From Flaviflexus huanghaiensis (lineage in GTDB: Bacteria > Actinomycetota > Actinomycetes > Actinomycetales > Actinomycetaceae), in assembly GCF_014118685.1 (NCBI RefSeq), contig NZ_JACFAK010000003.1, positions 124,001 to 188,000 on the forward strand: 64,000 nt of DNA, written 5' to 3'. Both the position numbers and the translations under genes were made by a program. The notes beneath the pieces were generated by a model. It had not been told where the DNA came from. It did not search any database and was given only the letters and a program-made list of their open reading frames with translations. Below, piece after piece: positions 1 through 64,000 of this stretch (its first letter is position 1; each line of letters begins with the position of its first letter).

Positions 1-275
1 CGGACGCCATCATCGCCGCACTCGAGAGGGATGCCGCCATCGGCGAAACGATCAACATCGGCTCGGGCGAGCCGACCACGCTGAGCGAACTCCTCAGCAT
101 CGTCCAGGACGTGACGGGCCTCGCGGTTGACCCTCGTGTCGAGCCGGGACGCCCGTTCGATAACTCGTCGACCTGGCTCCGCATCGAGCGCGCGGACACC
201 ATTCTCGACTGGCGGCCCACGACACCTCTTGTTGAGGGAGTCAAGGCGATGTGGGACTGGAAGGTCGGGCGATGA
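1..275 (+). CDS. NAD-dependent sugar epimerase/dehydratase, C-terminal end (partial)
   Basis: The window opens inside this gene; about 90 C-terminal residues are visible, read from position 3 to the TGA at 273-275. The segment INIGSGEPTTLSELL is typical of the C-terminal part of extended short-chain dehydrogenases acting on nucleotide sugars (GalE/RfbB type), where it follows the active site. The Rossmann domain and catalytic YxxxK lie outside the window, so the exact substrate cannot be given. The stop overlaps the start of the following glycosyltransferase by 4 bp (ATGA), so the two are co-transcribed and the enzyme probably supplies a sugar nucleotide for this polysaccharide locus. Confidence 0.8.
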   Translation, partial: DAIIAALERDAAIGETINIGSGEPTTLSELLSIVQDVTGLAVDPRVEPGRPFDNSSTWLRIERADTILDWRPTTPLVEGVKAMWDWKVGR

Positions 276-1354
276 GGATCCTCGGTTTCGGAACCTACAA
301 CATCGCCGCACACCCCCGTGTCGGAATTCTGCTCGAGGGTCTGCGCGACCGTGGTCACACGGTCGTCGAGCTCAACGAGCCGTTGCGCGTGAGCACGGAG
401 GGCCGAGTCGCCGCGCTGTCCTCACCGACGGCCGCCCTCGCGTTCTTTGGCAGGCTCGCGAAGAACTGGGGCCGCCTTATTGCTGGGACGAGACGCTACC
501 GCGGTGGCAGTGCACCCGATGCAATCCTCGTCGGCTACCTCGGCCATTTCGACGTCCTACTCGCCAGGGCGCTCTACCCAAGGACGACAATCATCCTCGA
601 CCATCTCATCTACGCCGCTGACACGGCCGCCGATCGGGGAGCGACGGGCACGGTCCTGCGACGCATCCTCGCTGGTCTCGACAGGCTGGCTCTCGGAACG
701 GCCGACATCGTCATCTACGATACGAATGCGCACGCGAACCTCGCACCGGACGCTCTCGCACACAAGGGTGTCGTCGTTCCCGTTGGCGCACCCGATGCGT
801 GGTTCGAGGCGCGGCAGGACGATCCGGACACCGGGGTTGTCTTCTACGGTCTCTACACTCCGCTTCAGGGCACCACGACGATCGCACGCGCTCTGCGGCT
901 CCTTGCCGACAGTGGTGACCTACCGAAGGCAACGATGATCGGAACGGGCCAAGATTATGAGGAGGTGCGCGAGATCGCGGGCGATGCGGACATCACGTGG
1001 GTCGATTGGGCCGAATCCCAAGCGCTCCCCGCCATCGTCGCTTCCCATTCGATTGGGCTTGGTATTTTCGGGACAACGGATAAGGCCCAACGTGTTGTCC
1101 CCAACAAGGTGTATCAGTCGATGGCGGCGGGATGTGCGACGATCACGTCCGGCACCGAGCCGCAGCGCGCCATGTTGGGAGACGCTGCAACGTATGTGCC
1201 ACCCGGTGACCCGGCCGCTCTCGCCGACGCAATCCGTACCCTCGTGCGGGATCGTGCTCACAGGCAGGAGATGCGGGACCGAGCGTTCGATCTCGCCTCA
1301 CGCGCCTTCACCCACCGCGCCGTCATCGCTCCCCTTGAGGAGCGGCTGACGTGA
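272..1354 (+). CDS. Glycosyltransferase, GT1/GT4-like
   Basis: A 360-residue protein resembling retaining GT-B glycosyltransferases that move a sugar from a nucleotide donor to a surface glycan at the cytoplasmic membrane face. The C-terminal half carries the usual donor-binding pattern: PNKVYQSMAAG near residue 277, then a TSGTEPQRAML loop and a VPPGDPAALADAI helix. The ATG at 272 was chosen because it overlaps the upstream stop as ATGA; an in-frame GTG at 251 lies inside the previous gene. The next gene starts 4 bp before its stop, so it sits in a coupled operon. Acceptor and donor are unknown. Confidence 0.85.
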   Translation: MRILGFGTYNIAAHPRVGILLEGLRDRGHTVVELNEPLRVSTEGRVAALSSPTAALAFFGRLAKNWGRLIAGTRRYRGGSAPDAILVGYLGHFDVLLARALYPRTTIILDHLIYAADTAADRGATGTVLRRILAGLDRLALGTADIVIYDTNAHANLAPDALAHKGVVVPVGAPDAWFEARQDDPDTGVVFYGLYTPLQGTTTIARALRLLADSGDLPKATMIGTGQDYEEVREIAGDADITWVDWAESQALPAIVASHSIGLGIFGTTDKAQRVVPNKVYQSMAAGCATITSGTEPQRAMLGDAATYVPPGDPAALADAIRTLVRDRAHRQEMRDRAFDLASRAFTHRAVIAPLEERLT

Positions 1355-2280
1355 GAACGATTTTCGCGGCGCTCCGCTCGTCCGCCTTCCGATCGTTCTT
1401 CATGATCGCGGCCGCCGCGGCCGCCATCTGGGCCGTCGCGGGGAACTGGGACGAGGTGTCGGACGCGTTGGGGCGGCTGTCGTGGTGGGTCGTTCTCGCC
1501 GCGCTCGTCGTGTCTTTTGTGTTCGTCTGGGTGACGATGCTGGCGTGGCGCACGATCCTCAACGACGCTGGGGGAACGGTGAAGGCCGTGCCTGCACGGC
1601 GGATTTTCTTCGTCTCCCAGGTAGCGAAGTACCTCCCCGGCGGAGTTTGGAACTTCGTTGCGGCAGCGGAGATGGGGGCGGACTACAACATCTCCCGCCG
1701 CCGCTCCGTCACCGTTCTCCTCATGTCGATGCTTGTCTCCGTTCTCACAGGTCTCGGCCTCGCATCGATCGCGTTCTTGTTCGGACCCTCAGATCTCATC
1801 GACACGTACTGGTGGGTCCTTCTCGTGATCCCCGTGCTTCTCGTCATTCTCTACCCGCCCGTCCTCAACGTCTTCGTGAACAGAGGACTCACCCTTCTCA
1901 AACGGGACGGCATCGAAAAGCCGTTCTCGGGAAGAGCGATCGCTGTCGCTGCGGCGCTTGGGGCCGCGAGCTGGATGCTGGCCGGTCTTCAGGTGTGGAT
2001 CATCCTCACGGGGCTCGGCAACGATCCGTCGCCACAGACGTATCTCCTCACGATGGGCGGCTATGCGCTCGCGTGGGCGGTTGGTTTCCTTGTCTTCTTC
2101 GTCCCGGCTGGCGTCGGGGTCCGCGAAGTCGTTCTCGGAGCTTCCCTCGCGGGCCTCGTTCCCGCCGGCGATGTCGTTGTCGTCGTCCTGCTCAGCCGAA
2201 TCCTTTTCACCATCGCCGATCTTGTTCTTGGTGTCCTCTCGTCCCTGGCGATTCGGAGAGCCGCGAGGAGCGTGCAGTGA
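1351..2280 (+). CDS. LPG-synthase-TM / UPF0104-like membrane protein
   Basis: A 309-residue polytopic membrane protein with about eight hydrophobic segments. The motif VSQVAKYLPGGVWNF near residue 90 and the segment FFVPAGVGVREVVLGASL near residue 250 are hallmarks of the lysylphosphatidylglycerol synthetase transmembrane-domain family (PF03706 type), whose stand-alone members are often found in polysaccharide clusters and may act as lipid or lipid-linked-sugar flippases. No synthetase domain is attached. It starts at a GTG overlapping the upstream stop by 4 bp, and its stop overlaps the next start. A flippase role for this locus is inferred from neighbours only. Confidence 0.8.
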   Translation: MRTIFAALRSSAFRSFFMIAAAAAAIWAVAGNWDEVSDALGRLSWWVVLAALVVSFVFVWVTMLAWRTILNDAGGTVKAVPARRIFFVSQVAKYLPGGVWNFVAAAEMGADYNISRRRSVTVLLMSMLVSVLTGLGLASIAFLFGPSDLIDTYWWVLLVIPVLLVILYPPVLNVFVNRGLTLLKRDGIEKPFSGRAIAVAAALGAASWMLAGLQVWIILTGLGNDPSPQTYLLTMGGYALAWAVGFLVFFVPAGVGVREVVLGASLAGLVPAGDVVVVVLLSRILFTIADLVLGVLSSLAIRRAARSVQ

Positions 2281-3923
2281 GCCTCACGACCTTCGTACGA
2301 GCCAGCGTTCTCTTGACCCTCCTCACCGTCATCATTCAAGTCGTGTGGGCGCTGACGATGCCAGCGTTTCGCGGTCCTGACGAACCGCACCACGTCAATT
2401 CGATCATGAGGCTGGCGAGCGGCGGGGGATGGCCGGAGCCCGGTGGCGCAATGATTGACCCCGTCATCTCAGAGGCGGGCAGGCAGGCGGGCCTCATCCA
2501 ATCACACGAGGTTCCCTTCACGGGCGAATACCGCACCCGGCTCCTTCACGGCTCGAGCTTCGGCGGCCCGTTCGCAGACACCCCCGTCACTCCGCACCGC
2601 CTGCGGGACACGGTCTACCCGGTTGAAGCCCACCATCCGTCCTCTATCGAAGTCGACCAGATGACGCAGCATCCGCCGCTCTACTATGCGGGAGGCGCGC
2701 TCGTCGTCAAGGCCTTCGGGCTGGAGGATGCGCCGTGGGACCGGCTCGTTCACGTGTTGCGCGTCTACGGCATTGCGCTCACGATCCCGCTCGTGCCAGC
2801 AACGATCTACACCGCCCGCAGGCTTGGAGCGAACCGGCACTGGTCGCTTGCCGCGGGCCTCATCCCGCTCGCCATCCCTCAGGTGTTCGGCATTACCGCG
2901 GTCGTCACGAACGACACGCTTGCGATCGGCGCTGGAGCACTCGTTGTCGCCGCGCTAGCCAAGGCCGGCACGGAGCGGATCAGCCCGAAGACCGTCGCGC
3001 TCGTCGGTGGCTCGCTCGGCTTCGCCCTGTGGAGTAAGGGACTTCTCCTTGCCTTCGGCCTGCCCCTCATCCTCGTCTTCCTTCTTGCCGACGGTGAGCG
3101 GTGGCGGACGCGGTTGATCGCCGCGCTTGTCTCAGGGTCGATGGCGCTGCTCATCGGCTGGTGGTGGCTCCTCAATATCGTCCGGTACGGGGTACTTCAG
3201 CCCGCCGGCTATTCACGACCAGTGCCAGCAGACTGGGATCCTGCCACGGCAGAAGTCAGCCATTTCGTCACGATCGCGTTCCGGACGTTTACGAAGTCCT
3301 TCTTCTCCTCCTACGGATGGTTGGAAGCGGACTTCCCCACCTGGTTGACGTGGATTCTTCTTGGCCTCCTCCTCGGCGGTACAGCGCTCTCCATCGCCGT
3401 TGCCGGCAGGTCGCGGAAGGTGGTCCTCATCCTGCTGTCTCCGTTCGCGGGTCTCATCGTTCTGCTGTATGTGCAGGGCTGGTTCAACTATGTCGCGACC
3501 TCGGTTGTCGCCGGTGTTCAGGGCCGCTACCTCTATCCCACCCTCGCGGCCTTCGGCTGTCTTGTCCTCGGCATCGCGATATGGGGCCGGTGGGGATACA
3601 GGCTCTTCGCCCTCTTGACAGTCGGTGTCGGCGCCTTCGGCTATGCCTGGTTGCTTCGCAACGCCTACCCCGGCCAACGGTGGTTCGATATCGACCGATT
3701 CGCTCACGTCGCGGGCGTCCCCGCACCCATCGTCGTCATCATCCTCACCCTCTATCTCCTCGTCAACGTGACCATCCTCGTCGTCATCCTGAGGAAGGCA
3801 TCCGACCCGGATGTTCTCGCCGGGCCGCAGTCCGGTATTGCTCGACGGAGATGGCAGGGCCCGCCGCCCGGCTCGGCAGCGGATCACACCCACGTCCCAG
3901 CGGGTGAGGAGGCGCGCCAGTGA
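2277..3923 (+). CDS. DUF2142-family membrane protein, copy 1
   Basis: A 548-residue integral membrane protein with roughly ten to twelve hydrophobic segments, similar in layout to GT-C glycosyltransferases. After the first membrane segment comes the extracytoplasmic motif FRGPDEPHHVNSIMRLASGG, which is repeated almost unchanged in the second copy at 4788-6434. DUF2142 proteins are recurrent in surface-polysaccharide loci, and some are thought to use lipid-linked sugars. The GTG at 2277 was chosen because it overlaps the preceding stop by 4 bp; the frame stays open far upstream, but that part lies inside the previous gene. The final ~50 residues are polar and rich in Arg and Pro. Confidence 0.82.
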   Translation: MSLTTFVRASVLLTLLTVIIQVVWALTMPAFRGPDEPHHVNSIMRLASGGGWPEPGGAMIDPVISEAGRQAGLIQSHEVPFTGEYRTRLLHGSSFGGPFADTPVTPHRLRDTVYPVEAHHPSSIEVDQMTQHPPLYYAGGALVVKAFGLEDAPWDRLVHVLRVYGIALTIPLVPATIYTARRLGANRHWSLAAGLIPLAIPQVFGITAVVTNDTLAIGAGALVVAALAKAGTERISPKTVALVGGSLGFALWSKGLLLAFGLPLILVFLLADGERWRTRLIAALVSGSMALLIGWWWLLNIVRYGVLQPAGYSRPVPADWDPATAEVSHFVTIAFRTFTKSFFSSYGWLEADFPTWLTWILLGLLLGGTALSIAVAGRSRKVVLILLSPFAGLIVLLYVQGWFNYVATSVVAGVQGRYLYPTLAAFGCLVLGIAIWGRWGYRLFALLTVGVGAFGYAWLLRNAYPGQRWFDIDRFAHVAGVPAPIVVIILTLYLLVNVTILVVILRKASDPDVLAGPQSGIARRRWQGPPPGSAADHTHVPAGEEARQ

Positions 3924-4786
3924 AGGTCCACGCCGTCGTTGTCACATACCGTCCGGGACCGGTCGGGCCCCTCATCCGCGCTCTTGCCGCCCAGTGTGCC
4001 CACGTGACAGTCGTCGACAACACTCCCGGCGGTGACGAGGAACTCGCGGCCGTCTGCACGGGGGCCGGCGCCGAGCTCGTCGAGCTCGGCGACAATATGG
4101 GAATTGCCGCAGCTCACAACATCGGCATAAGTGCCGCGCTTGAGAATGGGGCAGATGCTGTTCTCCTGTCCGATCAGGATTCGATCATCCCCGCTGGGAT
4201 GGTCGAGACGCTTGTCTCTCATCTTGATCGCGGCGTTGGAGCGGTTGGTCCTGTTCCGGTCGAAGGCACGGACGAGCTCGTGTATACGGACCACCGCTGG
4301 GGCCCGAAGCGTGCCCCGCTCCCTGCCGGGGCCCAGGAGATTGAGGTGTCCTTCCTTCTTGCCTCCGGGTGTCTCATTGAGAGGACGGTCCTCGAGGACG
4401 TCGGGTTGATGAATGCGGCGCTCTTCATCGATCACGTCGATCTGGAGTGGGGAATGAGGGCGCGGCGGGCCGGGTACCGACTCATCGCCATCCCGACAGC
4501 CGTTCTCGAGCACAGCCTCGGTGACAGCGTCGTCAAGGTTCCGGGCCGGGATCAGGTCGTTCACATTCACAGCCCGATCCGAAACTACTACCTCATCCGC
4601 AACACGCTCGCCCTTATCAAGACCGATCTGCTGCCGCGGCAGTGGCGCGTTCGCTACGTCTACTGGATCACGCGTTTTTCGATCTTCAACGTCCTCATCA
4701 ACGCCGACCGGAGGGAGCGTGCCCGATACGTCGTCCGTGGCTTTATCGACGGGGTGACGGGCCGCATGGGCAGGTACGGCAGGTAG
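3920..4786 (+). CDS. GT2 glycosyltransferase, rhamnosyltransferase-like
   Basis: A 288-residue GT-A fold enzyme. The N-terminus AVVVTYRP, the VVDNTP strand and the metal-binding motif LLSDQDS (Asp85-Asp87) match the GT2 subgroup that includes dTDP-rhamnosyltransferases of RfbF/RgpB type. A SGCLIER segment and the acidic IDHVDLEW region complete the usual set. No membrane segment is evident, so it probably acts at the cytoplasmic membrane face. dTDP-rhamnose genes lie 2-5 kb downstream, which fits rhamnose as donor, but this is context only. The GTG start overlaps the stop of DUF2142 copy 1 by 4 bp. Confidence 0.85.
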   Translation: MKVHAVVVTYRPGPVGPLIRALAAQCAHVTVVDNTPGGDEELAAVCTGAGAELVELGDNMGIAAAHNIGISAALENGADAVLLSDQDSIIPAGMVETLVSHLDRGVGAVGPVPVEGTDELVYTDHRWGPKRAPLPAGAQEIEVSFLLASGCLIERTVLEDVGLMNAALFIDHVDLEWGMRARRAGYRLIAIPTAVLEHSLGDSVVKVPGRDQVVHIHSPIRNYYLIRNTLALIKTDLLPRQWRVRYVYWITRFSIFNVLINADRRERARYVVRGFIDGVTGRMGRYGR

Positions 4787-4787
4787 T

Positions 4788-6434
4788 GTGACCGACATGG
4801 GGAAGCGTGCATTTGTCACGTCAGCGGCGGTGTTGACACTTCTCGTCCTCATCATTCAGGTCGTGTGGGCCGTGACGCTCCCCGGTTTCCGGGGACCGGA
4901 CGAGCCGCATCACGTCAACTCCATTCTCCGGCTAGCCTCGGGTGGGGGATGGCCGCCGCCGGGCGAGGCGCGTGTCGACAGTTCCGTCATCGGCGCCGCA
5001 CGCGAATCGGGCACACTCACATCCGGCGCCCAGGGGTTCGTCGGGCTCAATCGAACAAAGCTCAACAACGACCGAGTTGAGCCACGCACGGAGCCACCGT
5101 TCCCAACGTACTTCCGTGACCGAGAGGTCGTCCCTCACGAGAAACGCTCCGTCATTGGCACCGTTGCGCAGGCCGATCCGGCCAGCGTCGAAGTCGATCA
5201 GATGACCCAGCACCCGCCCGTCTACTACGCCGGTGGGGCGCTTGTCACGAGAGCTTTCAGCCTCGACGAGCTGCCGTGGGATCGAATGCTACTTGGTCTG
5301 AGGGTGTACGGAATCCTCCTCACCCTTCCCCTCATCCCCGCCATCGTGTACACGGCGAGGAAGCTCGGAGCACGTCGCACGTGGGCCGTCGCGGCCGGAT
5401 TCCTTCCCTTTGGCATCCCGCAATACTTCGCGATTACCGCAGGAGTAACGAACGATACCCTCGCTATCGGCGCAGGTGCGGTCGTCGTTGCCGCTCTTGC
5501 GAAGGCTGGTGTTGAACGTATCCGGCCGCTCACTGTCACCCTTGTCGCGGTGTCTCTCGGCGCGGCCCTGTGGACGAAAGGCCTTCTGCTCGCGTTCGGG
5601 CTCGCTCTGATCCTCGTCTTCGCCCTCAAGCGTCAGGAGACGTGGCGGGCCAGGTTGACCGCTATCGCCGCATCCGGCGCGGGTTCTCTCCTCATAGGCT
5701 GGTGGTGGATCCACAACATCATCCGCTACGGCGTTATCCAGCCGTCGGGTTTTGTTCGCTACGTGCCGGATTCCTGGGATGAGTCGATGGCGGACGTGTC
5801 GGAGTTTTTCAGCTTCGCCTGGGACTCAATCACGACCTCGTTCTTCTCCGCCTTCGGTTGGCTCGACGCCGACTTCCATCCGACCTTCACGACCCTCCTC
5901 ACGCTGTCACTCACCGCCCTCATCGTGTGGTCGGTCGTCGCTGCAGGGCCGCACCGCGCCACCTTTATCGCCTTGCTCGCGCCAGCTCTCGGCACGTTAC
6001 CGCTGCTCCTCGCCGAATCGTGGAGTGCCTACACGACGTACGGCACGATCGCGGGTGTCCAGGGACGCTATTTCTATCCTCTACTTGCCGTCCTCGGCGG
6101 GACCGTGCTCGGTTTGAGGCACCTACGGGGCAAGACAATCGTCATCTTCGCCTCGACCTGCCTCGCCATTGGCGCCTATGGCTTCGTCTTCTTCCTCAAT
6201 AGCGCCTACCCCGGATATCCGTGGATTGACTTCCCGAGATACGCCCACGTTGTCGGAATCAGCCACGTTGCCCTGACCATCATCCTCGAAATTCTTGTCG
6301 CCGCCTTCATCGGTGCCTTCGCTCTCGCCGGCCTGACCGGCATTCGAGAATCCCGGCTCACGTTGTCTGCTACCGACCTCGCCATTGTCCACGCCGTCGA
6401 GCCGACTCGGCCGAGCGGGGCAGGGCATGGGTGA
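4788..6434 (+). CDS. DUF2142-family membrane protein, copy 2
   Basis: A second 548-residue DUF2142 protein, exactly as long as copy 1. The two share long near-identical stretches: FRGPDEPHHVNSILRLASGG after the first membrane helix, VEVDQMTQHPPVYYAGGALV, AITAGVTNDTLAIGAGA and GVQGRYFYPLLA. Divergence is highest in the loop after the first motif and at the C-terminus. This looks like an old tandem duplication around the GT2 gene. GTG at 4788 lies one base after the upstream stop; ATG at 4797 is an alternative start. It is the last plus-strand gene before the convergent rfbC. Confidence 0.82.
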   Translation: MTDMGKRAFVTSAAVLTLLVLIIQVVWAVTLPGFRGPDEPHHVNSILRLASGGGWPPPGEARVDSSVIGAARESGTLTSGAQGFVGLNRTKLNNDRVEPRTEPPFPTYFRDREVVPHEKRSVIGTVAQADPASVEVDQMTQHPPVYYAGGALVTRAFSLDELPWDRMLLGLRVYGILLTLPLIPAIVYTARKLGARRTWAVAAGFLPFGIPQYFAITAGVTNDTLAIGAGAVVVAALAKAGVERIRPLTVTLVAVSLGAALWTKGLLLAFGLALILVFALKRQETWRARLTAIAASGAGSLLIGWWWIHNIIRYGVIQPSGFVRYVPDSWDESMADVSEFFSFAWDSITTSFFSAFGWLDADFHPTFTTLLTLSLTALIVWSVVAAGPHRATFIALLAPALGTLPLLLAESWSAYTTYGTIAGVQGRYFYPLLAVLGGTVLGLRHLRGKTIVIFASTCLAIGAYGFVFFLNSAYPGYPWIDFPRYAHVVGISHVALTIILEILVAAFIGAFALAGLTGIRESRLTLSATDLAIVHAVEPTRPSGAGHG

Positions 6435-6616
6435 AAACACGCTGGCGGACCGTAGCGGTTGAGATGCACCGGCATCGGCGCTTCGAAGGGGAGCGGTCTT
6501 GCCCACGCGGCGGCTAGCAGGGAACACTCCCCATCGGGCTCCCGGCACGACTGACAGACGGGCGTGGAAGAGGAAGCCGCCGGACCGCATGTGCAACCCG
6601 GCGGACTGACATCACT

Positions 6617-7258
6617 CTACTTTTGCCGGCTGACGAAACCGTGCGCGAGGGCGAGAGTAGGTAGCAGTCCCATCTCCGCGGCCTTCAAGAGCCCGGGCGC
6701 GTCCCTATCCTTGTCGGAGAGGATGGGCGCGATTGGGTTGCCGTGGCGGTCTTCAGTGGGCCAGTCGATGCCGATCGTCTGACACAGCGGGTTGATGCCG
6801 TGCTCGCGCGTGGGGGAGTACGTTGTCGAACAGAGATACGTGGCGACCGAATCATCCTCGAGCGACATGAAGGCATGGCCGAGGCCCTCGGAAATGAAGA
6901 TCGCGTTGCGCTCCTTGTCATCAAGGAGGACCGAATCATACTGCCCAAACGTCGGCGAATCGATGCGGATGTCGATGACGAAGTCGAGGATCGCCCCTTT
7001 AGGGCAGAACACGTACTTCGCCTGCGACGGCGGCACGTCAGCGAAGTGGATGCCGCGGATAACGCCCGCACCGGAGACGGAGGTGTTGACCTGTTCGACG
7101 CGGAGAGACCTGCCGATCGCCTCCTTGAAGGCGGGCTGCTTGAACGCTTCGAGGAACGTGCCCCGGCTGTCCGGGAACTGGCGGGGGGTGATCCGCCAAG
7201 CACCGCTTATTGCAAGGGGCGTGATATCCAACTGAGCCTCCAGACGCCGGTTCCACAT
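6617..7258 (-). CDS. rfbC: dTDP-4-dehydrorhamnose 3,5-epimerase
   Basis: A 213-residue cupin enzyme that epimerises C3 and C5 of dTDP-4-keto-6-deoxyglucose, the third step of dTDP-L-rhamnose synthesis. The catalytic histidine lies in VIRGIHFADVPPSQAKYV, the strand LDFVIDIRIDSPTFG follows, and the active-site tyrosine is in CSTTYSPTREHGI. Length is slightly above the usual ~185-200 residues. It is transcribed away from rfbD, whose start lies about 60-85 bp to the right, so the two probably share a divergent promoter region. Fewer than 200 bp separate its 3' end from the convergent DUF2142 gene. Confidence 0.92.
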   Translation of the reverse strand: MWNRRLEAQLDITPLAISGAWRITPRQFPDSRGTFLEAFKQPAFKEAIGRSLRVEQVNTSVSGAGVIRGIHFADVPPSQAKYVFCPKGAILDFVIDIRIDSPTFGQYDSVLLDDKERNAIFISEGLGHAFMSLEDDSVATYLCSTTYSPTREHGINPLCQTIGIDWPTEDRHGNPIAPILSDKDRDAPGLLKAAEMGLLPTLALAHGFVSRQK

Positions 7259-7343
7259 ACTGCGTCAAGGTTAGCACCTAGCATGGTCGCGCGGACCGGC
7301 ACGCTAGTCTTGGACCATTATGATGCGGACGAAAGGACTGCCG

Positions 7344-8195
7344 ATGCGGTGGATGGTTGTGGGCGCGAAGGGCATGCTGGGCACTGACCTCGTGTCGAAG
7401 CTCGTCGAGGCCGGGCACGATGTGCTCGCCGTGGACAAGGATGAACTCGACATCACGAACGAGGGTTCGGTCAACCACACTGTCGGCGGCGTTGACGTCG
7501 TCGTCAACGTTGCGGCGTACACGGCGGTCGATCGGGCAGAAGAGGAGGAGGCCGCGGCCTTTCTCGTCAACGCTGTCGGACCTCAGCATTTGGCCCGCCG
7601 GTGCCGGAAAATCGGCGCCCGCCTCGTCCACATTTCTACCGACTACGTCTTCAACGGGTCGAGCTCATCGCCCTATCAGGAGAACGGCGCCGCATCCCCC
7701 GCAGGCGCCTATGGCCGCACGAAGGCTGCCGGGGAGTGGGCTGTCAGGGCGAACACGGACGACTACGTCATCGTCCGCACAGCATGGCTCTACGGCGCTC
7801 ATGGCTCGTGTTTCCCGAAGACGATGGCGGCGCTGTCAGAGAAGAACGGCACACTTTCTGTCGTCACCGACGAAGTCGGCCAACCGACGTGGACTGCAGA
7901 TCTTGCGGACCTCATCGTCCGCCTTGTCGAGGCCGAGGTGCCGTCCGGGATCTACCATGGAACGTCCTCGGGCCGGACAAACTGGTACTCCTTCACACAG
8001 GCGATCATGACATCCCTTGGCAAGGACCCAGCGATTGTCAAAGAGACGACCGCGGCAGCCTTCAACCGTCCCGCTCCCAGGCCCTCGTTCTCGGTGCTCG
8101 GCCATAATCAACTCGTCGCCGCTGGCGTGAAGCCGATCGGCAACTGGCTGGAGCGCTGGAACGCTGCTGCTGAGACGGTGCTTGCGGATTACTGA
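7344..8195 (+). CDS. rfbD: dTDP-4-dehydrorhamnose reductase
   Basis: A 283-residue NADPH-dependent reductase that completes dTDP-L-rhamnose synthesis. The Rossmann motif VVGAKGMLGTDLV is at the N-terminus, followed by DVVVNVAAYTAVDRAE, the catalytic serine/threonine region VHISTDYVFNG and the YGRTKAAGEWAV motif with the YxxxK pair; VRTAWLYG is also typical of RfbD. ATG at 7344 places the Rossmann strand directly at the N-terminus; ATG at 7320 or 7323 would add seven or eight residues. It is divergent from rfbC and convergent with rfbA, and a strong inverted repeat lies just after its stop. Confidence 0.93.
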   Translation: MRWMVVGAKGMLGTDLVSKLVEAGHDVLAVDKDELDITNEGSVNHTVGGVDVVVNVAAYTAVDRAEEEEAAAFLVNAVGPQHLARRCRKIGARLVHISTDYVFNGSSSSPYQENGAASPAGAYGRTKAAGEWAVRANTDDYVIVRTAWLYGAHGSCFPKTMAALSEKNGTLSVVTDEVGQPTWTADLADLIVRLVEAEVPSGIYHGTSSGRTNWYSFTQAIMTSLGKDPAIVKETTAAAFNRPAPRPSFSVLGHNQLVAAGVKPIGNWLERWNAAAETVLADY

Positions 8196-8231
8196 GCAGC
8201 GCGGCCTGGCGTTGTCGGCCGCGTTCCCATC

Positions 8232-8267
8232 ATTGTCGCCTGCCCGAATTGACGGGCAGGCGACAAT
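8232..8267. terminator. Perfect 15-bp inverted repeat between convergent rfbD and rfbA
   Basis: Positions 8232-8246 and 8253-8267 are exact reverse complements around a six-base loop (AATTGA). The outer ends are AT-rich, so the transcript carries an A-run and a U-rich end on both strands, as expected of a bidirectional intrinsic terminator. It lies between the stop of rfbD and the stop of rfbA. Confidence 0.75.
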
Positions 8268-8279
8268 TGGGTCGACGCG

Positions 8280-9149
8280 CTACCGGCCACGCTCGATGAG
8301 AGACAGGAGATATTCTCCATAACCGGACTTCATGAGGGGCTGGGCGCGCTCGGCGAGCTCGTCGTCGCTGAGGAAGCCCATGCGCCACGCAACCTCCTCG
8401 GGAGCACCAACCTTCAGGCCCTGGCGCGCCTCGACCGTGCGAACAAAGCTCGTCGCGTCGGCGAGTGAATCGAATGTTCCCGTGTCGAGCCAGGCGGTAC
8501 CGCGGGGAAGCACCTCGACGGAGAGCTTGCCCTCGCGGAGGTAGTGGGCGTTGACGTCCGTGATCTCATACTCGCCGCGTGGCGAAGGCTCGAGGTCCTT
8601 TGCGATCGCAACAACGTCATTGTCATAGAAGTACAGGCCTGGCACGGCGTAGTTCGATTTCGGCTTCGTCGGCTTCTCCTCAATCGAGATCGCCTTATTG
8701 TTCTCGTCAAACTCGACGACGCCATAGCGCTCCGGGTCATTGACGTGGTACGCAAACACGGCGCCGCCGTCAAGGTTGATGTGCCTGCGTAGCTTTGTGC
8801 CCATGCCCTGGCCGTAGAAGATGTTGTCACCAAGGACGAGGGCGGCGGCGTCGGAACCAATGAACTGCTCGCCGAGGACGAAGGCCTGCGCGAGACCGTT
8901 CGGAACCTCCTGAACGGTGTAGGAGAGGTTGACTCCCAGCTGGGAGCCGTCGCCGAGCAGGCGGTGGAAGGACTCAGCGTCGTGCGGGGTCGTGATGATG
9001 AGGATGTCCTGGATGCCGGCGAGCATGAGGGTTGTCATCGGGTAGTAGATCATCGGCTTGTCGTAGACAGGGACAAGCTGCTTGGAGATGCCGAGAGTGA
9101 TCGGGTGGAGCCTCGTGCCTGAACCGCCGGCCAGAATAATGCCGCGCAT
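8280..9149 (-). CDS. rfbA: Glucose-1-phosphate thymidylyltransferase
   Basis: A 289-residue nucleotidyltransferase making dTDP-glucose from dTTP and glucose-1-phosphate, the first step to dTDP-rhamnose. The N-terminus [18 protein letters not shown] carries the nucleotide-binding GxGTRL signature; [15 protein letters not shown] and [19 protein letters not shown] follow, all typical of RfbA. The ATG at 9149 was chosen over an upstream in-frame start at 9215 because it begins exactly at the conserved strand and has GGAAGG upstream. A separate dTDP-glucose 4,6-dehydratase (rfbB) is not seen in the window. Confidence 0.95.
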
Positions 9150-9260
9150 CGCTAACCTTCCGTGAGGGGACGTCTTTCCGCCATTATTCCCCGGATCACG
9201 ACACCCCGCACTCACCCCGGCCGTGACGTACCGATCCTGCGAGCCAGCGGCACACCACTT

Positions 9261-9884
9261 TCAGCCCGCGAAGACGAGCGGTCGCGCCGACTCTGCCTGC
9301 ATAGCCTTCGCTGCACTGGCGGCATCCGACACGACGAGCGTGCTACCGGTAGCGACTGCGGCGACGAACGCGTCAAGAAGCTCCATCGGGTTCGGGTCGA
9401 CCACGAGCAGGCGGCCCGGTGCCCCGTCGATAGGGCGCGGCAACACGGGCGCCGCGAGGGATTCGTCGAGGAGAATGTCGGCCTGGCCGAGCACCTCAGC
9501 GTTGCCATCGATGACACCGGCGGGAAGCTCTCCCGGCCACGACATGTCAAGAGCGCCGAGTGCGACGACGATGACATCATCGCCATCCGCCTCGGGGTCG
9601 GTCGTGACGACGGTGTCGCCCTCTGACGACAGCTCGGCACCAGCCAGTAATCCGCCGAGCCCCCACGTGAGGAGCCGCCAATGCGTTGGCAGGTCGAGCC
9701 GAAGCGGCGCGCCCGGTTCGATCATGAGATCCCCAGCAAGCAGATTCGCGGCCTTCGCTGCGTGGTTCGCGACGACTCTGCCCGACAGCTCAAGGCGAGG
9801 CGCCCCTGCTGCGCTCCCGTAGAGCGTGAGAACGGGAGAAGCGCCCCGCTCAACGAGCTTGCGGTAGATGGTGAGTGCAGTCAC
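9261..9884 (-). CDS. TIGR03089-family protein
   Basis: A 207-residue protein of the actinobacteria-restricted TIGR03089 type, related to the AMP-forming acyl-CoA synthetase superfamily but much shorter and without the adenylate-forming catalytic motifs. It opens with TALTIYRKLVERGASPVLTLYG and contains WRLLTWGLGGLLAGAEL, as these proteins usually do. Function is unknown. GTG at 9884 overlaps the upstream phosphatase stop by 4 bp (GTGA), so both are on one transcript. A relative sits near rmlD/wbbL/whiB genes in mycobacteria, which matches this setting. Confidence 0.75.
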   Translation of the reverse strand: MTALTIYRKLVERGASPVLTLYGSAAGAPRLELSGRVVANHAAKAANLLAGDLMIEPGAPLRLDLPTHWRLLTWGLGGLLAGAELSSEGDTVVTTDPEADGDDVIVVALGALDMSWPGELPAGVIDGNAEVLGQADILLDESLAAPVLPRPIDGAPGRLLVVDPNPMELLDAFVAAVATGSTLVVSDAASAAKAMQAESARPLVFAG

Positions 9885-10717
9885 AGCCCCATCGTCTCCC
9901 GCCCCACCTGGAGGCAGGCGTGGGATGCGGCGGCAATGTACTCCGGCCCGTCCCACACCGGGTGGGTCGGGACAGCGTCGGTATACGACTCGTAGATGGC
10001 GCCAGCCCGTTGCAAAATGTGGATCCCGGCAGCGACGTCCCACGAGTTCGTGCCAGTTGAGAACGAGGCGATGCCGGAGCCGTCGGCGACAAAGCAGAGA
10101 TCGAGAGCGGTCGACCCCGTCCGCCTCATCGACCGGAACTGCGCGGCAGCCTCGCGCCAACGCAGGAGAGAGCTGTCGTCCCGCGCGACGCGGATCGAGG
10201 GGTACTCGGTCATGCAGAGTCCGTCCTGCGGTTCAACGGTCGGGTCAACCTGAAGAACGCGAGTGGGCTGGCCAGGCTCGTCGAGGTAGGCACCATCATC
10301 GTCAGCTGACCATGTGCGGCTCGTGCGTGGCTGGTGGACGGCGGAGGCGCGCAATTCGCCAGAACGGACAGCTGCAATGGAGATGCACCAGTAGTCCCAG
10401 CCCGCAGCGAAGTTCGATGTCCCATCGATCGGATCGACGAGCCAATACAGATCATCGTCACCGGGGCCGTCTGACGGACCACTCGCTGTCGACCAGCCGC
10501 TCTCCTCCCCGAGCACATGAGAATCCGGGAACCGGGTGAAGATCGCCTCGCGGATCGCCACCTCCGTCGCCTCGTCGTGGACGGTGACAACGTCGTGGAA
10601 ACTCGTCTTCGAGGTCAAATCACCGCGCTCGCGGCTCGCGGCGAGCACGCCAGGGCCCAGCTTCGCGACAAGGTCGAGGAGGAACGAACGAATCTCAGCA
10701 GAATTGGTTTCAGACAC
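9881..10717 (-). CDS. Inositol monophosphatase family protein (HisN/IMPase-like)
   Basis: A 278-residue metal-dependent phosphatase. The metal-binding residues are visible: GEESG near residue 70, DPIDGTSNF at 95-103, and the C-terminal SWDVAAGIHILQRAGA. Family members hydrolyse inositol-1-phosphate, histidinol phosphate or 3'-phosphoadenosine compounds; the sequence alone does not decide between them, though actinobacterial HisN is a fair guess. The first gene of a two-gene operon, overlapping the TIGR03089 gene by 4 bp. A roughly 200-bp divergent region separates it from whiB. Confidence 0.85.
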   Translation of the reverse strand: MSETNSAEIRSFLLDLVAKLGPGVLAASRERGDLTSKTSFHDVVTVHDEATEVAIREAIFTRFPDSHVLGEESGWSTASGPSDGPGDDDLYWLVDPIDGTSNFAAGWDYWCISIAAVRSGELRASAVHQPRTSRTWSADDDGAYLDEPGQPTRVLQVDPTVEPQDGLCMTEYPSIRVARDDSSLLRWREAAAQFRSMRRTGSTALDLCFVADGSGIASFSTGTNSWDVAAGIHILQRAGAIYESYTDAVPTHPVWDGPEYIAAASHACLQVGRETMGL

Positions 10718-10914
10718 GTGTCAATGCTGACACGCCGATTCGCAACACGCCAATCCCGCATGTGAGGCGAATCTACCCCGAATAGGGATATATCGGCGTG
10801 TCTCGCGCACTTTCTCGGCACGTGGGGAGATAATTTGACCTTTTCACCTTGACCTTTCGGGGCTTACATGGTTGTAATTTACCAAGTGACCGATTGAGAA
10901 GGGGGTTCGATCAG

Positions 10915-11280
10915 ATGTGGAATCTGACCGGCGACCAGGCGCCAAGCAGGCGTCCTGAGGATCGGGGAGCGACCGTGACATCCCTCCCCACCAGCCGACC
11001 GACACTGTTTCATTCACTGTGGGGGCTGGGCTATGACGAGGGTGGCCTGGGATGGCTCGATCGTGCCCTCTGTGCTGAAACGGACCCCGATATCTTCTTC
11101 CCCGAAAAGGGCGGTTCCACCGCCCCGGCCACAAGCGTGTGCCAGAACTGCGACGTCCGCATGGACTGCCTTGAGTACGCTCTCGAGAATGACATCCGGC
11201 ACGGCATTTGGGGCGGCATGTCCGACAACGATCGGCGGCGTGCGTCCCGTCAGCGCAGGCGAGCCGCTGGAGAGCGCTGA
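10915..11280 (+). CDS. whiB: WhiB-family iron-sulfur transcription factor (WhiB2/WhmD-like)
   Basis: A 121-residue WhiB protein. Four cysteines at 53, 76, 79 and 85 form the Cys-Xn-Cys-X2-Cys-X5-Cys cluster site; the context ALCAETDPDIFFPEKGG and the GIWGG turn at 97-101 followed by a basic tail are diagnostic. Pattern and neighbours resemble WhiB2/WhmD, which is linked to cell division and works through the principal sigma factor. ATG at 10915 was chosen because AAGGGGG lies about ten bases upstream; GTG at 10975 is an alternative giving a shorter protein. It precedes a long glycosyltransferase gene by a few bases. Confidence 0.9.
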   Translation: MWNLTGDQAPSRRPEDRGATVTSLPTSRPTLFHSLWGLGYDEGGLGWLDRALCAETDPDIFFPEKGGSTAPATSVCQNCDVRMDCLEYALENDIRHGIWGGMSDNDRRRASRQRRRAAGER

Positions 11281-11286
11281 CACTGA

Positions 11287-14175
11287 GTGATGACGAACCC
11301 CCCTGCCGACGGCATCCACGCGGTTGTCGTCGGCTCGTCCACGTCCGAGCATCTACCGGTCACACTCCGTGCCGTCGCCGATGGGACCCGCGCACCCGAT
11401 CGGCTTAGCCTCGTCCTCCTTGATGGAGGCGACGTCGACACGAGTGCTCTTGAGACGCGTGGGATTGCCGTCACCATCATCCGGTCGGACGCTCAGACCT
11501 CCGGTGAGGCGTATGCGGCTGGCGTTGACGAAAGCGAATGGACGTGGCTACTGCACGCCGATTCCGCCCCGGCTCCCACCTGCCTCGCCGAGCTCCACCG
11601 CGTCTGCGAATCGTCAAAGATGATCGCGGCAGCCGGTCCCAAGCAGGTCGGCTGGGATGACCCAACCGAGCTACTCGAGGTCGGCATCAGAGCCACCCGA
11701 TCCGGACGCCGCGTACCCGAGCTCGATCCGGGGGAGAAGGATCAGGGACAGTTCGACACCCGTGACGACGTCCTTGCCGTCGGAACAGCGGGGATGCTGT
11801 TACGCACGGCAGCGCTCGATGCCGCAGGCGGTTTTGACCCCGCTCTCGGCCCATTTGGAGATGGGCTTGAGCTCTCCCGCCGCCTTCGAGCCGCGGGCCA
11901 CCGTGTTGTTGTCGTCCCAAGCGCCGCTATTCGGCACGCGAGAGAATCCTTTGCGGATACCCCGCACTCGTTCGGTCGCCGCCGAGGGGCCCAGATGTAC
12001 ACGGCTCTGCAACGCGCACCGCTCCTCGTTGCACCGGTTCTCTTCCTCCTCTACATGGTCCTCAGCCCAGTTCGGGCGCTCGCGCGGATTGCGCTCAAAG
12101 ACACGGTCCGTGCCCGGGGGGAGCTCTGGGCGGCTGTCGAGCTACTCCGGCGTGCGTCTGCCCTCCACGCAGCTCGGAGACGGCTCTCTCGGGCGACCGT
12201 CACCCGTGCGTACCGCAGCCTCGAAGCGACCCATCGGGACGTTATCGAGGGCCGGTCCGATATTCGCAAGGCACGGCGGGAAGCGGAGAAGCTACGGAAT
12301 TTGCCACCGGCCCACGTGCGGCGTGAGGTAGCGGAGCGGCGTGCCCGAACGAGGGCGAGCGCGTCAGCGCTCGCGGTCATCACTCTCGCTCTGGGGATCG
12401 CCGGTTTCGCGCCCAACCTGTCAGCTTTCGGGCTGAGCGGCGGCGGCCTCCTGCCGGATGATTCGAGCGCGGGCGACCTCCTTCAGGCCGCGACAAGAAC
12501 GTGGGTTCCCGCGGGGGATGGGCACGCCGGACATCTCGAGCCACTGTGGATTCTCGCGATCCCGTTCACATGGCTGGCGGGCTACGCCGGAGGCACCCTG
12601 ACCGAGGCGATCTATCTCTTCTTCATCGCCGCCCCCATGCTCGCGGGCCTGTCCGCATTCCGCGCATCGGGCAGCGTTGCCACCTCGCCGACGCTGCGGT
12701 TCATTCTCGGCGCGGTCTGGGCCGCAGCCCCACCGTTCCTCTCCTCCCTGTCTGCCGGGTCCGCCGGTGCCGTGCTCTTCCACATCGTCCTGCCGCTGCT
12801 GGCGATGAGCTTCGTCCGAGCAGTGACAACACGAGCATCGTCCCACCTCGGCTCAGCCGCGTGGTGGACACTCGTCGCCGGTGCTGCCTATCCGGCAGCG
12901 ATTGTCGGTGTCGCGATATTCGCGATCATCGCCGCGCTCAGTCAGCGACGATTCACGTGGCTATGGGTCCCGATCCCAGGCACGGCGCTTGCGGGCCCCG
13001 CCCTGTGGTCGATGACAAAATCCCTGCCCGAGTCGCTCGTTCGACTACCGGGTGCGCCGTTCGAGTGGACGCTAGCCGAGCGGTGGGAGGTCCTCGCGGG
13101 ATGGCCGATGGGGGTGGAGACAGCTCAACCTGTCCTCCTCGCTGCGGCCGCACTTGTCGTCGTCACCGCGATCCTCTCCCTCGTTCGTGTCCGCAGAGCC
13201 CGCGCGGTCCGCATCGGCTGGCTTCTCGTCGGTGCCGGTGGGGTGCTCACGGGCTTCGCCCTCACACAAACTGACGGCGTCGACCAGTCAACCCTCGCCG
13301 AGGCACCGGCGTGGCCCGGGCCCGGCCTTAGCCTCATGTGGCTCGGTCTCGTCGTCGCTGTCGCCGGCGGCGCCCACGGCCTGCGGGCAGACCTATCCGC
13401 GTCCGGTCTGTCTGTCCGCCACCTGCTCGTCGGAGCGTGCACGCTTGGTGTCGTGGGAATTCCGGTTGCCGGTAGCGCGGCCTGGCTCATCGCCGTTCAT
13501 GGGGACGGAACCACCCTCGTCGGCGACGCTCCTGCGACGATGATCCCCGCGGTCGCTGCCAAAAGCGCAACCGACCCCGCACGGGGCCGTACTCTCGTTC
13601 TCAGTGAGACCGAAGGGGGGTACCGCGCTGAGCTGTGGCGAGGGGATGGTCCGCAACTCACGGCCCGTGGTCAGGTCGGTGGTGACGTCCTCGCGGGCGC
13701 TCTCGCACGGCTCGGTGAAGACGACTTTGCGGAGCTTGTGGCCCGTCACGCTGTCACCGTCGTCCTCGTCCCGGGCTCGGACGCTGACGAGCTCGGCACG
13801 CTTCTTGACGCATCTGATTCGATCACGAGGATCACGAAGTCCGAGATCGGCACGTTCTGGCGTGTCGATGTGCCCTCGGGGCGGGTCATGCAGGGCGAGA
13901 ACGTTCTCGAGTCTCATGTCGTCGATGCGACCGTGACGGCCGAGCCGGGCGTCCTGACACTGGCAGAGCGGGACGACCCGGGGTGGACAGCCGTTCAGGA
14001 CGGAGTCGAGCTCGAACGGGCCGATGATCCGTGGCGTGCTGCATGGCAGGTTGAGAAGCCCGGCACGGTTCACATCAGCCACGACGGCGGTTTTGCCCAA
14101 TGGTGGGTCACCCTGATCCGCATCCTTCTCATTGCCGGAAATATCACTGTCAGCCTGCCGTGGAGGGCCCGATGA
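11287..14175 (+). CDS. Large membrane glycosyltransferase, GT2 domain plus multi-span membrane region
   Basis: A 962-residue protein. Residues ~1-240 form a GT2-like domain (HAVVVGSSTSEHL; ELHRVCESSKMIAAAGPKQVGWDDP; GGFDPALGPFGDGLELSRRL). A first membrane span near residue 250 and a basic helical stretch (~270-350) are followed by some ten hydrophobic segments from ~355 to ~740, a soluble C-terminal domain to about 930, and a final span. Such fusions are common next to whiB2 in actinobacteria and are thought to act on cell-wall or lipid-linked glycans; the substrate is unknown. It starts at GTG 11287 or ATG 11290. Its stop overlaps the DUF5719 start (ATGA). Confidence 0.8.
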   Translation: MMTNPPADGIHAVVVGSSTSEHLPVTLRAVADGTRAPDRLSLVLLDGGDVDTSALETRGIAVTIIRSDAQTSGEAYAAGVDESEWTWLLHADSAPAPTCLAELHRVCESSKMIAAAGPKQVGWDDPTELLEVGIRATRSGRRVPELDPGEKDQGQFDTRDDVLAVGTAGMLLRTAALDAAGGFDPALGPFGDGLELSRRLRAAGHRVVVVPSAAIRHARESFADTPHSFGRRRGAQMYTALQRAPLLVAPVLFLLYMVLSPVRALARIALKDTVRARGELWAAVELLRRASALHAARRRLSRATVTRAYRSLEATHRDVIEGRSDIRKARREAEKLRNLPPAHVRREVAERRARTRASASALAVITLALGIAGFAPNLSAFGLSGGGLLPDDSSAGDLLQAATRTWVPAGDGHAGHLEPLWILAIPFTWLAGYAGGTLTEAIYLFFIAAPMLAGLSAFRASGSVATSPTLRFILGAVWAAAPPFLSSLSAGSAGAVLFHIVLPLLAMSFVRAVTTRASSHLGSAAWWTLVAGAAYPAAIVGVAIFAIIAALSQRRFTWLWVPIPGTALAGPALWSMTKSLPESLVRLPGAPFEWTLAERWEVLAGWPMGVETAQPVLLAAAALVVVTAILSLVRVRRARAVRIGWLLVGAGGVLTGFALTQTDGVDQSTLAEAPAWPGPGLSLMWLGLVVAVAGGAHGLRADLSASGLSVRHLLVGACTLGVVGIPVAGSAAWLIAVHGDGTTLVGDAPATMIPAVAAKSATDPARGRTLVLSETEGGYRAELWRGDGPQLTARGQVGGDVLAGALARLGEDDFAELVARHAVTVVLVPGSDADELGTLLDASDSITRITKSEIGTFWRVDVPSGRVMQGENVLESHVVDATVTAEPGVLTLAERDDPGWTAVQDGVELERADDPWRAAWQVEKPGTVHISHDGGFAQWWVTLIRILLIAGNITVSLPWRAR

Positions 14176-15551
14176 GAAGACCCCGCATCGCATCCAGCCT
14201 CGCCGCCCTCGCCATTGGTGCGGGTGGCATTGCCGTTGCCATCACCGTTCCAGTGGCAGAGCCCGCGGGCGTCGACCCCGTCCGCGTTGAGGGCGCAGCC
14301 CGCGCTGTCTCGCTCGCCTGCCCGCCTGATTTCGAGAAGACGATGGGCGCGATGACGGCAGGAATCGGCGGAGAGGATTCCGACACTCTGGTACGTTCCC
14401 GCTCGATCGTTGTCGGCGGCGGCGACGCCGCCCTCGGCTCGTCCGATCTCGGCTCCGGTGGTGTGCGCACCTTCTACGAGTCGGGTGCCTTCCCCGGCGA
14501 GCTCACAGTCGAGCAGGGCGAAGAACCCGTCCTCGCGGCAGCGACAACCCAGCGCTACCAGGAGCTGGGAGAACTTGCGGGAATGGCACTCGCCCCCTGT
14601 GTCGCTCCCGCGACGACCCAGTACCTTGTCGGCGGTTCGACGGCCGCGTCCGCGTCAGCCCAACTTGTTCTCACCAATGTCTCCGGTAGTCCGGCCACGG
14701 TCGCGGTTACCGCATACACGTCAACCGGCACGGCGGGGCCGTCTGTCATCTCATCGACAACAGTCGATGCACAGTCGTCCCAGACGATTCTCGTCGAGGC
14801 AGGAGTGCGCGATCCGCGCCTCGCGTTCGAAATAACGTCGACCGGTGGGCAGGTGGCAGCCCACCTGCTTCTCCATGAGGTCGACGGCATTTCCGGGGCC
14901 GGCATCGGATCTGTCACGGCAGGCGCGGAGCCGGGGACGACCGTCGTCATCCCCGGTGCGGACCTCACGGGCGAGCATGGGACGGTCGCTCTGCGAGTGG
15001 TGAATCCGGGGGAGGAGCGTGCCACCATGTCCGTCTCCTCGATCACCGCGGACGGCATCGAGGAGGTCCCGGGAGCCCAGGAGGTCGCACTGTCGCCAGG
15101 CACGGTCCTCGATTTGTCGATGGACGGGTTGCGGGGAGACTGGTCCGCCCTCGTTGTCGAATCCGATGTGCCGGTTCTCGCCGGCGTCCGGATCGACCTT
15201 GACGATGATTATGCATGGCTCGCTTCAAGCGAGGCCGGCCATCGGAGCGCGGCAGTGATCCCCGACTCGACCTCCCAGGTCACGCTCTATGCGGATGAGC
15301 CGACGGAGGCGGCAGTGACGTTCTTCGATCACGAGGGTGGCGAGCTTGACACGGTGGAGGTGACGGTCGACCGCCTTGCCTCGATCACGAGCCCCGACCG
15401 CGCCTCACACGTTGTCATCGATGCCGACTCTCCCGTCCATGTCGGCATCCTGTCGGTGCGGGAGATCGGCTCGATTACCGGAATCTCCGGCCTTGTCGCG
15501 ACCCCGCCTCCGTCCACGTCAGGCGAACTCCTCATTGACATCGTGAGCTGA
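14172..15551 (+). CDS. DUF5719-like secreted or membrane-anchored protein
   Basis: A 459-residue protein with a basic N-terminus and a hydrophobic span (SLAALAIGAGGIAVAITVPV), consistent with a signal anchor, followed by an Ala/Gly/Thr/Val-rich extracytoplasmic part with repeated beta-type segments such as VVNPGEERATMSVSSI. It has the position and character of DUF5719 proteins, which regularly follow the large whiB-linked glycosyltransferase in actinobacteria. The ATG at 14172 overlaps the upstream stop (ATGA), implying translational coupling. It may partner the glycosyltransferase at the cell envelope; there is no catalytic motif to support an enzymatic role. Confidence 0.7.
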   Translation: MRRPRIASSLAALAIGAGGIAVAITVPVAEPAGVDPVRVEGAARAVSLACPPDFEKTMGAMTAGIGGEDSDTLVRSRSIVVGGGDAALGSSDLGSGGVRTFYESGAFPGELTVEQGEEPVLAAATTQRYQELGELAGMALAPCVAPATTQYLVGGSTAASASAQLVLTNVSGSPATVAVTAYTSTGTAGPSVISSTTVDAQSSQTILVEAGVRDPRLAFEITSTGGQVAAHLLLHEVDGISGAGIGSVTAGAEPGTTVVIPGADLTGEHGTVALRVVNPGEERATMSVSSITADGIEEVPGAQEVALSPGTVLDLSMDGLRGDWSALVVESDVPVLAGVRIDLDDDYAWLASSEAGHRSAAVIPDSTSQVTLYADEPTEAAVTFFDHEGGELDTVEVTVDRLASITSPDRASHVVIDADSPVHVGILSVREIGSITGISGLVATPPPSTSGELLIDIVS

Positions 15552-15604
15552 GCTCGCCCAGACGACGACCGCCGGGCGAACTGCTGAACGCCTACTGCGC
15601 AGCC

Positions 15605-16054
15605 TCAATGGTGGTTGTGGTAGTCGATCTCTTCGGGCGAGCGGCCGAGAAACGATGCGAGCTGCTGGGTGATAACCATATGGACAAGGACGGACAACGT
15701 GCCCTCCGTCGGCGCCATCTGCTCCATGGGGCGCCGGTAGAGAACAATGCGGCCTTCGAGGCCCGTGTTGCGATCCATGGGGAAGAAACGGGCCTGGGGA
15801 ATGCCGTCCTCCCACGGGGTCGGGTCCGATTCGGGCACGTCGAGCACCGTGTAGTCGAGTCGGTCGACGACGTCACCAAGATGCTTGCGGTACATCGCGA
15901 CTTCCATCGACACGATGTCGTCGAAGCGTTCCGATCGCGTCCGCCAGGCGGGGACGGTGGGCGGCATGATTGGGCCGCGCAGGCCCCGCCCGTGCCGGTC
16001 TCGACGTAGCGATTGGGCGGGCTTCGGAAACTTGTCGTACGGGTAGGCGCTCAC
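15605..16054 (-). CDS. Zincin-like metallopeptidase family protein, catalytic motif not evident
   Basis: A 149-residue protein matching in place and layout the small actinobacterial metallopeptidase family (zincin-like, PF06262 type) encoded beside DUF3499. Recognisable segments are RFDDIVSMEVAMYRKHLG near residue 43, then RIVLYRRPMEQMA. Where the family would carry HExxH, this protein reads VLVHMVITQQLASFLG, with no HExxH. It may therefore be catalytically inactive or use other ligands. It is transcribed toward DUF5719 and divergently from DUF3499, with about 40 bp between starts. Confidence 0.65.
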   Translation of the reverse strand: MSAYPYDKFPKPAQSLRRDRHGRGLRGPIMPPTVPAWRTRSERFDDIVSMEVAMYRKHLGDVVDRLDYTVLDVPESDPTPWEDGIPQARFFPMDRNTGLEGRIVLYRRPMEQMAPTEGTLSVLVHMVITQQLASFLGRSPEEIDYHNHH

Positions 16055-16093
16055 CCGACCAGGGTACCGCGCGTGCTACGGTTGGGAGCTGTG

Positions 16094-16471
16094 GTGAGGC
16101 AATGCTCGAGGACACAATGCGCGGAACGCGCCGTCGTGACGATGACGTACAACTATGGCGAAGCGACCGCTGTTGTCGGACCGCTGTCACCCGTTGCCCA
16201 AAAGGGCGCTCTCGACCTGTGTGAGAACCATGCGCAGTCCGTCACCGTGCCGAGGGGATGGACGATGGTCAGGCTCGTCACGGAATATGAGCCGGCACCG
16301 CCCTCAGACAATGACCTCATGGCGCTTGCGAACGCGATCAAAGAGGCGAGTCGCCGCCGCGCCCCGGAGCCGAAGCCAGCCGAACGCCAGGTACGCCGCA
16401 GATCCGATGTTCCAGGCCCGACAACACCCGCCCTACGAGCGGTTCCAAACCCAGGAGAGAGCGATGACTGA
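16094..16471 (+). CDS. DUF3499-family protein
   Basis: A 125-residue actinobacterial protein starting VRQCSRTQC, the family signature. Two N-terminal cysteines (4 and 9) with Cys43 and His46 in DLCENH suggest a zinc-ribbon-like site. TYNYGEATAVVGPLS and PRGWTMVRL also match DUF3499. The C-terminal ~45 residues are charged and low in complexity. GTG at 16094 was chosen at the conserved N-terminus, with GGGAG upstream; GTG at 16091 is equally possible. Function is unknown. It overlaps the Trm112-like gene by 8 bp. Confidence 0.85.
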   Translation: MRQCSRTQCAERAVVTMTYNYGEATAVVGPLSPVAQKGALDLCENHAQSVTVPRGWTMVRLVTEYEPAPPSDNDLMALANAIKEASRRRAPEPKPAERQVRRRSDVPGPTTPALRAVPNPGESDD

Positions 16472-16628
16472 CTGGATCCGCAGCGCGTTGCGCTGCCCGA
16501 AGACCGGCACTGAATTGCGACGCGAAGGTGACTGGTACATTTCATCCTCCACTCCCGCATGGCGGTACAGGATCGAGAACGAGGTTCCCATCCTCCTGCC
16601 GACAGAGGCAGAAGAAGTTCCCGCCTGA
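16464..16628 (+). CDS. Trm112/UPF0434-like short protein
   Basis: A 54-residue protein resembling Trm112, which in other organisms activates methyltransferases. The pattern LRCPKTGTELRREGDWYI followed by YRIENEVPILLP matches the family (the IxxxVPxLLP end is characteristic). Only one cysteine remains (residue 11) of the usual zinc-binding set, so zinc binding is doubtful. The start at 16464 lies inside the end of the DUF3499 gene with AGGAGAG upstream. A partner enzyme cannot be named from the window. Confidence 0.75.
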   Translation: MTDWIRSALRCPKTGTELRREGDWYISSSTPAWRYRIENEVPILLPTEAEEVPA

Positions 16629-16637
16629 GAGCGACAC

Positions 16638-16666
16638 AGCCGGTGACCGTTGTCGTTCACCCGGCT
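16638..16666. terminator. Imperfect hairpin between Trm112-like and RDD genes
   Basis: AGCCGGTGA at 16638-16646 pairs with TCACCCGGCT at 16657-16666 with one bulged base. It lies just after the Trm112-like stop and before the convergent RDD gene. No clear U-run follows, so a terminator role is only suggested. Confidence 0.35.
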
Positions 16667-16739
16667 CATGGAGCTACCAGCGCGAGCCCGATAAGCCAGA
16701 GTACCGACGGACCGTGCGGCACGTAAGGCTCATGATGTA

Positions 16740-17651
16740 CTACCCCTGTTCCATACCGCGTTGGTCGGTCACCTGTCTTTGCTGACCAACCGAGAACGGG
16801 AGAACGGTGAGCCGCTCCTCCGTTCTCATCTGCCTCCGCATCGTCTCCGCTGCCGCCTGGAAATCTGCTGCCTCTCGTAGCGCGAGGGTGGTGGTGATGA
16901 AGGCGTTCGGGTCGGTTCCGATAGGCGGTGCTGGCGCCGTGAACGGTTCGAGGGCGGCGGCGAGATCACGCCCGCGCTCCTGCCGACGCTCCGGCGTCAT
17001 CGCCTTCGCATTGCGCAGGTAATCACGTGCGGCTATCGACAGCTGACCGGGCAGGGGGCTGACAATCGCCACCCGTGCCCACCGATCAAGGTCAGGATGG
17101 ACGCGGAGCGGTTGGGGACCGCGATAGCGGCGCGGCCACGTCACAACGATGGTGCCAGCGAGCAGGTCGCCGGTGCGCTGAGACCGGGCCGTGGAGGCGA
17201 TGGCGAAGGATCCGAGCGCGCCGAGGGTGAGATAAATGTCGAAGAGTCCCGCAACGGCACGCGTGAGTGCATGCCTCATCGTGATCGTGCCGCCGTCATA
17301 CCGGACCGTGCGTGTGCTCGTCAGGAGCCGGCCAAGCGACGAGCCGTGCGTCAGCCATTGGGCGAGGAACGGCAAGCCGACTGCCCACACCATGAGGATT
17401 GTCGTAATCCACGTCAGCGCCTGCGCCACATTCTCCGGCTCCCACACGCGCTGTGCCACGTACCACACGATTCCGCCGATGACGAGGTAGACCGTGTAGT
17501 CGACGAGGGCGGACATGATTCTCGTGCCGAGCGCGACGGTCGGCAGGACAAGGCCGACACCCTCGCCCGTGATGATGTCCGTCCGCTCATCGACCGGCGC
17601 CGATGTGCTGCCCGCTTCGCGGTAGCGAACATCGGCTGTCTCTTTCGTCAT
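16740..17651 (-). CDS. RDD-family membrane protein
   Basis: A 303-residue protein with an RDD domain of two or three hydrophobic segments: ALGTRIMSALVDYTVYLVIG (the R..D pair gives the family its name), LTWITTILMVWAVGLPFLAQ and RAVAGLFDIYLTLGALGSFA, with QRTGDLLAGTIVV closing the domain. About 100 polar residues follow. ATG at 17651 was chosen; longer in-frame extension runs into the divergent neighbour. RDD proteins next to SpoIIM-like and MoxR/DUF58 genes are a recurrent actinobacterial arrangement; their role is thought to be transport or envelope stress, but is unproven here. Confidence 0.82.
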   Translation of the reverse strand: MTKETADVRYREAGSTSAPVDERTDIITGEGVGLVLPTVALGTRIMSALVDYTVYLVIGGIVWYVAQRVWEPENVAQALTWITTILMVWAVGLPFLAQWLTHGSSLGRLLTSTRTVRYDGGTITMRHALTRAVAGLFDIYLTLGALGSFAIASTARSQRTGDLLAGTIVVTWPRRYRGPQPLRVHPDLDRWARVAIVSPLPGQLSIAARDYLRNAKAMTPERRQERGRDLAAALEPFTAPAPPIGTDPNAFITTTLALREAADFQAAAETMRRQMRTEERLTVLPFSVGQQRQVTDQRGMEQG

Positions 17652-17708
17652 GACACCACAGTAGCGACTCCCGCGCCCGGGAGGCCGCGTACATGCGAGA
17701 CTGGGGCA

Positions 17709-18701
17709 ATGGATGCCAATGCCTTCGCCCTCGCACACCAGCATGAATGGGACAGGCTCCGCCACCTGACGAAGCGGCGGTCTCTCAGCGGCCCCGAAAC
17801 TGACGAATTCATCCGTCTCTACCAGCGCACGGCAACCCATCTCGCGACGATCAGGACGAGTAGTCCGGATCCAAACCTTGTCTTGAGGCTCTCACAGCTC
17901 CTATCCGCGGCACGTGCCGAACTCAGCGGTGAGCGCGTCCTCACTCGTAGCGCAGTCGCCACGTTTTTCCGTATGACCCTTCCGCTCGCGTTCTACCGGG
18001 TGAGGTGGTGGACGGTCGGGGTCATGGTTGCGTTCCTCCTCATCGCGACAACGACCGCGATATATACGGCGACAATCCCGCAGGTCCTCGGGATGCTCGG
18101 CGGTGAGCAGGAATTGAGTCAGTACGCGAACGAGGCGTTTGCCGCCTACTATTCCGAATTCCCGTCGGCAGACTTCGCAGGGCAGGTGTGGACGAACAAC
18201 GCCCGCATTGCCGTCCAGGCCATCGCCGGTGGCATCACCGGAGTCGTCCCCGCCTTCGTTCTCTACGAGAACGCGGCCGCCATCGGCGCTTCGGCCGCGA
18301 TCATGCACGATCAGGACGGCCTCGGCGTGTTCTTCCAGCTCATCCTCCCGCACGGGCAACTGGAGCTCACCGCGATCTTCATCGCCGCCGGTGCCGGGTT
18401 GTCCCTGTTCTGGGCGATGGTTTCGCCGGGCTCGCGCACACGGGCACAGGCTCTCGCACAGGAAGGACGAACCACCGTCATCGTCGCCGTCGGTCTTGTC
18501 CTCATCCTCGCCGTTTCCGGCGCGATCGAAGGATTTGTCACACCCTCAGACCTGCCGTGGGTCGTTAAGATCCTCATCGGCACAATCGCGCTCGCGGCCT
18601 ACTGGGTCTACACGATCTGGGGCGGCAGGTGGGCGCTCGCACATGGTGGGTCCGCGGACCTCAGCGAGGAAGATGCGGGTTACTCCGTCCCGGTCGCATG
18701 A
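17709..18701 (+). CDS. SpoIIM-like (stage II sporulation protein M family) membrane protein
   Basis: A 330-residue membrane protein. The N-terminal ~110 residues are soluble and helical (EFIRLYQRTATHLATIR), followed by five or so membrane segments with NNARIAVQAIAGGITGVVPA and LILPHGQLELTAIFIAAGAG, which are the core SpoIIM-family motifs. In non-sporulating actinobacteria this gene pairs with an RDD gene and a MoxR-DUF58 operon. ATG at 17709 starts about 60 bp from the divergent RDD start. Function outside sporulation is unknown; an envelope role is likely. Confidence 0.82.
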   Translation: MDANAFALAHQHEWDRLRHLTKRRSLSGPETDEFIRLYQRTATHLATIRTSSPDPNLVLRLSQLLSAARAELSGERVLTRSAVATFFRMTLPLAFYRVRWWTVGVMVAFLLIATTTAIYTATIPQVLGMLGGEQELSQYANEAFAAYYSEFPSADFAGQVWTNNARIAVQAIAGGITGVVPAFVLYENAAAIGASAAIMHDQDGLGVFFQLILPHGQLELTAIFIAAGAGLSLFWAMVSPGSRTRAQALAQEGRTTVIVAVGLVLILAVSGAIEGFVTPSDLPWVVKILIGTIALAAYWVYTIWGGRWALAHGGSADLSEEDAGYSVPVA

Positions 18702-18746
18702 CGTTTTAAGCCGGAGGACGGCTCACTGCTGGATAAGCCTCGCCCG

Positions 18747-20030
18747 TCAGAGTTTCCCTGCTTCTTTGAGGTCGAGATAGGTGTCGGCGACCGTGGCTGG
18801 CAGGTGGGCCGGTGGGGCGAAGACGACGTGTGCTCCGAGGCGAGTGAGATGGTCGGCAAGGGCTCTCTCTTCGAGGAGTGCCCGGTGCGCTGCCGCTGCC
18901 TCATAAGCTGAGGCGGCGGTGCCGTCGATCTCTGTCATGTGCGCAAGCGCGGGGTCTTCGGCGACAGCAATGAGCACGGTGTGTCGGCGCAGGAGTGGAA
19001 TCGCCTCGAGGAGGCCGCCCGGGACAACACCAGAGTCGAGTGCGGTTGTGATGACAACAAGAGCGCGGTTGGACACGGTTTTCGTCACGGCGCCAGCGGC
19101 GCCGACCCAGTCTGTTTGAGCAAGGCTCGGATGGACGTCGGCAAGAGCAGTAGCGAGGGCGTGGATGGTCTCCCGCCGCCCGGGATCGACACGCACCCGC
19201 AGCCGATCATCGTGGGCAAGCACGTGTAGCCGGTCCCCGGATCGTTCCGCGAGAGCCGCGAGAAGAAGCGTCGTATCGATGCCGGAATCGAGCCTCGGCT
19301 CGTCACCGATCCGGATCGAGGCTGACCTGCCACAATCGAGGAGTGAGATGATGCGGCGGTCCCGTTCGGGCCGCCACGTCCTCACAAGTGTCTCGCCGCG
19401 GCGCGCGCTTGAGCGCCAGTCGATGGCGCGAACATCGTCTCCACGGACGTACTCTCGCAGGGAGTCGAACTCGGTGCCCTCGCCAGAGACGAGGAGAAGG
19501 CTCCGCCCCTCCATTTCCCGTAGCCGAGCGATCCTGCTCGGCAGGAATCGTCGCGCGCGGAACTGGGGGAGGACAGTGAGGGTCGACTCGTCGGGTTTGC
19601 TGAGCTGGCGGCCGGCGAGACCGAGGGGGCCGCGGGTACGGATAACGAGGGGACCAGCTGAGATCTTGCCTCGGCGGGAGGGCACAAGCCGGGACGTCAG
19701 GGTGATTGAGGCGCCCGGTTCGAGGCCGAAGTCGACGGTTGCGGGAGAAACACCCACCGAGGGTGGCCACCCGTTTCGCGCCGCGCCCACGAGCGGCCGT
19801 CGCCCCCCATTCGTCAGCGTAACTGTCGACTCTGCGGCGGTCCCGAGTCTCGTCGTGACGTCGGGCCGGTCACTGGAGATGTCGTTGGGGCGTCCCGCAA
19901 GGAGCCAGTCGAGACCGCTGAGGGCCGCAACGGCTACGATGACAATGACGGGCCACAGCCAGTCGCCACTCACAAGCCCAGCTGGTACCGCGAGGCTGGA
20001 GAGGACCGCCGACCTGGTCGTGACATGCAT
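18747..20030 (-). CDS. DUF58-domain protein
   Basis: A 427-residue protein: two hydrophobic segments at the N-terminus, a beta-rich middle, and the DUF58 core EFDSLREYVRGDDVRAIDW near residue 190, followed by a vWA-like C-terminal half (LLDCGRSAS, LVVITTALDSG). DUF58 proteins are regular partners of MoxR ATPases and are thought to be scaffolds or clients for membrane or metal-cofactor assembly. Its ATG overlaps the MoxR stop by 1 bp (TGATG in mRNA sense), so the two are translationally coupled. It is the last gene of a five-gene minus-strand operon. Confidence 0.88.
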   Translation of the reverse strand: MHVTTRSAVLSSLAVPAGLVSGDWLWPVIVIVAVAALSGLDWLLAGRPNDISSDRPDVTTRLGTAAESTVTLTNGGRRPLVGAARNGWPPSVGVSPATVDFGLEPGASITLTSRLVPSRRGKISAGPLVIRTRGPLGLAGRQLSKPDESTLTVLPQFRARRFLPSRIARLREMEGRSLLLVSGEGTEFDSLREYVRGDDVRAIDWRSSARRGETLVRTWRPERDRRIISLLDCGRSASIRIGDEPRLDSGIDTTLLLAALAERSGDRLHVLAHDDRLRVRVDPGRRETIHALATALADVHPSLAQTDWVGAAGAVTKTVSNRALVVITTALDSGVVPGGLLEAIPLLRRHTVLIAVAEDPALAHMTEIDGTAASAYEAAAAHRALLEERALADHLTRLGAHVVFAPPAHLPATVADTYLDLKEAGKL

Positions 20031-21022
20031 CAGCGTGGCACCGGGACCTGTGCGAGGACGTGATCGATGACGCGCTCGGTCGACATGCCGTCGAGCTCAG
20101 CCTCGGGCCGTAGCCTGACCCGATGCGTGAGCGCCGTCAGCGTCATTGCCTTGACATCGTCCGGGGTCGCATACGTGCGGCCTGACAGCCACGCCCACGC
20201 CTGTGACGTCCGTAGCAGTGCGGTCGCGCCTCGGGGGGAGACCCCGATCTCGACCGCGGGGGCGCTTCGCGTCGACCGGACGAGGTCGACGATGTAGGCC
20301 TGGATGGCTGGATGAACGTGGATACCCGCGATTTCCTGACGTGCCGCGAGGATCTCGGCCTCGCCGGCGGCGGGACTGATGAGGGCAAGATTGTTCGGGT
20401 CGAAGCCTGCGGCGTGGCGTCGAACAACCTCAAGCTCCGCATCGCGCTCCGGTAGCGGGACAGTGATTTTGAGAAGGAACCGGTCGAGCTGTGCCTCCGG
20501 AAGAGGATATGTTCCCTCGTATTCGATCGGGTTCTGGGTAGCGATGACCATGAACGGGTCCGGTAGATCCCGCGGCTCGCCATCGACCGTTACCCGGTGC
20601 TCCGCCATCGCTTCAAGCAGTGCCGCCTGCGTTTTTGGCGGGGTCCGGTTGATCTCATCGGCCAGGAGTAGCTGTGTGAACACTGGCCCCGGACGGAAAT
20701 CGAATGTCCCATCTCGGAAGATGAGTGAGCCCGTGAGATCGCCAGGCATGAGATCGGGAGTGAATTGCACCCTCTTCTCTTGCAGGTCGAGGCCTGCCGC
20801 GAGTGCTCGGACGAGCAGGGTTTTCGCGGTACCCGGCACGCCCTCGAGGAGGACATGACCGCCCGACAGTAGCCCGACGACAAGGCCCGCGAGGGCTTCC
20901 TCCTGGCCAATGACGGCCTTGCGGGTTTCGCCCGCGAGAGCCCCGAAGGCACGCTGGGTCGAGGTCGCACTGTCCTCTGGCTCTGGAACGGCGAGGCGGG
21001 GGCGGTATGACCGGTCATTCAT
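20030..21022 (-). CDS. MoxR-family AAA+ ATPase
   Basis: A 330-residue AAA+ protein. Walker A is GVPGTAKT at 61-68, Walker B LLADEIN at 118-124, and sensor 1 lies in [20 protein letters not shown]. The C-terminal lid contains [19 protein letters not shown], typical of MoxR. MoxR ATPases act as chaperone-like motors with DUF58/vWA partners. It starts inside the end of the DUF4350 gene (8-bp overlap) and its stop overlaps DUF58 by one base, giving a tightly coupled unit. Confidence 0.92.
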
Positions 21023-22112
21023 CGGTGAGCTCCTTTGAGAGGTCGGTGAGGGCGTTGGCCAGCGCGGCTAGCTCCGAGTCGGTGGCGGGGTCTGGTCCGT
21101 AAAGAAGATGGCGGACGTCGTGTGGAGAGCGGCCGCTGAGGTCCGACACCCGCTCGACCACCATGTCAGGGGTGGAGTCGGGAGGCAGTCCGAGGCGGCC
21201 AGTGTGACGGGCGATGGTCCCCGCACGTAGCGCGGCACCGGCATGGGAGGTGGCCCGACCGCGCTCGTACAGTCGCGCCCTGCCCCGCGCCGCTTCTGCC
21301 GAGGGAACGACTACGGGCAACTGTTCGGAGATCAGTGGGCCGAACGGGCGGCGCACGAGGATGCCGTACCAGAGGGCGACGAGGACGAAACCGATGAGGG
21401 CACCCGTCAGGGCAGGCGGAACGGTGCTTGGTTGGTCGACTCGCTCTGTTGCGGGCATGAGCCACGCGACTGAATCCGACTGCCCGAGCGCCCGCAGTGC
21501 GATCGCCGCGTTGTCGGCTTGGGCGAGGTTTGCGTTGATGAAGAGTTCAGGTGAGGCGACGTACATGACACGGTCGCGAATGAGGATGTGACGGCCGCCG
21601 TCGATCGGGAAGCAGCCGGCGGCGCCCACACCGACCGTCATCCCCTGCGCACCGTCGATTCCGTTCAACCACCCCTGCCCACACGAGGGCGGGACAATGT
21701 CATCTGGCGATCCGGCGAAGGTCCCCAGGCTCTTGCCGAGCCACTCCTGCGTGTCCTGGCCGCTCTCGGAGACAATGATGAGCCGTTCAGTGAGCAGCTG
21801 CTCCCGATCGGTGTCCGACAGGAGCAGATGCGGGTCCCAGACGAGGATGGTACCGCCAGCATCGAGAGCGTCTGACGCTGTGTGGACGACTGTTGTCGCG
21901 ATCCCACGGTCGGACAGGATGGCACCCAGCGCTCCCGCCCCGTCCGGTGAGACGGAGTCCGGGTGCATCGTCTGCTGGTTGTTGCGGCCCGACAGCGACG
22001 ATATCGCGATCGCGAGAGTGGCGATGATGAATGCGGCGAGAAAACCGAGGAGAAACCGCAACCATAGCGGGCGTGTGCGCGGCAGGACGGCGAAGCGGGC
22101 GTCGGTGCTCAT
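21015..22112 (-). CDS. DUF4350-domain membrane protein
   Basis: A 365-residue protein with an N-terminal membrane segment ([20 protein letters not shown]), a globular extracytoplasmic domain with [17 protein letters not shown] and a second hydrophobic segment near residue 240 ([20 protein letters not shown]). The pattern is that of DUF4350 proteins, which follow DUF4129 and precede MoxR in actinobacterial operons; the domain resembles a GATase-like fold. ATG at 22112 overlaps the upstream stop by 4 bp (ATGA) and was preferred to a start seven codons upstream. Biochemical role is unknown. Confidence 0.8.
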
Positions 22113-22723
22113 ACCGGTGCCCCTGCCCTGCACTGGTCGACAAGCCCGGCCAACATGTCCGCATCCTCCGCATCCGCCTTTTCCCCGCCGTAAAGCACGG
22201 CATCGAAGATGTGTGCGCCCGGAGCGAGGGGGAGTCCGGTCGCGGCCGTGCCCTGGACTGCCGACTCACGCGCAGTTACGCCGGGGGTGGCGACGATGAG
22301 GCCGCGGCGGTCGAGGATGCGGATGCAGGCTCGGTAGTAGTCGACGCTCGCACTGCTGTAGTCACCCGCGCTATGCGCCCTCTTTGCGTCGCGTAGGAGG
22401 CGCTCTGCGCTGCGATCGTCGTCGAGGACGATGTCACGGTCTGCGTTCGCGCTGGTACGGGAGCGGAGCCTGCCGTAGATGATGGTGGACGCGGCGATGA
22501 TGACGACAAGGATGATGAGGGTGATCGAGCCAGTCCAGGCCGCGTCCGCGCCGAACGACACATTGAGCTTCTCAAGGATGTCGAGGACCCAGAGACCTAG
22601 CCGCTCGATGAGGGACATGCCGGGCTCAGAATACTTCGCCTGCCGCAGCTCGTCCTCAGCCCATCGCCGAGCCTCATCCCCTTCGGGGCTGAGGTCGGCC
22701 CCCAGGGCGGGGTGGAGGATCAT
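22109..22723 (-). CDS. DUF4129-domain membrane protein
   Basis: A 204-residue protein with one membrane segment near residues 65-85 (SITLIILVVIIAASTIIYG) and a cytosolic C-terminal domain containing DYSSASVDYYRACIRILDRRG, the DUF4129 pattern also seen at the end of some transglutaminase-like proteins. It overlaps both neighbours by 4 bp, consistent with one operon. Function is unknown; association with MoxR-DUF58 suggests an accessory role in the same membrane complex. Confidence 0.8.
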   Translation of the reverse strand: MILHPALGADLSPEGDEARRWAEDELRQAKYSEPGMSLIERLGLWVLDILEKLNVSFGADAAWTGSITLIILVVIIAASTIIYGRLRSRTSANADRDIVLDDDRSAERLLRDAKRAHSAGDYSSASVDYYRACIRILDRRGLIVATPGVTARESAVQGTAATGLPLAPGAHIFDAVLYGGEKADAEDADMLAGLVDQCRAGAPV

Positions 22724-23850
22724 TGCCTGCGGACGTCGTAGTGGAAGTTCTCCCGGACCATCCGAAGGTTGATGTAAATGACGTTTGCGACCGCCTGCGT
22801 GACCGCGATGACGACCGCCGAAATAAGGGCACCTGTGATCGTCGAGTAGATGACGGCACCGGTTGTTGTGCCAAACCCGAGGAAGGAGAAGAGAGCGACG
22901 ATGATCGACAAGACGATCGAAATGACGATCATGAGGACGAACGCGGCGGCGAGCGTGGCGAAGACCGACCAGAACCGCCCACGTGTCAGCTGGAAGGAGC
23001 GGACGATCGCATCGATCGGCCCACGCTGCTCGGCGACGAGCACGGGCACCGCGCAGGAGAGCCGCACCCCAAAGTAGAACATGGCGACCATGAGGACGAG
23101 GAAGAAGATGACGATGGCGCCATCGCCCGCGTCGGCCAGCGGAAACAAGAGGAGGGCGACAAGTGTAAGGGCGACGATCGCGAGGAAAGTGTAGAGGAAG
23201 TAGGCGAGAGCAAGCCTGCCCGAATCTCGGGTGGACATTGACAGCGCCTGGCCGATCGAGATCTTCCGGCCATACACCGCGCTCATCGCCGCATTGACTG
23301 CGGTTGTGTAGATGAAGAGGGCGGCGATAAACGAGATAAGGGTTGAGAGGATGCTGACGACGGCGAATCCGGTCGTCAGCGCGAGATTGTCAATCTCTAA
23401 TGGATCGATAGTCGTCAGCGAGGTCTCACCGGTGGTGAGGAGAAGGACTGTCGACAGCAACCCTGCGACGAGATAAACGATGAGGGGCAGAAGAACGAGG
23501 ACCTTCGGGTTGTAGCGCACGAGACGGATCGCTGCATCGATCTGTTCGAGGGGCGTGAGCGGATGAAGGGGGAAGGGTGCGCCGTTGAGCCCGCCGTAGG
23601 GGGCGGGCTGATAGTCGTTCGAACCCTGTCCGAACTGCCCATATGAGGAGTACTCGCCGTACGATGGCTGATCCGTTGGGCGATTGAAATAGCCGAACGT
23701 CTGCGGATTGTTCTCGGGGCTCTGACCGTTCTGGTTCGGTGCCTCGCCTTTCCAGCCTTGACCGTCCGACTGCTGGTCCCAGCCATCATGCGGCTGAGGG
23801 CTTCGGTCGTCGTCGTTGTGCGGATGCCAGCGCTGGTCATCATTCGACAT
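22720..23850 (-). CDS. GPDPase-membrane-domain-like protein with polar Asn/Gln/Pro-rich N-terminus
   Basis: A 376-residue protein. The first ~90 residues are polar and disordered in appearance (rich in Asn, Gln, Asp, Pro, Tyr). From about residue 95 there are six or so hydrophobic segments with IRLVRYNPKVLVLLPLIVYL and RGPIDAIVRSFQLTRGRFWS, resembling the membrane domain found at the N-terminus of some glycerophosphodiester phosphodiesterases (PF10110 type) but without a catalytic domain. It heads the MoxR operon and is divergent from mtrA with a 240-bp promoter region. Function is unknown. Confidence 0.7.
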   Translation of the reverse strand: MSNDDQRWHPHNDDDRSPQPHDGWDQQSDGQGWKGEAPNQNGQSPENNPQTFGYFNRPTDQPSYGEYSSYGQFGQGSNDYQPAPYGGLNGAPFPLHPLTPLEQIDAAIRLVRYNPKVLVLLPLIVYLVAGLLSTVLLLTTGETSLTTIDPLEIDNLALTTGFAVVSILSTLISFIAALFIYTTAVNAAMSAVYGRKISIGQALSMSTRDSGRLALAYFLYTFLAIVALTLVALLLFPLADAGDGAIVIFFLVLMVAMFYFGVRLSCAVPVLVAEQRGPIDAIVRSFQLTRGRFWSVFATLAAAFVLMIVISIVLSIIVALFSFLGFGTTTGAVIYSTITGALISAVVIAVTQAVANVIYINLRMVRENFHYDVRRQ

Positions 23851-24090
23851 ATTTTTCTCCTTCGTCTGCTACAGGACCATCTTTACACAGGGTGACCTAT
23901 ACGCCTACGGGCGTCGCGGTTTCTCCGCGGCGCGGCGCAGACCCGAGGTTCTTCACCCATGGCAGGTTGACCGTTTCACCTGCTGGGACGATAGGAGTCG
24001 GATCGGGCAGCGCGTGCTGTTCGGCAGGTCATATCGATACAGGCGGCCAGTGTGTCGAAAATTTCCTGCCGTTCATGTGAAACTGGTGGC

Positions 24091-24771
24091 ATGAACTCCC
24101 GCATTCTTGTCGTCGATGACGATCCGTCGATTTCGGAGATGGTTGCCATCCTCCTCGAGTCGGAGGGCTACGAGGTGACCGTCTGCGCCGACGGTCTGTC
24201 CGTGCTACCGCTGTACCGCGCCGAGAGGCCCGACCTCGTCCTCCTGGACGTTATGCTCCCAGGCCTCAACGGCGTTCAGGTCTGCACTGCGCTACGCGAA
24301 GAGTCGGACGTGCCGATTATTATGATGAGCGCGCTGACAGACTCGGTGGATGTCATTGCAGGGCTCGAGGCGGGGGCGGACGACTATGTGACGAAGCCAT
24401 TCGAGAACTCCGTCCTCATGGCCCGCATCAAGGCTCGCATGCGCAGACAGGAGCTTGAGCCCGAAATCCTCAAGGTCGCCGACCTGACGATCGACATCAC
24501 CGGGCACTCCGTCACGCGTGGCGACGAAACGCTCGCGCTCACGCCCCTGGAGTTCGACCTCCTCGTGGCCCTCGCCCGCAAGCCCCGCCAGGTGTTCTCA
24601 CGTGAAGAGCTTCTGGAGCTTGTCTGGGGCTACCGCCACAGTGCGGATACGCGACTCGTCAATGTTCATGTCCAGCGGCTACGCGCCAAGGTCGAGAAGG
24701 ATCCGGATAATCCGGAAGTTGTCCTAACCGTCCGCGGAGTCGGCTATCGGGCGGGTGCGGCGCGCGAGTGA
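24091..24771 (+). CDS. mtrA: DNA-binding response regulator MtrA
   Basis: A 226-residue OmpR/PhoB-type regulator. The receiver domain has the acidic pocket DDD (9-11), phospho-acceptor Asp53 in LLDVMLPG and Lys102 in YVTKP. The C-terminal winged helix (about 130-225) includes LTPLEFDLLVALARKPRQVF and VQRLRAKVEKDP. MtrA controls cell-wall turnover, division and osmotic adaptation in actinobacteria. ATG at 24091 begins exactly at the receiver; an in-frame ATG at 24052 would add 13 unlikely residues. Its stop overlaps the GTG of mtrB. Confidence 0.95.
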   Translation: MNSRILVVDDDPSISEMVAILLESEGYEVTVCADGLSVLPLYRAERPDLVLLDVMLPGLNGVQVCTALREESDVPIIMMSALTDSVDVIAGLEAGADDYVTKPFENSVLMARIKARMRRQELEPEILKVADLTIDITGHSVTRGDETLALTPLEFDLLVALARKPRQVFSREELLELVWGYRHSADTRLVNVHVQRLRAKVEKDPDNPEVVLTVRGVGYRAGAARE

Positions 24772-26399
24772 CCGATCAGGCGATAGAGGAGCGAACCGAA
24801 CCCAGCAGGGGCCGGCTCCTCGCCGACCGGCTTGGCGAGCTCTGGCGCTACATCAGCCAACGGCTCGAAGTCCGCGTCACCGGCATCCTCATCACAATCG
24901 TGGCCGTCTCGGTCGCCCTCACCTTCGGTATCGCCCTGTGGCGAATCAAGGACCAGGTATACGAGGACCGGATTGACGCGATCGTTGAAGAGTTTGGCGC
25001 TGACGCGCGGGCGGCTGACCAGCGTTTTGCTGCAACTATCGGCACCAACCCGGGCAATGTCCAAGAGACGGTCAAGACGATCGTTAACTCGATGTACGAC
25101 CCGTCCTCCTCCGTTGTCGGCGTCATGCTCATGAGGAGCGCGGACCAGCCCGCCAGCAGCATTCAGATCCTTGAGCCGAGCAATGGCCCGACGGTGCTCC
25201 GCGAGAGCATCACGGACGAGATGAGGGCGCAGACAGCGAACTCTGAAGCACTTCACTGGCAGCCTGTCGCCATTCCGAACGGCACCGGCGGGCATGTTCC
25301 AGGAGTTGTGTTCGGCATCTCTGTCACGGTTCCTGGAGCGGGGGACTACGAGCTCTATTCCTTCTATTCACTTGAAAACGAGCAGCGGCTCCTCAGCCTC
25401 GTCACGACCGTCCAGGTGTCCGCTGCGGTCCTTCTTCTTGCCCTGCTCGTCGCACTCTCCGTTGTCCTTGTGCGCATGGTCCTCGTTCCCATCCGAGAAG
25501 CATCTCGCAACGCCCGAAAGATTGCGGACGGCGCATTCGAGGTGCGGATGGACGTGCGCGGCGATGACGAGCTGGCGCATCTCGCGCAGTCGTTCAACCA
25601 GATGGCGTCTTCCCTCGACGAACAATTCACGCGGCTACAGAAGCTGTCGAAAGTGCAGCAGGATTTCGTTTCCGCGGTGTCGCACGAGCTACGTTCCCCG
25701 GTGACGACGATCCGGATGGCGGGCCAGCTCATTTACGACAAGCGCGCCGACCTACCGCCCTCACTTCAGCGCTCTGCCGAACTCATGCAACGTCAGCTCG
25801 TCAACCTCGACGCGATGCTCGCCGACCTGCTCGAGATCTCGCGATTCGACGCTGGCGCGATGGCTCTCAACGCCCAGAACGTTGACCTCGCAGAGGTGGT
25901 GGAAAGCGTGGTTGACATGGCTGCCCCCCTCGCCCGCGAATACGAGGTCCGGGTGACAATCGACGCAATCGGCGACACCTACGCCGTTGTCGAGCAACGG
26001 CGCATCGAGCGTATTGTGCGCAACCTCGTCGTCAACGCCATCGAGCATGCGGGCGACCGCGCGGTCCGCGTCGACGTTGTCGGTAACGAGACCGCCGTCG
26101 GTGTGCGCGTCGTCGACAACGGCATCGGTATGAGCCAAGAGCAGGCTGACCATGTCTTCGACCGGTTCTGGCGCGCCGACGCGGCGCGCGTACGCAAGGC
26201 GGGCGGAACAGGCCTCGGGCTGACAATCGCCCGCGAAGACGCCATCCTGCACGGCGGGGAGATCCGCGTCTGGGGTGTTCTCGGGGAAGGCTCGAGTTTC
26301 CTTCTCATCCTGCCGAGAGAACCCGGCGCGCCCTACACGGCACCGCTCGACGTCGAGGTGGACTTTGAGGAGCTCACGCTCGAGGAGGAGATGTCGTGA
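24768..26399 (+). CDS. mtrB: Sensor histidine kinase MtrB
   Basis: A 543-residue membrane kinase. The first span is at about residues 38-62, an extracytoplasmic sensor domain of some 140 residues follows, then a second span (LVTTVQVSAAVLLLALLVAL), a HAMP domain (ISEASRNARK-like region followed by DELAHLAQSFNQM), the phospho-acceptor His306 in SAVSHELRSPVTTIR, and an ATPase domain with NLVVNAIEHAG, DNGIGM and GGTGLGLTI. It partners MtrA. GTG at 24768 overlaps mtrA by 4 bp and the gene overlaps lpqB by 4 bp, the classic mtrA-mtrB-lpqB operon. Confidence 0.95.
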   Translation: MTDQAIEERTEPSRGRLLADRLGELWRYISQRLEVRVTGILITIVAVSVALTFGIALWRIKDQVYEDRIDAIVEEFGADARAADQRFAATIGTNPGNVQETVKTIVNSMYDPSSSVVGVMLMRSADQPASSIQILEPSNGPTVLRESITDEMRAQTANSEALHWQPVAIPNGTGGHVPGVVFGISVTVPGAGDYELYSFYSLENEQRLLSLVTTVQVSAAVLLLALLVALSVVLVRMVLVPIREASRNARKIADGAFEVRMDVRGDDELAHLAQSFNQMASSLDEQFTRLQKLSKVQQDFVSAVSHELRSPVTTIRMAGQLIYDKRADLPPSLQRSAELMQRQLVNLDAMLADLLEISRFDAGAMALNAQNVDLAEVVESVVDMAAPLAREYEVRVTIDAIGDTYAVVEQRRIERIVRNLVVNAIEHAGDRAVRVDVVGNETAVGVRVVDNGIGMSQEQADHVFDRFWRADAARVRKAGGTGLGLTIAREDAILHGGEIRVWGVLGEGSSFLLILPREPGAPYTAPLDVEVDFEELTLEEEMS

Positions 26400-28054
26400 G
26401 AAGGTTACTCGCTCTCCTCGCACTGCTGACACTCCTCGCGGCGTGCACATCTCTTCCTACCGAGGGCCCCGTCAACGCGACGCGTGCACCGACCGGGACC
26501 GACCAGGCGGTCGGTTTCCATGCTGCCGAACCCCGTGAGGGGTCGACTCCCGAGGAGATCGTCCAAGGTTTCCTCACCGCATCCGCCGCCGGCTTGTCCG
26601 ACGATTTCGAAGTTGCACGCCAATATCTGTCGTCGACGGCATCAGAGCTGTGGCGGCCGCTTGAAGTCGTGCGCATCTATTCGGATTCGCGGCCGCCAGT
26701 CACGACCCGCACGGACACCGAGGCAGTTCGGCTCAACCTCGGCTCGGAAGGGTCGCTCCAGCAAGATGGCCGGTTCGAGCCCTCTAGTCCTGATGCCGTC
26801 ATCACAACAGAGTTCTCGCTTGCACGCAATGCTGAGGGTGAATGGCGCATCATCGACCTCGACAACGGTCTGCTCATCTCCTCCACGCTCTTCACATCTC
26901 GGTATTCGCGGGCGGTCCTCCACTTCCTGACGGCCGACTCGCAGTATCTTGTTCCCGACCTGCGCTGGTTCCCACAGAACACGTACGCGACTCTCGCGAC
27001 AACCCAGCTCTTTGACGGCCCCGTGACCTGGCTGGCCGACGCTGTGCGTACCGCGATCCCACCAGGCACAGCTCTCGGCAACCGCGGCATCACGATCAGC
27101 GGTGGCAGTGCGACGGTCTCCCTCAACGACGAGGTGCTGTCTGTGACCGGCTATCAACGGGCTCTCTTCAGCGCACAGGTGGAGGAGACACTCGCCGTCC
27201 TCCCCAACGTTCAGACCGTCGAGCTACTCGTTGAAGGTACTCCGTGGTCGGTGGGTCAGACAGCGGCGCTGTCCCCTTACCCGCTCGTCGACCCGGAGCT
27301 CATTGTCAATGTTGCGGGTCGGCCTTCCTTTTACCGGGACGGATCGGCGGTGTCGTTGCGGATGAGCGAGGTGCCGACCGATCTCGACGCACTCGCGGTC
27401 GGCTACGGAGAGAACGCTCCGGCAGTCGGGATTTCAGGGAACTCCCTGGTCGGGCTGACGAACAGGGGCGGTTCACCGGTCACGCTTCTTGAAGGGACCG
27501 ACCTCGCCGCACCGTCGGTCGACATCTATGACTGGGTGTGGACGGCATCTGCAGACCGTGCCGGCACCGTCACCGCTCTGGCTAATGAGCAGAGGGTTGA
27601 TCTGTCTGTGTCCCTGCCAAAGGGAGGCATCATCGAGTCCATCCACATCTCACGCGAGGGCGCTCGAGCAGTCTTCGTGTGGCGCTCAGATGCCACGACC
27701 CACATGTCGGTAGCCGCGATCAATCGCGGTGGTGACGGCGCGCCAGTCGACATCGGCGAGCTGATCGACATCGGTGCCGGTCTCGAACAGATTCTCGATG
27801 TGGCGTGGATTGACGAGACGACGGTCGCCGCCCTCGCGACATTGCCTGGTGGCACGAGCGCAGGTATCTATTCCGTGCCGATTGGGGGACCAATCTCTGC
27901 GATCACGGAAGTCAATGGCGCAGTCTCGATTACAGCGGGGGCGGGGGAGAGGTCCCTCATCCTCGCGACTGAAAACGGCCAGGTGCTCGAGCGCTCCGGC
28001 GGCGGGTGGCGTTTACTGTTGACCGATGGGAGCTCACCCGCTCTACCGGGGTGA
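26396..28054 (+). CDS. lpqB: Lipoprotein LpqB
   Basis: A 552-residue lipoprotein. The signal peptide ends in the lipobox LAAC with lipidated Cys17. A GerMN-like region occupies roughly residues 190-300 (LFDGPVTWLADAVRTAIPPG) and a beta-propeller-like C-terminal part follows. In mycobacteria LpqB binds the MtrB sensor domain and tunes MtrA phosphorylation. GTG at 26396 overlaps mtrB by 4 bp, so the three are one translationally coupled unit. comF follows about 55 bp downstream. Confidence 0.93.
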   Translation: MRRLLALLALLTLLAACTSLPTEGPVNATRAPTGTDQAVGFHAAEPREGSTPEEIVQGFLTASAAGLSDDFEVARQYLSSTASELWRPLEVVRIYSDSRPPVTTRTDTEAVRLNLGSEGSLQQDGRFEPSSPDAVITTEFSLARNAEGEWRIIDLDNGLLISSTLFTSRYSRAVLHFLTADSQYLVPDLRWFPQNTYATLATTQLFDGPVTWLADAVRTAIPPGTALGNRGITISGGSATVSLNDEVLSVTGYQRALFSAQVEETLAVLPNVQTVELLVEGTPWSVGQTAALSPYPLVDPELIVNVAGRPSFYRDGSAVSLRMSEVPTDLDALAVGYGENAPAVGISGNSLVGLTNRGGSPVTLLEGTDLAAPSVDIYDWVWTASADRAGTVTALANEQRVDLSVSLPKGGIIESIHISREGARAVFVWRSDATTHMSVAAINRGGDGAPVDIGELIDIGAGLEQILDVAWIDETTVAALATLPGGTSAGIYSVPIGGPISAITEVNGAVSITAGAGERSLILATENGQVLERSGGGWRLLLTDGSSPALPG

Positions 28055-28108
28055 GTCCCCATCCACAGCCCGCCCCTCCGGTTGGGCAAGAGCCATGACA
28101 ATGGCGGC

Positions 28109-28831
28109 ATGAGTCTTTTTGACCTTGTTTTTCCCGTCCAGTGCCCGGGATGTGGGCACTGGGATACGCCTGCCTGCGACGCCTGCCTAGAACAGATCGC
28201 GGGATTGGTCGATGTCTCTCGCGATCTCCCGCAACTGTCAAGGGTGGGCTCAGATGGCGGCGATGCTCCGCTCTTTCCGGTGTGGGCCATGTCCTCGTAT
28301 GAGGAAACCGGGCGGCTACTTCAGGCGTGGAAAGCGAGACCGTCGACTGACCTGGATCGCGCCATCGGATACCGTGCCGAGCGTGCTGCGGAGTTCCTTC
28401 CCGAGCTCCTTCGATGGCGGCCACGGGAGATCGACTTCGTTCCAGCTCCGTCCCGCCCGAGCAGGTACCGGGACGACACGTATGTTGCGGGGACGTTGGC
28501 CGACAGTGTTGCCCGGGGGTTCGCATCAGCGATCGATTGGTCGTGCGCTGTCACGTCGAGGACGCTGTTCGCTCCGCGAGTCGGCCGTCAGCGCGGGCGT
28601 ACGAGACGCGGACGTCGAATGAGGGCGCCTATCCGCCTCATTGCCGATATCGATCCGCGTGCCATCGTTCTTGTCGACGATGTGGCGACGACGGGAGCGA
28701 CGCTCGACGCATGCTGGCGAGCGGTTGAGGGGTCGCACATCATCCTCGGGGCCGTGTGCGTTGCGGCTGTTATTCCACCGGCTGAATTCCACCGGCATGC
28801 GTCCGGGAGCGGTGAGCGTGACGTAAAGTGA
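28109..28831 (+). CDS. comF: ComF-family phosphoribosyltransferase-like protein
   Basis: A 240-residue protein with an N-terminal zinc finger-like part (CPGCGHWDTPACDAC) and a phosphoribosyltransferase domain whose PRPP motif is IVLVDDVATTGATL near residue 190; FVPAPSRPSRYRDDTYV and RQRGRTRRGR are also family features. In competent bacteria ComF takes part in DNA uptake; in actinobacteria it is a conserved neighbour of lpqB and hpf with unproven function. ATG at 28109 was chosen because it begins nine residues before the first cysteine pair. Confidence 0.88.
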   Translation: MSLFDLVFPVQCPGCGHWDTPACDACLEQIAGLVDVSRDLPQLSRVGSDGGDAPLFPVWAMSSYEETGRLLQAWKARPSTDLDRAIGYRAERAAEFLPELLRWRPREIDFVPAPSRPSRYRDDTYVAGTLADSVARGFASAIDWSCAVTSRTLFAPRVGRQRGRTRRGRRMRAPIRLIADIDPRAIVLVDDVATTGATLDACWRAVEGSHIILGAVCVAAVIPPAEFHRHASGSGERDVK

Positions 28832-28870
28832 GGTAAGCGATATCCACGCGGAATCGCGAACTCGAAGGAG

Positions 28871-28939
28871 GTGGTTTCGAACAGTCGCCACTTCGGCGAG
28901 TCTGCTATTTCTATGGGATTAGTCCCAGATCTTTCATGA
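28871..28939 (+). CDS. Possible 22-residue leader peptide upstream of hpf
   Basis: A short open frame starting at GTG 28871, reading VVSNSRHFGESAISMGLVP and ending at TGA 28937-28939, eleven bases before the hpf start. AAGGAGGTGG, a near-perfect anti-Shine-Dalgarno match, overlaps the start codon rather than sitting 5-9 bases upstream, which argues against normal initiation. It could be a leader peptide coupling translation to hpf or simply an untranslated leader. Confidence 0.2.
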   Translation: MVSNSRHFGESAISMGLVPDLS

Positions 28940-28949
28940 GGAGACAATC

Positions 28950-29591
28950 GTGGAAATCATCGTACAAGGACGTAATGCAGAGATTTCGGATCGGTTTAAG
29001 GACCACGTTTCCGACAAGCTCTCGAAGGTGGAGCAATTCGCTCCGCGCGCCCAGCGCGTGGAAGTTGAGGTCACCCACGAGGCACATCTGGCTCAGCCAG
29101 ATGTGATGGAGAAGGTTGAGATTACCGTCGTCGACAAGGGCCCTGTCATCAGGGCGGAGGCGTCCGCATCTGATCGCGGCGCTGCCCTTGACCTTGCGAC
29201 AACCAAGCTCATCGAGAGGCTGCGGCGCGTTCACGACCGCAAGAAGGACCGCCGGCGCAGGGCCCCCAGCGAGCGGACCCCATCGGAGCTCGATATCGAC
29301 CTCGACGCGCTCAACGCCGAGCTAAAGACCGAGGCGAAAGTCGAGGAAAGCGTGCCAAGTGCTCCCGGGCAAGCCGTCGAGCAGCAACTTGGAGATTCTC
29401 CGGTTATTGTCCGGCAGAAGCTACATCAGGCGGAGCCGATGAGCGTGGACCAGGCTCTGTATGAGATGGAGCTCGTCGGGCACCCCTTCTTCCTGTTCAT
29501 CGATGAAGCCACGAAGCAACCATGCGTCGTCTACCATCGTCACGGATGGACGTACGGCGTCATCAGGCTTGATACCCAGGTCGCTGACTGA
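28950..29591 (+). CDS. hpf: Ribosome hibernation-promoting factor, long form
   Basis: A 213-residue long HPF. The N-terminal domain (~1-100; EIIVQGRNAEISDRFKDHV) binds the decoding region of the 30S subunit; after a charged linker the C-terminal domain (~150-205; QAEPMSVDQALYEMELVGHP, then FFLFIDEATKQPCVVYHRHG) mediates dimerisation of ribosomes into 100S particles. GTG start at 28950 with GAGGAGA just upstream. A strong intrinsic terminator follows. In many actinobacteria secA comes next; here it does not. Confidence 0.94.
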   Translation: MEIIVQGRNAEISDRFKDHVSDKLSKVEQFAPRAQRVEVEVTHEAHLAQPDVMEKVEITVVDKGPVIRAEASASDRGAALDLATTKLIERLRRVHDRKKDRRRRAPSERTPSELDIDLDALNAELKTEAKVEESVPSAPGQAVEQQLGDSPVIVRQKLHQAEPMSVDQALYEMELVGHPFFLFIDEATKQPCVVYHRHGWTYGVIRLDTQVAD

Positions 29592-29603
29592 CCTGAAGAA
29601 CCG

Positions 29604-29630
29604 AAAACCCGCGAGATTCTCGCGGGTTTT
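29604..29630 (+). terminator. Intrinsic terminator after hpf
   Basis: Positions 29604-29616 and 29618-29630 are perfect complements (A-rich start, GC core CCCGCGAG, T-rich end TTTT). It is placed 13 bp after the hpf stop. Confidence 0.9.
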
Positions 29631-29691
29631 CGCTTTGCCTGGCCGACGGTAAGATAGCAGAGGTTAATCAGCTTCCAATATCGAGGTGCAC

Positions 29692-31077
29692 GTGAGCGAT
29701 CGTCCACTGTCAGTTGCTGTCATCGGCGCCGGACCTGCGGGCATCTATGCCGCCGACATCCTGTCGAAGTCCGACATTCATACGTCGATCGACCTCTATG
29801 AACGGCTTCCAGCCCCCTTCGGGCTCGTCCGCTACGGGGTCGCCCCCGACCATCCGCGGATCAAGCAAATCATTGTTGCCCTGTACAAGATTCTTCAACG
29901 CGGCGACATCCGTCTTATCGGCAACGTCACCGTCGGCGACGACATCACGATCGAGGAGATGCAGGAGCATTACGACGCGATCATTGTCGCGACTGGCGCT
30001 GACCGCGATGCCCCTCTCGACATCCCTGGAGTCGATCTCGAGGGGTGCTACGGTGCTGCAGACTTCGTGTCCTGGTACGACGGGCACCCGGACTATCCGC
30101 GTGAGTGGCCGCTTGACGCGAAGGAGGTCGCCGTCATCGGCGCCGGTAACGTCGCCCTTGACGTGGCCCGCATGCTCGCCAAGCACCCGGACGATCTCAT
30201 GGTCACGGAGATTCCCGAGAATGTCGAGAAAGGCCTCCGAGAGAACCAGGTGACCGATGTCCACGTCTTCGGTCGTCGCGGTCCGGCGCAGGTGAAATTC
30301 ACCCCCCTTGAGCTACGCGAGCTCGGCAAGGTCCCCGATGTCGACGTCATCGTCTACGAGGAAGACTTCGACTTCGATGACGCCTCCCAAGAGGCGATCA
30401 ACAGCTCCAACCAGACGAAGCAGGTCGTGACAACCCTGACAGACTGGGTGATGAGGGAAGAGGAGTTCACCGCCTCCCGCCGAATCCACCTGCACATGAT
30501 GCAGTCACCGGTCGAGATTCTCGGCACCGACAGGGTCGAGGGTGTGCGCATGGAGCGCACGGAGCTGACCGGCGACGGCTCCGTCACGGGCACCGGTCAG
30601 TTCATCGACTATCCAGTCCAGGCTGTCTATCGCGCCGTCGGCTACTTCTCGTCCCCGGTGCTCGGCCTGCCCTTCGATAACATCCGCGGTGTTGTTCCCA
30701 ACATCGAGGGCCGGGTTATCTTGCCCGGGGGCGACCATCTTCCTGGCGTTTATGCCACTGGCTGGATCAAGCGCGGCCCCATCGGGCTTATTGGCTCGAC
30801 CAAGTCGGATGCTCGGGAGACGATCACGCATCTCGTCGAGGACGCGAAAGCCAATAAGCTTCATCGCTCCGATGACTTCGCGACGGGCGGGGACGCGATG
30901 ATGGCGATGCTTGAGGAACGCGGCATCAGGTACACGACGTGGCAGGGCTGGGAAGTTCTCGAGCAGTACGAGATGGCGCTCGGCGAGCCCCACGGTCGCG
31001 AACGCGTCAAGGTCGTCGAACGGGAAACGATGACCGCGATCTCGCGCGGGGAAACCCACGAAGGGAAGCTGTACTGA
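29692..31077 (+). CDS. fprA: Ferredoxin/adrenodoxin-type NADP reductase
   Basis: A 461-residue flavoprotein of the adrenodoxin-reductase/FprA family, moving electrons between NADPH and ferredoxin. The FAD-binding GxGxxG is in VAVIGAGPAGIYAADIL at the N-terminus, LVRYGVAPDHPRIKQI follows, the NADPH-binding motif is VAVIGAGNVALDVAR, and GRRGPAQVKFT and the C-terminal GWIKRGPIGLIGSTK are FprA signatures. GTG at 29692 was preferred for spacing to GAGG; GTG at 29686 would add two residues. Its stop overlaps the lplA start by one base. Confidence 0.93.
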   Translation: MSDRPLSVAVIGAGPAGIYAADILSKSDIHTSIDLYERLPAPFGLVRYGVAPDHPRIKQIIVALYKILQRGDIRLIGNVTVGDDITIEEMQEHYDAIIVATGADRDAPLDIPGVDLEGCYGAADFVSWYDGHPDYPREWPLDAKEVAVIGAGNVALDVARMLAKHPDDLMVTEIPENVEKGLRENQVTDVHVFGRRGPAQVKFTPLELRELGKVPDVDVIVYEEDFDFDDASQEAINSSNQTKQVVTTLTDWVMREEEFTASRRIHLHMMQSPVEILGTDRVEGVRMERTELTGDGSVTGTGQFIDYPVQAVYRAVGYFSSPVLGLPFDNIRGVVPNIEGRVILPGGDHLPGVYATGWIKRGPIGLIGSTKSDARETITHLVEDAKANKLHRSDDFATGGDAMMAMLEERGIRYTTWQGWEVLEQYEMALGEPHGRERVKVVERETMTAISRGETHEGKLY

Positions 31078-32126
31078 TGCACGGAGAGTACAAAGAGCCG
31101 GGCCATAAGCTTGTCGTCGTTGACCTCGAGGTGAAGGACGGCCAGCTGTTCGATGTGCAGATCGCGGGCGACTTCTTTCTGGAGCCGGATAGCGCCCTGA
31201 CTCGTATGACGGAGGCGATCGAGGGCCTGCCAGCAGACTCCCATGCAGCCGACGTCGCCCAGGCCATCACCGAGGTGCTGAAGCCGACTGATGAGTTGTT
31301 CGGGATTAGTCCCCGGGGTGTTGCGACCGCTGTGCGCCGGGCACTCGGACATTCGATCGACTGGGGCGACATCGACTTCGAGGTTATCCGCGGCCCGGTC
31401 GTATCCCCGATGATGAACGTCGCCATGGACGAGACGCTCGTCGAGGATGTCGCGGCGGGCCGGCGCAAGCCCTTCATGAGGATCTGGGAATGGGACTCGC
31501 CCTGCGTCGTCATCGGATCGTTCCAATCAGTGTCGAACGAGATCGATTGGGACGGAATGAACAAGCACGGTGTCACCCTCTGCCGACGGGTAACGGGCGG
31601 CGGCGCGATGTTCATGGAGGCTGGCAACTGCATCACCTACTCCCTTGTTGTTCCCACGGCCCTTGTCGACGGTATGAGTTTTAAGGACTCCTATCCTTTT
31701 CTTGACGAGTGGGTCATGGAGGCGCTCGACAAGGTCGGTGTCAAAGCCCACTATGTTCCGCTCAACGACATCACGTCGGACAAAGGCAAGATCGGCGGTG
31801 CAGCCCAGAAGCACTTCGCGAGCGGCGTCATGGTCCACCACGTGACAATGTCGTACGACATCGACGCACAGAAAATGCTCGACTGCATCCGCATCGGCAA
31901 AGAAAAGGTTCGCGACAAGGGTTTGCGCTCGTCGGTCAAGAGGGTCGACCCGATGAAGTCGCAGACCGGAATGGCGCGCGAGGACATTATTGAGGTCTTC
32001 CTCGACCACTTCGCGACGAAGTATGGTGCGAGCAAGGGTGAGATCACCGAGTCCGACATCGACACGGCTAACGAGCGGTGTGAAACGAAGTTTGACACCG
32101 AGGAGTGGACGTTCCGCCTCCCGTAG
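31077..32126 (+). CDS. lplA: Lipoate-protein ligase A with N-terminal accessory domain
   Basis: A 349-residue protein. The catalytic domain (from about residue 100) has RRVTGGGAMFMEAGNCITYS and the catalytic lysine motif KIGGAAQKHF, typical of LplA enzymes that attach lipoate to 2-oxoacid dehydrogenase and glycine-cleavage proteins. Residues ~1-90 (HKLVVVDLEVKDGQLFDVQ, then IAGDFFLEP) look like the accessory domain that Escherichia coli LplA carries at its C-terminus, so the domain order is reversed here. ATG at 31077 overlaps the fprA stop by one base. Confidence 0.9.
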   Translation: MHGEYKEPGHKLVVVDLEVKDGQLFDVQIAGDFFLEPDSALTRMTEAIEGLPADSHAADVAQAITEVLKPTDELFGISPRGVATAVRRALGHSIDWGDIDFEVIRGPVVSPMMNVAMDETLVEDVAAGRRKPFMRIWEWDSPCVVIGSFQSVSNEIDWDGMNKHGVTLCRRVTGGGAMFMEAGNCITYSLVVPTALVDGMSFKDSYPFLDEWVMEALDKVGVKAHYVPLNDITSDKGKIGGAAQKHFASGVMVHHVTMSYDIDAQKMLDCIRIGKEKVRDKGLRSSVKRVDPMKSQTGMAREDIIEVFLDHFATKYGASKGEITESDIDTANERCETKFDTEEWTFRLP

Positions 32127-32174
32127 AACATCGGTGGACGCCTGGCGCCCGCGAACAGATACCGAAAGGATAAG

Positions 32175-33047
32175 ATGAACCGCCCGACACTCAACGGGGT
32201 CAAGACAGCCGCTCTCATTGGCGTGCTCTGGGCGATCCTCCTCGGCATCGGCGGGATGCTCGCCTATGGGTCTGGTAGCTCGAGCTTCATCATCATCTTC
32301 GCCTTCATCGGCGTCGCCAGTACCGCCTATTCGTATTGGAACTCGGACAAGCTCGCCATCCGGGCGATGAACGCCCAGGCCGTGAGTGAGGCGCAGTTCC
32401 CCTGGTACTACGAGACCGTCCGTGAGCTGGCGAACAGGGCCGGCCAGCCTATGCCACGCCTCTATGTCGCGCCATCACCCTCTCCGAACGCGTTCGCGAC
32501 GGGGCGCAACCCCGATAACGCGGCCGTGTGTGTGACGGACGGGATTCTTGACCTGCTCGACAAGCGCGAGCTCCGCGCCGTGCTCGGTCACGAGCTCATG
32601 CACGTGTACAACAGGGACATCCTCACATCCTCGATCGCTGCTGGCCTGGCCGGCATCATCTCCTCGATCTCCCAGTTTTTCCTCTTCTTCGGAATGAGGG
32701 GCAGGAGCGACAACAATCCGCTTGCCCTTGTTGGCGTTCTCGTGACCGCGCTCCTCGCGCCGTTGGCGGCAGCCCTAATCCAGCTGGCCGTCTCACGCAC
32801 CCGTGAATACGATGCGGATCATGATGGGGCTGAGCTGACGGGGGACCCGCTCGCGCTCGCATCCGCCCTCAATAAGATCTCGGGCGGCACCGCTCGGACC
32901 CCGATGCGGGAAACCCCTGCGATGGACAGCGTGTCACACATGATGATTGCGAATCCCTTTGCGGGCAAGGGGAAAGCGCTGTTCTCAACCCACCCGCCCA
33001 TGGAGGACCGAATCCGCCGCCTCGAGGAGATGGCGGGCTACAGGTAA
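32175..33047 (+). CDS. htpX: Membrane metalloprotease HtpX
   Basis: A 290-residue M48 protease of the cytoplasmic membrane that degrades misfolded membrane proteins. Two hydrophobic segments lie at the N-terminus, the zinc motif HELMH starts at His139, two further membrane segments follow, and the third ligand is in REYDADHDGAEL. The C-terminus has the conserved LFSTHPPMEDRIRRLE. ATG at 32175 follows GAAAGGATAAG. Convergent with yajQ, with a strong hairpin between. Confidence 0.94.
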   Translation: MNRPTLNGVKTAALIGVLWAILLGIGGMLAYGSGSSSFIIIFAFIGVASTAYSYWNSDKLAIRAMNAQAVSEAQFPWYYETVRELANRAGQPMPRLYVAPSPSPNAFATGRNPDNAAVCVTDGILDLLDKRELRAVLGHELMHVYNRDILTSSIAAGLAGIISSISQFFLFFGMRGRSDNNPLALVGVLVTALLAPLAAALIQLAVSRTREYDADHDGAELTGDPLALASALNKISGGTARTPMRETPAMDSVSHMMIANPFAGKGKALFSTHPPMEDRIRRLEEMAGYR

Positions 33048-33054
33048 ACGCGGT

Positions 33055-33082
33055 GGTGGGCGGACTGTTCAGTCCGCCCACC
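33055..33082. terminator. Bidirectional hairpin between htpX and yajQ
   Basis: Positions 33055-33066 and 33071-33082 are perfect complements (GGTGGGCGGACT and its reverse complement) around a GTTC loop, eight bases after the htpX stop and twelve before the yajQ stop. Confidence 0.75.
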
Positions 33083-33094
33083 CTCATGCACGTG

Positions 33095-33589
33095 TCAGCG
33101 GTAGTTCTGGAACGAGACCGCGAAGTCGAAATTGGCGCCCTTGAGGAGCGCGATCACTGCTTGAAGATCATCGCGCGACTTCGAGGTGACACGGACCTCG
33201 TCGCCCTGGATTTGGGTCTTGGCCGACTTCGGTCCTTCATCCCTGATGAGCTTCGTGATCTTCTTGGCGTTCTCCTGGGAGATGCCCTCCTTGAGGGTGC
33301 CGACGAGGCGGTACTCCTTACCGGACTGGACGGGGACGCCCTCACCGACGTCGACTGACTTGAGCGAAACTCCGCGTCGGACGAGCTTTGTCTGAAGGAC
33401 GTCATAGACGGCCAGGCAGCGCTCCTCGGAGTTGGCCTTCATGATGATCGTCTCGCCCTTGAGCTCAATGGACGCATCAACGCCCTTAAAGTCGTAGCGC
33501 TGGTTGATCTCCTTGACGGTCTGGTTGACCGCGTTGTCGACCTCCTGCCGGTCGTATGTGGACACGACATCGAATGACGAATCTGCCAT
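33095..33589 (-). CDS. yajQ: YajQ-family nucleotide-binding protein
   Basis: A 164-residue member of the YajQ/DUF520 family, some of which bind cyclic di-GMP. The start [32 protein letters not shown] and the C-terminal [19 protein letters not shown] match the family along its whole usual length. ATG at 33589 was chosen because GGAAAGG lies upstream and the conserved N-terminus begins there; in-frame extension to 33655 is unlikely. Its target is unknown. Confidence 0.93.
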
Positions 33590-33727
33590 GGCCTTTCCTT
33601 TCACGAGAATGCCCCGTCCGGGGCGTGAGAGTGCCCCGAATGAGACGTCGAGCACTGGTACCCCAACCAGTTTGACACGACCCGGCGGTCACTTGGTAAT
33701 CTCCCATTGCACCCTTCGGGAGTGCGA

Positions 33728-33808
33728 GGCGGGTTGACCGAGCGGCCAATGGTATCTGACTGTAAATCAGACGCGAAAGCTACGGGGGTTCGAATCCCTC
33801 ACCCGCCA
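33728..33808 (+). tRNA. tRNA-Tyr (GTA)
   Basis: An 81-nt cloverleaf with acceptor GGCGGGT pairing with ACCCGCC, discriminator A, anticodon GTA at 33762-33764 in the loop CTGTAAA, and a T-arm with GGTTCGAATCC. A short variable arm makes it small for a tRNA-Tyr, which is usual in actinobacteria. No complete CCA is encoded. Confidence 0.95.
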
Positions 33809-33867
33809 CAGCATGATTCGTCGTGCAAGCGCGTGAGTATGCTCACCGCCTCCCAGCCCCCAGCCTG

Positions 33868-33897
33868 TTGGTTGAGCGCTCGGGGCGCTGATAAACT
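33868..33897 (+). promoter_or_regulatory. Possible promoter for tRNA-Thr
   Basis: TTGGTT at 33868-33873 and TAAACT at 33892-33897 are 18 bp apart and end 10 bp before the tRNA-Thr. The elements are only moderately close to consensus. Confidence 0.3.
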
Positions 33898-33907
33898 CTT
33901 ACGCGTC

Positions 33908-33983
33908 GCCCCGATAGCTCAGACGGCAGAGCGTCTCCATGGTAAGGAGAAGGTCCAGGGTTCAATTCCCTGTCGGGGCTCCA
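33908..33983 (+). tRNA. tRNA-Thr (GGT)
   Basis: A 76-nt cloverleaf including an encoded CCA. Acceptor GCCCCGA pairs with TCGGGGC, discriminator T, anticodon GGT in the loop ATGGTAA, T-arm with GGTTCAATTCC. Confidence 0.95.
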
Positions 33984-34012
33984 TTTTGCGGAGCAAATCC
34001 GTAGGATGTTGC

Positions 34013-34086
34013 GGCGGGGTAGCTCAGCTGGTCAGAGCGCACGACTCATAATCGTGAGGTCGCGGGTTCAAGCCCCGCCCCCGCTA
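34013..34086 (+). tRNA. tRNA-Met (CAT), elongator type
   Basis: A 74-nt cloverleaf. The acceptor stem pairs GCGGGG with CCCCGC and closes with a G-T pair, so it lacks the mismatched first pair of initiators; anticodon CAT is in the loop CTCATAA. CCA is not encoded (ACTA follows). A tRNA-Ile with modified CAT cannot be fully excluded, but position next to rpmG favours elongator Met. Confidence 0.9.
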
Positions 34087-34140
34087 CTAATCAGAGAGAT
34101 TGCGGAACCGCCCGATCTCGCAGAACGAAGTGAGGACACC

Positions 34141-34311
34141 GTGGCATCGAAGTCTGCCGACGTACGCCCCAAGATCACCCTCGCCTGCGAGGTGTGCAAG
34201 GAGCGCAACTACATCACGAAGAAGAACCGTCGCAATAACCCCGACCGTCTTGAAATGAAGAAGTACTGCGCGCGTTGCAACGCATCGACGACGCACCGCG
34301 AGACCCGCTAG
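34141..34311 (+). CDS. rpmG: 50S ribosomal protein L33
   Basis: A 56-residue zinc-ribbon form of L33, with CEVC near residue 15 and CARC near residue 45 and the usual [20 protein letters not shown] body. GTG at 34141 lies after GTGAGGAC. It follows the tRNA-Tyr/Thr/Met cluster, a common actinobacterial order, and is followed directly by an intrinsic terminator. Confidence 0.95.
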
Positions 34312-34330
34312 TTTCACTGCGAGACAGCGA

Positions 34331-34358
34331 AAACCCGCCTGGCATGCCAGGCGGGTTT
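34331..34358 (+). terminator. Intrinsic terminator after rpmG
   Basis: Positions 34331-34344 and 34345-34358 form a perfect 28-base palindrome (AAACCCGCCTGGCA and its complement), ending in TTT, 20 bp after the rpmG stop. Confidence 0.85.
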
Positions 34359-34400
34359 CTGTATGTTCGCGTGTGACGAGCAGCCGCCTACAGTGGGTGC

Positions 34401-35246
34401 ATGACTCTCCCTGGACTGGACGACCGCCAGGCCATGCTCGCCGCGACCTGGCTACCGGACGCGGCCCTCATGGCAAATCTGTCGTGGGGCCTCACGGACT
34501 CGACCGTGCTTCACGTGGCATCTCGCGGCGAGGAGTTCATCCTTAAAGCGGGAGGCCCGCACAACAGCCATATCTCCCGCGAAATAACTGCGTATGAGAC
34601 CGTCGTGCCCGCACTCGCCGCCCGCGGACATGCACCGAGGATGCTCCACGGCGACCGGTCGGCCCGCATTCTCGTTCTCCCCCATATTCCCGGCGCCCTC
34701 ATCGATGAGGGCCCGCTCGAAAGTGATCGCGACACTGTGCGCCAGGCCGGTGACATCCTGTCAACCCTGCATGGTATGGCGAAGACGGTCGATGACACGA
34801 TTGAGAACGGCCTCGTTCGTGCAGCCCTGCGCTGGCTCGACAAGCCGAATCGGATACTGCCGCGGACAGCTGCGATAGCACGGAGCGTGCTTGAGGCGTA
34901 CGAGGCAGGCCCCGCGACCGTTGTTCCGAGCCACGGGGATTACAGCGGCCGGAATTGGATCCGTTCGGACAAGCTTGTCGTCATCGACTTTGGCAGATTC
35001 GGTTATCGTCCCGCGCGGCAGGACTTCCTGCGCCTGTACGTCCGCCGCTGGCACGACCATCCAGCCGAGAGAGAGTGGTTTTTTGACGGCTACGGCGAAG
35101 CCGGAGAAGCAGAAGGCTACCGCTGGTGGGTCGACGTCTTGCGCGAGGCCGTGGCGACAACGGGCTGGGCGCACAAGGTCGGGGATCGCGCGTTTGAAGA
35201 GCAGGGCCTGCGCTTTATCGATGTCGCACTCGCGGAGCTCGAATGA
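34401..35246 (+). CDS. Aminoglycoside-phosphotransferase-like kinase
   Basis: A 281-residue protein of the APH/choline-kinase fold. The catalytic loop is HGDYSGRNW with His178 and Asp180, and the metal-binding Asp196 is in [12 protein letters not shown]; a nucleotide-binding lysine is in EFILKAGG near residue 50. Most such actinobacterial genes are not resistance determinants but small-molecule kinases of unknown substrate. It stands alone between the rpmG terminator and the cold-shock gene. Confidence 0.8.
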
Positions 35247-35476
35247 CATGTCATCGAGCCAGCGGCATGTGGGGGTGTTTCACTGTGAGCATCATCGCCG
35301 GGTCAGGACTGGCGCAGTACGAGGCATCCGCGTACAGTCGGACTCGACCGCACAGAAGGTGTTGTACGGTATTCACGACAGATCCTCGGAACATTGTTCC
35401 TTCTGCACTGAGTGACGAACTAGCACCACCGGAGAGATCGACAGTCGCTCTCTCCCAGCCAGAAGGGAAATGTGTC

Positions 35477-35683
35477 ATGGCTACAGGTATTGTCAAATGG
35501 TTCAAAGGAGACAAGGGCTTCGGCTTCATCGAGGCTGACGATCAGTCCGCTGACGTCTTCGTTCACTACTCCGCCATCCAGTCCAAGGGCTTCCGCACTC
35601 TCGATGAGGGCGCGAAGGTCGAGTACGACGTGGAGCAGGGCCCCAAGGGTCCGCAGGCCTCGAATCTCACAGTGATCGGCTGA
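35477..35683 (+). CDS. cspA: Cold-shock-domain protein
   Basis: A 68-residue single cold-shock domain binding single-stranded RNA or DNA. RNP1 is KGFGFI and RNP2 is VFVHY, in the usual order after the start [12 protein letters not shown]. Length is standard. The 230-bp upstream region (35247-35476) has no gene and probably holds promoter and a long 5' leader, as csp genes often have. A strong terminator follows. Confidence 0.95.
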
Positions 35684-35696
35684 TACTCCGATTGAG

Positions 35697-35728
35697 AAAG
35701 AGCCGCTGTCTTCGGACAGCGGCTCTTT
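35697..35728 (+). terminator. Intrinsic terminator after cspA
   Basis: AAAGAGCCGCTGTC at 35697-35710, a TTCG tetraloop and the exact complement at 35715-35728 ending in CTTT form a 14-bp stem. Confidence 0.9.
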
Positions 35729-35851
35729 CGTATGCTCGACGCGAAACCCGGGGGCGGGGTAGCCGCCAGCGATTGGGCCGCGAAGGAGCGCCGACTAGAG
35801 TCGGTCGATGGTGGAACGGTTGGACACAGAGAACAGACGAGGGAACGGATA

Positions 35852-36871
35852 GTGAGCGGCAGGTTGAAAGTCGATGTCGTGGCGGATTACGGGCCGCCCG
35901 AGCGGACGGTCTCCAAAATCCTCAAAGAATCCGATTTTGAGGGAGTGCGGCAGGTGCACAGGCAGCTTCCCCTCAGACCCAACGGGGAACTTGACTTGGA
36001 TGGCGTCATGCAGTGGGCGGCGGAAGATCGAGCAGATTTGCTCATCGTCGTCACCGAGACGCCGCGCCGCACCGGACCGCGCCCGAAGATCGCCGGTATC
36101 TACGTTGACGAGGGACTCGCTATCATTTCCCTCCCCGCCCTCGGCGTTGTCAACGTCCAACACAAGCTTGAGAAGGTCATCGCCACGACGATCAGCATCT
36201 ACCGACGCGGCCAGCTGACAGGCGAACACAAGTCAGCTCTGTGGCCCTACCGGGTCGGCTATGGCAGGTCGAAGAGCGAAACACGGATCTTCGTCCACGC
36301 ACCCCGGGTCGTTCCGGGCAGATTCCTCCTTGTTCTCGGCATGGTGAAGATGAACGAGCCGATCAAGACTCTGCCGAAGCTGACGAGCGCACTCGCGGCC
36401 GCAGCGGCGACAAGCGCGTTCGGCATTTTTTATGGCTCGATCTGGCAAATGGCGGATGCTCTTCCAACCGCTCGGCTCGCAGCGATCGCCCTCACCGTCA
36501 TCGTTCTCATGGCGGGCTGGCTCATCAGCTCAAACCGCCTGTGGAATCGTGGACGGCGCTACGGAAGCATCGCCGAGGGCGCGATGTACAACGCCGCTGT
36601 TGTCGTGACGATCCTCATGTCGGTTGTGCTTCTCTACCTCGCGCTCTTCATCGGCGTACTCCTGGCAGGCCTCATCATCATCGAAGCCGGCTATCTCTCG
36701 GATGTGCTCGGCGAGAAAGCGACCTTCCGCCACTATCTCGATATCGCCTGGCTGGCCGCGTCGATGGGCACGGTCGCTGGCGCTCTTGGCTCGAACTTCG
36801 ACAGCGATGACGACATCAAGCAGCTCACCCACGGCAGACGAGAGGCGCTACGCATGGAGGAGCGAGACTAG
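35852..36871 (+). CDS. Membrane protein of unknown function
   Basis: A 339-residue protein I do not recognise. The N-terminal ~165 residues look soluble (LKVDVVADYGPPERTVSKIL; ADLLIVVTETPRRTGPRPK), followed by four hydrophobic segments between about residues 180 and 290 and a polar C-terminus with NFDSDDDIKQL. GTG at 35852 was chosen since GAGGGAA lies just upstream and the frame upstream runs into the cspA terminator. Its TAG stop shares bases with the TAG of the convergent META lipoprotein (CTAG at 36868-36871). The soluble part resembles nothing I can name. Confidence 0.7.
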   Translation: MSGRLKVDVVADYGPPERTVSKILKESDFEGVRQVHRQLPLRPNGELDLDGVMQWAAEDRADLLIVVTETPRRTGPRPKIAGIYVDEGLAIISLPALGVVNVQHKLEKVIATTISIYRRGQLTGEHKSALWPYRVGYGRSKSETRIFVHAPRVVPGRFLLVLGMVKMNEPIKTLPKLTSALAAAAATSAFGIFYGSIWQMADALPTARLAAIALTVIVLMAGWLISSNRLWNRGRRYGSIAEGAMYNAAVVVTILMSVVLLYLALFIGVLLAGLIIIEAGYLSDVLGEKATFRHYLDIAWLAASMGTVAGALGSNFDSDDDIKQLTHGRREALRMEERD

Positions 36872-37611
36872 TTACGAGCGAGGTCAAGAACGAGACGACC
36901 GTCCTCATCCCATATCGTTAGCGTCCGGCCCTCGATCCGGTATTTCTGCGCCGCCCGAAGAGCATCGGCGACGCCCTGCTCCTGGTCCATGACGCCCGGA
37001 GGTTCGTCGCAAAACATCTCGGTCGCCGCGACGTCGCTGACGGTGAGCTCGCCTTCAGCTGCCTCATATTCCGCGCTCATCGTGTTACACCCTGCGTTCG
37101 CCGTCAGAGCCTGAGCATCAAAAGACACAGACGTTTCCGTGCCTGGGAGGGTTGACACGCTCCCGCTAGTATCTGCGTAACTCATGATCTCCCACGAGGT
37201 GTGTGCCAGTTCTTGGCTAACTGCGGTGAAGCTGACGAGAGTCTCGCTATCCTCGTCCATGAGGTTGAGCGTCGAATTGTCCTGAGCAAGTCGTGAAACG
37301 GACTCGAGCGCACGAAGGTAGCGCTGCTCCAGGTCCATGACCGGCTCCTCGCACGCCATGAGGGTAGACATGATCGGTCCCGTGAGCGCGAAGTCAGAAC
37401 CCGAGGTTTCATAGTCTGCGCCGTAGCGATTGCATCCGGACGTTCCACTCATCCGACCGTCGTCAAAAATTGCAGTAACCTCGGCCCCGTCAACGACGCG
37501 ACCGTTGACCTCGCTAGCGGTCCACACCGTTCCGTCGAGCATGACATCCCCCGAACTGCTACAACCCGCCGCGAAAGCGACGAGGACCGCACTGATAACC
37601 ACGCGCCTCAT
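36868..37611 (-). CDS. Lipoprotein with two META domains
   Basis: A 247-residue lipoprotein. The signal peptide (RRVVISAVLVAFAAGC) ends in a lipobox with Cys about residue 18. Two META/HslJ-like domains follow: LDGTVWTASEVNG with SGTSGCNRYGADYE, and LAHTSWEIMSYAD with TANAGCNTMSAEYE; each has the family glycine-cysteine-asparagine turn and a later conserved Cys (LMACEEP, EMFCDEP), suggesting one disulfide per domain. ATG at 37611 has a perfect AGGAGGT upstream. The role of META proteins is poorly known; heat or antibiotic tolerance has been linked to some. Confidence 0.85.
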   Translation of the reverse strand: MRRVVISAVLVAFAAGCSSSGDVMLDGTVWTASEVNGRVVDGAEVTAIFDDGRMSGTSGCNRYGADYETSGSDFALTGPIMSTLMACEEPVMDLEQRYLRALESVSRLAQDNSTLNLMDEDSETLVSFTAVSQELAHTSWEIMSYADTSGSVSTLPGTETSVSFDAQALTANAGCNTMSAEYEAAEGELTVSDVAATEMFCDEPPGVMDQEQGVADALRAAQKYRIEGRTLTIWDEDGRLVLDLARN

Positions 37612-37690
37612 TGCGCACCTCCTTGATGAAACGAGAGTACACGGGCACCTCAATCGTGTGCCCGATTGCACCCGGCTGTTACCCTGGGGC

Positions 37691-38173
37691 ATGCCCACAC
37701 TCCTTGTCATGAGGCACGCCAAATCGTCGTGGAGCACCGGCCACCTCGACCATGAGCGGCCGCTTAACGGCCGCGGGCGACGCCAGGGGCTGGCGGCTGG
37801 CCGGTGGCTCAGCGAGCACTACCCGAGGATCGACAGGGTGCTCTGCTCGACATCGACTCGGACACGCGAGACGTTGGAGCGCGTCCAGGCTGTCGGCGTC
37901 AATATCGGCACAGTCACATTTCATCGTGAGCTGTACGAGTCGGCACCGGAGGATGCTCTGCACCTCCTTTGCGGACTGAGCGACGAGCAGGCCGTGCTGC
38001 TGCTTGGCCACTATTCTGCGGTCCCGATGCTCGTGGGGCTACTCGACCCGAGAAGCGGCGAACTCGATTTTGTGACAAGTGGGATCGCGGCGCTCGATAT
38101 GACAGTTCCCTGGGCCAACGTGGGTCGCGCAAGTGGCACGCTGATACGGTTCGTCGCGCCGGGACGGGACTGA
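37691..38173 (+). CDS. SixA-like histidine phosphatase
   Basis: A 160-residue phosphohistidine phosphatase-like protein. The catalytic RH motif is LLVMRHAKSSW at residues ~4-14, followed by ERPLNGRGRRQ and SSTSTRTRETLE-type segments and GHYSAVPMLVGLL with the second catalytic histidine. Stand-alone SixA-like proteins act on phosphohistidine or small phosphates. ATG at 37691 was chosen at the conserved N-terminus. Divergent from the META lipoprotein with about 80 bp between. Confidence 0.88.
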   Translation: MPTLLVMRHAKSSWSTGHLDHERPLNGRGRRQGLAAGRWLSEHYPRIDRVLCSTSTRTRETLERVQAVGVNIGTVTFHRELYESAPEDALHLLCGLSDEQAVLLLGHYSAVPMLVGLLDPRSGELDFVTSGIAALDMTVPWANVGRASGTLIRFVAPGRD

Positions 38174-38273
38174 CGGGGCGCGGCGCGTGAGTCCGCATGG
38201 ACCGTTGTCCTCGTCACTGGTCGGGGCTTGTCGCGGTCCTGTGCGAGTCCGACGGCGGGTCTAAGCTGGATTC

Positions 38274-39392
38274 ATGAGTTGTTCCATCATCGAGCCGAAC
38301 GATCACGTCGAGGTCGGTCCACCTGTCCCCTCAACACGCCGAACCGGCAACGACACGTTCGCTGAGCTCACGACGATCGCGACCGGCGGCCGGGTCGGCG
38401 AGTTCGTGCGTGCCACACGTGAAGAGGAGATCGTCGACGCTGTGCGGGACGCTGACGAGAACGGCATCGCCGTTCTCGTGCTCGGTGGCGGCTCGAACCT
38501 CCTCGTATCAGACGAGGGTTTCCCGGGCAGGGTTGTCGTTGACACGAGGAACAGCATCGACCAGATCCACATCTCTGGGTGCGGGGGAGCGATCCTTCGT
38601 GGCACCGCTGGCACACCGTGGGACGAGTTCGTCAACGTCGCGATCTCTCACGGCTGGAACGGCATTGAGGCTCTGTCCGGAATACCGGGCTCGCTCGGCG
38701 CTTCTCCCGTGCAGAACGTCGGCGCCTATGGTCAGGAAATCGCTGACACGCTTTACTCGGTCCGCGTCTATGACAGGCAAACGAAGAAGCGAACAGACCT
38801 CGCCCCCGCTGAGCTCGGACTGTCGTACCGCAGTTCGAAGCTCAAGGAGTCGACGCGGGAGTGGGGTGCGACGGGCCGCTGGGTCGTCCTGTCCGTCACA
38901 TACCAGCTCGGGCTTGCCACTCACTCGACGCCGATCGCCTACGGTCAGCTCGCAGCCGCCCTCGGTGTCGATGTGGGTGCCCGCGTGCCGTCTGTCCGCC
39001 TGCGCGAGGCTGTTCTCGACCTGCGCCGCTCCAAGGGGATGGTCCTCGACGATGCTGACCGGGATACGTACTCGCTTGGTTCCTTCTTCACGAACCCGAT
39101 TGTCTCGGAATCTGAACTTCCTGAAGGCGCCCCCCGATATCCGTACGGGGACATGATGAAGACCTCGGCGGCATGGCTCATTGACAATGCAGGGTGCAGA
39201 AAGGGTTTCGGCGCTGATCTGACCGACGGCCGGGCTTCCCTCTCGACGAAGCACACCCTCGCCATCACCAACAGGCGGGAGGCGACGACGGCGGACGTGC
39301 TCACAGTCGCCCGCCGCGTGCGCGCGGCCGTGGCGGAGACATTCGGGATCACGCTCGTCAACGAGCCGTTCCTGCTCGGCGAGACACTCTAG
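38274..39392 (+). CDS. murB: UDP-N-acetylenolpyruvoylglucosamine reductase
   Basis: A 372-residue flavoenzyme reducing enolpyruvyl-UDP-GlcNAc to UDP-MurNAc in peptidoglycan synthesis. FAD-binding features are LTTIATGGRV near residue 36, VLGGGSNLLVSD and GIEALSGIPGSLGASPVQN; the catalytic serine is in LGSFFTNPIVS and the final glutamate in LVNEPFLLG. Length is in the upper normal range for actinobacterial MurB. Convergent with add. Confidence 0.95.
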   Translation: MSCSIIEPNDHVEVGPPVPSTRRTGNDTFAELTTIATGGRVGEFVRATREEEIVDAVRDADENGIAVLVLGGGSNLLVSDEGFPGRVVVDTRNSIDQIHISGCGGAILRGTAGTPWDEFVNVAISHGWNGIEALSGIPGSLGASPVQNVGAYGQEIADTLYSVRVYDRQTKKRTDLAPAELGLSYRSSKLKESTREWGATGRWVVLSVTYQLGLATHSTPIAYGQLAAALGVDVGARVPSVRLREAVLDLRRSKGMVLDDADRDTYSLGSFFTNPIVSESELPEGAPRYPYGDMMKTSAAWLIDNAGCRKGFGADLTDGRASLSTKHTLAITNRREATTADVLTVARRVRAAVAETFGITLVNEPFLLGETL

Positions 39393-39406
39393 CGCGACGT
39401 CTCTTA

Positions 39407-39432
39407 GGGCACGAGCCACAGGGGTCGTGCCC
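39407..39432. terminator. Hairpin between murB and add
   Basis: GGGCACGA at 39407-39414 pairs with TCGTGCCC at 39425-39432 over a ten-base loop, 14 bp after the murB stop. No long U-run is seen. Confidence 0.55.
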
Positions 39433-39526
39433 CGTGGGCTTCTGCCAAACTCCAGGTACTGTCGGCGGGCCTGAGCCCGAAGGTCGTGACAGTGCCAGCC
39501 ACGAGACGCAGGGGCTGGCGGCTACG

Positions 39527-40540
39527 TCAGGTTGCGAGCCAGTCATCGACCTCGCGGCGCCAGTGCCGCTTCTTCGCCTCAGAGGCGAGGGAAGCGTCGA
39601 TTGACGAGATCGCCATTTGCGCGAGTTGCCGATCTGTTGCCCCGAGGTCGCGGGCGATGTCGTATTGGTCGGTCAGCCTCGACAGGAAGAGGAGAGGATC
39701 GTCGGCGGACAGCGCAATCTGAGCACCGGAGTCGAAAAGCTGCTGGAGAGGTACTGCAGATTCGTCGGGATAGACGCCGAGGGCGACGTTCGACGCGGGA
39801 CACACTTCGAGGGCGATGCCAGCATCGACGATCATTTTCAGCAGGTCTGGGTCCTCCGTTGAGCGGACGCCGTGGCCGATCCTCGTCGGCTTGAGGTGGG
39901 CGACAACCTCGCGAAGATGGTCGGGTCCAAGCAACTCGCCGCCATGCGGCACGGCCGCCAAACCGCCGCGCCGGGCAATGTTGAAAGCGGCCGCCCATTC
40001 CGATGTCGTTCCCCGCCGCTCATCATTCGACAGGCCGAACCCGATGACGTCGCCGGGTTCGTCACCCGCCATTGACACCGCGAGCCTGGCGAGCGTCCGT
40101 GCGTCGAAAGGATGCTTCATGCGGGAGGCGGCGACGATGACGCCGACCTCGACTCCGGTCGCCTTTGACGCTTCACGAGCCTCATCGACGATGATCTCGA
40201 GCGCCGGGGTGAGACCACCGACATGGGGGGCATAGGATGTCGGGTCGACCTGGATCTCGAGCCTGCGAGAGCCCTCCCGAGCGTCATCCTCCGCCGCTTC
40301 GCGGATGATCCGGCGCATCGCCCCCTCGTGTGACACAACCTTCCTAGCCGCATCGTAGGAACGTTGAAATCGGAACCAGCCGCGCTCGTTCGCCGGCACA
40401 GAAAGGGCAACGTTGTCGACAAGATTGTGGGGCAGTCGAATGCCCTGCTCCTGGCCCAGCTCCCGCAACGTTGAAACTCTCATCGAGCCGGTAAAGTGGA
40501 GGTGCAGGTGCACTTTCGGTAGATTATCCAGGTCGCGCAC
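39527..40540 (-). CDS. add: Adenosine deaminase
   Basis: A 337-residue metal-dependent amidohydrolase converting adenosine to inosine. The first zinc motif is KVHLHLHFTGS at residues ~9-19; the catalytic region VPHGGELLGPDHL, the RIGHGVRS motif and the zinc-binding ALSADDPLLF follow in the right order. The common HLHLEGS is HLHLHFTGS here, as in other actinobacterial Add proteins. ATG at 40540, divergent from the following kinase-like gene. Confidence 0.92.
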   Translation of the reverse strand: MRDLDNLPKVHLHLHFTGSMRVSTLRELGQEQGIRLPHNLVDNVALSVPANERGWFRFQRSYDAARKVVSHEGAMRRIIREAAEDDAREGSRRLEIQVDPTSYAPHVGGLTPALEIIVDEAREASKATGVEVGVIVAASRMKHPFDARTLARLAVSMAGDEPGDVIGFGLSNDERRGTTSEWAAAFNIARRGGLAAVPHGGELLGPDHLREVVAHLKPTRIGHGVRSTEDPDLLKMIVDAGIALEVCPASNVALGVYPDESAVPLQQLFDSGAQIALSADDPLLFLSRLTDQYDIARDLGATDRQLAQMAISSIDASLASEAKKRHWRREVDDWLAT

Positions 40541-40608
40541 ACTGTCAATCTGCCAAATGTTTGCATGCCGCGCAAACAGAAGCCGTGGACGGAGGGGACG
40601 AGAGCCGT

Positions 40609-41859
40609 ATGAGCATGACGGATCAGGCGCAACGTGAGACGCGTGAGGTCGAGCTACTGACCGGCTCCGATGCAGGTGACATGCTCAGCGCCGCGCTCGC
40701 CCCCACGGGCACTGTGCGGACGTGGAAGGTCCATTCCATCCACCATCGCCCCGGGGCTGGCGTCACAGTCGGCTACAGCGTGCGCATTGACGGGCCCGGT
40801 GGCGCTGCCGATCACTACGTGTGCGCGACGACCGGGCGCCTATCCCAAGAACCCTCTGACACACTCACTCGCATCGACCGCCCCGATGGGCGTGCCGTCC
40901 ACGTGTGGCTACACCCCCATGATCCGGAACTGCCTGCTCTCAAGACCGCCTGCGATTCGGGAGCGATGAGCAGACTCGTCGGTCGGCGCGTGAAACTTGA
41001 GCTCCTTTCCTACCGGCCGACCCGGCGGGGAGTCCTGCGCGTCAGCCACCGGGACGGCTCGAAGGCATTCGCTAAGGTCGTGCGGCCGGGTCACGCCCAG
41101 CCTCTCGTCAGGAGGCACAGGATGCTTGTCGAAGCCGGGGTGCCTGCCCCCCGCGTTCTCAAGCACACCGAGGATGGGCTCGTTCTCATCAGCGCTGGCG
41201 AAGGCGAGCCGCTCGCCAACATGCTGTCAAGAGGGATGGGCGATCGCGCTCACGATGTGCTCGACAGCTTAACGTCGCTGCTCGATGTGCTCCCTGACGG
41301 GGCCCTCGACCTGACGAGGCGACCCTCCTGGTCCGACCGGGCCGACCACTACGCTAATGCGGCGACGACTGTCCTTCCGCAACACCGGGCCCGACTCGAG
41401 CTACTCGCTCACGGTGTCAGGCACCTCATGGCGAATTCTGATCCCGGTCCGCTCGTGCCCACTCACGGTGACTTTTATGAGGCAAATATTCTCATGAACC
41501 CCGGCACAACCGAGGTGTCGGCACTCATCGACGTCGACTCCCTTGGCCCCGGTTATCGTGTCGACGACCTTGGGTGCCTGCTCGGACACATTTCCGTCTT
41601 GCCTCACCTCGCCCCGAACTCCTACCCGTACGTGCCCGATGAGCTCGATGCCTGGACGAAGCGGCTCGAGGCGACGGTCGACTCGGTCGCCCTCATGGCC
41701 CGTTGCGCAGGGGTCACCCTGTCCCTCATCGCTGGCGCCCGCCGCGAAGGTTCCGGGGAGTGGCTGAGCGATGCTGAGGGCCGACTCGCAGCTGCCGAGC
41801 TGTGGCTGGCCCGTGGCTACAGCCACTTGGCACGCCGAACGCGGGCGGCGAGGTCTTAA
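40609..41859 (+). CDS. Phosphotransferase (APH-fold) protein
   Basis: A 416-residue protein with an APH-like kinase domain in its C-terminal two thirds: catalytic HGDFYEANIL with His286 and Asp288, and metal-binding Asp308 in SALIDVDSLGPG. The N-terminal ~130 residues form an extra domain (SIHHRPGAGVTVGYSVRIDG). Substrate is unknown. ATG at 40609 was chosen; GGAGGGG lies some 12 bases upstream, and ATG 40615 fits as well. Its TAA shares bases with the stop of the convergent acyltransferase (TTAA at 41856-41859). Confidence 0.75.
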   Translation: MSMTDQAQRETREVELLTGSDAGDMLSAALAPTGTVRTWKVHSIHHRPGAGVTVGYSVRIDGPGGAADHYVCATTGRLSQEPSDTLTRIDRPDGRAVHVWLHPHDPELPALKTACDSGAMSRLVGRRVKLELLSYRPTRRGVLRVSHRDGSKAFAKVVRPGHAQPLVRRHRMLVEAGVPAPRVLKHTEDGLVLISAGEGEPLANMLSRGMGDRAHDVLDSLTSLLDVLPDGALDLTRRPSWSDRADHYANAATTVLPQHRARLELLAHGVRHLMANSDPGPLVPTHGDFYEANILMNPGTTEVSALIDVDSLGPGYRVDDLGCLLGHISVLPHLAPNSYPYVPDELDAWTKRLEATVDSVALMARCAGVTLSLIAGARREGSGEWLSDAEGRLAAAELWLARGYSHLARRTRAARS

Positions 41860-43994
41860 CGACCGACGTCTCCTGACTCGGCGGACAGCGCCGTCGTCGG
41901 GGTTTCAAACACGTGCGGAACGAGAGCGCGGATGTCGGACTCGATGAAGGCGCGGGCCGAGGACGCGAATGTTGCGGTCACATGGTTGTCGTCCCGTAGC
42001 ACGCGGACATTGCCGACCTGTCCGTAGCACGACTCCTCGTCGCACAGATATCGAGACGTGTCGAAGGCTCGGGCGGAGCCGGATACTTGCGGCAATCCCG
42101 TCCTATCGATCTCAGCGCTGTAGAAGGCCTCGCGTGGAGCTTCGCACCGGGTGTGAGAGTCCGAATCGGCGGCGAGGCACTCGAGCCATTCCTCGGTCCG
42201 ATGTGGGTTTTCACGGAAGAGAAACACCGGGATCCCAGCGTCGGTTATCCGTCGAACCGCATCGACCATGCCAGGCGTGGCGGTCTCAGGCTCGCTCGCA
42301 AGCCGTGTTGTGCCGGTTGTGACGACAAGCTCCGGTTGGCGCTCGGCGATGACGTCCTGCATGTTCTCATTCCACGCGACGCACGAGGCATCGAGCGGTA
42401 GACCTGACGTGTTGCGCTCACCGTCCGTTGTCAACAGGCAACCAGCCTTCTCATACACCTCGAGGTCCCAGCCGTAATCGAGTGCCATCGCTGCCAGTGG
42501 TTCCGACCACTGACCCGTGTGGGAGCTACCGACCATGAGGACGAGCGGGCCCGTGTCGGCCTCCGGATGCTGGCATGACGTCGTTTCGCTACCGAGGTGC
42601 CGCTGGATGCAGGGCTCGGACTTGTTGAGTGCCGCATACCAGCCCGCGTCGGCCCGCAGAATATCGCGTGACGGCAGAGGGTCGAGCGCGGCGATCGTGA
42701 TCGACTCGGGCGCGACCATAGCGCCGGCGCCTGGATAATCCGTCTCGACCACCATCGCCTCAAACGCCGCGGTCTCCGCTTCAAACCGATCAGCCGAATA
42801 GGCGAGCGCCCCGGAAGCGGCGATGAAAGCAAGAACCGTCGTCGTCGCGCCCGTCGCTAGGGCACGCGCGGGATTGAGGAACGCGGGTCTCCAATTCGCC
42901 GCACGGTCCTCGAAGAGGATTTTTCCCGCCGTACCCGCGACGAGGGAGACGGCGAGGACGATCGCGGCTGTCGCCGGATCTGCCTGCTCCTGACCAGTCA
43001 TGATGAGGGCGAAGATGAGGATCGGCCAGTGCCACAGGTAGAGGGAATAGGAGATGTCGCCCAGCCTCTGGAAGGGGCGAGCGACGAGAATCCGGTCCGC
43101 ACCCCAGCGGGTGTGAGTGTTGCCAGCCGCGAGCACGAGGCACACGCCCACCACCGGCCATAGCGCCGCAGGCCCGGGGAAGAGAGCCGCCCCGTCAAGG
43201 ACGAAACCACAGGAAACAATGAGGCTGATCCCGATCCACGACAGGAGGCCGCGGGCGACGGGGCTGAGTCTGATCCCGGCTACGACAAGGCCAAGCATTC
43301 CGGGCAGGGTGAGCTCCCATGCGCGCGTGAATGTCGAGAAGTAGGCGGCCTCCTGATACGTCGCCGTCGCCTCCACCGCCCACCAGAGCGAGGCGGCCGT
43401 GACAACCCCGAGTGCGACGAGAAGAACGTTGCGCTTTTCGGCCCGCACTATCCCCGCCGCCCAGGCAACCGCCATGACAAAGAACGTCATGATGACATGG
43501 AATTGACCCTGGATCGACGTCGACCATATGTGTTGGAGCGGCGACGTGCCGGGTCCCGCTGCGTCATAGCTCAGCTGTGAGGCGATGAGTTGCCAGTTCT
43601 CGTAGAAGAAGATTGATGCCTTCATCTCGGAGAACACCTGCGGTTGCTCAGAAAGAGGGACGAGAATCGCTCCCGCAATCGCAACTGCAACGAGAACGGG
43701 CAGGAGTGGGATGACAAGCCGGCGAATAAGGTCCGAAAAGCGGGCGACGAGATCGATGCGCCACTGGCCCCGCGTCCGGCCCAGGAGACTCGGTAGTGCA
43801 AGGAAGCCGGTGATCGCGAGGAAGACATCGATACCTCCCGATACCCGACCGCCAGCGAAGATGTGGAAGGTGACGACGAGGAGGATGGCGAGGCCCCGAA
43901 CTCCGTGTAGTTCGGGGCGGAAGCGACGTCCGTCGCGCAGCGGTCGCAGCGGCGGAGGGAGCAGGTGTGGCACGCTCCTACTATAGCCAGACAC
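41856..43994 (-). CDS. OatA-like membrane acyltransferase with SGNH domain
   Basis: A 712-residue protein. The N-terminal ~400 residues hold about ten membrane segments of acyltransferase family 3, with the catalytic-type histidine in GLAILLVVTFHIF and GGIDVFLAITGFLALPSL. The extracytoplasmic C-terminal part is an SGNH esterase-like domain with the nucleophile serine in LVLMVGSSHTGQW (GSSH rather than the usual GDSH) and the Asp/His pair in LRDDNHVT. Such proteins O-acetylate peptidoglycan or surface glycans. The GTG at 43994 is uncertain; a GTG seven codons later is possible. Confidence 0.85.
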   Translation of the reverse strand: MSGYSRSVPHLLPPPLRPLRDGRRFRPELHGVRGLAILLVVTFHIFAGGRVSGGIDVFLAITGFLALPSLLGRTRGQWRIDLVARFSDLIRRLVIPLLPVLVAVAIAGAILVPLSEQPQVFSEMKASIFFYENWQLIASQLSYDAAGPGTSPLQHIWSTSIQGQFHVIMTFFVMAVAWAAGIVRAEKRNVLLVALGVVTAASLWWAVEATATYQEAAYFSTFTRAWELTLPGMLGLVVAGIRLSPVARGLLSWIGISLIVSCGFVLDGAALFPGPAALWPVVGVCLVLAAGNTHTRWGADRILVARPFQRLGDISYSLYLWHWPILIFALIMTGQEQADPATAAIVLAVSLVAGTAGKILFEDRAANWRPAFLNPARALATGATTTVLAFIAASGALAYSADRFEAETAAFEAMVVETDYPGAGAMVAPESITIAALDPLPSRDILRADAGWYAALNKSEPCIQRHLGSETTSCQHPEADTGPLVLMVGSSHTGQWSEPLAAMALDYGWDLEVYEKAGCLLTTDGERNTSGLPLDASCVAWNENMQDVIAERQPELVVTTGTTRLASEPETATPGMVDAVRRITDAGIPVFLFRENPHRTEEWLECLAADSDSHTRCEAPREAFYSAEIDRTGLPQVSGSARAFDTSRYLCDEESCYGQVGNVRVLRDDNHVTATFASSARAFIESDIRALVPHVFETPTTALSAESGDVGR

Positions 43995-44083
43995 CCGGTC
44001 TGGCTAGGCAGTTCACTCACCGCCGGTGCGTTCTAGCAGGTAGCCACGAGTGTGCCGGCCGCTCGAGGCTCGTTGCAAAGATT

Positions 44084-44117
44084 GAGGAGACGGGCAGCTG
44101 ATGCCGCCCGCCTCCTC
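44084..44117 (-). terminator. Possible terminator after the aminotransferase
   Basis: GAGGAGACGGGC at 44084-44095 pairs with GCCCGCCTCCTC at 44106-44117 with one mismatch. On the minus strand it lies just after the aminotransferase stop and is followed by AATCTTTGC, a weak U-rich end. Confidence 0.45.
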
Positions 44118-44131
44118 GCAGTGAACCCGAA

Positions 44132-45352
44132 CTAGCCGTTCAGGAGCTTCTGAATTCTGCCGACGCCCTCAACAATGTCATCTTCCGACATCGCGTACGA
44201 CAGTCGCAGGTAGCCCGACGGGCCGAATGCTTCACCGGGAACGACTGCGACCTCGGCTTCATCGAGGATGATCGCGGCGAGCTCGCTAGACGTGTTCGCG
44301 ACGCGACCGTTAATGCTACGGCCAAGGACGCCCTCGACCGACGGGTAAACGTAGAACGCGCCCTCCGGGGTGGGGACCTCGAAGCCGTTGATCTTCCGTA
44401 GCTCAGCGACGATGAGCTTCCGGCGTCGATCGAATGCCTCGCGGAACTCGGCAACCGATGACTGGTCGCCGGTCAACGCCTCGAGGGCAGCGGCCTGACA
44501 CACGTTGGCCACATTCGAGGTGAGGTGTGACTGCATGTTTGTTGCGGCCTTGATGATGTCAGCGGGACCGTACATCCAGCCGACCCGCCAACCCGTCATC
44601 GCATACGTCTTCGCGACACCGTTAAGGACGATCGTCTGATCGGCAAGTTCGGGAACCTCGGCGAGAATGTAGGAGTTCGGGACACCGTCGTACGTGAGGT
44701 GTTCGTAAATCTCGTCGGTAATGATCCAGATGCCGTGCTCGAGAGCCCATTCCCCGATCGCCCGAGTCTGCTCCTGCGAGTAGACGGCACCTGTCGGGTT
44801 TGAGGGAGAGCAGAACAGGAAGACCTTCGTGCGATCTGTGCGCGCCGCTTCGAGCTGCTCGACCGTCACCGTGTAACCCTGATCGGCGCCGGCGAAGACC
44901 TCAACGGGCACGCCGCCAGATAGGCGGATCGCCTCCGGGTACGTCGTCCAGTACGGGGCGGGCAGGAGAACTTCGTCGCCGTCATCGAGCAGGGCGGCGA
45001 ACGCCTGGTAGACGGCCTGCTTGCCGCCGTTGGTGACGAGGATATTGTTCGGGTCGACCTCGACGCCCGAATCCTCCTTCGTCTTCTTAGCGATGGCGGC
45101 ACGGAGTGCGGGCTGGCCCTTCGCGGGGGAGTAGCGGTGGTTCTTCGGATCGCGGGCGGCCACGATGGCGGCCTCGACGATATGGTCGGGTGTGGGGAAG
45201 TCTGGCTCGCCAGCGCCGAAGCCGATGACGGGGCGTCCCTCCGCCTTGAGGGCCTTGGCTTTCGCATCGACGGCGAGGGTTGCTGATTCCTGGAGTGCGC
45301 CAAGTCGTTTCGAGACGCGGCGTGCGGGTGTTGTAGTGCTCACGATGTTCAT
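44132..45352 (-). CDS. Pyridoxal-phosphate aminotransferase (aspartate aminotransferase type)
   Basis: A 406-residue class I aminotransferase. [17 protein letters not shown] and the substrate-arginine region, [28 protein letters not shown] with the PLP-binding Asp and Tyr, and the Schiff-base Lys248 in [14 protein letters not shown] match bacterial aspartate aminotransferases of the I-gamma/Ib group. It probably transfers the amino group between aspartate and 2-oxoglutarate. Its position just before tRNA-Trp-secE on the opposite strand is common in actinobacteria. Confidence 0.92.
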
Positions 45353-45527
45353 CTTTCCACGTTGGTGCGATCTTTCGGGATCTGTTTCCTATAGTGGTCA
45401 GGTTGACCGGGTGCGGGGTAGGTGACTCCCGCCACGGTGCGACCCGCTAGTTCGACTTAGGGGACGATCGGTATTAATGTTAGTCGAGGCGTGAGAACGT
45501 TCACTGGCTAATTAGTCCTTAGATGGG

Positions 45528-45533
45528 CATAAT
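45528..45533 (+). promoter_or_regulatory. Possible -10 element of tRNA-Trp / secE transcript
   Basis: CATAAT, preceded by TGGG, lies 21 bp before the tRNA. No good -35 is found at the right distance, so it may be an extended -10 promoter. Confidence 0.3.
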
Positions 45534-45554
45534 AGACAAGGCTTTCTCAGTCGT

Positions 45555-45630
45555 AGGGCAGTGGCGCAATTGGTAGCGCATCGGTCTCCAAAACCGACGG
45601 TTGTGGGTTCGAGTCCCGCCTGCCCTGCCA
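45555..45630 (+). tRNA. tRNA-Trp (CCA)
   Basis: A 76-nt cloverleaf with encoded CCA end. Acceptor AGGGCAG pairs with CTGCCCT, discriminator G, anticodon CCA in the loop CTCCAAA. It lies just upstream of secE, the usual actinobacterial arrangement. Confidence 0.96.
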
Positions 45631-45683
45631 GAGAGGGCGGTTCTTCGGAACCGCTTTCTTTATCTATCAGGAAGGACACGCGC

Positions 45684-45935
45684 GTGAGCGACGCACCAAC
45701 CACAGCCGGAGACGGCTCGCGCACGCCCAAGGCTCAGACCAACAAGAGCCTGTGGGCGCGTATCAAGCTGTTCTTCCGCCAGATCATCGGCGAGCTCCGT
45801 AAAGTCGTTCGCCCCACCCGCAAGGAGCTGTGGAACCTGTTCGTTACGGTCCTCGTCTTCGTTGCGATCATCATGGCCATTGTCGCTCTGCTGGACGTCA
45901 TGTTCGGTGAGCTGGCCTTCTTGATCTTCGGCTAG
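45684..45935 (+). CDS. secE: Preprotein translocase subunit SecE
   Basis: An 83-residue SecE with a polar ~30-residue N-terminus, the amphipathic helix IGELRKVVRPTRKELWN and one membrane span (LFVTVLVFVAIIMAIVALLD), as in other single-span SecE proteins. It stabilises SecY in the translocon. GTG at 45684 follows AGGAAGG; a longer frame upstream overlaps the tRNA and was rejected. nusG starts 13 bp downstream. Confidence 0.95.
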   Translation: MSDAPTTAGDGSRTPKAQTNKSLWARIKLFFRQIIGELRKVVRPTRKELWNLFVTVLVFVAIIMAIVALLDVMFGELAFLIFG

Positions 45936-45948
45936 AAAGTAGGAAATC

Positions 45949-46704
45949 GTGTCGCAAGACGAGTCCACTCAGATGAACGAGGGTGCCGAGATCGAGCAGA
46001 CGCCGACCGAGGAGACCCCGGACGTCGTCGAGGACGTGGCGGCCGACGAGGACGTTGAGGCCGCAACTCCGCGACCTGCGGAGGATCCGACCTCGCCCGA
46101 GGCCATCAGGAAGCGTCTCAAGGGCCTTCCCGGCCGCTGGTACGTGCTCCACACGTACGCCGGATATGAGAAGCGCGTCAAGCAGAACCTCGAAATCCGC
46201 ATGAAGTCGATGAACATGGAGGACTACATCTTCCAGGTGGAAGTCCCCATGGAAGAGGTCTTCGAGGTCAAGCGTGGCGAACGCAAGCTCGTCAACCGTG
46301 TCCGCATGCCCGGATATGCGCTTGTGCGCATGGACATGGAGGACGAGGCGTGGCGGACGGTCCAGGAGACCCAGGGCGTGACCGGCTTCGTCGGTAACGG
46401 TCGCGACCCGGTTCCGCTCACCGAGCCCGAAGTCATCAAGATGCTGACCCCCGTGGTCGAGCTCGAGGTCGCCAAGGAGCTCCGTGCACAGGGCAAGTCC
46501 CGCCCCGGTATCGAGCCCGCTGTTGTCACTGCCGAGTTCGAGGTCGGCGAGAACGTTATTCTCACGCTTGAGCCGTGGGTCGGCATGCCGGCCACCATCG
46601 ACGCTGTCGACGCGGCCAACCAGCGCCTCACGGTGCTCATGACACTTGTCGGCCAGGAGACCCCGGTCGACCTTTCCTTCAGCCAGGTCAAGAAGGCCGA
46701 CTAG
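45949..46704 (+). CDS. nusG: Transcription antitermination factor NusG
   Basis: A 251-residue NusG. An acidic extension of about 60 residues precedes the NGN domain ([20 protein letters not shown]), then the KOW domain near the C-terminus ([14 protein letters not shown]). The acidic extension is typical of actinobacteria. It binds RNA polymerase and Rho or ribosomal protein S10. GTG start at 45949 after a short purine-rich RBS (AAAGTAGGAAA). Confidence 0.95.
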
Positions 46705-46769
46705 AAGGACACCAGGGCGGCACCCTCTGCCATTGGATGTCGCCAACTTCAAGAAAAATAAGGATCATC

Positions 46770-47198
46770 ATGCCTCCCAAGAAGAAGGTTGCTGGCCTGA
46801 TCAAGCTCCAGATTCAGGCTGGCGCTGCGACCCCGGCCCCGCCCATTGGCCCGGCCCTCGGTCAGCACGGCGTCAACATCATGGAGTTCTGCAAGGCCTA
46901 CAACGCCGCGACAGAGTCCCAGCGTGGGAATGTCATCCCCGTTGAGATCACCGTGTACGAGGATCGCTCGTTCACGTTCATCACGAAGACCCCGCCCGCA
47001 GCCGAGCTCATCAAGAAGGCCGCCGGTGTGAAGAAGGCGTCTGCTACCCCGCACACCGTCAAGGTCGGCAAGCTCAGCAAGGACCAGGTTCGCGAAATCG
47101 CCCAGACCAAGATGCCTGACCTCAACGCCAACGACATCGAGGCCGCCGAGGCCATCATCGCTGGCACCGCCCGTTCGATGGGCATCACTGTCGAGTAA
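46770..47198 (+). CDS. rplK: 50S ribosomal protein L11
   Basis: A 142-residue L11 of standard length, with the N-terminal proline-rich motif [21 protein letters not shown] and the RNA-binding C-terminal domain ([26 protein letters not shown]). ATG at 46770 follows AAGGATC. Part of the nusG-rplK-rplA series. Confidence 0.97.
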
Positions 47199-47289
47199 TC
47201 TCGGCACCTCACTGTAAACGCCGCCCCGGCGGCATGTGGAAGGGCCTGCGCAGGTCCGTCAACCACAACTGCTAAGGAGAAAAGCAGAA

Positions 47290-47997
47290 ATGGCAAAGCG
47301 CTCAAAGAACTACAGGAAGTCGGCGGAGAAGATCCACGCTGGCGAAGTCTACGCCCCTCGGAAGGCGATGGAGCTGGCGAAGGAGACGTCGACCGTCAAG
47401 TTCGACGCGACCGTTGAGGTCATGTTCCGTCTCGGTGTTGATCCCCGCAAGGCCGACCAGATGGTCCGCGGCACGGTCAACCTGCCCCACGGCACCGGCA
47501 AGACTGCTCGCGTCATCGTCTTCGCGACCGGTGACCGCGCTCAGCAGGCGATCGACGCTGGCGCTGACGAGGTCGGCGGCGACGAGCTCATCGAGAAGGT
47601 CGCTGGCGGCTGGACCGACTTCGATGCGGCTGTCGCAACCCCGGACCTCATGGGCAAGGTCGGCCGGCTTGGCCGTGTCCTCGGCCCCCGTGGTCTCATG
47701 CCCAACCCGAAGACCGGTACGGTGACGATGGACGTCGCGAAGGCCGTCTCCGACATCAAGGGTGGCCGCATCGAGTTCCGCGTTGACAAGCACGGCAACC
47801 TCGGTTTCATCGTCGGCAAGACCTCGTTCTCGGTCGAGCAACTCGTCGAGAACTACGCCGCGGCGCAGGAGGAGATCCTCCGCCTCAAGCCGTCCGCCTC
47901 GAAGGGCCGCTACATCACGAAGGCCACGGTCTCGACAACGATGGGCCCGGGCATCCCGCTCGACGCCTCGAAGACTCGCGACCTGCTCGAGGACTGA
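47290..47997 (+). CDS. rplA: 50S ribosomal protein L1
   Basis: A 235-residue L1, which binds the L1 stalk of 23S rRNA and may repress its own operon. [28 protein letters not shown] and MGPGIPLD are diagnostic. ATG at 47290 follows AAGGAGA with typical spacing. Its stop is followed by a strong hairpin at 48021-48044. Confidence 0.97.
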
Positions 47998-48020
47998 CCC
48001 TGTACAGCCCAACGGCTCCC

Positions 48021-48044
48021 GCCCCCGACCATCCGGTCGGGGGC
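48021..48044 (+). terminator. Perfect 10-bp hairpin after rplA
   Basis: GCCCCCGACC at 48021-48030 and GGTCGGGGGC at 48035-48044 form a perfect stem with an ATCC loop. Only a short T-run (TTT at 48050-48052) follows, so it may be a partial terminator or processing site before the next gene. Confidence 0.6.
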
Positions 48045-48050
48045 GCCCGT

Positions 48051-49364
48051 TTGGACTGGGCAGTTGCGCTCATCCTGGCGCTCGCCTCGCTCGTCTGGTC
48101 GGCCATCGCCATCTCCTCGTCGCCGGGCCTTTCTCGCTACGACGAGTGGACGTACATCGATTATGCGTTTCGCATTTCCCAAGGCGAGATCCCTACCCAG
48201 GGCGACGAGCTCGCGGAGTTTGCGAGGCAGGCGTGGAGTTGCCGGGGCATGGAGGGGGACATCCGGGGCGTCATCCCACCCCCGTGTAACGAGGCGGGCG
48301 ACCGGCCCGCGGAGGACTGGCCGTTTGAGGGCGAGAACTACAACGCCTTCCACCCGCCCCTCTACTTCGCTTTTGCGGGACTGATCGGGCAGGCCTTCGA
48401 CGACGCGGGCGCCGACTTCACCGATGGAGCTCGCACCGCGTCCGCCATCCTCGCAACGGCGGGCGCCGCCGCACTGTACCTCGCTGTGCGCCAGTGGGGA
48501 GTGGGGCGGCGGAACTCGGCCGGGGCGACGCTCGTCGCGATGAGCGCCCCAGCGCTCGCTCAATCAGCCGCGATCGTCCACAATGACGCGATCAGCATGC
48601 TTGCAGGAGCAGCCGCTGTCTGGATCGCTACGAGGATATTTAAGGACGGCAGGTTCGGATGGTTATTGCCGCTCATCATCACAGCCCTCATCTCGTCGAC
48701 GAGAACGATGTCGGTCGTCGCGATCCTCGCGGTTGGCGTCCTCGCCTTTGCCATTGCGCTTCGAGGAGACGAGCGCTGGAGGCGGGTCAAGCCTTCGCTC
48801 GCCATCGCTGCCGGCACCATGGTGCCGTACGTGCTGTGGACAGCGTTTCAGAACTCTCGTCGGCCGGAGGACTACGTCCCCGCGATCACCGGACTGTCGA
48901 CCGAGCCGTTCGATGCCGGGTCAGTGCCGACCGTGCTCAACTCGATCATCGGGGGTGGGGCGCCCTGGGGGCTGACTTCGCCGGCGGGGGACTGGTATCT
49001 CCACCCCGATCTGGACTCTGGACTGCTGACGGTCTGGAGCTGGGTCCTCTACGCGGTCTTCCTCATCCTGCTTCCCGTCGCCTTCTACATCGCGATGACG
49101 AGCCAAAGCCCCATCCGGCACCTCGCCATCCTCGTTCTCGTCCTACCTGCCTTCACCGCCCTTATCGTCCAGGCTCGCGAAATCCTGTCCAATGACGCGC
49201 ACTTCCGGGCGATCTCCGGCAGGTACTCCATCACCGCAGTTCCGCTGTACGCGGCCTTCCTTGGGGTCCTGTTCGAGCGCCACGGTGAGACGCTCCGTAG
49301 CTGGCTACTGCTCGGCGTCGGCACAGCGGGATTCTCTGCACTCCTGCTGTCCCCCTTCGTCTGA
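48051..49364 (+). CDS. DUF2142-like / GT-C-like membrane protein
   Basis: A 437-residue membrane protein with about nine hydrophobic segments. The extracytoplasmic motif SRYDEWTYIDYAFRISQG after the first segment, NAFHPPLYFAFAGLIGQ and AAIVHNDAISMLAGAAAV parallel those of the DUF2142 proteins at 2277 and 4788 (FRGPDEPHHVNS, TQHPPVYYAGGA and VTNDTLAIGAGA), so it appears distantly related. TTG at 48051 is the likely start, preceded by the GGGGG of the hairpin; no ATG or GTG fits. It is an intruder between rplA and rplJ. Confidence 0.7.
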   Translation: MDWAVALILALASLVWSAIAISSSPGLSRYDEWTYIDYAFRISQGEIPTQGDELAEFARQAWSCRGMEGDIRGVIPPPCNEAGDRPAEDWPFEGENYNAFHPPLYFAFAGLIGQAFDDAGADFTDGARTASAILATAGAAALYLAVRQWGVGRRNSAGATLVAMSAPALAQSAAIVHNDAISMLAGAAAVWIATRIFKDGRFGWLLPLIITALISSTRTMSVVAILAVGVLAFAIALRGDERWRRVKPSLAIAAGTMVPYVLWTAFQNSRRPEDYVPAITGLSTEPFDAGSVPTVLNSIIGGGAPWGLTSPAGDWYLHPDLDSGLLTVWSWVLYAVFLILLPVAFYIAMTSQSPIRHLAILVLVLPAFTALIVQAREILSNDAHFRAISGRYSITAVPLYAAFLGVLFERHGETLRSWLLLGVGTAGFSALLLSPFV

Positions 49365-49415
49365 ACTCCTCTGGCCGCGCACCATCCGCGCGCGGGCAGG
49401 GAAGCCCTCGTGCCG

Positions 49416-50165
49416 TCAGCTGTGGGGACTGCTCGCGAGAGGGAGCCGGTCGAAAGCCCGAGTAGCCGCCACTCCCATGAGGGCAATGAGAGGCACCGCA
49501 GTCAGTGCCGCCCACCCCCAGGTTTCCCCGCCCTCGAGAGAAAAGAGGCCGGCTGGCGAGTAGTCGCGGACACCGGGAACTGCAGAGAGCAGTGCGAGGG
49601 CGAAATAGACGCCGAGCCCGACTCCCGCGGCCCCAGCCATCGATCCCCGCAACGCCGCCCCCAGGGCAGCGGCGGCGATGAGGACCGCCATGAGAACGAG
49701 CCAGCGCAGCGCCATCGCCATCGGCGTGCCGAGCTCGCCCTCACCGAACAGGATCGCTGTCATGACGCTGTTGCCAAGGGCGCCGATGATGACCGCCACT
49801 GCGGTGATGAGAGCATTCGCGACCGCCGGGGCGAGAAGCAGGGCGCTTCTCGGCACCGGACGGGCGAGGAGGAGGGCGGCGCTACCGCTCGACAGCGGCT
49901 GGGCGATCGAGTAGGCGGCGACCATGACGGTGAGCAGGGGGATGACCTGGGAGAGGTCGCTTGCCCACTGGGCATACGCGTTCACCGACGTCGGATCGCC
50001 CCCGAGGATCTCGAGGCCGCCCCCCACAAGAGAGATGATCTGCGGCATGAGCTTCGTGATGACCGGGCCGATGAGGGCGAGGAAGATGACGACACCCGCG
50101 AGGACCGGGGCGCGCCAGGTGCGGAGCATGCCGCGCAGTTCGTGGCGGATGAGAATCCGGAACAT
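49416..50165 (-). CDS. ABC transporter permease (ABC-2 type)
   Basis: A 249-residue protein with six hydrophobic segments: APVLAGVVIFLALIGPVI, VIPLLTVMVAAYSIAQPL followed by SSGSAALLLARPVPRSALLL, and four more. The layout is that of an ABC-2 export permease. ATG at 50165 has AGGAGG upstream; in-frame extension would run through the ATPase gene. It shares one base with the ATPase stop, so the two are coupled. Last gene of the PadR operon; substrate unknown. Confidence 0.85.
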   Translation of the reverse strand: MFRILIRHELRGMLRTWRAPVLAGVVIFLALIGPVITKLMPQIISLVGGGLEILGGDPTSVNAYAQWASDLSQVIPLLTVMVAAYSIAQPLSSGSAALLLARPVPRSALLLAPAVANALITAVAVIIGALGNSVMTAILFGEGELGTPMAMALRWLVLMAVLIAAAALGAALRGSMAGAAGVGLGVYFALALLSAVPGVRDYSPAGLFSLEGGETWGWAALTAVPLIALMGVAATRAFDRLPLASSPHS

Positions 50166-51076
50166 TATCGGGCGCCTCCTGTTAGGTCGAGGAAGATATC
50201 GGCAAGACCGCGGGGATTGAGCGAGTGGAGGGCCGCCCCGGTCGCCGCGATGATCCCCGGTAACTCCCGCTGGGCAGTCTCGAGGTCGGTGACCCTCATA
50301 CCGAGCGTCTCGCGAGGACCGTTCCCCGCCCGGTTGATGCTGCGAACCCACGGCAATGCTCGCAGGTCATCGACGAGCCGGTCGATGGGGCCCGAGACAT
50401 CGAGGGACAGCCCTTGCCCCTCACGGACAAGGTCGTCCATCGACGACTGGCGCACGAGCCGGCCCTCGTTGATGATGATCGCGGAATCGCAGACTCGCTC
50501 CGCCTCGTCGAGGGAGTGGGTCGAGTAGAGCACGGTTGCTCGGCCGCGCAGGGAGCGGACGAGGTCGTGGAAGAGTCGCTGCCCCGCCGGATCGAGGGCC
50601 GAGGTCGGCTCATCGAGGATGAGGAGGCGGGGCGAGCCGACGAGGGACTGCGCGAGCCCGAGACGCTGCTTCATGCCTCGGGAGAACATGCGCACCGGCC
50701 GCCTGTTGTCTTCGAGTCCCACGGCTCGCAGGAGCGGCTCAATGACCGACGTGCTGTCGATCCTCGAGAGGCTCAATGCGAGCTCGAGCACCTCATCGGC
50801 TCTCATCCACCCCGGGAACGACGGCACGTCGGGCAGGTAGCCGATGTGGCGGCGGGCGGCGATGCTACCCGCCGGGTCACCATAGATATCGGCAGTTCCC
50901 GCGTCGGCCCCGATGAGGCCGAGGAGAATGCTGATAAGGGTGGTTTTGCCTGCCCCGTTCGGACCGACGAGGGCGCAGGCAACCCCATCCTCCAGCGCGA
51001 CAGTCAGATCGTCGAGTGCCCTCTTGTCGCCGTAGAGCTTTGTCAGCCCGGCCACGGCCAGCGCGCGCTCAGCCAT
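50165..51076 (-). CDS. ABC transporter ATP-binding protein
   Basis: A 303-residue ATPase. Walker A is VGPNGAGKTTL, the signature is SRGMKQRLGLAQSL, and Walker B is LLILDEPTSALDP; the D-loop and H-loop (YSTHSLDEAERV) follow. The C-terminal ~90 residues form the regulatory tail common in export ATPases of CcmA/YhaQ type. ATG at 51076 lies 8 bp inside the preceding gene. With the permease it should form an exporter for a drug, lipid or peptide. Confidence 0.92.
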   Translation of the reverse strand: MAERALAVAGLTKLYGDKRALDDLTVALEDGVACALVGPNGAGKTTLISILLGLIGADAGTADIYGDPAGSIAARRHIGYLPDVPSFPGWMRADEVLELALSLSRIDSTSVIEPLLRAVGLEDNRRPVRMFSRGMKQRLGLAQSLVGSPRLLILDEPTSALDPAGQRLFHDLVRSLRGRATVLYSTHSLDEAERVCDSAIIINEGRLVRQSSMDDLVREGQGLSLDVSGPIDRLVDDLRALPWVRSINRAGNGPRETLGMRVTDLETAQRELPGIIAATGAALHSLNPRGLADIFLDLTGGAR

Positions 51077-51362
51077 AGAGCGTGTCGATGATGCCGTCAT
51101 CGCCGGGCGTCGAAGACTGGCGCTGAGGAGACTCCTCCGCCATCCTCCGCTCCCGTCGGCGGAGAATGAAGAAAGTGAGCGGGCCAACGAACTGGACGAG
51201 ACAGACGAGGAACCACACGACGCGGGGGAGTCCGCCGGGCAGATGCTCGCGGTCCGTGCGAGAGACGGCGATGATACCCGCGACCATGAGGCTGAGCGAC
51301 ACCGCAGCGAGGATGCCGAGCGCGATAAGAGCGGGAGTGGACAGGTCAGCGAGCTCAGCCAT
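51069..51362 (-). CDS. PLDc_N-domain membrane protein
   Basis: A 97-residue protein with two membrane segments (ALIALGILAAVSLSLMVAGI and VVWFLVCLVQFVGPLTFFIL), the pattern of the phospholipase D N-terminal (PLDc_N) family, WxxxxxxxxxGPxxxFxxxR. Such small proteins commonly sit in PadR-ABC operons, possibly as transporter partners. ATG at 51362 overlaps the preceding gene by 8 bp. Confidence 0.75.
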   Translation of the reverse strand: MAELADLSTPALIALGILAAVSLSLMVAGIIAVSRTDREHLPGGLPRVVWFLVCLVQFVGPLTFFILRRRERRMAEESPQRQSSTPGDDGIIDTLYG

Positions 51363-52122
51363 GGAGACCGGCCTCCTTCCAGGCGGCCCGCAGACCCGCG
51401 CGGACGGGGATGAGGCCAGCGGCCAGGCCCGCCGCGGCGGGACCGACGATGAGGGAAGCGATGCCGGCAAGTGGTTGTGGACGATTGCCGAGACTCGTCG
51501 ACCGAAGGGCGAGGACCGAGACTCCGGCGCCGAGGAAGGCGAGCGAGGAGGCGTGGACGCCCCGGGCGAGCTGGTCTCCGCGATCTCTCGCACGTGCCGC
51601 CCATGCGGCGGCTCCGGCCGAGATGACGATCCCCGGCGCGAGCGCACCGAAGCGGCCCGAGAAGCGGTTCGGTCGGAAGGCGATATCCCAGCCGCTCGGC
51701 AGGCGGCCATCGGAGCGCACCGCTGCGGCGGTGCTCACGGCGATGGTGAGGGCCGCCCCCGCGAGAGGAAGCGCCCGCGTCACCTCCATGGCTCGCTCGG
51801 GCACGGCGCTGAGAACGTCGCCGTCGAGATCATCCGGCCTCATCCAGCCGAGCTTGACGGCGACCGCGGCAAGATTGACGTCCCACCCCCAGCCAATAAC
51901 CCGCCGGACGAAGATGCTTGGGTTCGCCGGATCCCACACACGCCCGTACGAGACCGGCTGGGCAGAGTCGCTGTCCAACACCATCTCCGCATATTCGGCA
52001 GGGTCTCCCAGATCCTCGGGGTCGACACCGCTGTCGAGAAGATCGAGCAGGTCGGCGAGAGCTTGAGGATTGCGACCGCGCAGATGTTCGCGCACTGCAC
52101 TGTAGAAGTTGTCGGATGTCAT
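51355..52122 (-). CDS. Hypothetical protein, DUF5808-like region
   Basis: A 255-residue protein. The N-terminal ~55 residues are acidic and helical (ALADLLDLLDSGVDPEDLGD). A central segment FVRRVIGWGWDVNLAAVAVK resembles the short DUF5808 motif often encoded beside PadR regulators. Several Ala/Gly-rich hydrophobic stretches follow (ALPLAGAALTIAVSTAAAV, ALAPGIVISAGAAAWAARA), so the C-terminal half may be membrane-embedded. It overlaps PadR by 4 bp (ATGA). Function unknown. Confidence 0.6.
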   Translation of the reverse strand: MTSDNFYSAVREHLRGRNPQALADLLDLLDSGVDPEDLGDPAEYAEMVLDSDSAQPVSYGRVWDPANPSIFVRRVIGWGWDVNLAAVAVKLGWMRPDDLDGDVLSAVPERAMEVTRALPLAGAALTIAVSTAAAVRSDGRLPSGWDIAFRPNRFSGRFGALAPGIVISAGAAAWAARARDRGDQLARGVHASSLAFLGAGVSVLALRSTSLGNRPQPLAGIASLIVGPAAAGLAAGLIPVRAGLRAAWKEAGLHG

Positions 52123-52448
52123 GCTGTTCCCTCCATCAATTCATCCATGGACGACACGAGGCTTCGCCACGTGTCGCGCTGGTCCGAGAGTTGTGCTGTG
52201 CCAGCACGTGTTAGCCGGTAGTACTTGCGGGGAGGTCCGCTGGGCGACTCCTCCCAAAACGTATCGACGTAACCGGCCGTGCCAAGCCTGGTGAGAAGCG
52301 GATAGACCGTTCCCGGGCCTGCCTCAAGCCCGTCGCGACGCGCCAGATCATCGACGACTTCGCCGCCATATTTCTCGCCGTGTCCGAGCAGCGCGAGGAT
52401 TGCGAGCTCGAGCACCCCGCGTCGGAGCTGAGAGACCTTCTTCGCCAT
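52119..52448 (-). CDS. PadR-family transcriptional regulator
   Basis: A 109-residue PadR protein: winged helix LRRGVLELAILALLGHGEKYG, recognition-helix region LEAGPGTVYPLLTRLGTAGY, and the wing SGPPRKYYRLTRAG, followed by a short C-terminal helix for dimerisation. First gene of a minus-strand operon of PadR, the DUF5808-like gene, PLDc_N, ABC ATPase and permease, all overlapping by 1-8 bp. It most likely represses its own operon and is released by a toxic ligand; an inverted repeat sits at its promoter. Confidence 0.92.
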   Translation of the reverse strand: MAKKVSQLRRGVLELAILALLGHGEKYGGEVVDDLARRDGLEAGPGTVYPLLTRLGTAGYVDTFWEESPSGPPRKYYRLTRAGTAQLSDQRDTWRSLVSSMDELMEGTA

Positions 52449-52461
52449 GAGTCCTCTCCTT

Positions 52462-52494
52462 CACCTAGTACCTTGTTATGCATAGTAGTAGGTG
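52462..52494. promoter_or_regulatory. Probable PadR operator (inverted repeat)
   Basis: CACCTAGTAC at 52462-52471 and GTAGTAGGTG at 52485-52494 are inverted repeats with 9 of 10 bases matching, around a 13-bp AT-rich spacer that contains ATGCAT. It lies 13 bp upstream of the PadR start, on or beside its promoter, as expected for an autoregulated PadR operon. Confidence 0.6.
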
Positions 52495-52660
52495 GAGAAT
52501 AGTCTGTCCAGAGGAGGCGCGACCTTTCGAGGAAGTCGATCGATGTGGGGGCGCATAAAGTTGTTCGGTGTCGAGCGTCCGGCGCCTCGCGTGACTTCGT
52601 GAGTTGTCCCGCACACTTCTCATCCTCTGCTTGGCAGCGCGCTAGCGATCTCGTAGTCTG

Positions 52661-52747
52661 GAGGATGCCGAAGACCGCCGGTCACCCGTGAGCCAGACGG
52701 GGTGAAATTCGAGAGAAGCCAGCGCAGGTGAGTATAGAGCTTTCAAG
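52661..52747 (+). promoter_or_regulatory. Ribosomal protein L10 leader (rplJ-rplL autoregulation)
   Basis: The RNA upstream of rplJ begins GAGGATGCCGAAGACCGCCG, the conserved start of actinobacterial L10-leader elements, followed by paired segments and a terminator at 52748-52772. In this family, L10-(L12)4 binding to the leader reduces rplJL expression. The remaining ~210 bases between 52449 and 52660 hold the PadR promoter region and the rplJL promoter; I see no gene there. Confidence 0.75.
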
Positions 52748-52772
52748 CCCCGTGCCGCCTGCACGGGGTTTT
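52748..52772 (+). terminator. Attenuator terminator in the L10 leader
   Basis: CCCCGTGC at 52748-52755 and GCACGGGG at 52761-52768 form a perfect stem followed by TTTT, 42 bp before the rplJ start. A promoter-proximal intrinsic terminator implies attenuation control. Confidence 0.8.
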
Positions 52773-52813
52773 GTCGTTTCGTGGCTAGGCGGCAATAAGT
52801 GGAAGGAGGCCCT

Positions 52814-53335
52814 ATGGCAAGGCCGAATAAGAGCGAAGCAATCGCTGAACTTGTGGACCTGTTCCGCGAGTCGAGCGGCGCTCTTCTGACCGAGTACCGC
52901 GGTCTCACCGTTGAGCAGCTGAAGGATCTTCGCCGCGCAATGGGTGACAACGCCGAGTACAAGGTTGCGAAGAACACTCTTGCGAAGATTGCCGCGAAGG
53001 AAGCCGGCGTTGAAGGACTTGACGATGAACTCGTCGGCCCCACCGCTATCGCTTTCGTCAAGGGCGATGTTGCCACCGTGGCAAAGTCGCTCCGCGACTT
53101 CGCCAAGGGCAATGACAAGCTGATCATCAAGTCCGGTGTCCTCGAAGGGGCTCTCATGCCCGCCGAAGATGTCGCGAAGCTTGCGGATCTCGAGTCGCGC
53201 GAAGTTCTGCTCGCCAAGGCGGCGGGTGCCCTCAAGGCATCCCTGTTCAAGGCTGCTTACGTTCTCCAGGCGCCGGTCACCAAGACCGTGCGCACCGTCG
53301 ATGCCCTGCGCGAGAAGCAGGAAAACGCTGCCTGA
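52814..53335 (+). CDS. rplJ: 50S ribosomal protein L10
   Basis: A 173-residue L10, the base of the ribosomal stalk that binds L12 dimers. MARPNKSEAIAELVDLFRES, GALLTEYRGLTVEQLKDLR and YKVAKNTLAKIAA are typical. ATG at 52814 follows GGAAGGAGG; the earlier in-frame ATG-like start at 52799 was rejected. rplL follows 51 bp downstream. Confidence 0.97.
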   Translation: MARPNKSEAIAELVDLFRESSGALLTEYRGLTVEQLKDLRRAMGDNAEYKVAKNTLAKIAAKEAGVEGLDDELVGPTAIAFVKGDVATVAKSLRDFAKGNDKLIIKSGVLEGALMPAEDVAKLADLESREVLLAKAAGALKASLFKAAYVLQAPVTKTVRTVDALREKQENAA

Positions 53336-53386
53336 GGGCGGCACTAGTAAATTCTGCTCGCGTAGCAGTAAGGAAGGATGCCAACC

Positions 53387-53776
53387 ATGGCTAAGCTCAC
53401 CCCCGAAGAGCTCATCGAAGCTTTCAAGGAGCTCACCCTCGTCGAGCTCAACGACTTCGTCAAGAAGTTTGAAGAGGAATTCGAAGTCACCGCTGCCGCT
53501 CCGGTTGCCGCTGTTGCAGCTGCTGGCGCCCCCGCCGCCGGTGAGGCCGCCGCTGAGGAGGAGAAGTCGGAGTTCGACGTCGTCCTCGCCGCGATCGGTG
53601 ACAAGAAGGTCCAGGTCATCAAGGAGGTCCGCGCCCTCACGTCGCTCGGACTGAAGGAAGCCAAGGACCTCGTCGACTCCGCTCCCAAGGCTGTCCTTGA
53701 GGGTGTCGACAAGGAGACCGCCGACAAGGCCAAGGAGGCCCTCGAGGGCGCCGGCGCCACCGTCGAGCTCAAGTAA
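53387..53776 (+). CDS. rplL: 50S ribosomal protein L7/L12
   Basis: A 129-residue L12: N-terminal dimerisation domain ([20 protein letters not shown]), an Ala-rich hinge and the C-terminal factor-binding domain ([28 protein letters not shown]). ATG at 53387 was chosen because AAGGAAGG then has normal spacing; ATG 53378 overlaps it. Followed by a strong terminator. Confidence 0.97.
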
Positions 53777-53797
53777 CAGCTCTAACGAGCTGATTGA

Positions 53798-53838
53798 GGG
53801 GATGGATTCCGGGTTTTCCGGAGTCCATCCCCTTTTTT
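53798..53838 (+). terminator. Intrinsic terminator after rplL
   Basis: A 15-bp stem from 53798 (GGGGATGGATTCCGG) to 53832 with one G-T pair, followed by TTTTTT at 53833-53838; begins 21 bp after the rplL stop. Confidence 0.92.
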
Positions 53839-54336
53839 GTGCTCTGCAAGTCAGTCCGTACCGATCGGGATGCCGATGGATTCGACTCGGCACTGCGGCA
53901 CTGTTCTCTCATCCACCTTCGGGGTGTCCACCCCCGCCCGCTCAATTGAGCCCAGCAGATCGGGGCAAAACTGTTGGGCCCCACAGGCAGGGACGTATGC
54001 TCATTGGTCACGCGCTTGGTCGCCATGTGGATCGGGGCGTGACCCGCTCGAGGGATGCGTGCCACCACAGCTCCGTAGCCGTTTTTCGAGACACTCGGCG
54101 CCTCTGTGTCCGTGCTGACGAAACTTCACGCGGCTCGGATTACGTGCACGACGAAAGTCGGCACGGTGACCTTAGGCGAGGTTGCGCTCTTTGCGGCTAG
54201 TCGAGATACCGCGGAATCCTGACGACTCAATCGTGAAGTCAGTTGTCCGGTGACTCGGTTGACGGACTCACGCTTCGTCGTCCTTGCCTTGCGCCGCGGC
54301 CGTCGCCCGCGGGCTCAGACCTGTATCTGGGGATGA
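53839..54336. other. Gene-free region between rplL terminator and response regulator
   Basis: About 500 bp between two convergent genes. Short open frames exist on both strands, but none has a plausible start with RBS or recognisable protein features. The composition looks a little less biased than the genes around it. I see no repeat, tRNA or phage/IS remnant. Confidence 0.6.
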
Positions 54337-54825
54337 TCAGGACAGGTCACCGCGGTCACGAATGATCATCATGGCCCGCACCCGGTCGAGGATTGACATA
54401 TACGGGAGGGGATCGATGCCTGTGTCCTCGACATAGTCCGTCATGCAGTGGGATACGACCTCTCGCAGCTCCTCGGCGGTCCACGGCTTGGCGAGATAGT
54501 AGTCGAGATGAGCGTCGTTGACCGCCTTGATCGTGTCCGCGAGGTCGGCTTGGCCGGTAACAAGGACTTTTCGGGTGCGGACTGTCCTCTCGTCGCCCAT
54601 CATCTCGATAAGGAACTCGACGCCGGTCGTCCCTGGCATGCGGTGGTCGCAGAGGGCGACGGCGAGCTCATCGCCATCACGGTCGATGTCATCGATAACG
54701 CCCCAGGCGTCCTCGACATCCTCGGCGACCTCGATGCGGATGACACCAGTCAGGTCGATGAGGTCGCGTTCGAGCGCGTCGCGAACTTCCGGCTCGTCGT
54801 CGAGGATAAGTAGTGCGAGTGTCAT
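54337..54825 (-). CDS. Receiver-only response regulator
   Basis: A 162-residue protein with a receiver domain: acidic residues DDE at 9-11, phospho-acceptor Asp60 in LCDHRMPG, Thr90 in VLVTGQADL and Lys113 in YLAKPW. The TGxxDxxxxIxAVN..KPW style is usual in receivers attached to HD-GYP or cyclase outputs. Only about 40 residues follow, with no DNA-binding or enzymatic domain. It overlaps the kinase gene by 4 bp, so the kinase is its likely phospho-donor. Output may be direct protein binding, possibly to the transporter or kinase. Confidence 0.88.
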   Translation of the reverse strand: MTLALLILDDEPEVRDALERDLIDLTGVIRIEVAEDVEDAWGVIDDIDRDGDELAVALCDHRMPGTTGVEFLIEMMGDERTVRTRKVLVTGQADLADTIKAVNDAHLDYYLAKPWTAEELREVVSHCMTDYVEDTGIDPLPYMSILDRVRAMMIIRDRGDLS

Positions 54826-56705
54826 GGTCCCTCCAGAGGTAAATCGACCGTGGCGACAGTGCCGCCCGGATGAGAATCGAGAGTAATCGTGCCGCCGTGT
54901 CGTTCGACGATTGATCTGCTGATCGTCAGGCCGAGCCCCATGCCGTACTGAACGCGCCCGGCTTTCGTTGTGAATCGCGGTTCGAAGATATGTTCCAGAG
55001 TAGCGGGGTCGATGCCGGGGCCGTTGTCCGTGACCCGGACTCTCACCCAGCCTGGCCGCGGCGAGCTCGTCGTGACCGTGAGGAGGGGATTGTCGGCATC
55101 CGCGAGCGCATCGGCCGCGTTAACGATGAGATTGGTCCACACCTGTGACAGCTGGGCGGGGTGGCAGAAAATGGGCGGAAGGTCCGCATACTCCCGCTCC
55201 ACGTCGATCCCGCGAAGCCTGTGGGAGAGGAGCCTGATCGTATCCTCGATTGTCTCTCGAACCTTGATTTCGGTCAGAGAATCACCATCGGGGCGCGCGT
55301 ACGAGCGCAACGAATCGACGAGAGAATTGATCCTTGTCGACGCTGACCTAAGGTTGCGCAGTCCTGTGCCGATCGACGACGCACGCTCGACCTCTTCGAT
55401 GAGTTGGGAGCGGCGGCCGGCTGGCATCCTCGTCGGCATGACGCTCTCCAACATTGCCGCGGTTACTCCGGCGAGGCTGAGCCGCTGTGCGAGTAGAGCA
55501 TCGCCTGTTAGATCGGTCAATTGCCGACGCTCCTCGCGTACCTCTCTCGTCGAGAGAGGCGTGGAGTGAAGGGACGCGTGAAGCGCAGTACTGGCCGCTT
55601 GAAGGTCCTCGGACTCTCCCCTCTCGACAGCGAGTGTGACGTCCTCGACGAGGTGATCGACGCTTCTCATAATCGCCGCGATCGGGTTGTTCAACTCGTG
55701 AGCGACGCCCGAAGCCAACTCACCAAGCGTCGCAAACCGCGCCTGGCCCATGAGCTCGGCGCGAGCGTCTTCGAGGTGTTTGTAGGTCTCTTGCAGCTCC
55801 TCCTGTTCGCGTCTGAGCTGAGCCATGAGCTCGACCTTCTCGACCTGGATGTCTTCTGCTCGGCGAAGCCGCCTGTCAAGGGAGCGGATGAGGAGGACGG
55901 CGATAAGGAGCGCCGTTTCCGGCCGGGTTCTGATGACCCTGTTGAGCTGTTCGAACGTGAGTCTGACCCCGGTAACCTCGGTTGTCGTTCTCGACGTGAA
56001 GAACGCCTCGCGCCGATCGGTGAGGGAGAGCAGTCCGATGATTCGGCCTGTGCTGGCGTGGTGCATGAGGAGGTTGCCGTCGTGAGATTCCCGTTCGAGC
56101 GCAACTTCGCCCGCCAAGCTGAGCATGGCCTCCTCGACGGCTGTGCCCTCGATGGTGAGCCGGACCCCGGGAGGGACGGTCACTCGCGGCTGATAGCCAA
56201 GGCAATCGTCGATGCCGGCGACGATCTGCGCCATGACCTCATCGTCCGACAGGGGAGTGGAGAAAATGAACGTCTCTTTCGTCGGCGCATGGCGGACGGT
56301 GTCGAGGCTGCTACTCTCCGCGAAGCGTCGCACCTGATCGGCCATGTCCTGGAGAAAGAGCTCAGAGTCGAGGTTGTCTGTATGAACGATGAGGTCGAGC
56401 TTCCCTCGGTCGGCGAGTCGTGCAACACCATCGACGCTCGGTGAGCTTGACAGAAGGACGACACGGACGGTCGGAAAGCGATCGACAATGGGGACGAGCA
56501 CCGCGTCTGGATTGCCCTCTGAGGACGGAAAACTTGCGCACACGTAGACAAGGAGATCATCGGGGGCAAGCCCGTCGAGCCACTCCTCGGCGGCGGCTGC
56601 GGTCGGCAGATGGACGACAGTGCACCTGCAGGGGTGGGAGAGGAGCCGGGACACCGCACGATGGGCGTTCTGGCTGCTCCCAATGATGAGACCCCACGAC
56701 GTCAT
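54822..56705 (-). CDS. Soluble histidine kinase with pseudo-receiver and cyclic-nucleotide-binding-like domains
   Basis: A 627-residue kinase without membrane spans. Residues ~1-130 resemble a receiver fold (LLVYVCASFP where the Asp would be; VRVVLLSSSP; LDLIVHTDNL) but lack the phospho-acceptor. Residues ~175-282 resemble a cyclic-nucleotide-binding domain (VPPGVRLTIEGTAVEEAMLS, GRIIGLLSLTDRREAFF, then FEQLNRVIRTRPETALL), with no canonical GE...RxA phosphate cassette. A coiled coil (~283-320) leads to His336 in GVAHELNNPIAAIM and an ATPase domain with NLIVNAADALAD, DNGPGID and GMGLGLTIS. ATG at 56705 overlaps the transporter stop; frame further upstream is antisense to the transporter. Confidence 0.85.
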   Translation of the reverse strand: MTSWGLIIGSSQNAHRAVSRLLSHPCRCTVVHLPTAAAAEEWLDGLAPDDLLVYVCASFPSSEGNPDAVLVPIVDRFPTVRVVLLSSSPSVDGVARLADRGKLDLIVHTDNLDSELFLQDMADQVRRFAESSSLDTVRHAPTKETFIFSTPLSDDEVMAQIVAGIDDCLGYQPRVTVPPGVRLTIEGTAVEEAMLSLAGEVALERESHDGNLLMHHASTGRIIGLLSLTDRREAFFTSRTTTEVTGVRLTFEQLNRVIRTRPETALLIAVLLIRSLDRRLRRAEDIQVEKVELMAQLRREQEELQETYKHLEDARAELMGQARFATLGELASGVAHELNNPIAAIMRSVDHLVEDVTLAVERGESEDLQAASTALHASLHSTPLSTREVREERRQLTDLTGDALLAQRLSLAGVTAAMLESVMPTRMPAGRRSQLIEEVERASSIGTGLRNLRSASTRINSLVDSLRSYARPDGDSLTEIKVRETIEDTIRLLSHRLRGIDVEREYADLPPIFCHPAQLSQVWTNLIVNAADALADADNPLLTVTTSSPRPGWVRVRVTDNGPGIDPATLEHIFEPRFTTKAGRVQYGMGLGLTISRSIVERHGGTITLDSHPGGTVATVDLPLEGP

Positions 56706-58138
56706 ACGAGCCCCATGAGCTCCCATAGTGGCGGCATGGCGAAAATGAGGAGAAGAGTTGCTGCGAGGCCGACGATGACGCCGACGATCGCCATGTTCTT
56801 GACCGACACTTGGCCCGTCGAGTAGGCGATCGCATTCGGTGGTGTTGAGATCGGCAAGGACATGCCGAAGGATGTCGCAACCGCGACGACGACAGCGACG
56901 ACGATGACCCCGATACTGTCGAGCGAGACCGCGAGCGTCACCGCGAGGGGGACGAGGAGGTTGGCGGCCGCCGAGTGGGAAATGACATTGGCGAGGCCGA
57001 GACCGATCATTCCGAAAACAAAGAGAAGGAGGGTGGGGGAGAAGGTCTCCCATGGGATCGAGTCGACCATCCACACGTCGAGGCCGGTCGCTCCAACGCC
57101 GGTGCCGAGGGCGATGCCACCCGAGACGAGCCAGAGGACGGGCCAGTCGAGTTTTTTGACGTCCGCGCCTTCCATGACTCGCAGAGACAGCAGTGCGACA
57201 ACGGGGAAGAAGCCGACGGTATTCGACGAGACACCGTGGAACGGCTCTGTCATCCACAGGAAGATTGTGAGGCCCGTAATGACGTAAAACAGCTTCGCAT
57301 TGCGGGACGTTTCCCAGTTCTTTCCGAGCTCGACCTCGATCTTCCCCTCCTTCGGCAGGAAGAGTGCGCTGAGCAGGAACCACGACGCGAAGAGGACGAC
57401 AAGCACAAGCGGGAGCGCCATGATCATCCACTCGACGAAGGAGACGTGGATGCCGCGCTCCTCAAGAGCGCCGAGCGCGATCGCGTTCGGGGGAGTGCCG
57501 ACCGGCGTGCCGATGCCGCCAACATTCGCCGCGAGCGGGATCGACAGCGCGAGACCGGCCTTCGATTTGGCGTCCTTCAGGCTCGCGATGATCGGCATGA
57601 TGACTGCGAACATCGTCGCCGTCGTCGCCGTGTTCGACATGAACATCGACAGCAGAGCCGTGATGATCATGAGCCCGAGGATCGTGATCCTGATGGAACC
57701 GGCGAAGGGTTTGAGAAGGACGGCGGCGATGTTGCGATCGAGACGGTACTTCTCCGCGCCCTCGGCAATCATGAACCCGCCAAGGAACAGGATGATGACC
57801 GGGTTTGCTAGCGCGGCGAAATAATCGGAGGCTGGTAACGCGTCGACGGTCCCGCCAGGGTCGATGATGGCGCCGCTTGACACCATGAGGACCTGGAGGA
57901 AGATGACGAGGACCGCCGTTGCGACCAGGGGGATCGCTTCGGTGATCCAAAAGACGATCGCGAGGAAGAAGATGGCGAGCATTCGCTCGCCGGGTTCCTC
58001 AAGGCCGGGGATGTCGATAACGAGGGGGAACGTGAAGGCAATAAGTCCCGTGACCAGTCCAACGAGTTGGGTCCGGGAGAGGGAGCTTTCTTTCCTGCGC
58101 CGCGTTCGAGCCGGGGCTTCATTGACTGGCTTGCTCAT
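56702..58138 (-). CDS. SLC13/DASS-family anion transporter
   Basis: A 478-residue transporter with about eleven membrane segments. The first motif MSNTATTATM (Ser168-Asn169-Thr170) and the hairpin motifs TPVGTPPNAIALG and ISTPPNAIAYSTG (431-442) identify the divalent anion:Na+ symporter family, whose members take up dicarboxylates, citrate, sulfate or phosphate. The second half-motif reads SHSAAANLLVP (388-398) where SNT is usual. First gene of a three-gene operon with the kinase and regulator; it is divergent from rpoB across about 490 bp. Confidence 0.9.
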   Translation of the reverse strand: MSKPVNEAPARTRRRKESSLSRTQLVGLVTGLIAFTFPLVIDIPGLEEPGERMLAIFFLAIVFWITEAIPLVATAVLVIFLQVLMVSSGAIIDPGGTVDALPASDYFAALANPVIILFLGGFMIAEGAEKYRLDRNIAAVLLKPFAGSIRITILGLMIITALLSMFMSNTATTATMFAVIMPIIASLKDAKSKAGLALSIPLAANVGGIGTPVGTPPNAIALGALEERGIHVSFVEWMIMALPLVLVVLFASWFLLSALFLPKEGKIEVELGKNWETSRNAKLFYVITGLTIFLWMTEPFHGVSSNTVGFFPVVALLSLRVMEGADVKKLDWPVLWLVSGGIALGTGVGATGLDVWMVDSIPWETFSPTLLLFVFGMIGLGLANVISHSAAANLLVPLAVTLAVSLDSIGVIVVAVVVAVATSFGMSLPISTPPNAIAYSTGQVSVKNMAIVGVIVGLAATLLLIFAMPPLWELMGLV

Positions 58139-58632
58139 AATGACCCCATCGTAGATGTGGCCCTCGCGCCATCGTGGGACCTAGGACTGCGGACGGCGCT
58201 CGCGGATGGTGTTCCAAAGTGGCGCGATCACGCGCCAGAGGAGGAATAATCGGCTAGCGACAGGGGGCTGCGCGGGAGCAACGTGCGACCGACCGGTGTC
58301 CTATCTCAACTGCTTGTCTCTCGCGGCGGGGTACGCTGGAAAAAGCGGAGAATTCCGTGTACCTTCCAGATAGTGGCACGACGGCTCCGCCCACACGGAC
58401 AAGATCGAGCAGCACGCATTGGCATAACGAGAGCAGGCCCGGTATCCTGCTCACCCGTGACCCCTTGCACAGGCGCAGGGGCTGGACCGTCCTGCGTTGA
58501 CGGTGTACATTTATTATTTGCGCTCACTTGTGTGGGGTGACGTATATCTTCGGGAGATCCGAGCGAAAGCGACGCCGATCCAGCCCTGCACGCGTGAGTC
58601 ACGCCTTACCATCTCCAGGGAAGGGATCCCAC
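58139..58632. promoter_or_regulatory. Divergent region upstream of rpoB
   Basis: A 494-bp gene-free stretch that must carry the rpoB-rpoC promoter and leader and the promoter of the transporter operon. An AT-rich segment at 58503-58520 contrasts with the surroundings, and TTGCGC at 58518-58523 with GTATAT at 58542-58547 (18 bp spacing) is a possible promoter. No convincing gene or hairpin terminator was seen. Confidence 0.4.
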
Positions 58633-62082
<3,450 letters not shown>

Positions 62083-62092
62083 TCTCGGAGCA

Positions 62093-62121
62093 AGGGCTGG
62101 GCTGTGCGCCCACCCAGCCCT
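62093..62121 (+). other. Hairpin in the rpoB-rpoC intergenic region
   Basis: AGGGCTGGG at 62093-62101 and CCCAGCCCT at 62113-62121 form a perfect 9-bp stem ten bases after the rpoB stop. No T-run follows, so it is more likely an RNA processing or partial termination site than a full terminator. Confidence 0.5.
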
Positions 62122-62157
62122 CTCCGCGGCAGGGTGCAGAAGGAAGAAGTAGGAATC

Positions 62158-64000
62158 TTGCTCGACGTCAACCTTTTTGATGAACTCCATATTTCGCTTG
62201 CGACCGCACAGGACGTGCATTCGTGGTCGCACGGCGAGGTGAAGAAGCCTGAAACAATCAACTACCGCACGCTGAAGGCCGAGAAGGACGGCCTGTTCTG
62301 CGAGCGCATTTTCGGTCCCACGAGGGACTGGGAGTGTGCGTGCGGTAAGTACAAGCGTCCCCGCTACAAGGGAATCGAATGCGAGCGTTGCGGTGTGGAA
62401 GTCACCCGCGCGAAGGTCCGTCGCGAACGCATGGGCCACATTGAGCTCGCAGCGCCCGTCACCCATATCTGGTACTTCAAGGGTGTCCCCTCCCGTCTCG
62501 GGTACCTGCTCGACATCGCTCCGAAGGACCTCGAGAAGGTCATCTACTTTGCCGCCTACATGGTGACGGACGTCGATGAGGAGGGCCGCTCGGAGTCGAT
62601 GCCAGAGTTGCGCGGCGAAGTCGACCTGGAACTCAAGGAAATTGAGAACCAGATGAACGTCGACATCGAGAATGTTGCGCAGCGGATGGAGCAGGAACTT
62701 GAAGAGGCCGAAGCCTCCGACGCGACAGCCAAGGAGCGCAAGTCGATCCAGGAGGCGGGCGAGAAGGAGCAGGGTCAGCTCCGGAAGGCCGCCGAGGCGG
62801 AGCGTGATCACCTCGAAGAGGTGTGGGACCGCTTCATGAAGCTCAAGGTCGGCGACCTTGAGGGCGATGAGGACATTTACCGCGAAATGTACGGCCGTTG
62901 GGGCATGTACTTCGAGGCGTCCCGTGGCGCCGAGGCCATCCAGGCCCGCCTGCGTACCTTCGATCTCGAAGCTGAGGCTGAGATCCTCCAGGAGACGATC
63001 AAGACCGGCACGGCGCAGCGAAAGACTCGCGCGCTCAAGCGGCTCAAGGTCGTCAATGCGTTCCGCACGACCGGCACGAAGCCGGAGTCGATGGTCCTCG
63101 ACGTGCTCCCGGTCATTCCGCCGGACTTGCGTCCCATGGTCCAGCTCGACGGCGGCCGGTTCGCGACATCGGATCTCAACGATCTGTACCGTCGCGTCAT
63201 CAACCGCAACAACCGTCTCAAGCGCATGATCGACCTTGATGCGCCAGAGATCATGGTCAACAACGAGAAGCGGATGCTTCAGGAGGCCGTTGACGCACTG
63301 TTCGACAATGGCCGCCGCGGTCGCCCCGTCCAGGGCGCCGGCAACCGTCCGCTCAAGTCGCTGTCGGACATGCTCAAGGGCAAGCAGGGCCGGTTCCGCC
63401 AGAACCTTCTCGGTAAGCGTGTCGACTACTCGGGCCGTTCGGTCATCGTCGTTGGCCCCACACTCAAGCTTCACCAGTGTGGTTTGCCGAAGGCCATGGC
63501 GCTCGAGCTGTTCAAGCCGTTCGTGCAGAAGCGTCTCGTCGACCAGCAGGTCGCGAAGAACATCAAGGCTGCGAAGCGCCTCATTGAGCGTCAGCGCTCC
63601 GAGGTGTGGGACATCCTCGAAGAGGTCATCACCGACCACCCGGTTCTCCTCAACCGCGCACCGACGCTTCACCGTCTCGGCATCCAGGCATTCGAGCCGC
63701 AGCTTGTTGAGGGTAAGGCCATCCAGCTACACCCGCTCGTCTGTGCGGCCTTCAATGCGGACTTTGACGGTGACCAGATGGCGGTCCACCTGCCGCTGTC
63801 GGCAGAGGCGCAGGCTGAGGCCCGCATCCTCATGCTGTCGGCCAACAACATCCTCAAGCCGTCGGATGGCCGGCCGGTCACCATGCCTTCTCAGGACATG
63901 ATCATCGGACTGTTCCACCTGACGAGTGAGACCGAAGTGACGGGCGATGACCGCCGCAGGTTCTCTTCGGTCGGCGAAGCCATCATGGCGTTCGACAACG
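62158..64000 (+). CDS. rpoC: DNA-directed RNA polymerase subunit beta' (partial, 3' end outside window)
   Basis: About 614 N-terminal residues of beta' are present. The N-terminal zinc site is [37 protein letters not shown] and the Mg-binding NADFDGDQM (starting near residue 533) follow. A coiled, Glu-rich segment near residues 160-225 matches the actinobacterial clamp insertion. TTG at 62158 starts [12 protein letters not shown] with AGGAAGAAGTAGGAA upstream. The frame runs off the window end. Confidence 0.97.

Follow-up and report, generated by a model that had tools for sequence, protein, structure and literature searches.

A conserved and apparently undescribed module of an SLC13-family transporter, a soluble histidine kinase and a stand-alone receiver in Actinomycetota

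In this work we looked at a 64,000-nucleotide stretch of the Flaviflexus huanghaiensis genome (the window), where three open reading frames on the minus strand encode a DASS/SLC13 transporter, a soluble histidine kinase and a stand-alone receiver. The trio is a real and apparently undescribed transporter-linked two-component module, and its distribution shows that the three genes are inherited together as one self-contained unit. The constant travel of the transporter with a soluble kinase and a switch that does not bind DNA suggests that the switch controls the transporter and not its gene. The explanation that we prefer, to which we give a probability of roughly 45%, is a post-translational valve that would be built from the transporter, the receiver and the kinase, the latter with a decoy of this receiver. 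In the open-access literature, among the matches listed and as judged by titles and the beginnings of abstracts, an operon of SLC13 transporter, kinase and receiver is not described. The features are as follows.

56702..58138, minus strand: first operon gene, a DASS/SLC13 anion transporter of 478 aa (TIGR00785, Na_sulph_symp)
56702..56705, minus strand: 4-bp overlap, ATGA, between the transporter stop and the kinase start (sequence)
54822..56705, minus strand: soluble histidine kinase of 627 aa (HisKA and HATPase_c exceed their cut-offs)
56301..56705, minus strand: degenerate receiver (kinase residues 1-135), related to the free regulator (hhalign)
55926..56183, minus strand: cyclic-nucleotide-binding-like domain (kinase residues 175-260) that lacks the FGE glutamate (Pfam cNMP_binding)
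55296..55727, minus strand: phospho-acceptor hairpin (kinase residues 327-470) that carries His336 (HELNNP) and has an insertion of ~90 residues (HisKA; extent of the insertion read off the sequence)
54831..55160, minus strand: kinase residues 516-625, ATP-binding catalytic domain (HATPase_c, 90.7 bits)
54822..54825, minus strand: 4-bp overlap, ATGA, between the kinase stop and the regulator start (sequence)
54337..54825, minus strand: stand-alone receiver, 162 aa, C-terminal tail predicted helical (Response_reg)
54646..54648, minus strand: codon of Asp60, the predicted phosphorylation site (invariant in 34/34 regulators)
53378-53776, plus strand: rplL (Pfam Ribosomal_L12)
from 58528, plus strand: rpoB reading frame

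The original prediction described three genes that overlap by 4 bp each, and this layout is borne out, as all three frames are open and both junctions read ATGA. The 4-bp overlap between kinase and regulator is found in 22 of 37 loci, with starts chosen by a script. The survey comprised a family sample of 213 Actinomycetaceae genomes and a phylum sample of 395 other genomes of Actinomycetota; the whole-genome searches covered this phylum, while GTDB contigs were covered by one pattern scan that reaches close relatives only. The kinase is present in 98 of the 213 family genomes, the receiver adjoins it in all 98 and the transporter lies beside it in 96, so that the occurrence of the trio beyond this strain is confirmed (96/98 in the family, 14/395 in the phylum sample). 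The kinase directly follows the transporter in 93 of the 96 trios, and three genomes show the order kinase-receiver-transporter with the trio still together. In the phylum sample a long-matching kinase is found in 14 genomes, which are also the ones that hold this transporter subfamily; each of them shows the order transporter-kinase-receiver, and the trio reaches four families outside its own class. This order is conserved far past one strain, and the objection that the module belongs to a single strain therefore fails. Thirteen plasmid records match the kinase; those listed span 27-51% of it, from residue 307 on, and none of the records covers 80%.

In the window the trio is flanked by rplL and rpoB, as had been noticed before, and the flanking itself is correct. 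The significance given to it does not hold: in the sequence retrieved around each trio, rpoB appears for 5 of 6 genomes from the genus and for 0 of 31 other loci, so the site is a lineage accident and we rejected a functional role for it. A terminator-like hairpin follows rplL (53796-53834, plus strand), a weak signal in a scan that found 3 such sites where 2.9 are expected by shuffling; for the minus strand it gave no promoter-like site. Outside the trio, no gene is widespread at the 37 loci. A first count considered families in at least 3 loci and used non-overlapping ORFs, so that genes may be masked by long antisense frames. A recount of all ORFs of at least 80 aa outside the trio added a few families shared by loci inside and outside the Actinomycetaceae, none above 5 loci except a broad ABC-ATPase cluster (14 loci); this cluster is the widest shared family (13/23 and 1/14), followed by one with 4 and 1.

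The regulator was predicted to lack an output or DNA-binding domain, and this agrees with the domain search, where Response_reg (53.8 bits) is the sole Pfam domain above cut-off in its 162 residues. The residues D10, E11, D60, T90 and K113 are invariant in all 34 aligned regulators. Five AlphaFold models of the receiver gave pLDDT values from 44.3 to 83.8, and the best of them (83.8), which was used for the tail helix only, places a helix at residues 148-157 after the helix at 117-135.

The assignment of the transporter to SLC13/DASS was also correct. The protein scores 268 bits against the curated TIGR00785 model (DASS), above its cut-off of 198.6, and 157.7 bits against Pfam Na_sulph_symp, and the closest solved structures are transporters of the NadC family (VcINDY-type; best E 7.9e-41). 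DASS transporters carry a second copy of the SNT motif. In our alignment the first motif reads SNT in 33 of 33 rows, and the second reads SHS in 20 and SNS in 2 of the 22 Actinomycetaceae rows, and SNS in 7, SSS in 2 and SNT in 2 of 11 rows of other classes; the motif is named for DASS/SLC13 transporters in the excerpt available of PMC5318444. One genome (G021) has a second transporter copy that lies behind fumarase-type genes (PF05681, PF05683), which is a hint only on the substrate, for which a DASS carrier would be expected to take di- or tricarboxylates or sulfate in a Na-coupled manner.

The kinase was described as lacking a membrane span and as cytosolic. No 19-residue Kyte-Doolittle window exceeds 1.6 (maximum 1.5) and we therefore assign it no span; five of 56 relatives have a single window over this value, and its place differs between them. 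The soluble character thus stands, but the earlier description omitted two domains, the degenerate receiver and the cyclic-nucleotide-like domain. The catalytic domain is above the Pfam cut-off, while HisKA is matched at residues 327-355 only (27.8 bits, cut-off 26.9); at E <= 0.01, HATPase_c is found in 35 and HisKA in 31 of 35 kinases. The residues H336, E337, N340, N525, N529, D560, G562, G564, G588 and G590 are unchanged in all 35, and the stretch H336 E337 N339 N340 P341 is invariant; because of the HExxN motif the protein is probably both kinase and phosphatase. An AlphaFold model of the kinase from 5 sequences (mean pLDDT 48) was too low for use.

Three points are new: this kinase holds a degenerate receiver that is related to the free one, its cyclic-nucleotide-like domain lacks the usual glutamate, and its relatives in other families of the order adjoin receivers that are fused to thioredoxin-reductase-like proteins. 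The degenerate receiver aligns with the regulator family at an hhalign probability of 99.1% (98.5% without the Vibrio rows), with 13% and 12% identity, respectively; it is found at the N-terminus of 27 of 35 kinases, is missing in 8, and has mostly lost the phospho-Asp and the Lys. The phosphate-binding cassette of cyclic-nucleotide sensors carries the FGE glutamate and an arginine. In the F. huanghaiensis kinase the cNMP_binding match (19.4 bits) is under the cut-off of 27.5 and the cassette reads GLLSL; the domain is matched in 34 of 35 kinases at E <= 0.01 (best E 7e-16), the glutamate is present in 0 of 35 and the arginine is partly kept, by eye. Cyclase-family matches occur in 18 of 23 kinase-bearing genomes, so a cyclic-nucleotide ligand could be made. 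We considered the kinase as a true sensor of cAMP or cGMP and did not adopt this, since the cassette glutamate is missing in all 35 kinases.

The valve may work as follows. The kinase would sense an internal signal, which may be the state of the transporter or a ligand that binds its cyclic-nucleotide-like domain, and would set the phosphorylation of the free receiver at Asp60. Its dead receiver domain would be a decoy of the partner, holding the free receiver or competing with it. The free receiver would dock to the transporter from the cytoplasmic side, and the docked receiver would raise or lower the anion flux fast, as a post-translational switch instead of a transcriptional one. The specific statement that the single-domain regulator binds and gates the DASS/SLC13 transporter by phosphorylation, tuned by the kinase through the dead receiver copy, is put forward tentatively.

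Some loci depart from the trio. The G021 genome has a second transporter-receiver pair, 50 bp apart and without a kinase, in which the receiver residues are intact, and the one kinase of this type in the genome belongs to the other copy; such a pair favours the receiver acting on the transporter, and it is a single case. The transporter stands alone in 5 genomes, for which the tree requires 3 or more separate events, and it can therefore work without kinase and receiver. The kinase and receiver occur without an adjacent transporter in 2 of the 98 Actinomycetaceae genomes and in Vibrio, and the receiver may therefore serve targets besides the transporter. Since 8 of 35 kinases have no degenerate receiver, the decoy step cannot be essential everywhere.

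Another explanation, which we regard as doubtful, is that the transporter itself is the sensor: substrate flux or binding would alter its contact with the kinase, and the phosphorylated receiver would act on targets elsewhere. Transporter-kinase fusions of such logic are known, namely CbrA and other SLC5-STAC kinases (available text of PMC13022988 and PMC7918813), and both the usual position of the kinase directly after the transporter and its lack of a membrane sensor of its own fit this idea. However, kinase and receiver outlive the transporter in the genomes mentioned above, the second copy in G021 keeps the receiver and not the kinase, and in the three genomes of altered order it is the receiver that adjoins the transporter.

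Single-domain receivers often serve in relays, as do Spo0F and DivK, and here too the receiver could hand its phosphate to, or bind, an unlinked kinase, phosphotransfer protein or transcription factor that affects transporter expression or metabolism. The receiver adjoins the kinase wherever the latter was found (98/98 and 14/14), also in the pairs without transporter, which would suit a relay. We consider it unlikely, as the constant linkage to one transporter subfamily (96/98, 14/14) needs a reason and no gene of such a partner recurs widely at the 37 loci, although an unlinked partner would escape there. It is quite improbable that kinase and receiver act on transporter expression through an unrecognised DNA-binding partner, as in DctBD, CitAB and KguSR, for while the DASS-linked KguS/KguR of uropathogenic E. 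coli does work by transcription (available text of PMC3694859), the AAA+ and helix-turn-helix domains of KguR and the two predicted membrane helices of KguS have no counterpart here, and no DNA-binding gene recurs widely at the 37 loci.

We also looked for traces of contact between the proteins. Background-corrected mutual information was calculated for 100 of 105 loci (effective number 57; L052, L055, L092, L122 and L123 left out, L052 and L123 being one genome). The positive control failed, as no clean kinase-receiver interface emerged; receiver-transporter pairs score similar to or higher than this control, which has no clean signal itself, and for that reason we do not interpret them. The distances of the three trees correlate at 0.74 to 0.81 in the full set and at 0.65 to 0.79 when restricted to the family, which is expected from co-inheritance and says nothing for contact. 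Relaxed evolution of the receiver after loss of the transporter was dropped, as the two genomes disagree in sign (-3.6 vs +2.3 percentage points).

Two-component systems are usually taken for gene switches, while here the sole constant partner is a membrane carrier. If the valve is true, it would be a direct phosphorelay control of transport that is testable with three small genes, and would add a regulated step to the uptake of organic anions in almost half of the Actinomycetaceae genomes surveyed (98/213) and in four families outside the class. With its degenerate receiver, the kinase would be a natural example of an enzyme that contains a decoy of the protein it acts on. A term search of a 2023 review on the dynamic control of bacterial transporter activity finds no mention of response regulators, two-component systems or histidine kinases (PMC10710835).

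Among related systems, the closest kinase core found in the order is that of a cyclic-nucleotide-domain kinase in other families of the order (35-40% identity, from residue ~277 or 307 to 627). Its partner receiver is 34-41% identical to ours over 116-132 residues and forms the N-terminal part of a 406-624 aa ORF (5 loci), a fusion with a thioredoxin-reductase-like flavoprotein; the two fusions scanned show Response_reg and Pyr_redox_2, and the 5 loci contain no SLC13 match. The orphan pair of Vibrio (V. chagasii and two more, L036-L038) shares the kinase layout of degenerate receiver, cyclic-nucleotide-like domain and kinase; this kinase is ~30% identical over most of its length and is followed by a stand-alone receiver with 42-44% identity, with no SLC13 match in the 9-14 kb fetched.

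KguS/KguR and the DASS transporter C5038 of uropathogenic E. coli are likewise a two-component pair linked to a DASS dicarboxylate carrier. According to the available text of PMC3694859 and PMC5318444, KguS has two predicted membrane helices, KguR has AAA+ and helix-turn-helix domains and binds the transporter promoter, and their genes adjoin catabolic genes. The trio, in contrast, has a soluble kinase, a bare receiver and no recurring catabolic genes, and neither the membrane-bound sensor kinase nor the DNA-binding response regulator of systems like DctBD, CitAB and KguSR was found in it. CbrA/CbrB, CrbS/CrbR and other SLC5-STAC kinases share with the trio a secondary transporter that is coupled to a histidine kinase. 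The Pfam table of our 35 kinases has no SLC5 entry, no STAC entry, provided that Pfam includes a model for it, and one weak MCU match in a single kinase. In the SLC5-STAC kinases a single polypeptide with a STAC domain combines transporter and kinase, and genes are the targets that have been described (available text of PMC13022988 and PMC7918813), whereas the trio consists of three separate proteins that are encoded by overlapping genes, with a transporter of the SLC13 family.

Three genes on the minus strand of the window form successive open reading frames, adjacent ones overlapping by 4 bp as the original prediction had described, with ATGA as the sequence of each overlap:

56702-58138, minus strand: DASS/SLC13 transporter, 478 aa, first of the three genes
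54822-56705, minus strand: histidine kinase, 627 aa, second gene
54337-54825, minus strand: receiver, 162 aa, third gene

This trio is a real, widespread module. Among 213 Actinomycetaceae genomes the kinase is found in 98, from 18 of 36 genera (E <= 1e-40), the receiver in 101 (E <= 1e-12) and the transporter subfamily in 101 (E <= 1e-60), counts that take in damaged, split and partial copies such as the short matches in genomes G198 and G211 and the truncated transporter and kinase of G174. With adjacency defined as the same strand and a distance of at most 2.5 kb, the receiver adjoins the kinase in all 98 kinase-bearing genomes and the transporter does so in 96, only G020 and G054 having a kinase with no transporter nearby. 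The order is transporter–kinase–receiver in 93 of the 96 trios and kinase–receiver–transporter in three, all of genus g21, and all three proteins are near full length in 100 of the 105 loci read completely. A search for the three-gene order across Actinomycetota, as originally proposed, showed that it is not a peculiarity of one strain. In 395 genomes sampled elsewhere in the phylum the kinase was matched in 14 (E <= 2.1e-91), the transporter subfamily (E <= 1e-60) occurs in exactly the same 14 and in no others, and the order is transporter–kinase–receiver in every one, with a stop codon breaking the transporter frame in G570. These genomes belong to four families beyond the class of Flaviflexus (f32, f63, f49 and f45); in other families of its own class no sampled genome matched kinase or transporter at these limits, and the top transporter match in 38 genomes of the order's other families has an E value of 7e-32. 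A further 20 genomes match the kinase only from about residue 225 onward (E 6.8e-45 or weaker), and the transporter is absent at both loci read among them.

Besides the trio, no gene recurs widely at the 37 loci whose neighbouring ORFs of at least 80 aa were compared (14 outside the family and 23 inside it, of which two lack the transporter). The most widespread family common to both groups is an ABC-ATPase cluster (13 in-family loci and one outside), which is broad and linked by loose similarity; the next is found at four in-family loci and one outside, and the remainder at four loci or fewer. One shared pair, from one in-family and one outside locus, starts like what we take from its sequence to be a LacI-type regulator. 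Neighbours are more often common to near relatives, with rpoB at five loci. In the window, genes for a PadR-type regulator, a DUF5808 protein and an ABC ATPase (50165-52448, minus strand) adjoin rplJ-rplL, a set retained in some near relatives. Immediately after rplL lies a terminator-like hairpin of 18 pairs followed by a T run (53796-53834, plus strand), although the terminator scan overall was not above chance.

The kinase had been proposed to be soluble, and hydrophobicity windows indeed give no membrane span in it; a single window above 1.6 appears in 5 of 56 relatives, at varying positions. Its first 135 residues form a degenerate receiver that shares its origin with the free regulator (hhalign 99.1%, 13% identity; 98.5% and 12% without the Vibrio rows on the query side), a domain found in 27 of the 35 kinases read. 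In these 27 the residues of a working receiver are mostly missing: Asp is aligned to D60 in two, Lys to K113 in two and Asp to D10 in one; Thr or Ser is retained at T90 in 26. Of 35 kinases, 34 have a match to the cyclic-nucleotide-binding family (E <= 0.01) at residues 175-260, the window's own match being weak (19.4 bits against a cut-off of 27.5). The FGE glutamate, a motif of cyclic-nucleotide-binding domains, is found in none of the 35, and His215 of this domain is invariant in all. HELNNP, which contains His336, lies in the phospho-acceptor hairpin, and the hairpin also holds an insertion of roughly 90 residues. All 35 kinases share His336, Glu337, Asn340 and residues of the N, G1, F and G2 boxes without exception. 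HExxN is a motif linked to phosphatase activity, and its presence suggests that the kinase may act as a phosphatase as well.

In the receiver only one domain scores above cut-off, in line with the predicted lack of an output domain. All 34 receivers compared, two of them from Vibrio, have Asp10, Glu11, Asp60, Thr90, Lys113 and Trp115 unchanged. AlphaFold predicts an extra helix in its tail beyond helix 5 (residues 148-157; best model pLDDT 83.8, with five models spanning 44.3 to 83.8), which is a candidate docking element. The transporter scores 268 bits against the DASS model (cut-off 198.6), and its closest solved structures are NadC-family (VcINDY-type) transporters (E 7.9e-41). At its second SNT motif, 20 of the 22 Actinomycetaceae rows read SHS and all 11 rows of other classes read SNS, SSS or SNT, a variation that may alter substrate or ion coupling.

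Among the departures from the trio, five genomes (G166, G033, G167, G168 and G023) have the transporter without kinase and receiver, and G183 adds a transporter fragment at a contig edge. On the transporter tree, built by a quick method with SH-aLRT as the only branch support, the five solo transporters need three separate changes; provided that the trio is the ancestral state, kinase and receiver would therefore have been lost jointly on some three occasions. G017 has tandem transporters sharing one kinase and one receiver, G030 a remnant locus, and G179 a fourth kinase-less receiver, a weak match (31%) inside a 558-residue frame. In G038 the transporter start is fused to the kinase end and the receiver is retained but shortened, close to an assembly gap. 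This locus (L067:7353-8597) and that of G174 (L122:3759-5622), from two genera, both lack the transporter end and kinase start and keep the receiver, which looks like internal deletion. The second copy in G021 (C5:150746-152658) consists of a transporter, branching within the trio lineages, and a receiver 50 bp apart with no kinase; upstream of the two lie fumarase-type genes (PF05681, PF05683) and a further DASS gene. The row at this locus (L066:3508-8659) reads fumarase-type alpha, beta, DASS, trio-subfamily DASS and receiver, with an AraC-type regulator upstream.

What is established is co-inheritance, an intact phosphorelay pair, the lack of an output domain and of any other widely recurring partner. 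We infer that the transporter is the receiver's target, on which the receiver would act directly; the strongest hint is the one case of the second G021 transporter, which retains the receiver and not the kinase. Mutual information across 100 trios (effective number 57) showed no clean interface even for the kinase–receiver pair used as control, and a comparison of receiver rates after transporter loss gave opposite signs in the two genomes concerned. Another option is that the transporter serves as the sensor, with the signal flowing the opposite way. This would agree with known transceptors and with the side-by-side position of transporter and kinase in 93 of the 96 trios; we consider it unlikely. 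A relay from the receiver to an unlinked target seems somewhat less probable still, and plain transcription control is improbable.

Vibrio genomes encode a kinase, about 30% identical, that shares the domain order of the trio's kinase, with its degenerate receiver and cyclic-nucleotide-like domain; the gene after it encodes a stand-alone receiver with 42-44% identity (L036:1293-3726, L037:5755-8188 and L038:5755-8188), and no SLC13 gene was found in the fetched stretches around these pairs. The nearest kinases in the order's other families, also cyclic-nucleotide-like, adjoin receivers within long ORFs of 406-624 residues (five loci, L071-L075). Since such pairs occur without the transporter, kinase and receiver look like an older core, with the transporter as its constant partner in these Actinomycetota. 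In L071 and L072, the two scanned, the receiver ORF combines Response_reg with a thioredoxin-reductase-like Pyr_redox_2 domain; judged by these domains, such fusions are another two-component kind without DNA-binding output, and a targeted literature search gave no clearly related description of the L071-L075 arrangement.

All parts of the trio come from known families, and the combination of an SLC13 carrier, a soluble decoy-receiver kinase and a bare receiver appears undescribed: no description was found among the literature matches listed (titles and abstracts of open-access papers), and the main text of a 2023 review on dynamic modulation of bacterial transporter activity does not contain 'response regulator', 'two-component' or 'histidine kinase' (PMC10710835). 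In SLC5-STAC kinases, carrier and kinase are fused (PMC13022988, PMC7918813), whereas the trio has separate genes for the SLC13 carrier and the kinase. The KguS/KguR system resembles the trio in tying a two-component pair to a DASS carrier; yet there the kinase has membrane helices and the regulator that controls the carrier binds DNA (PMC3694859, PMC5318444), in contrast to the soluble kinase and bare receiver of the trio.
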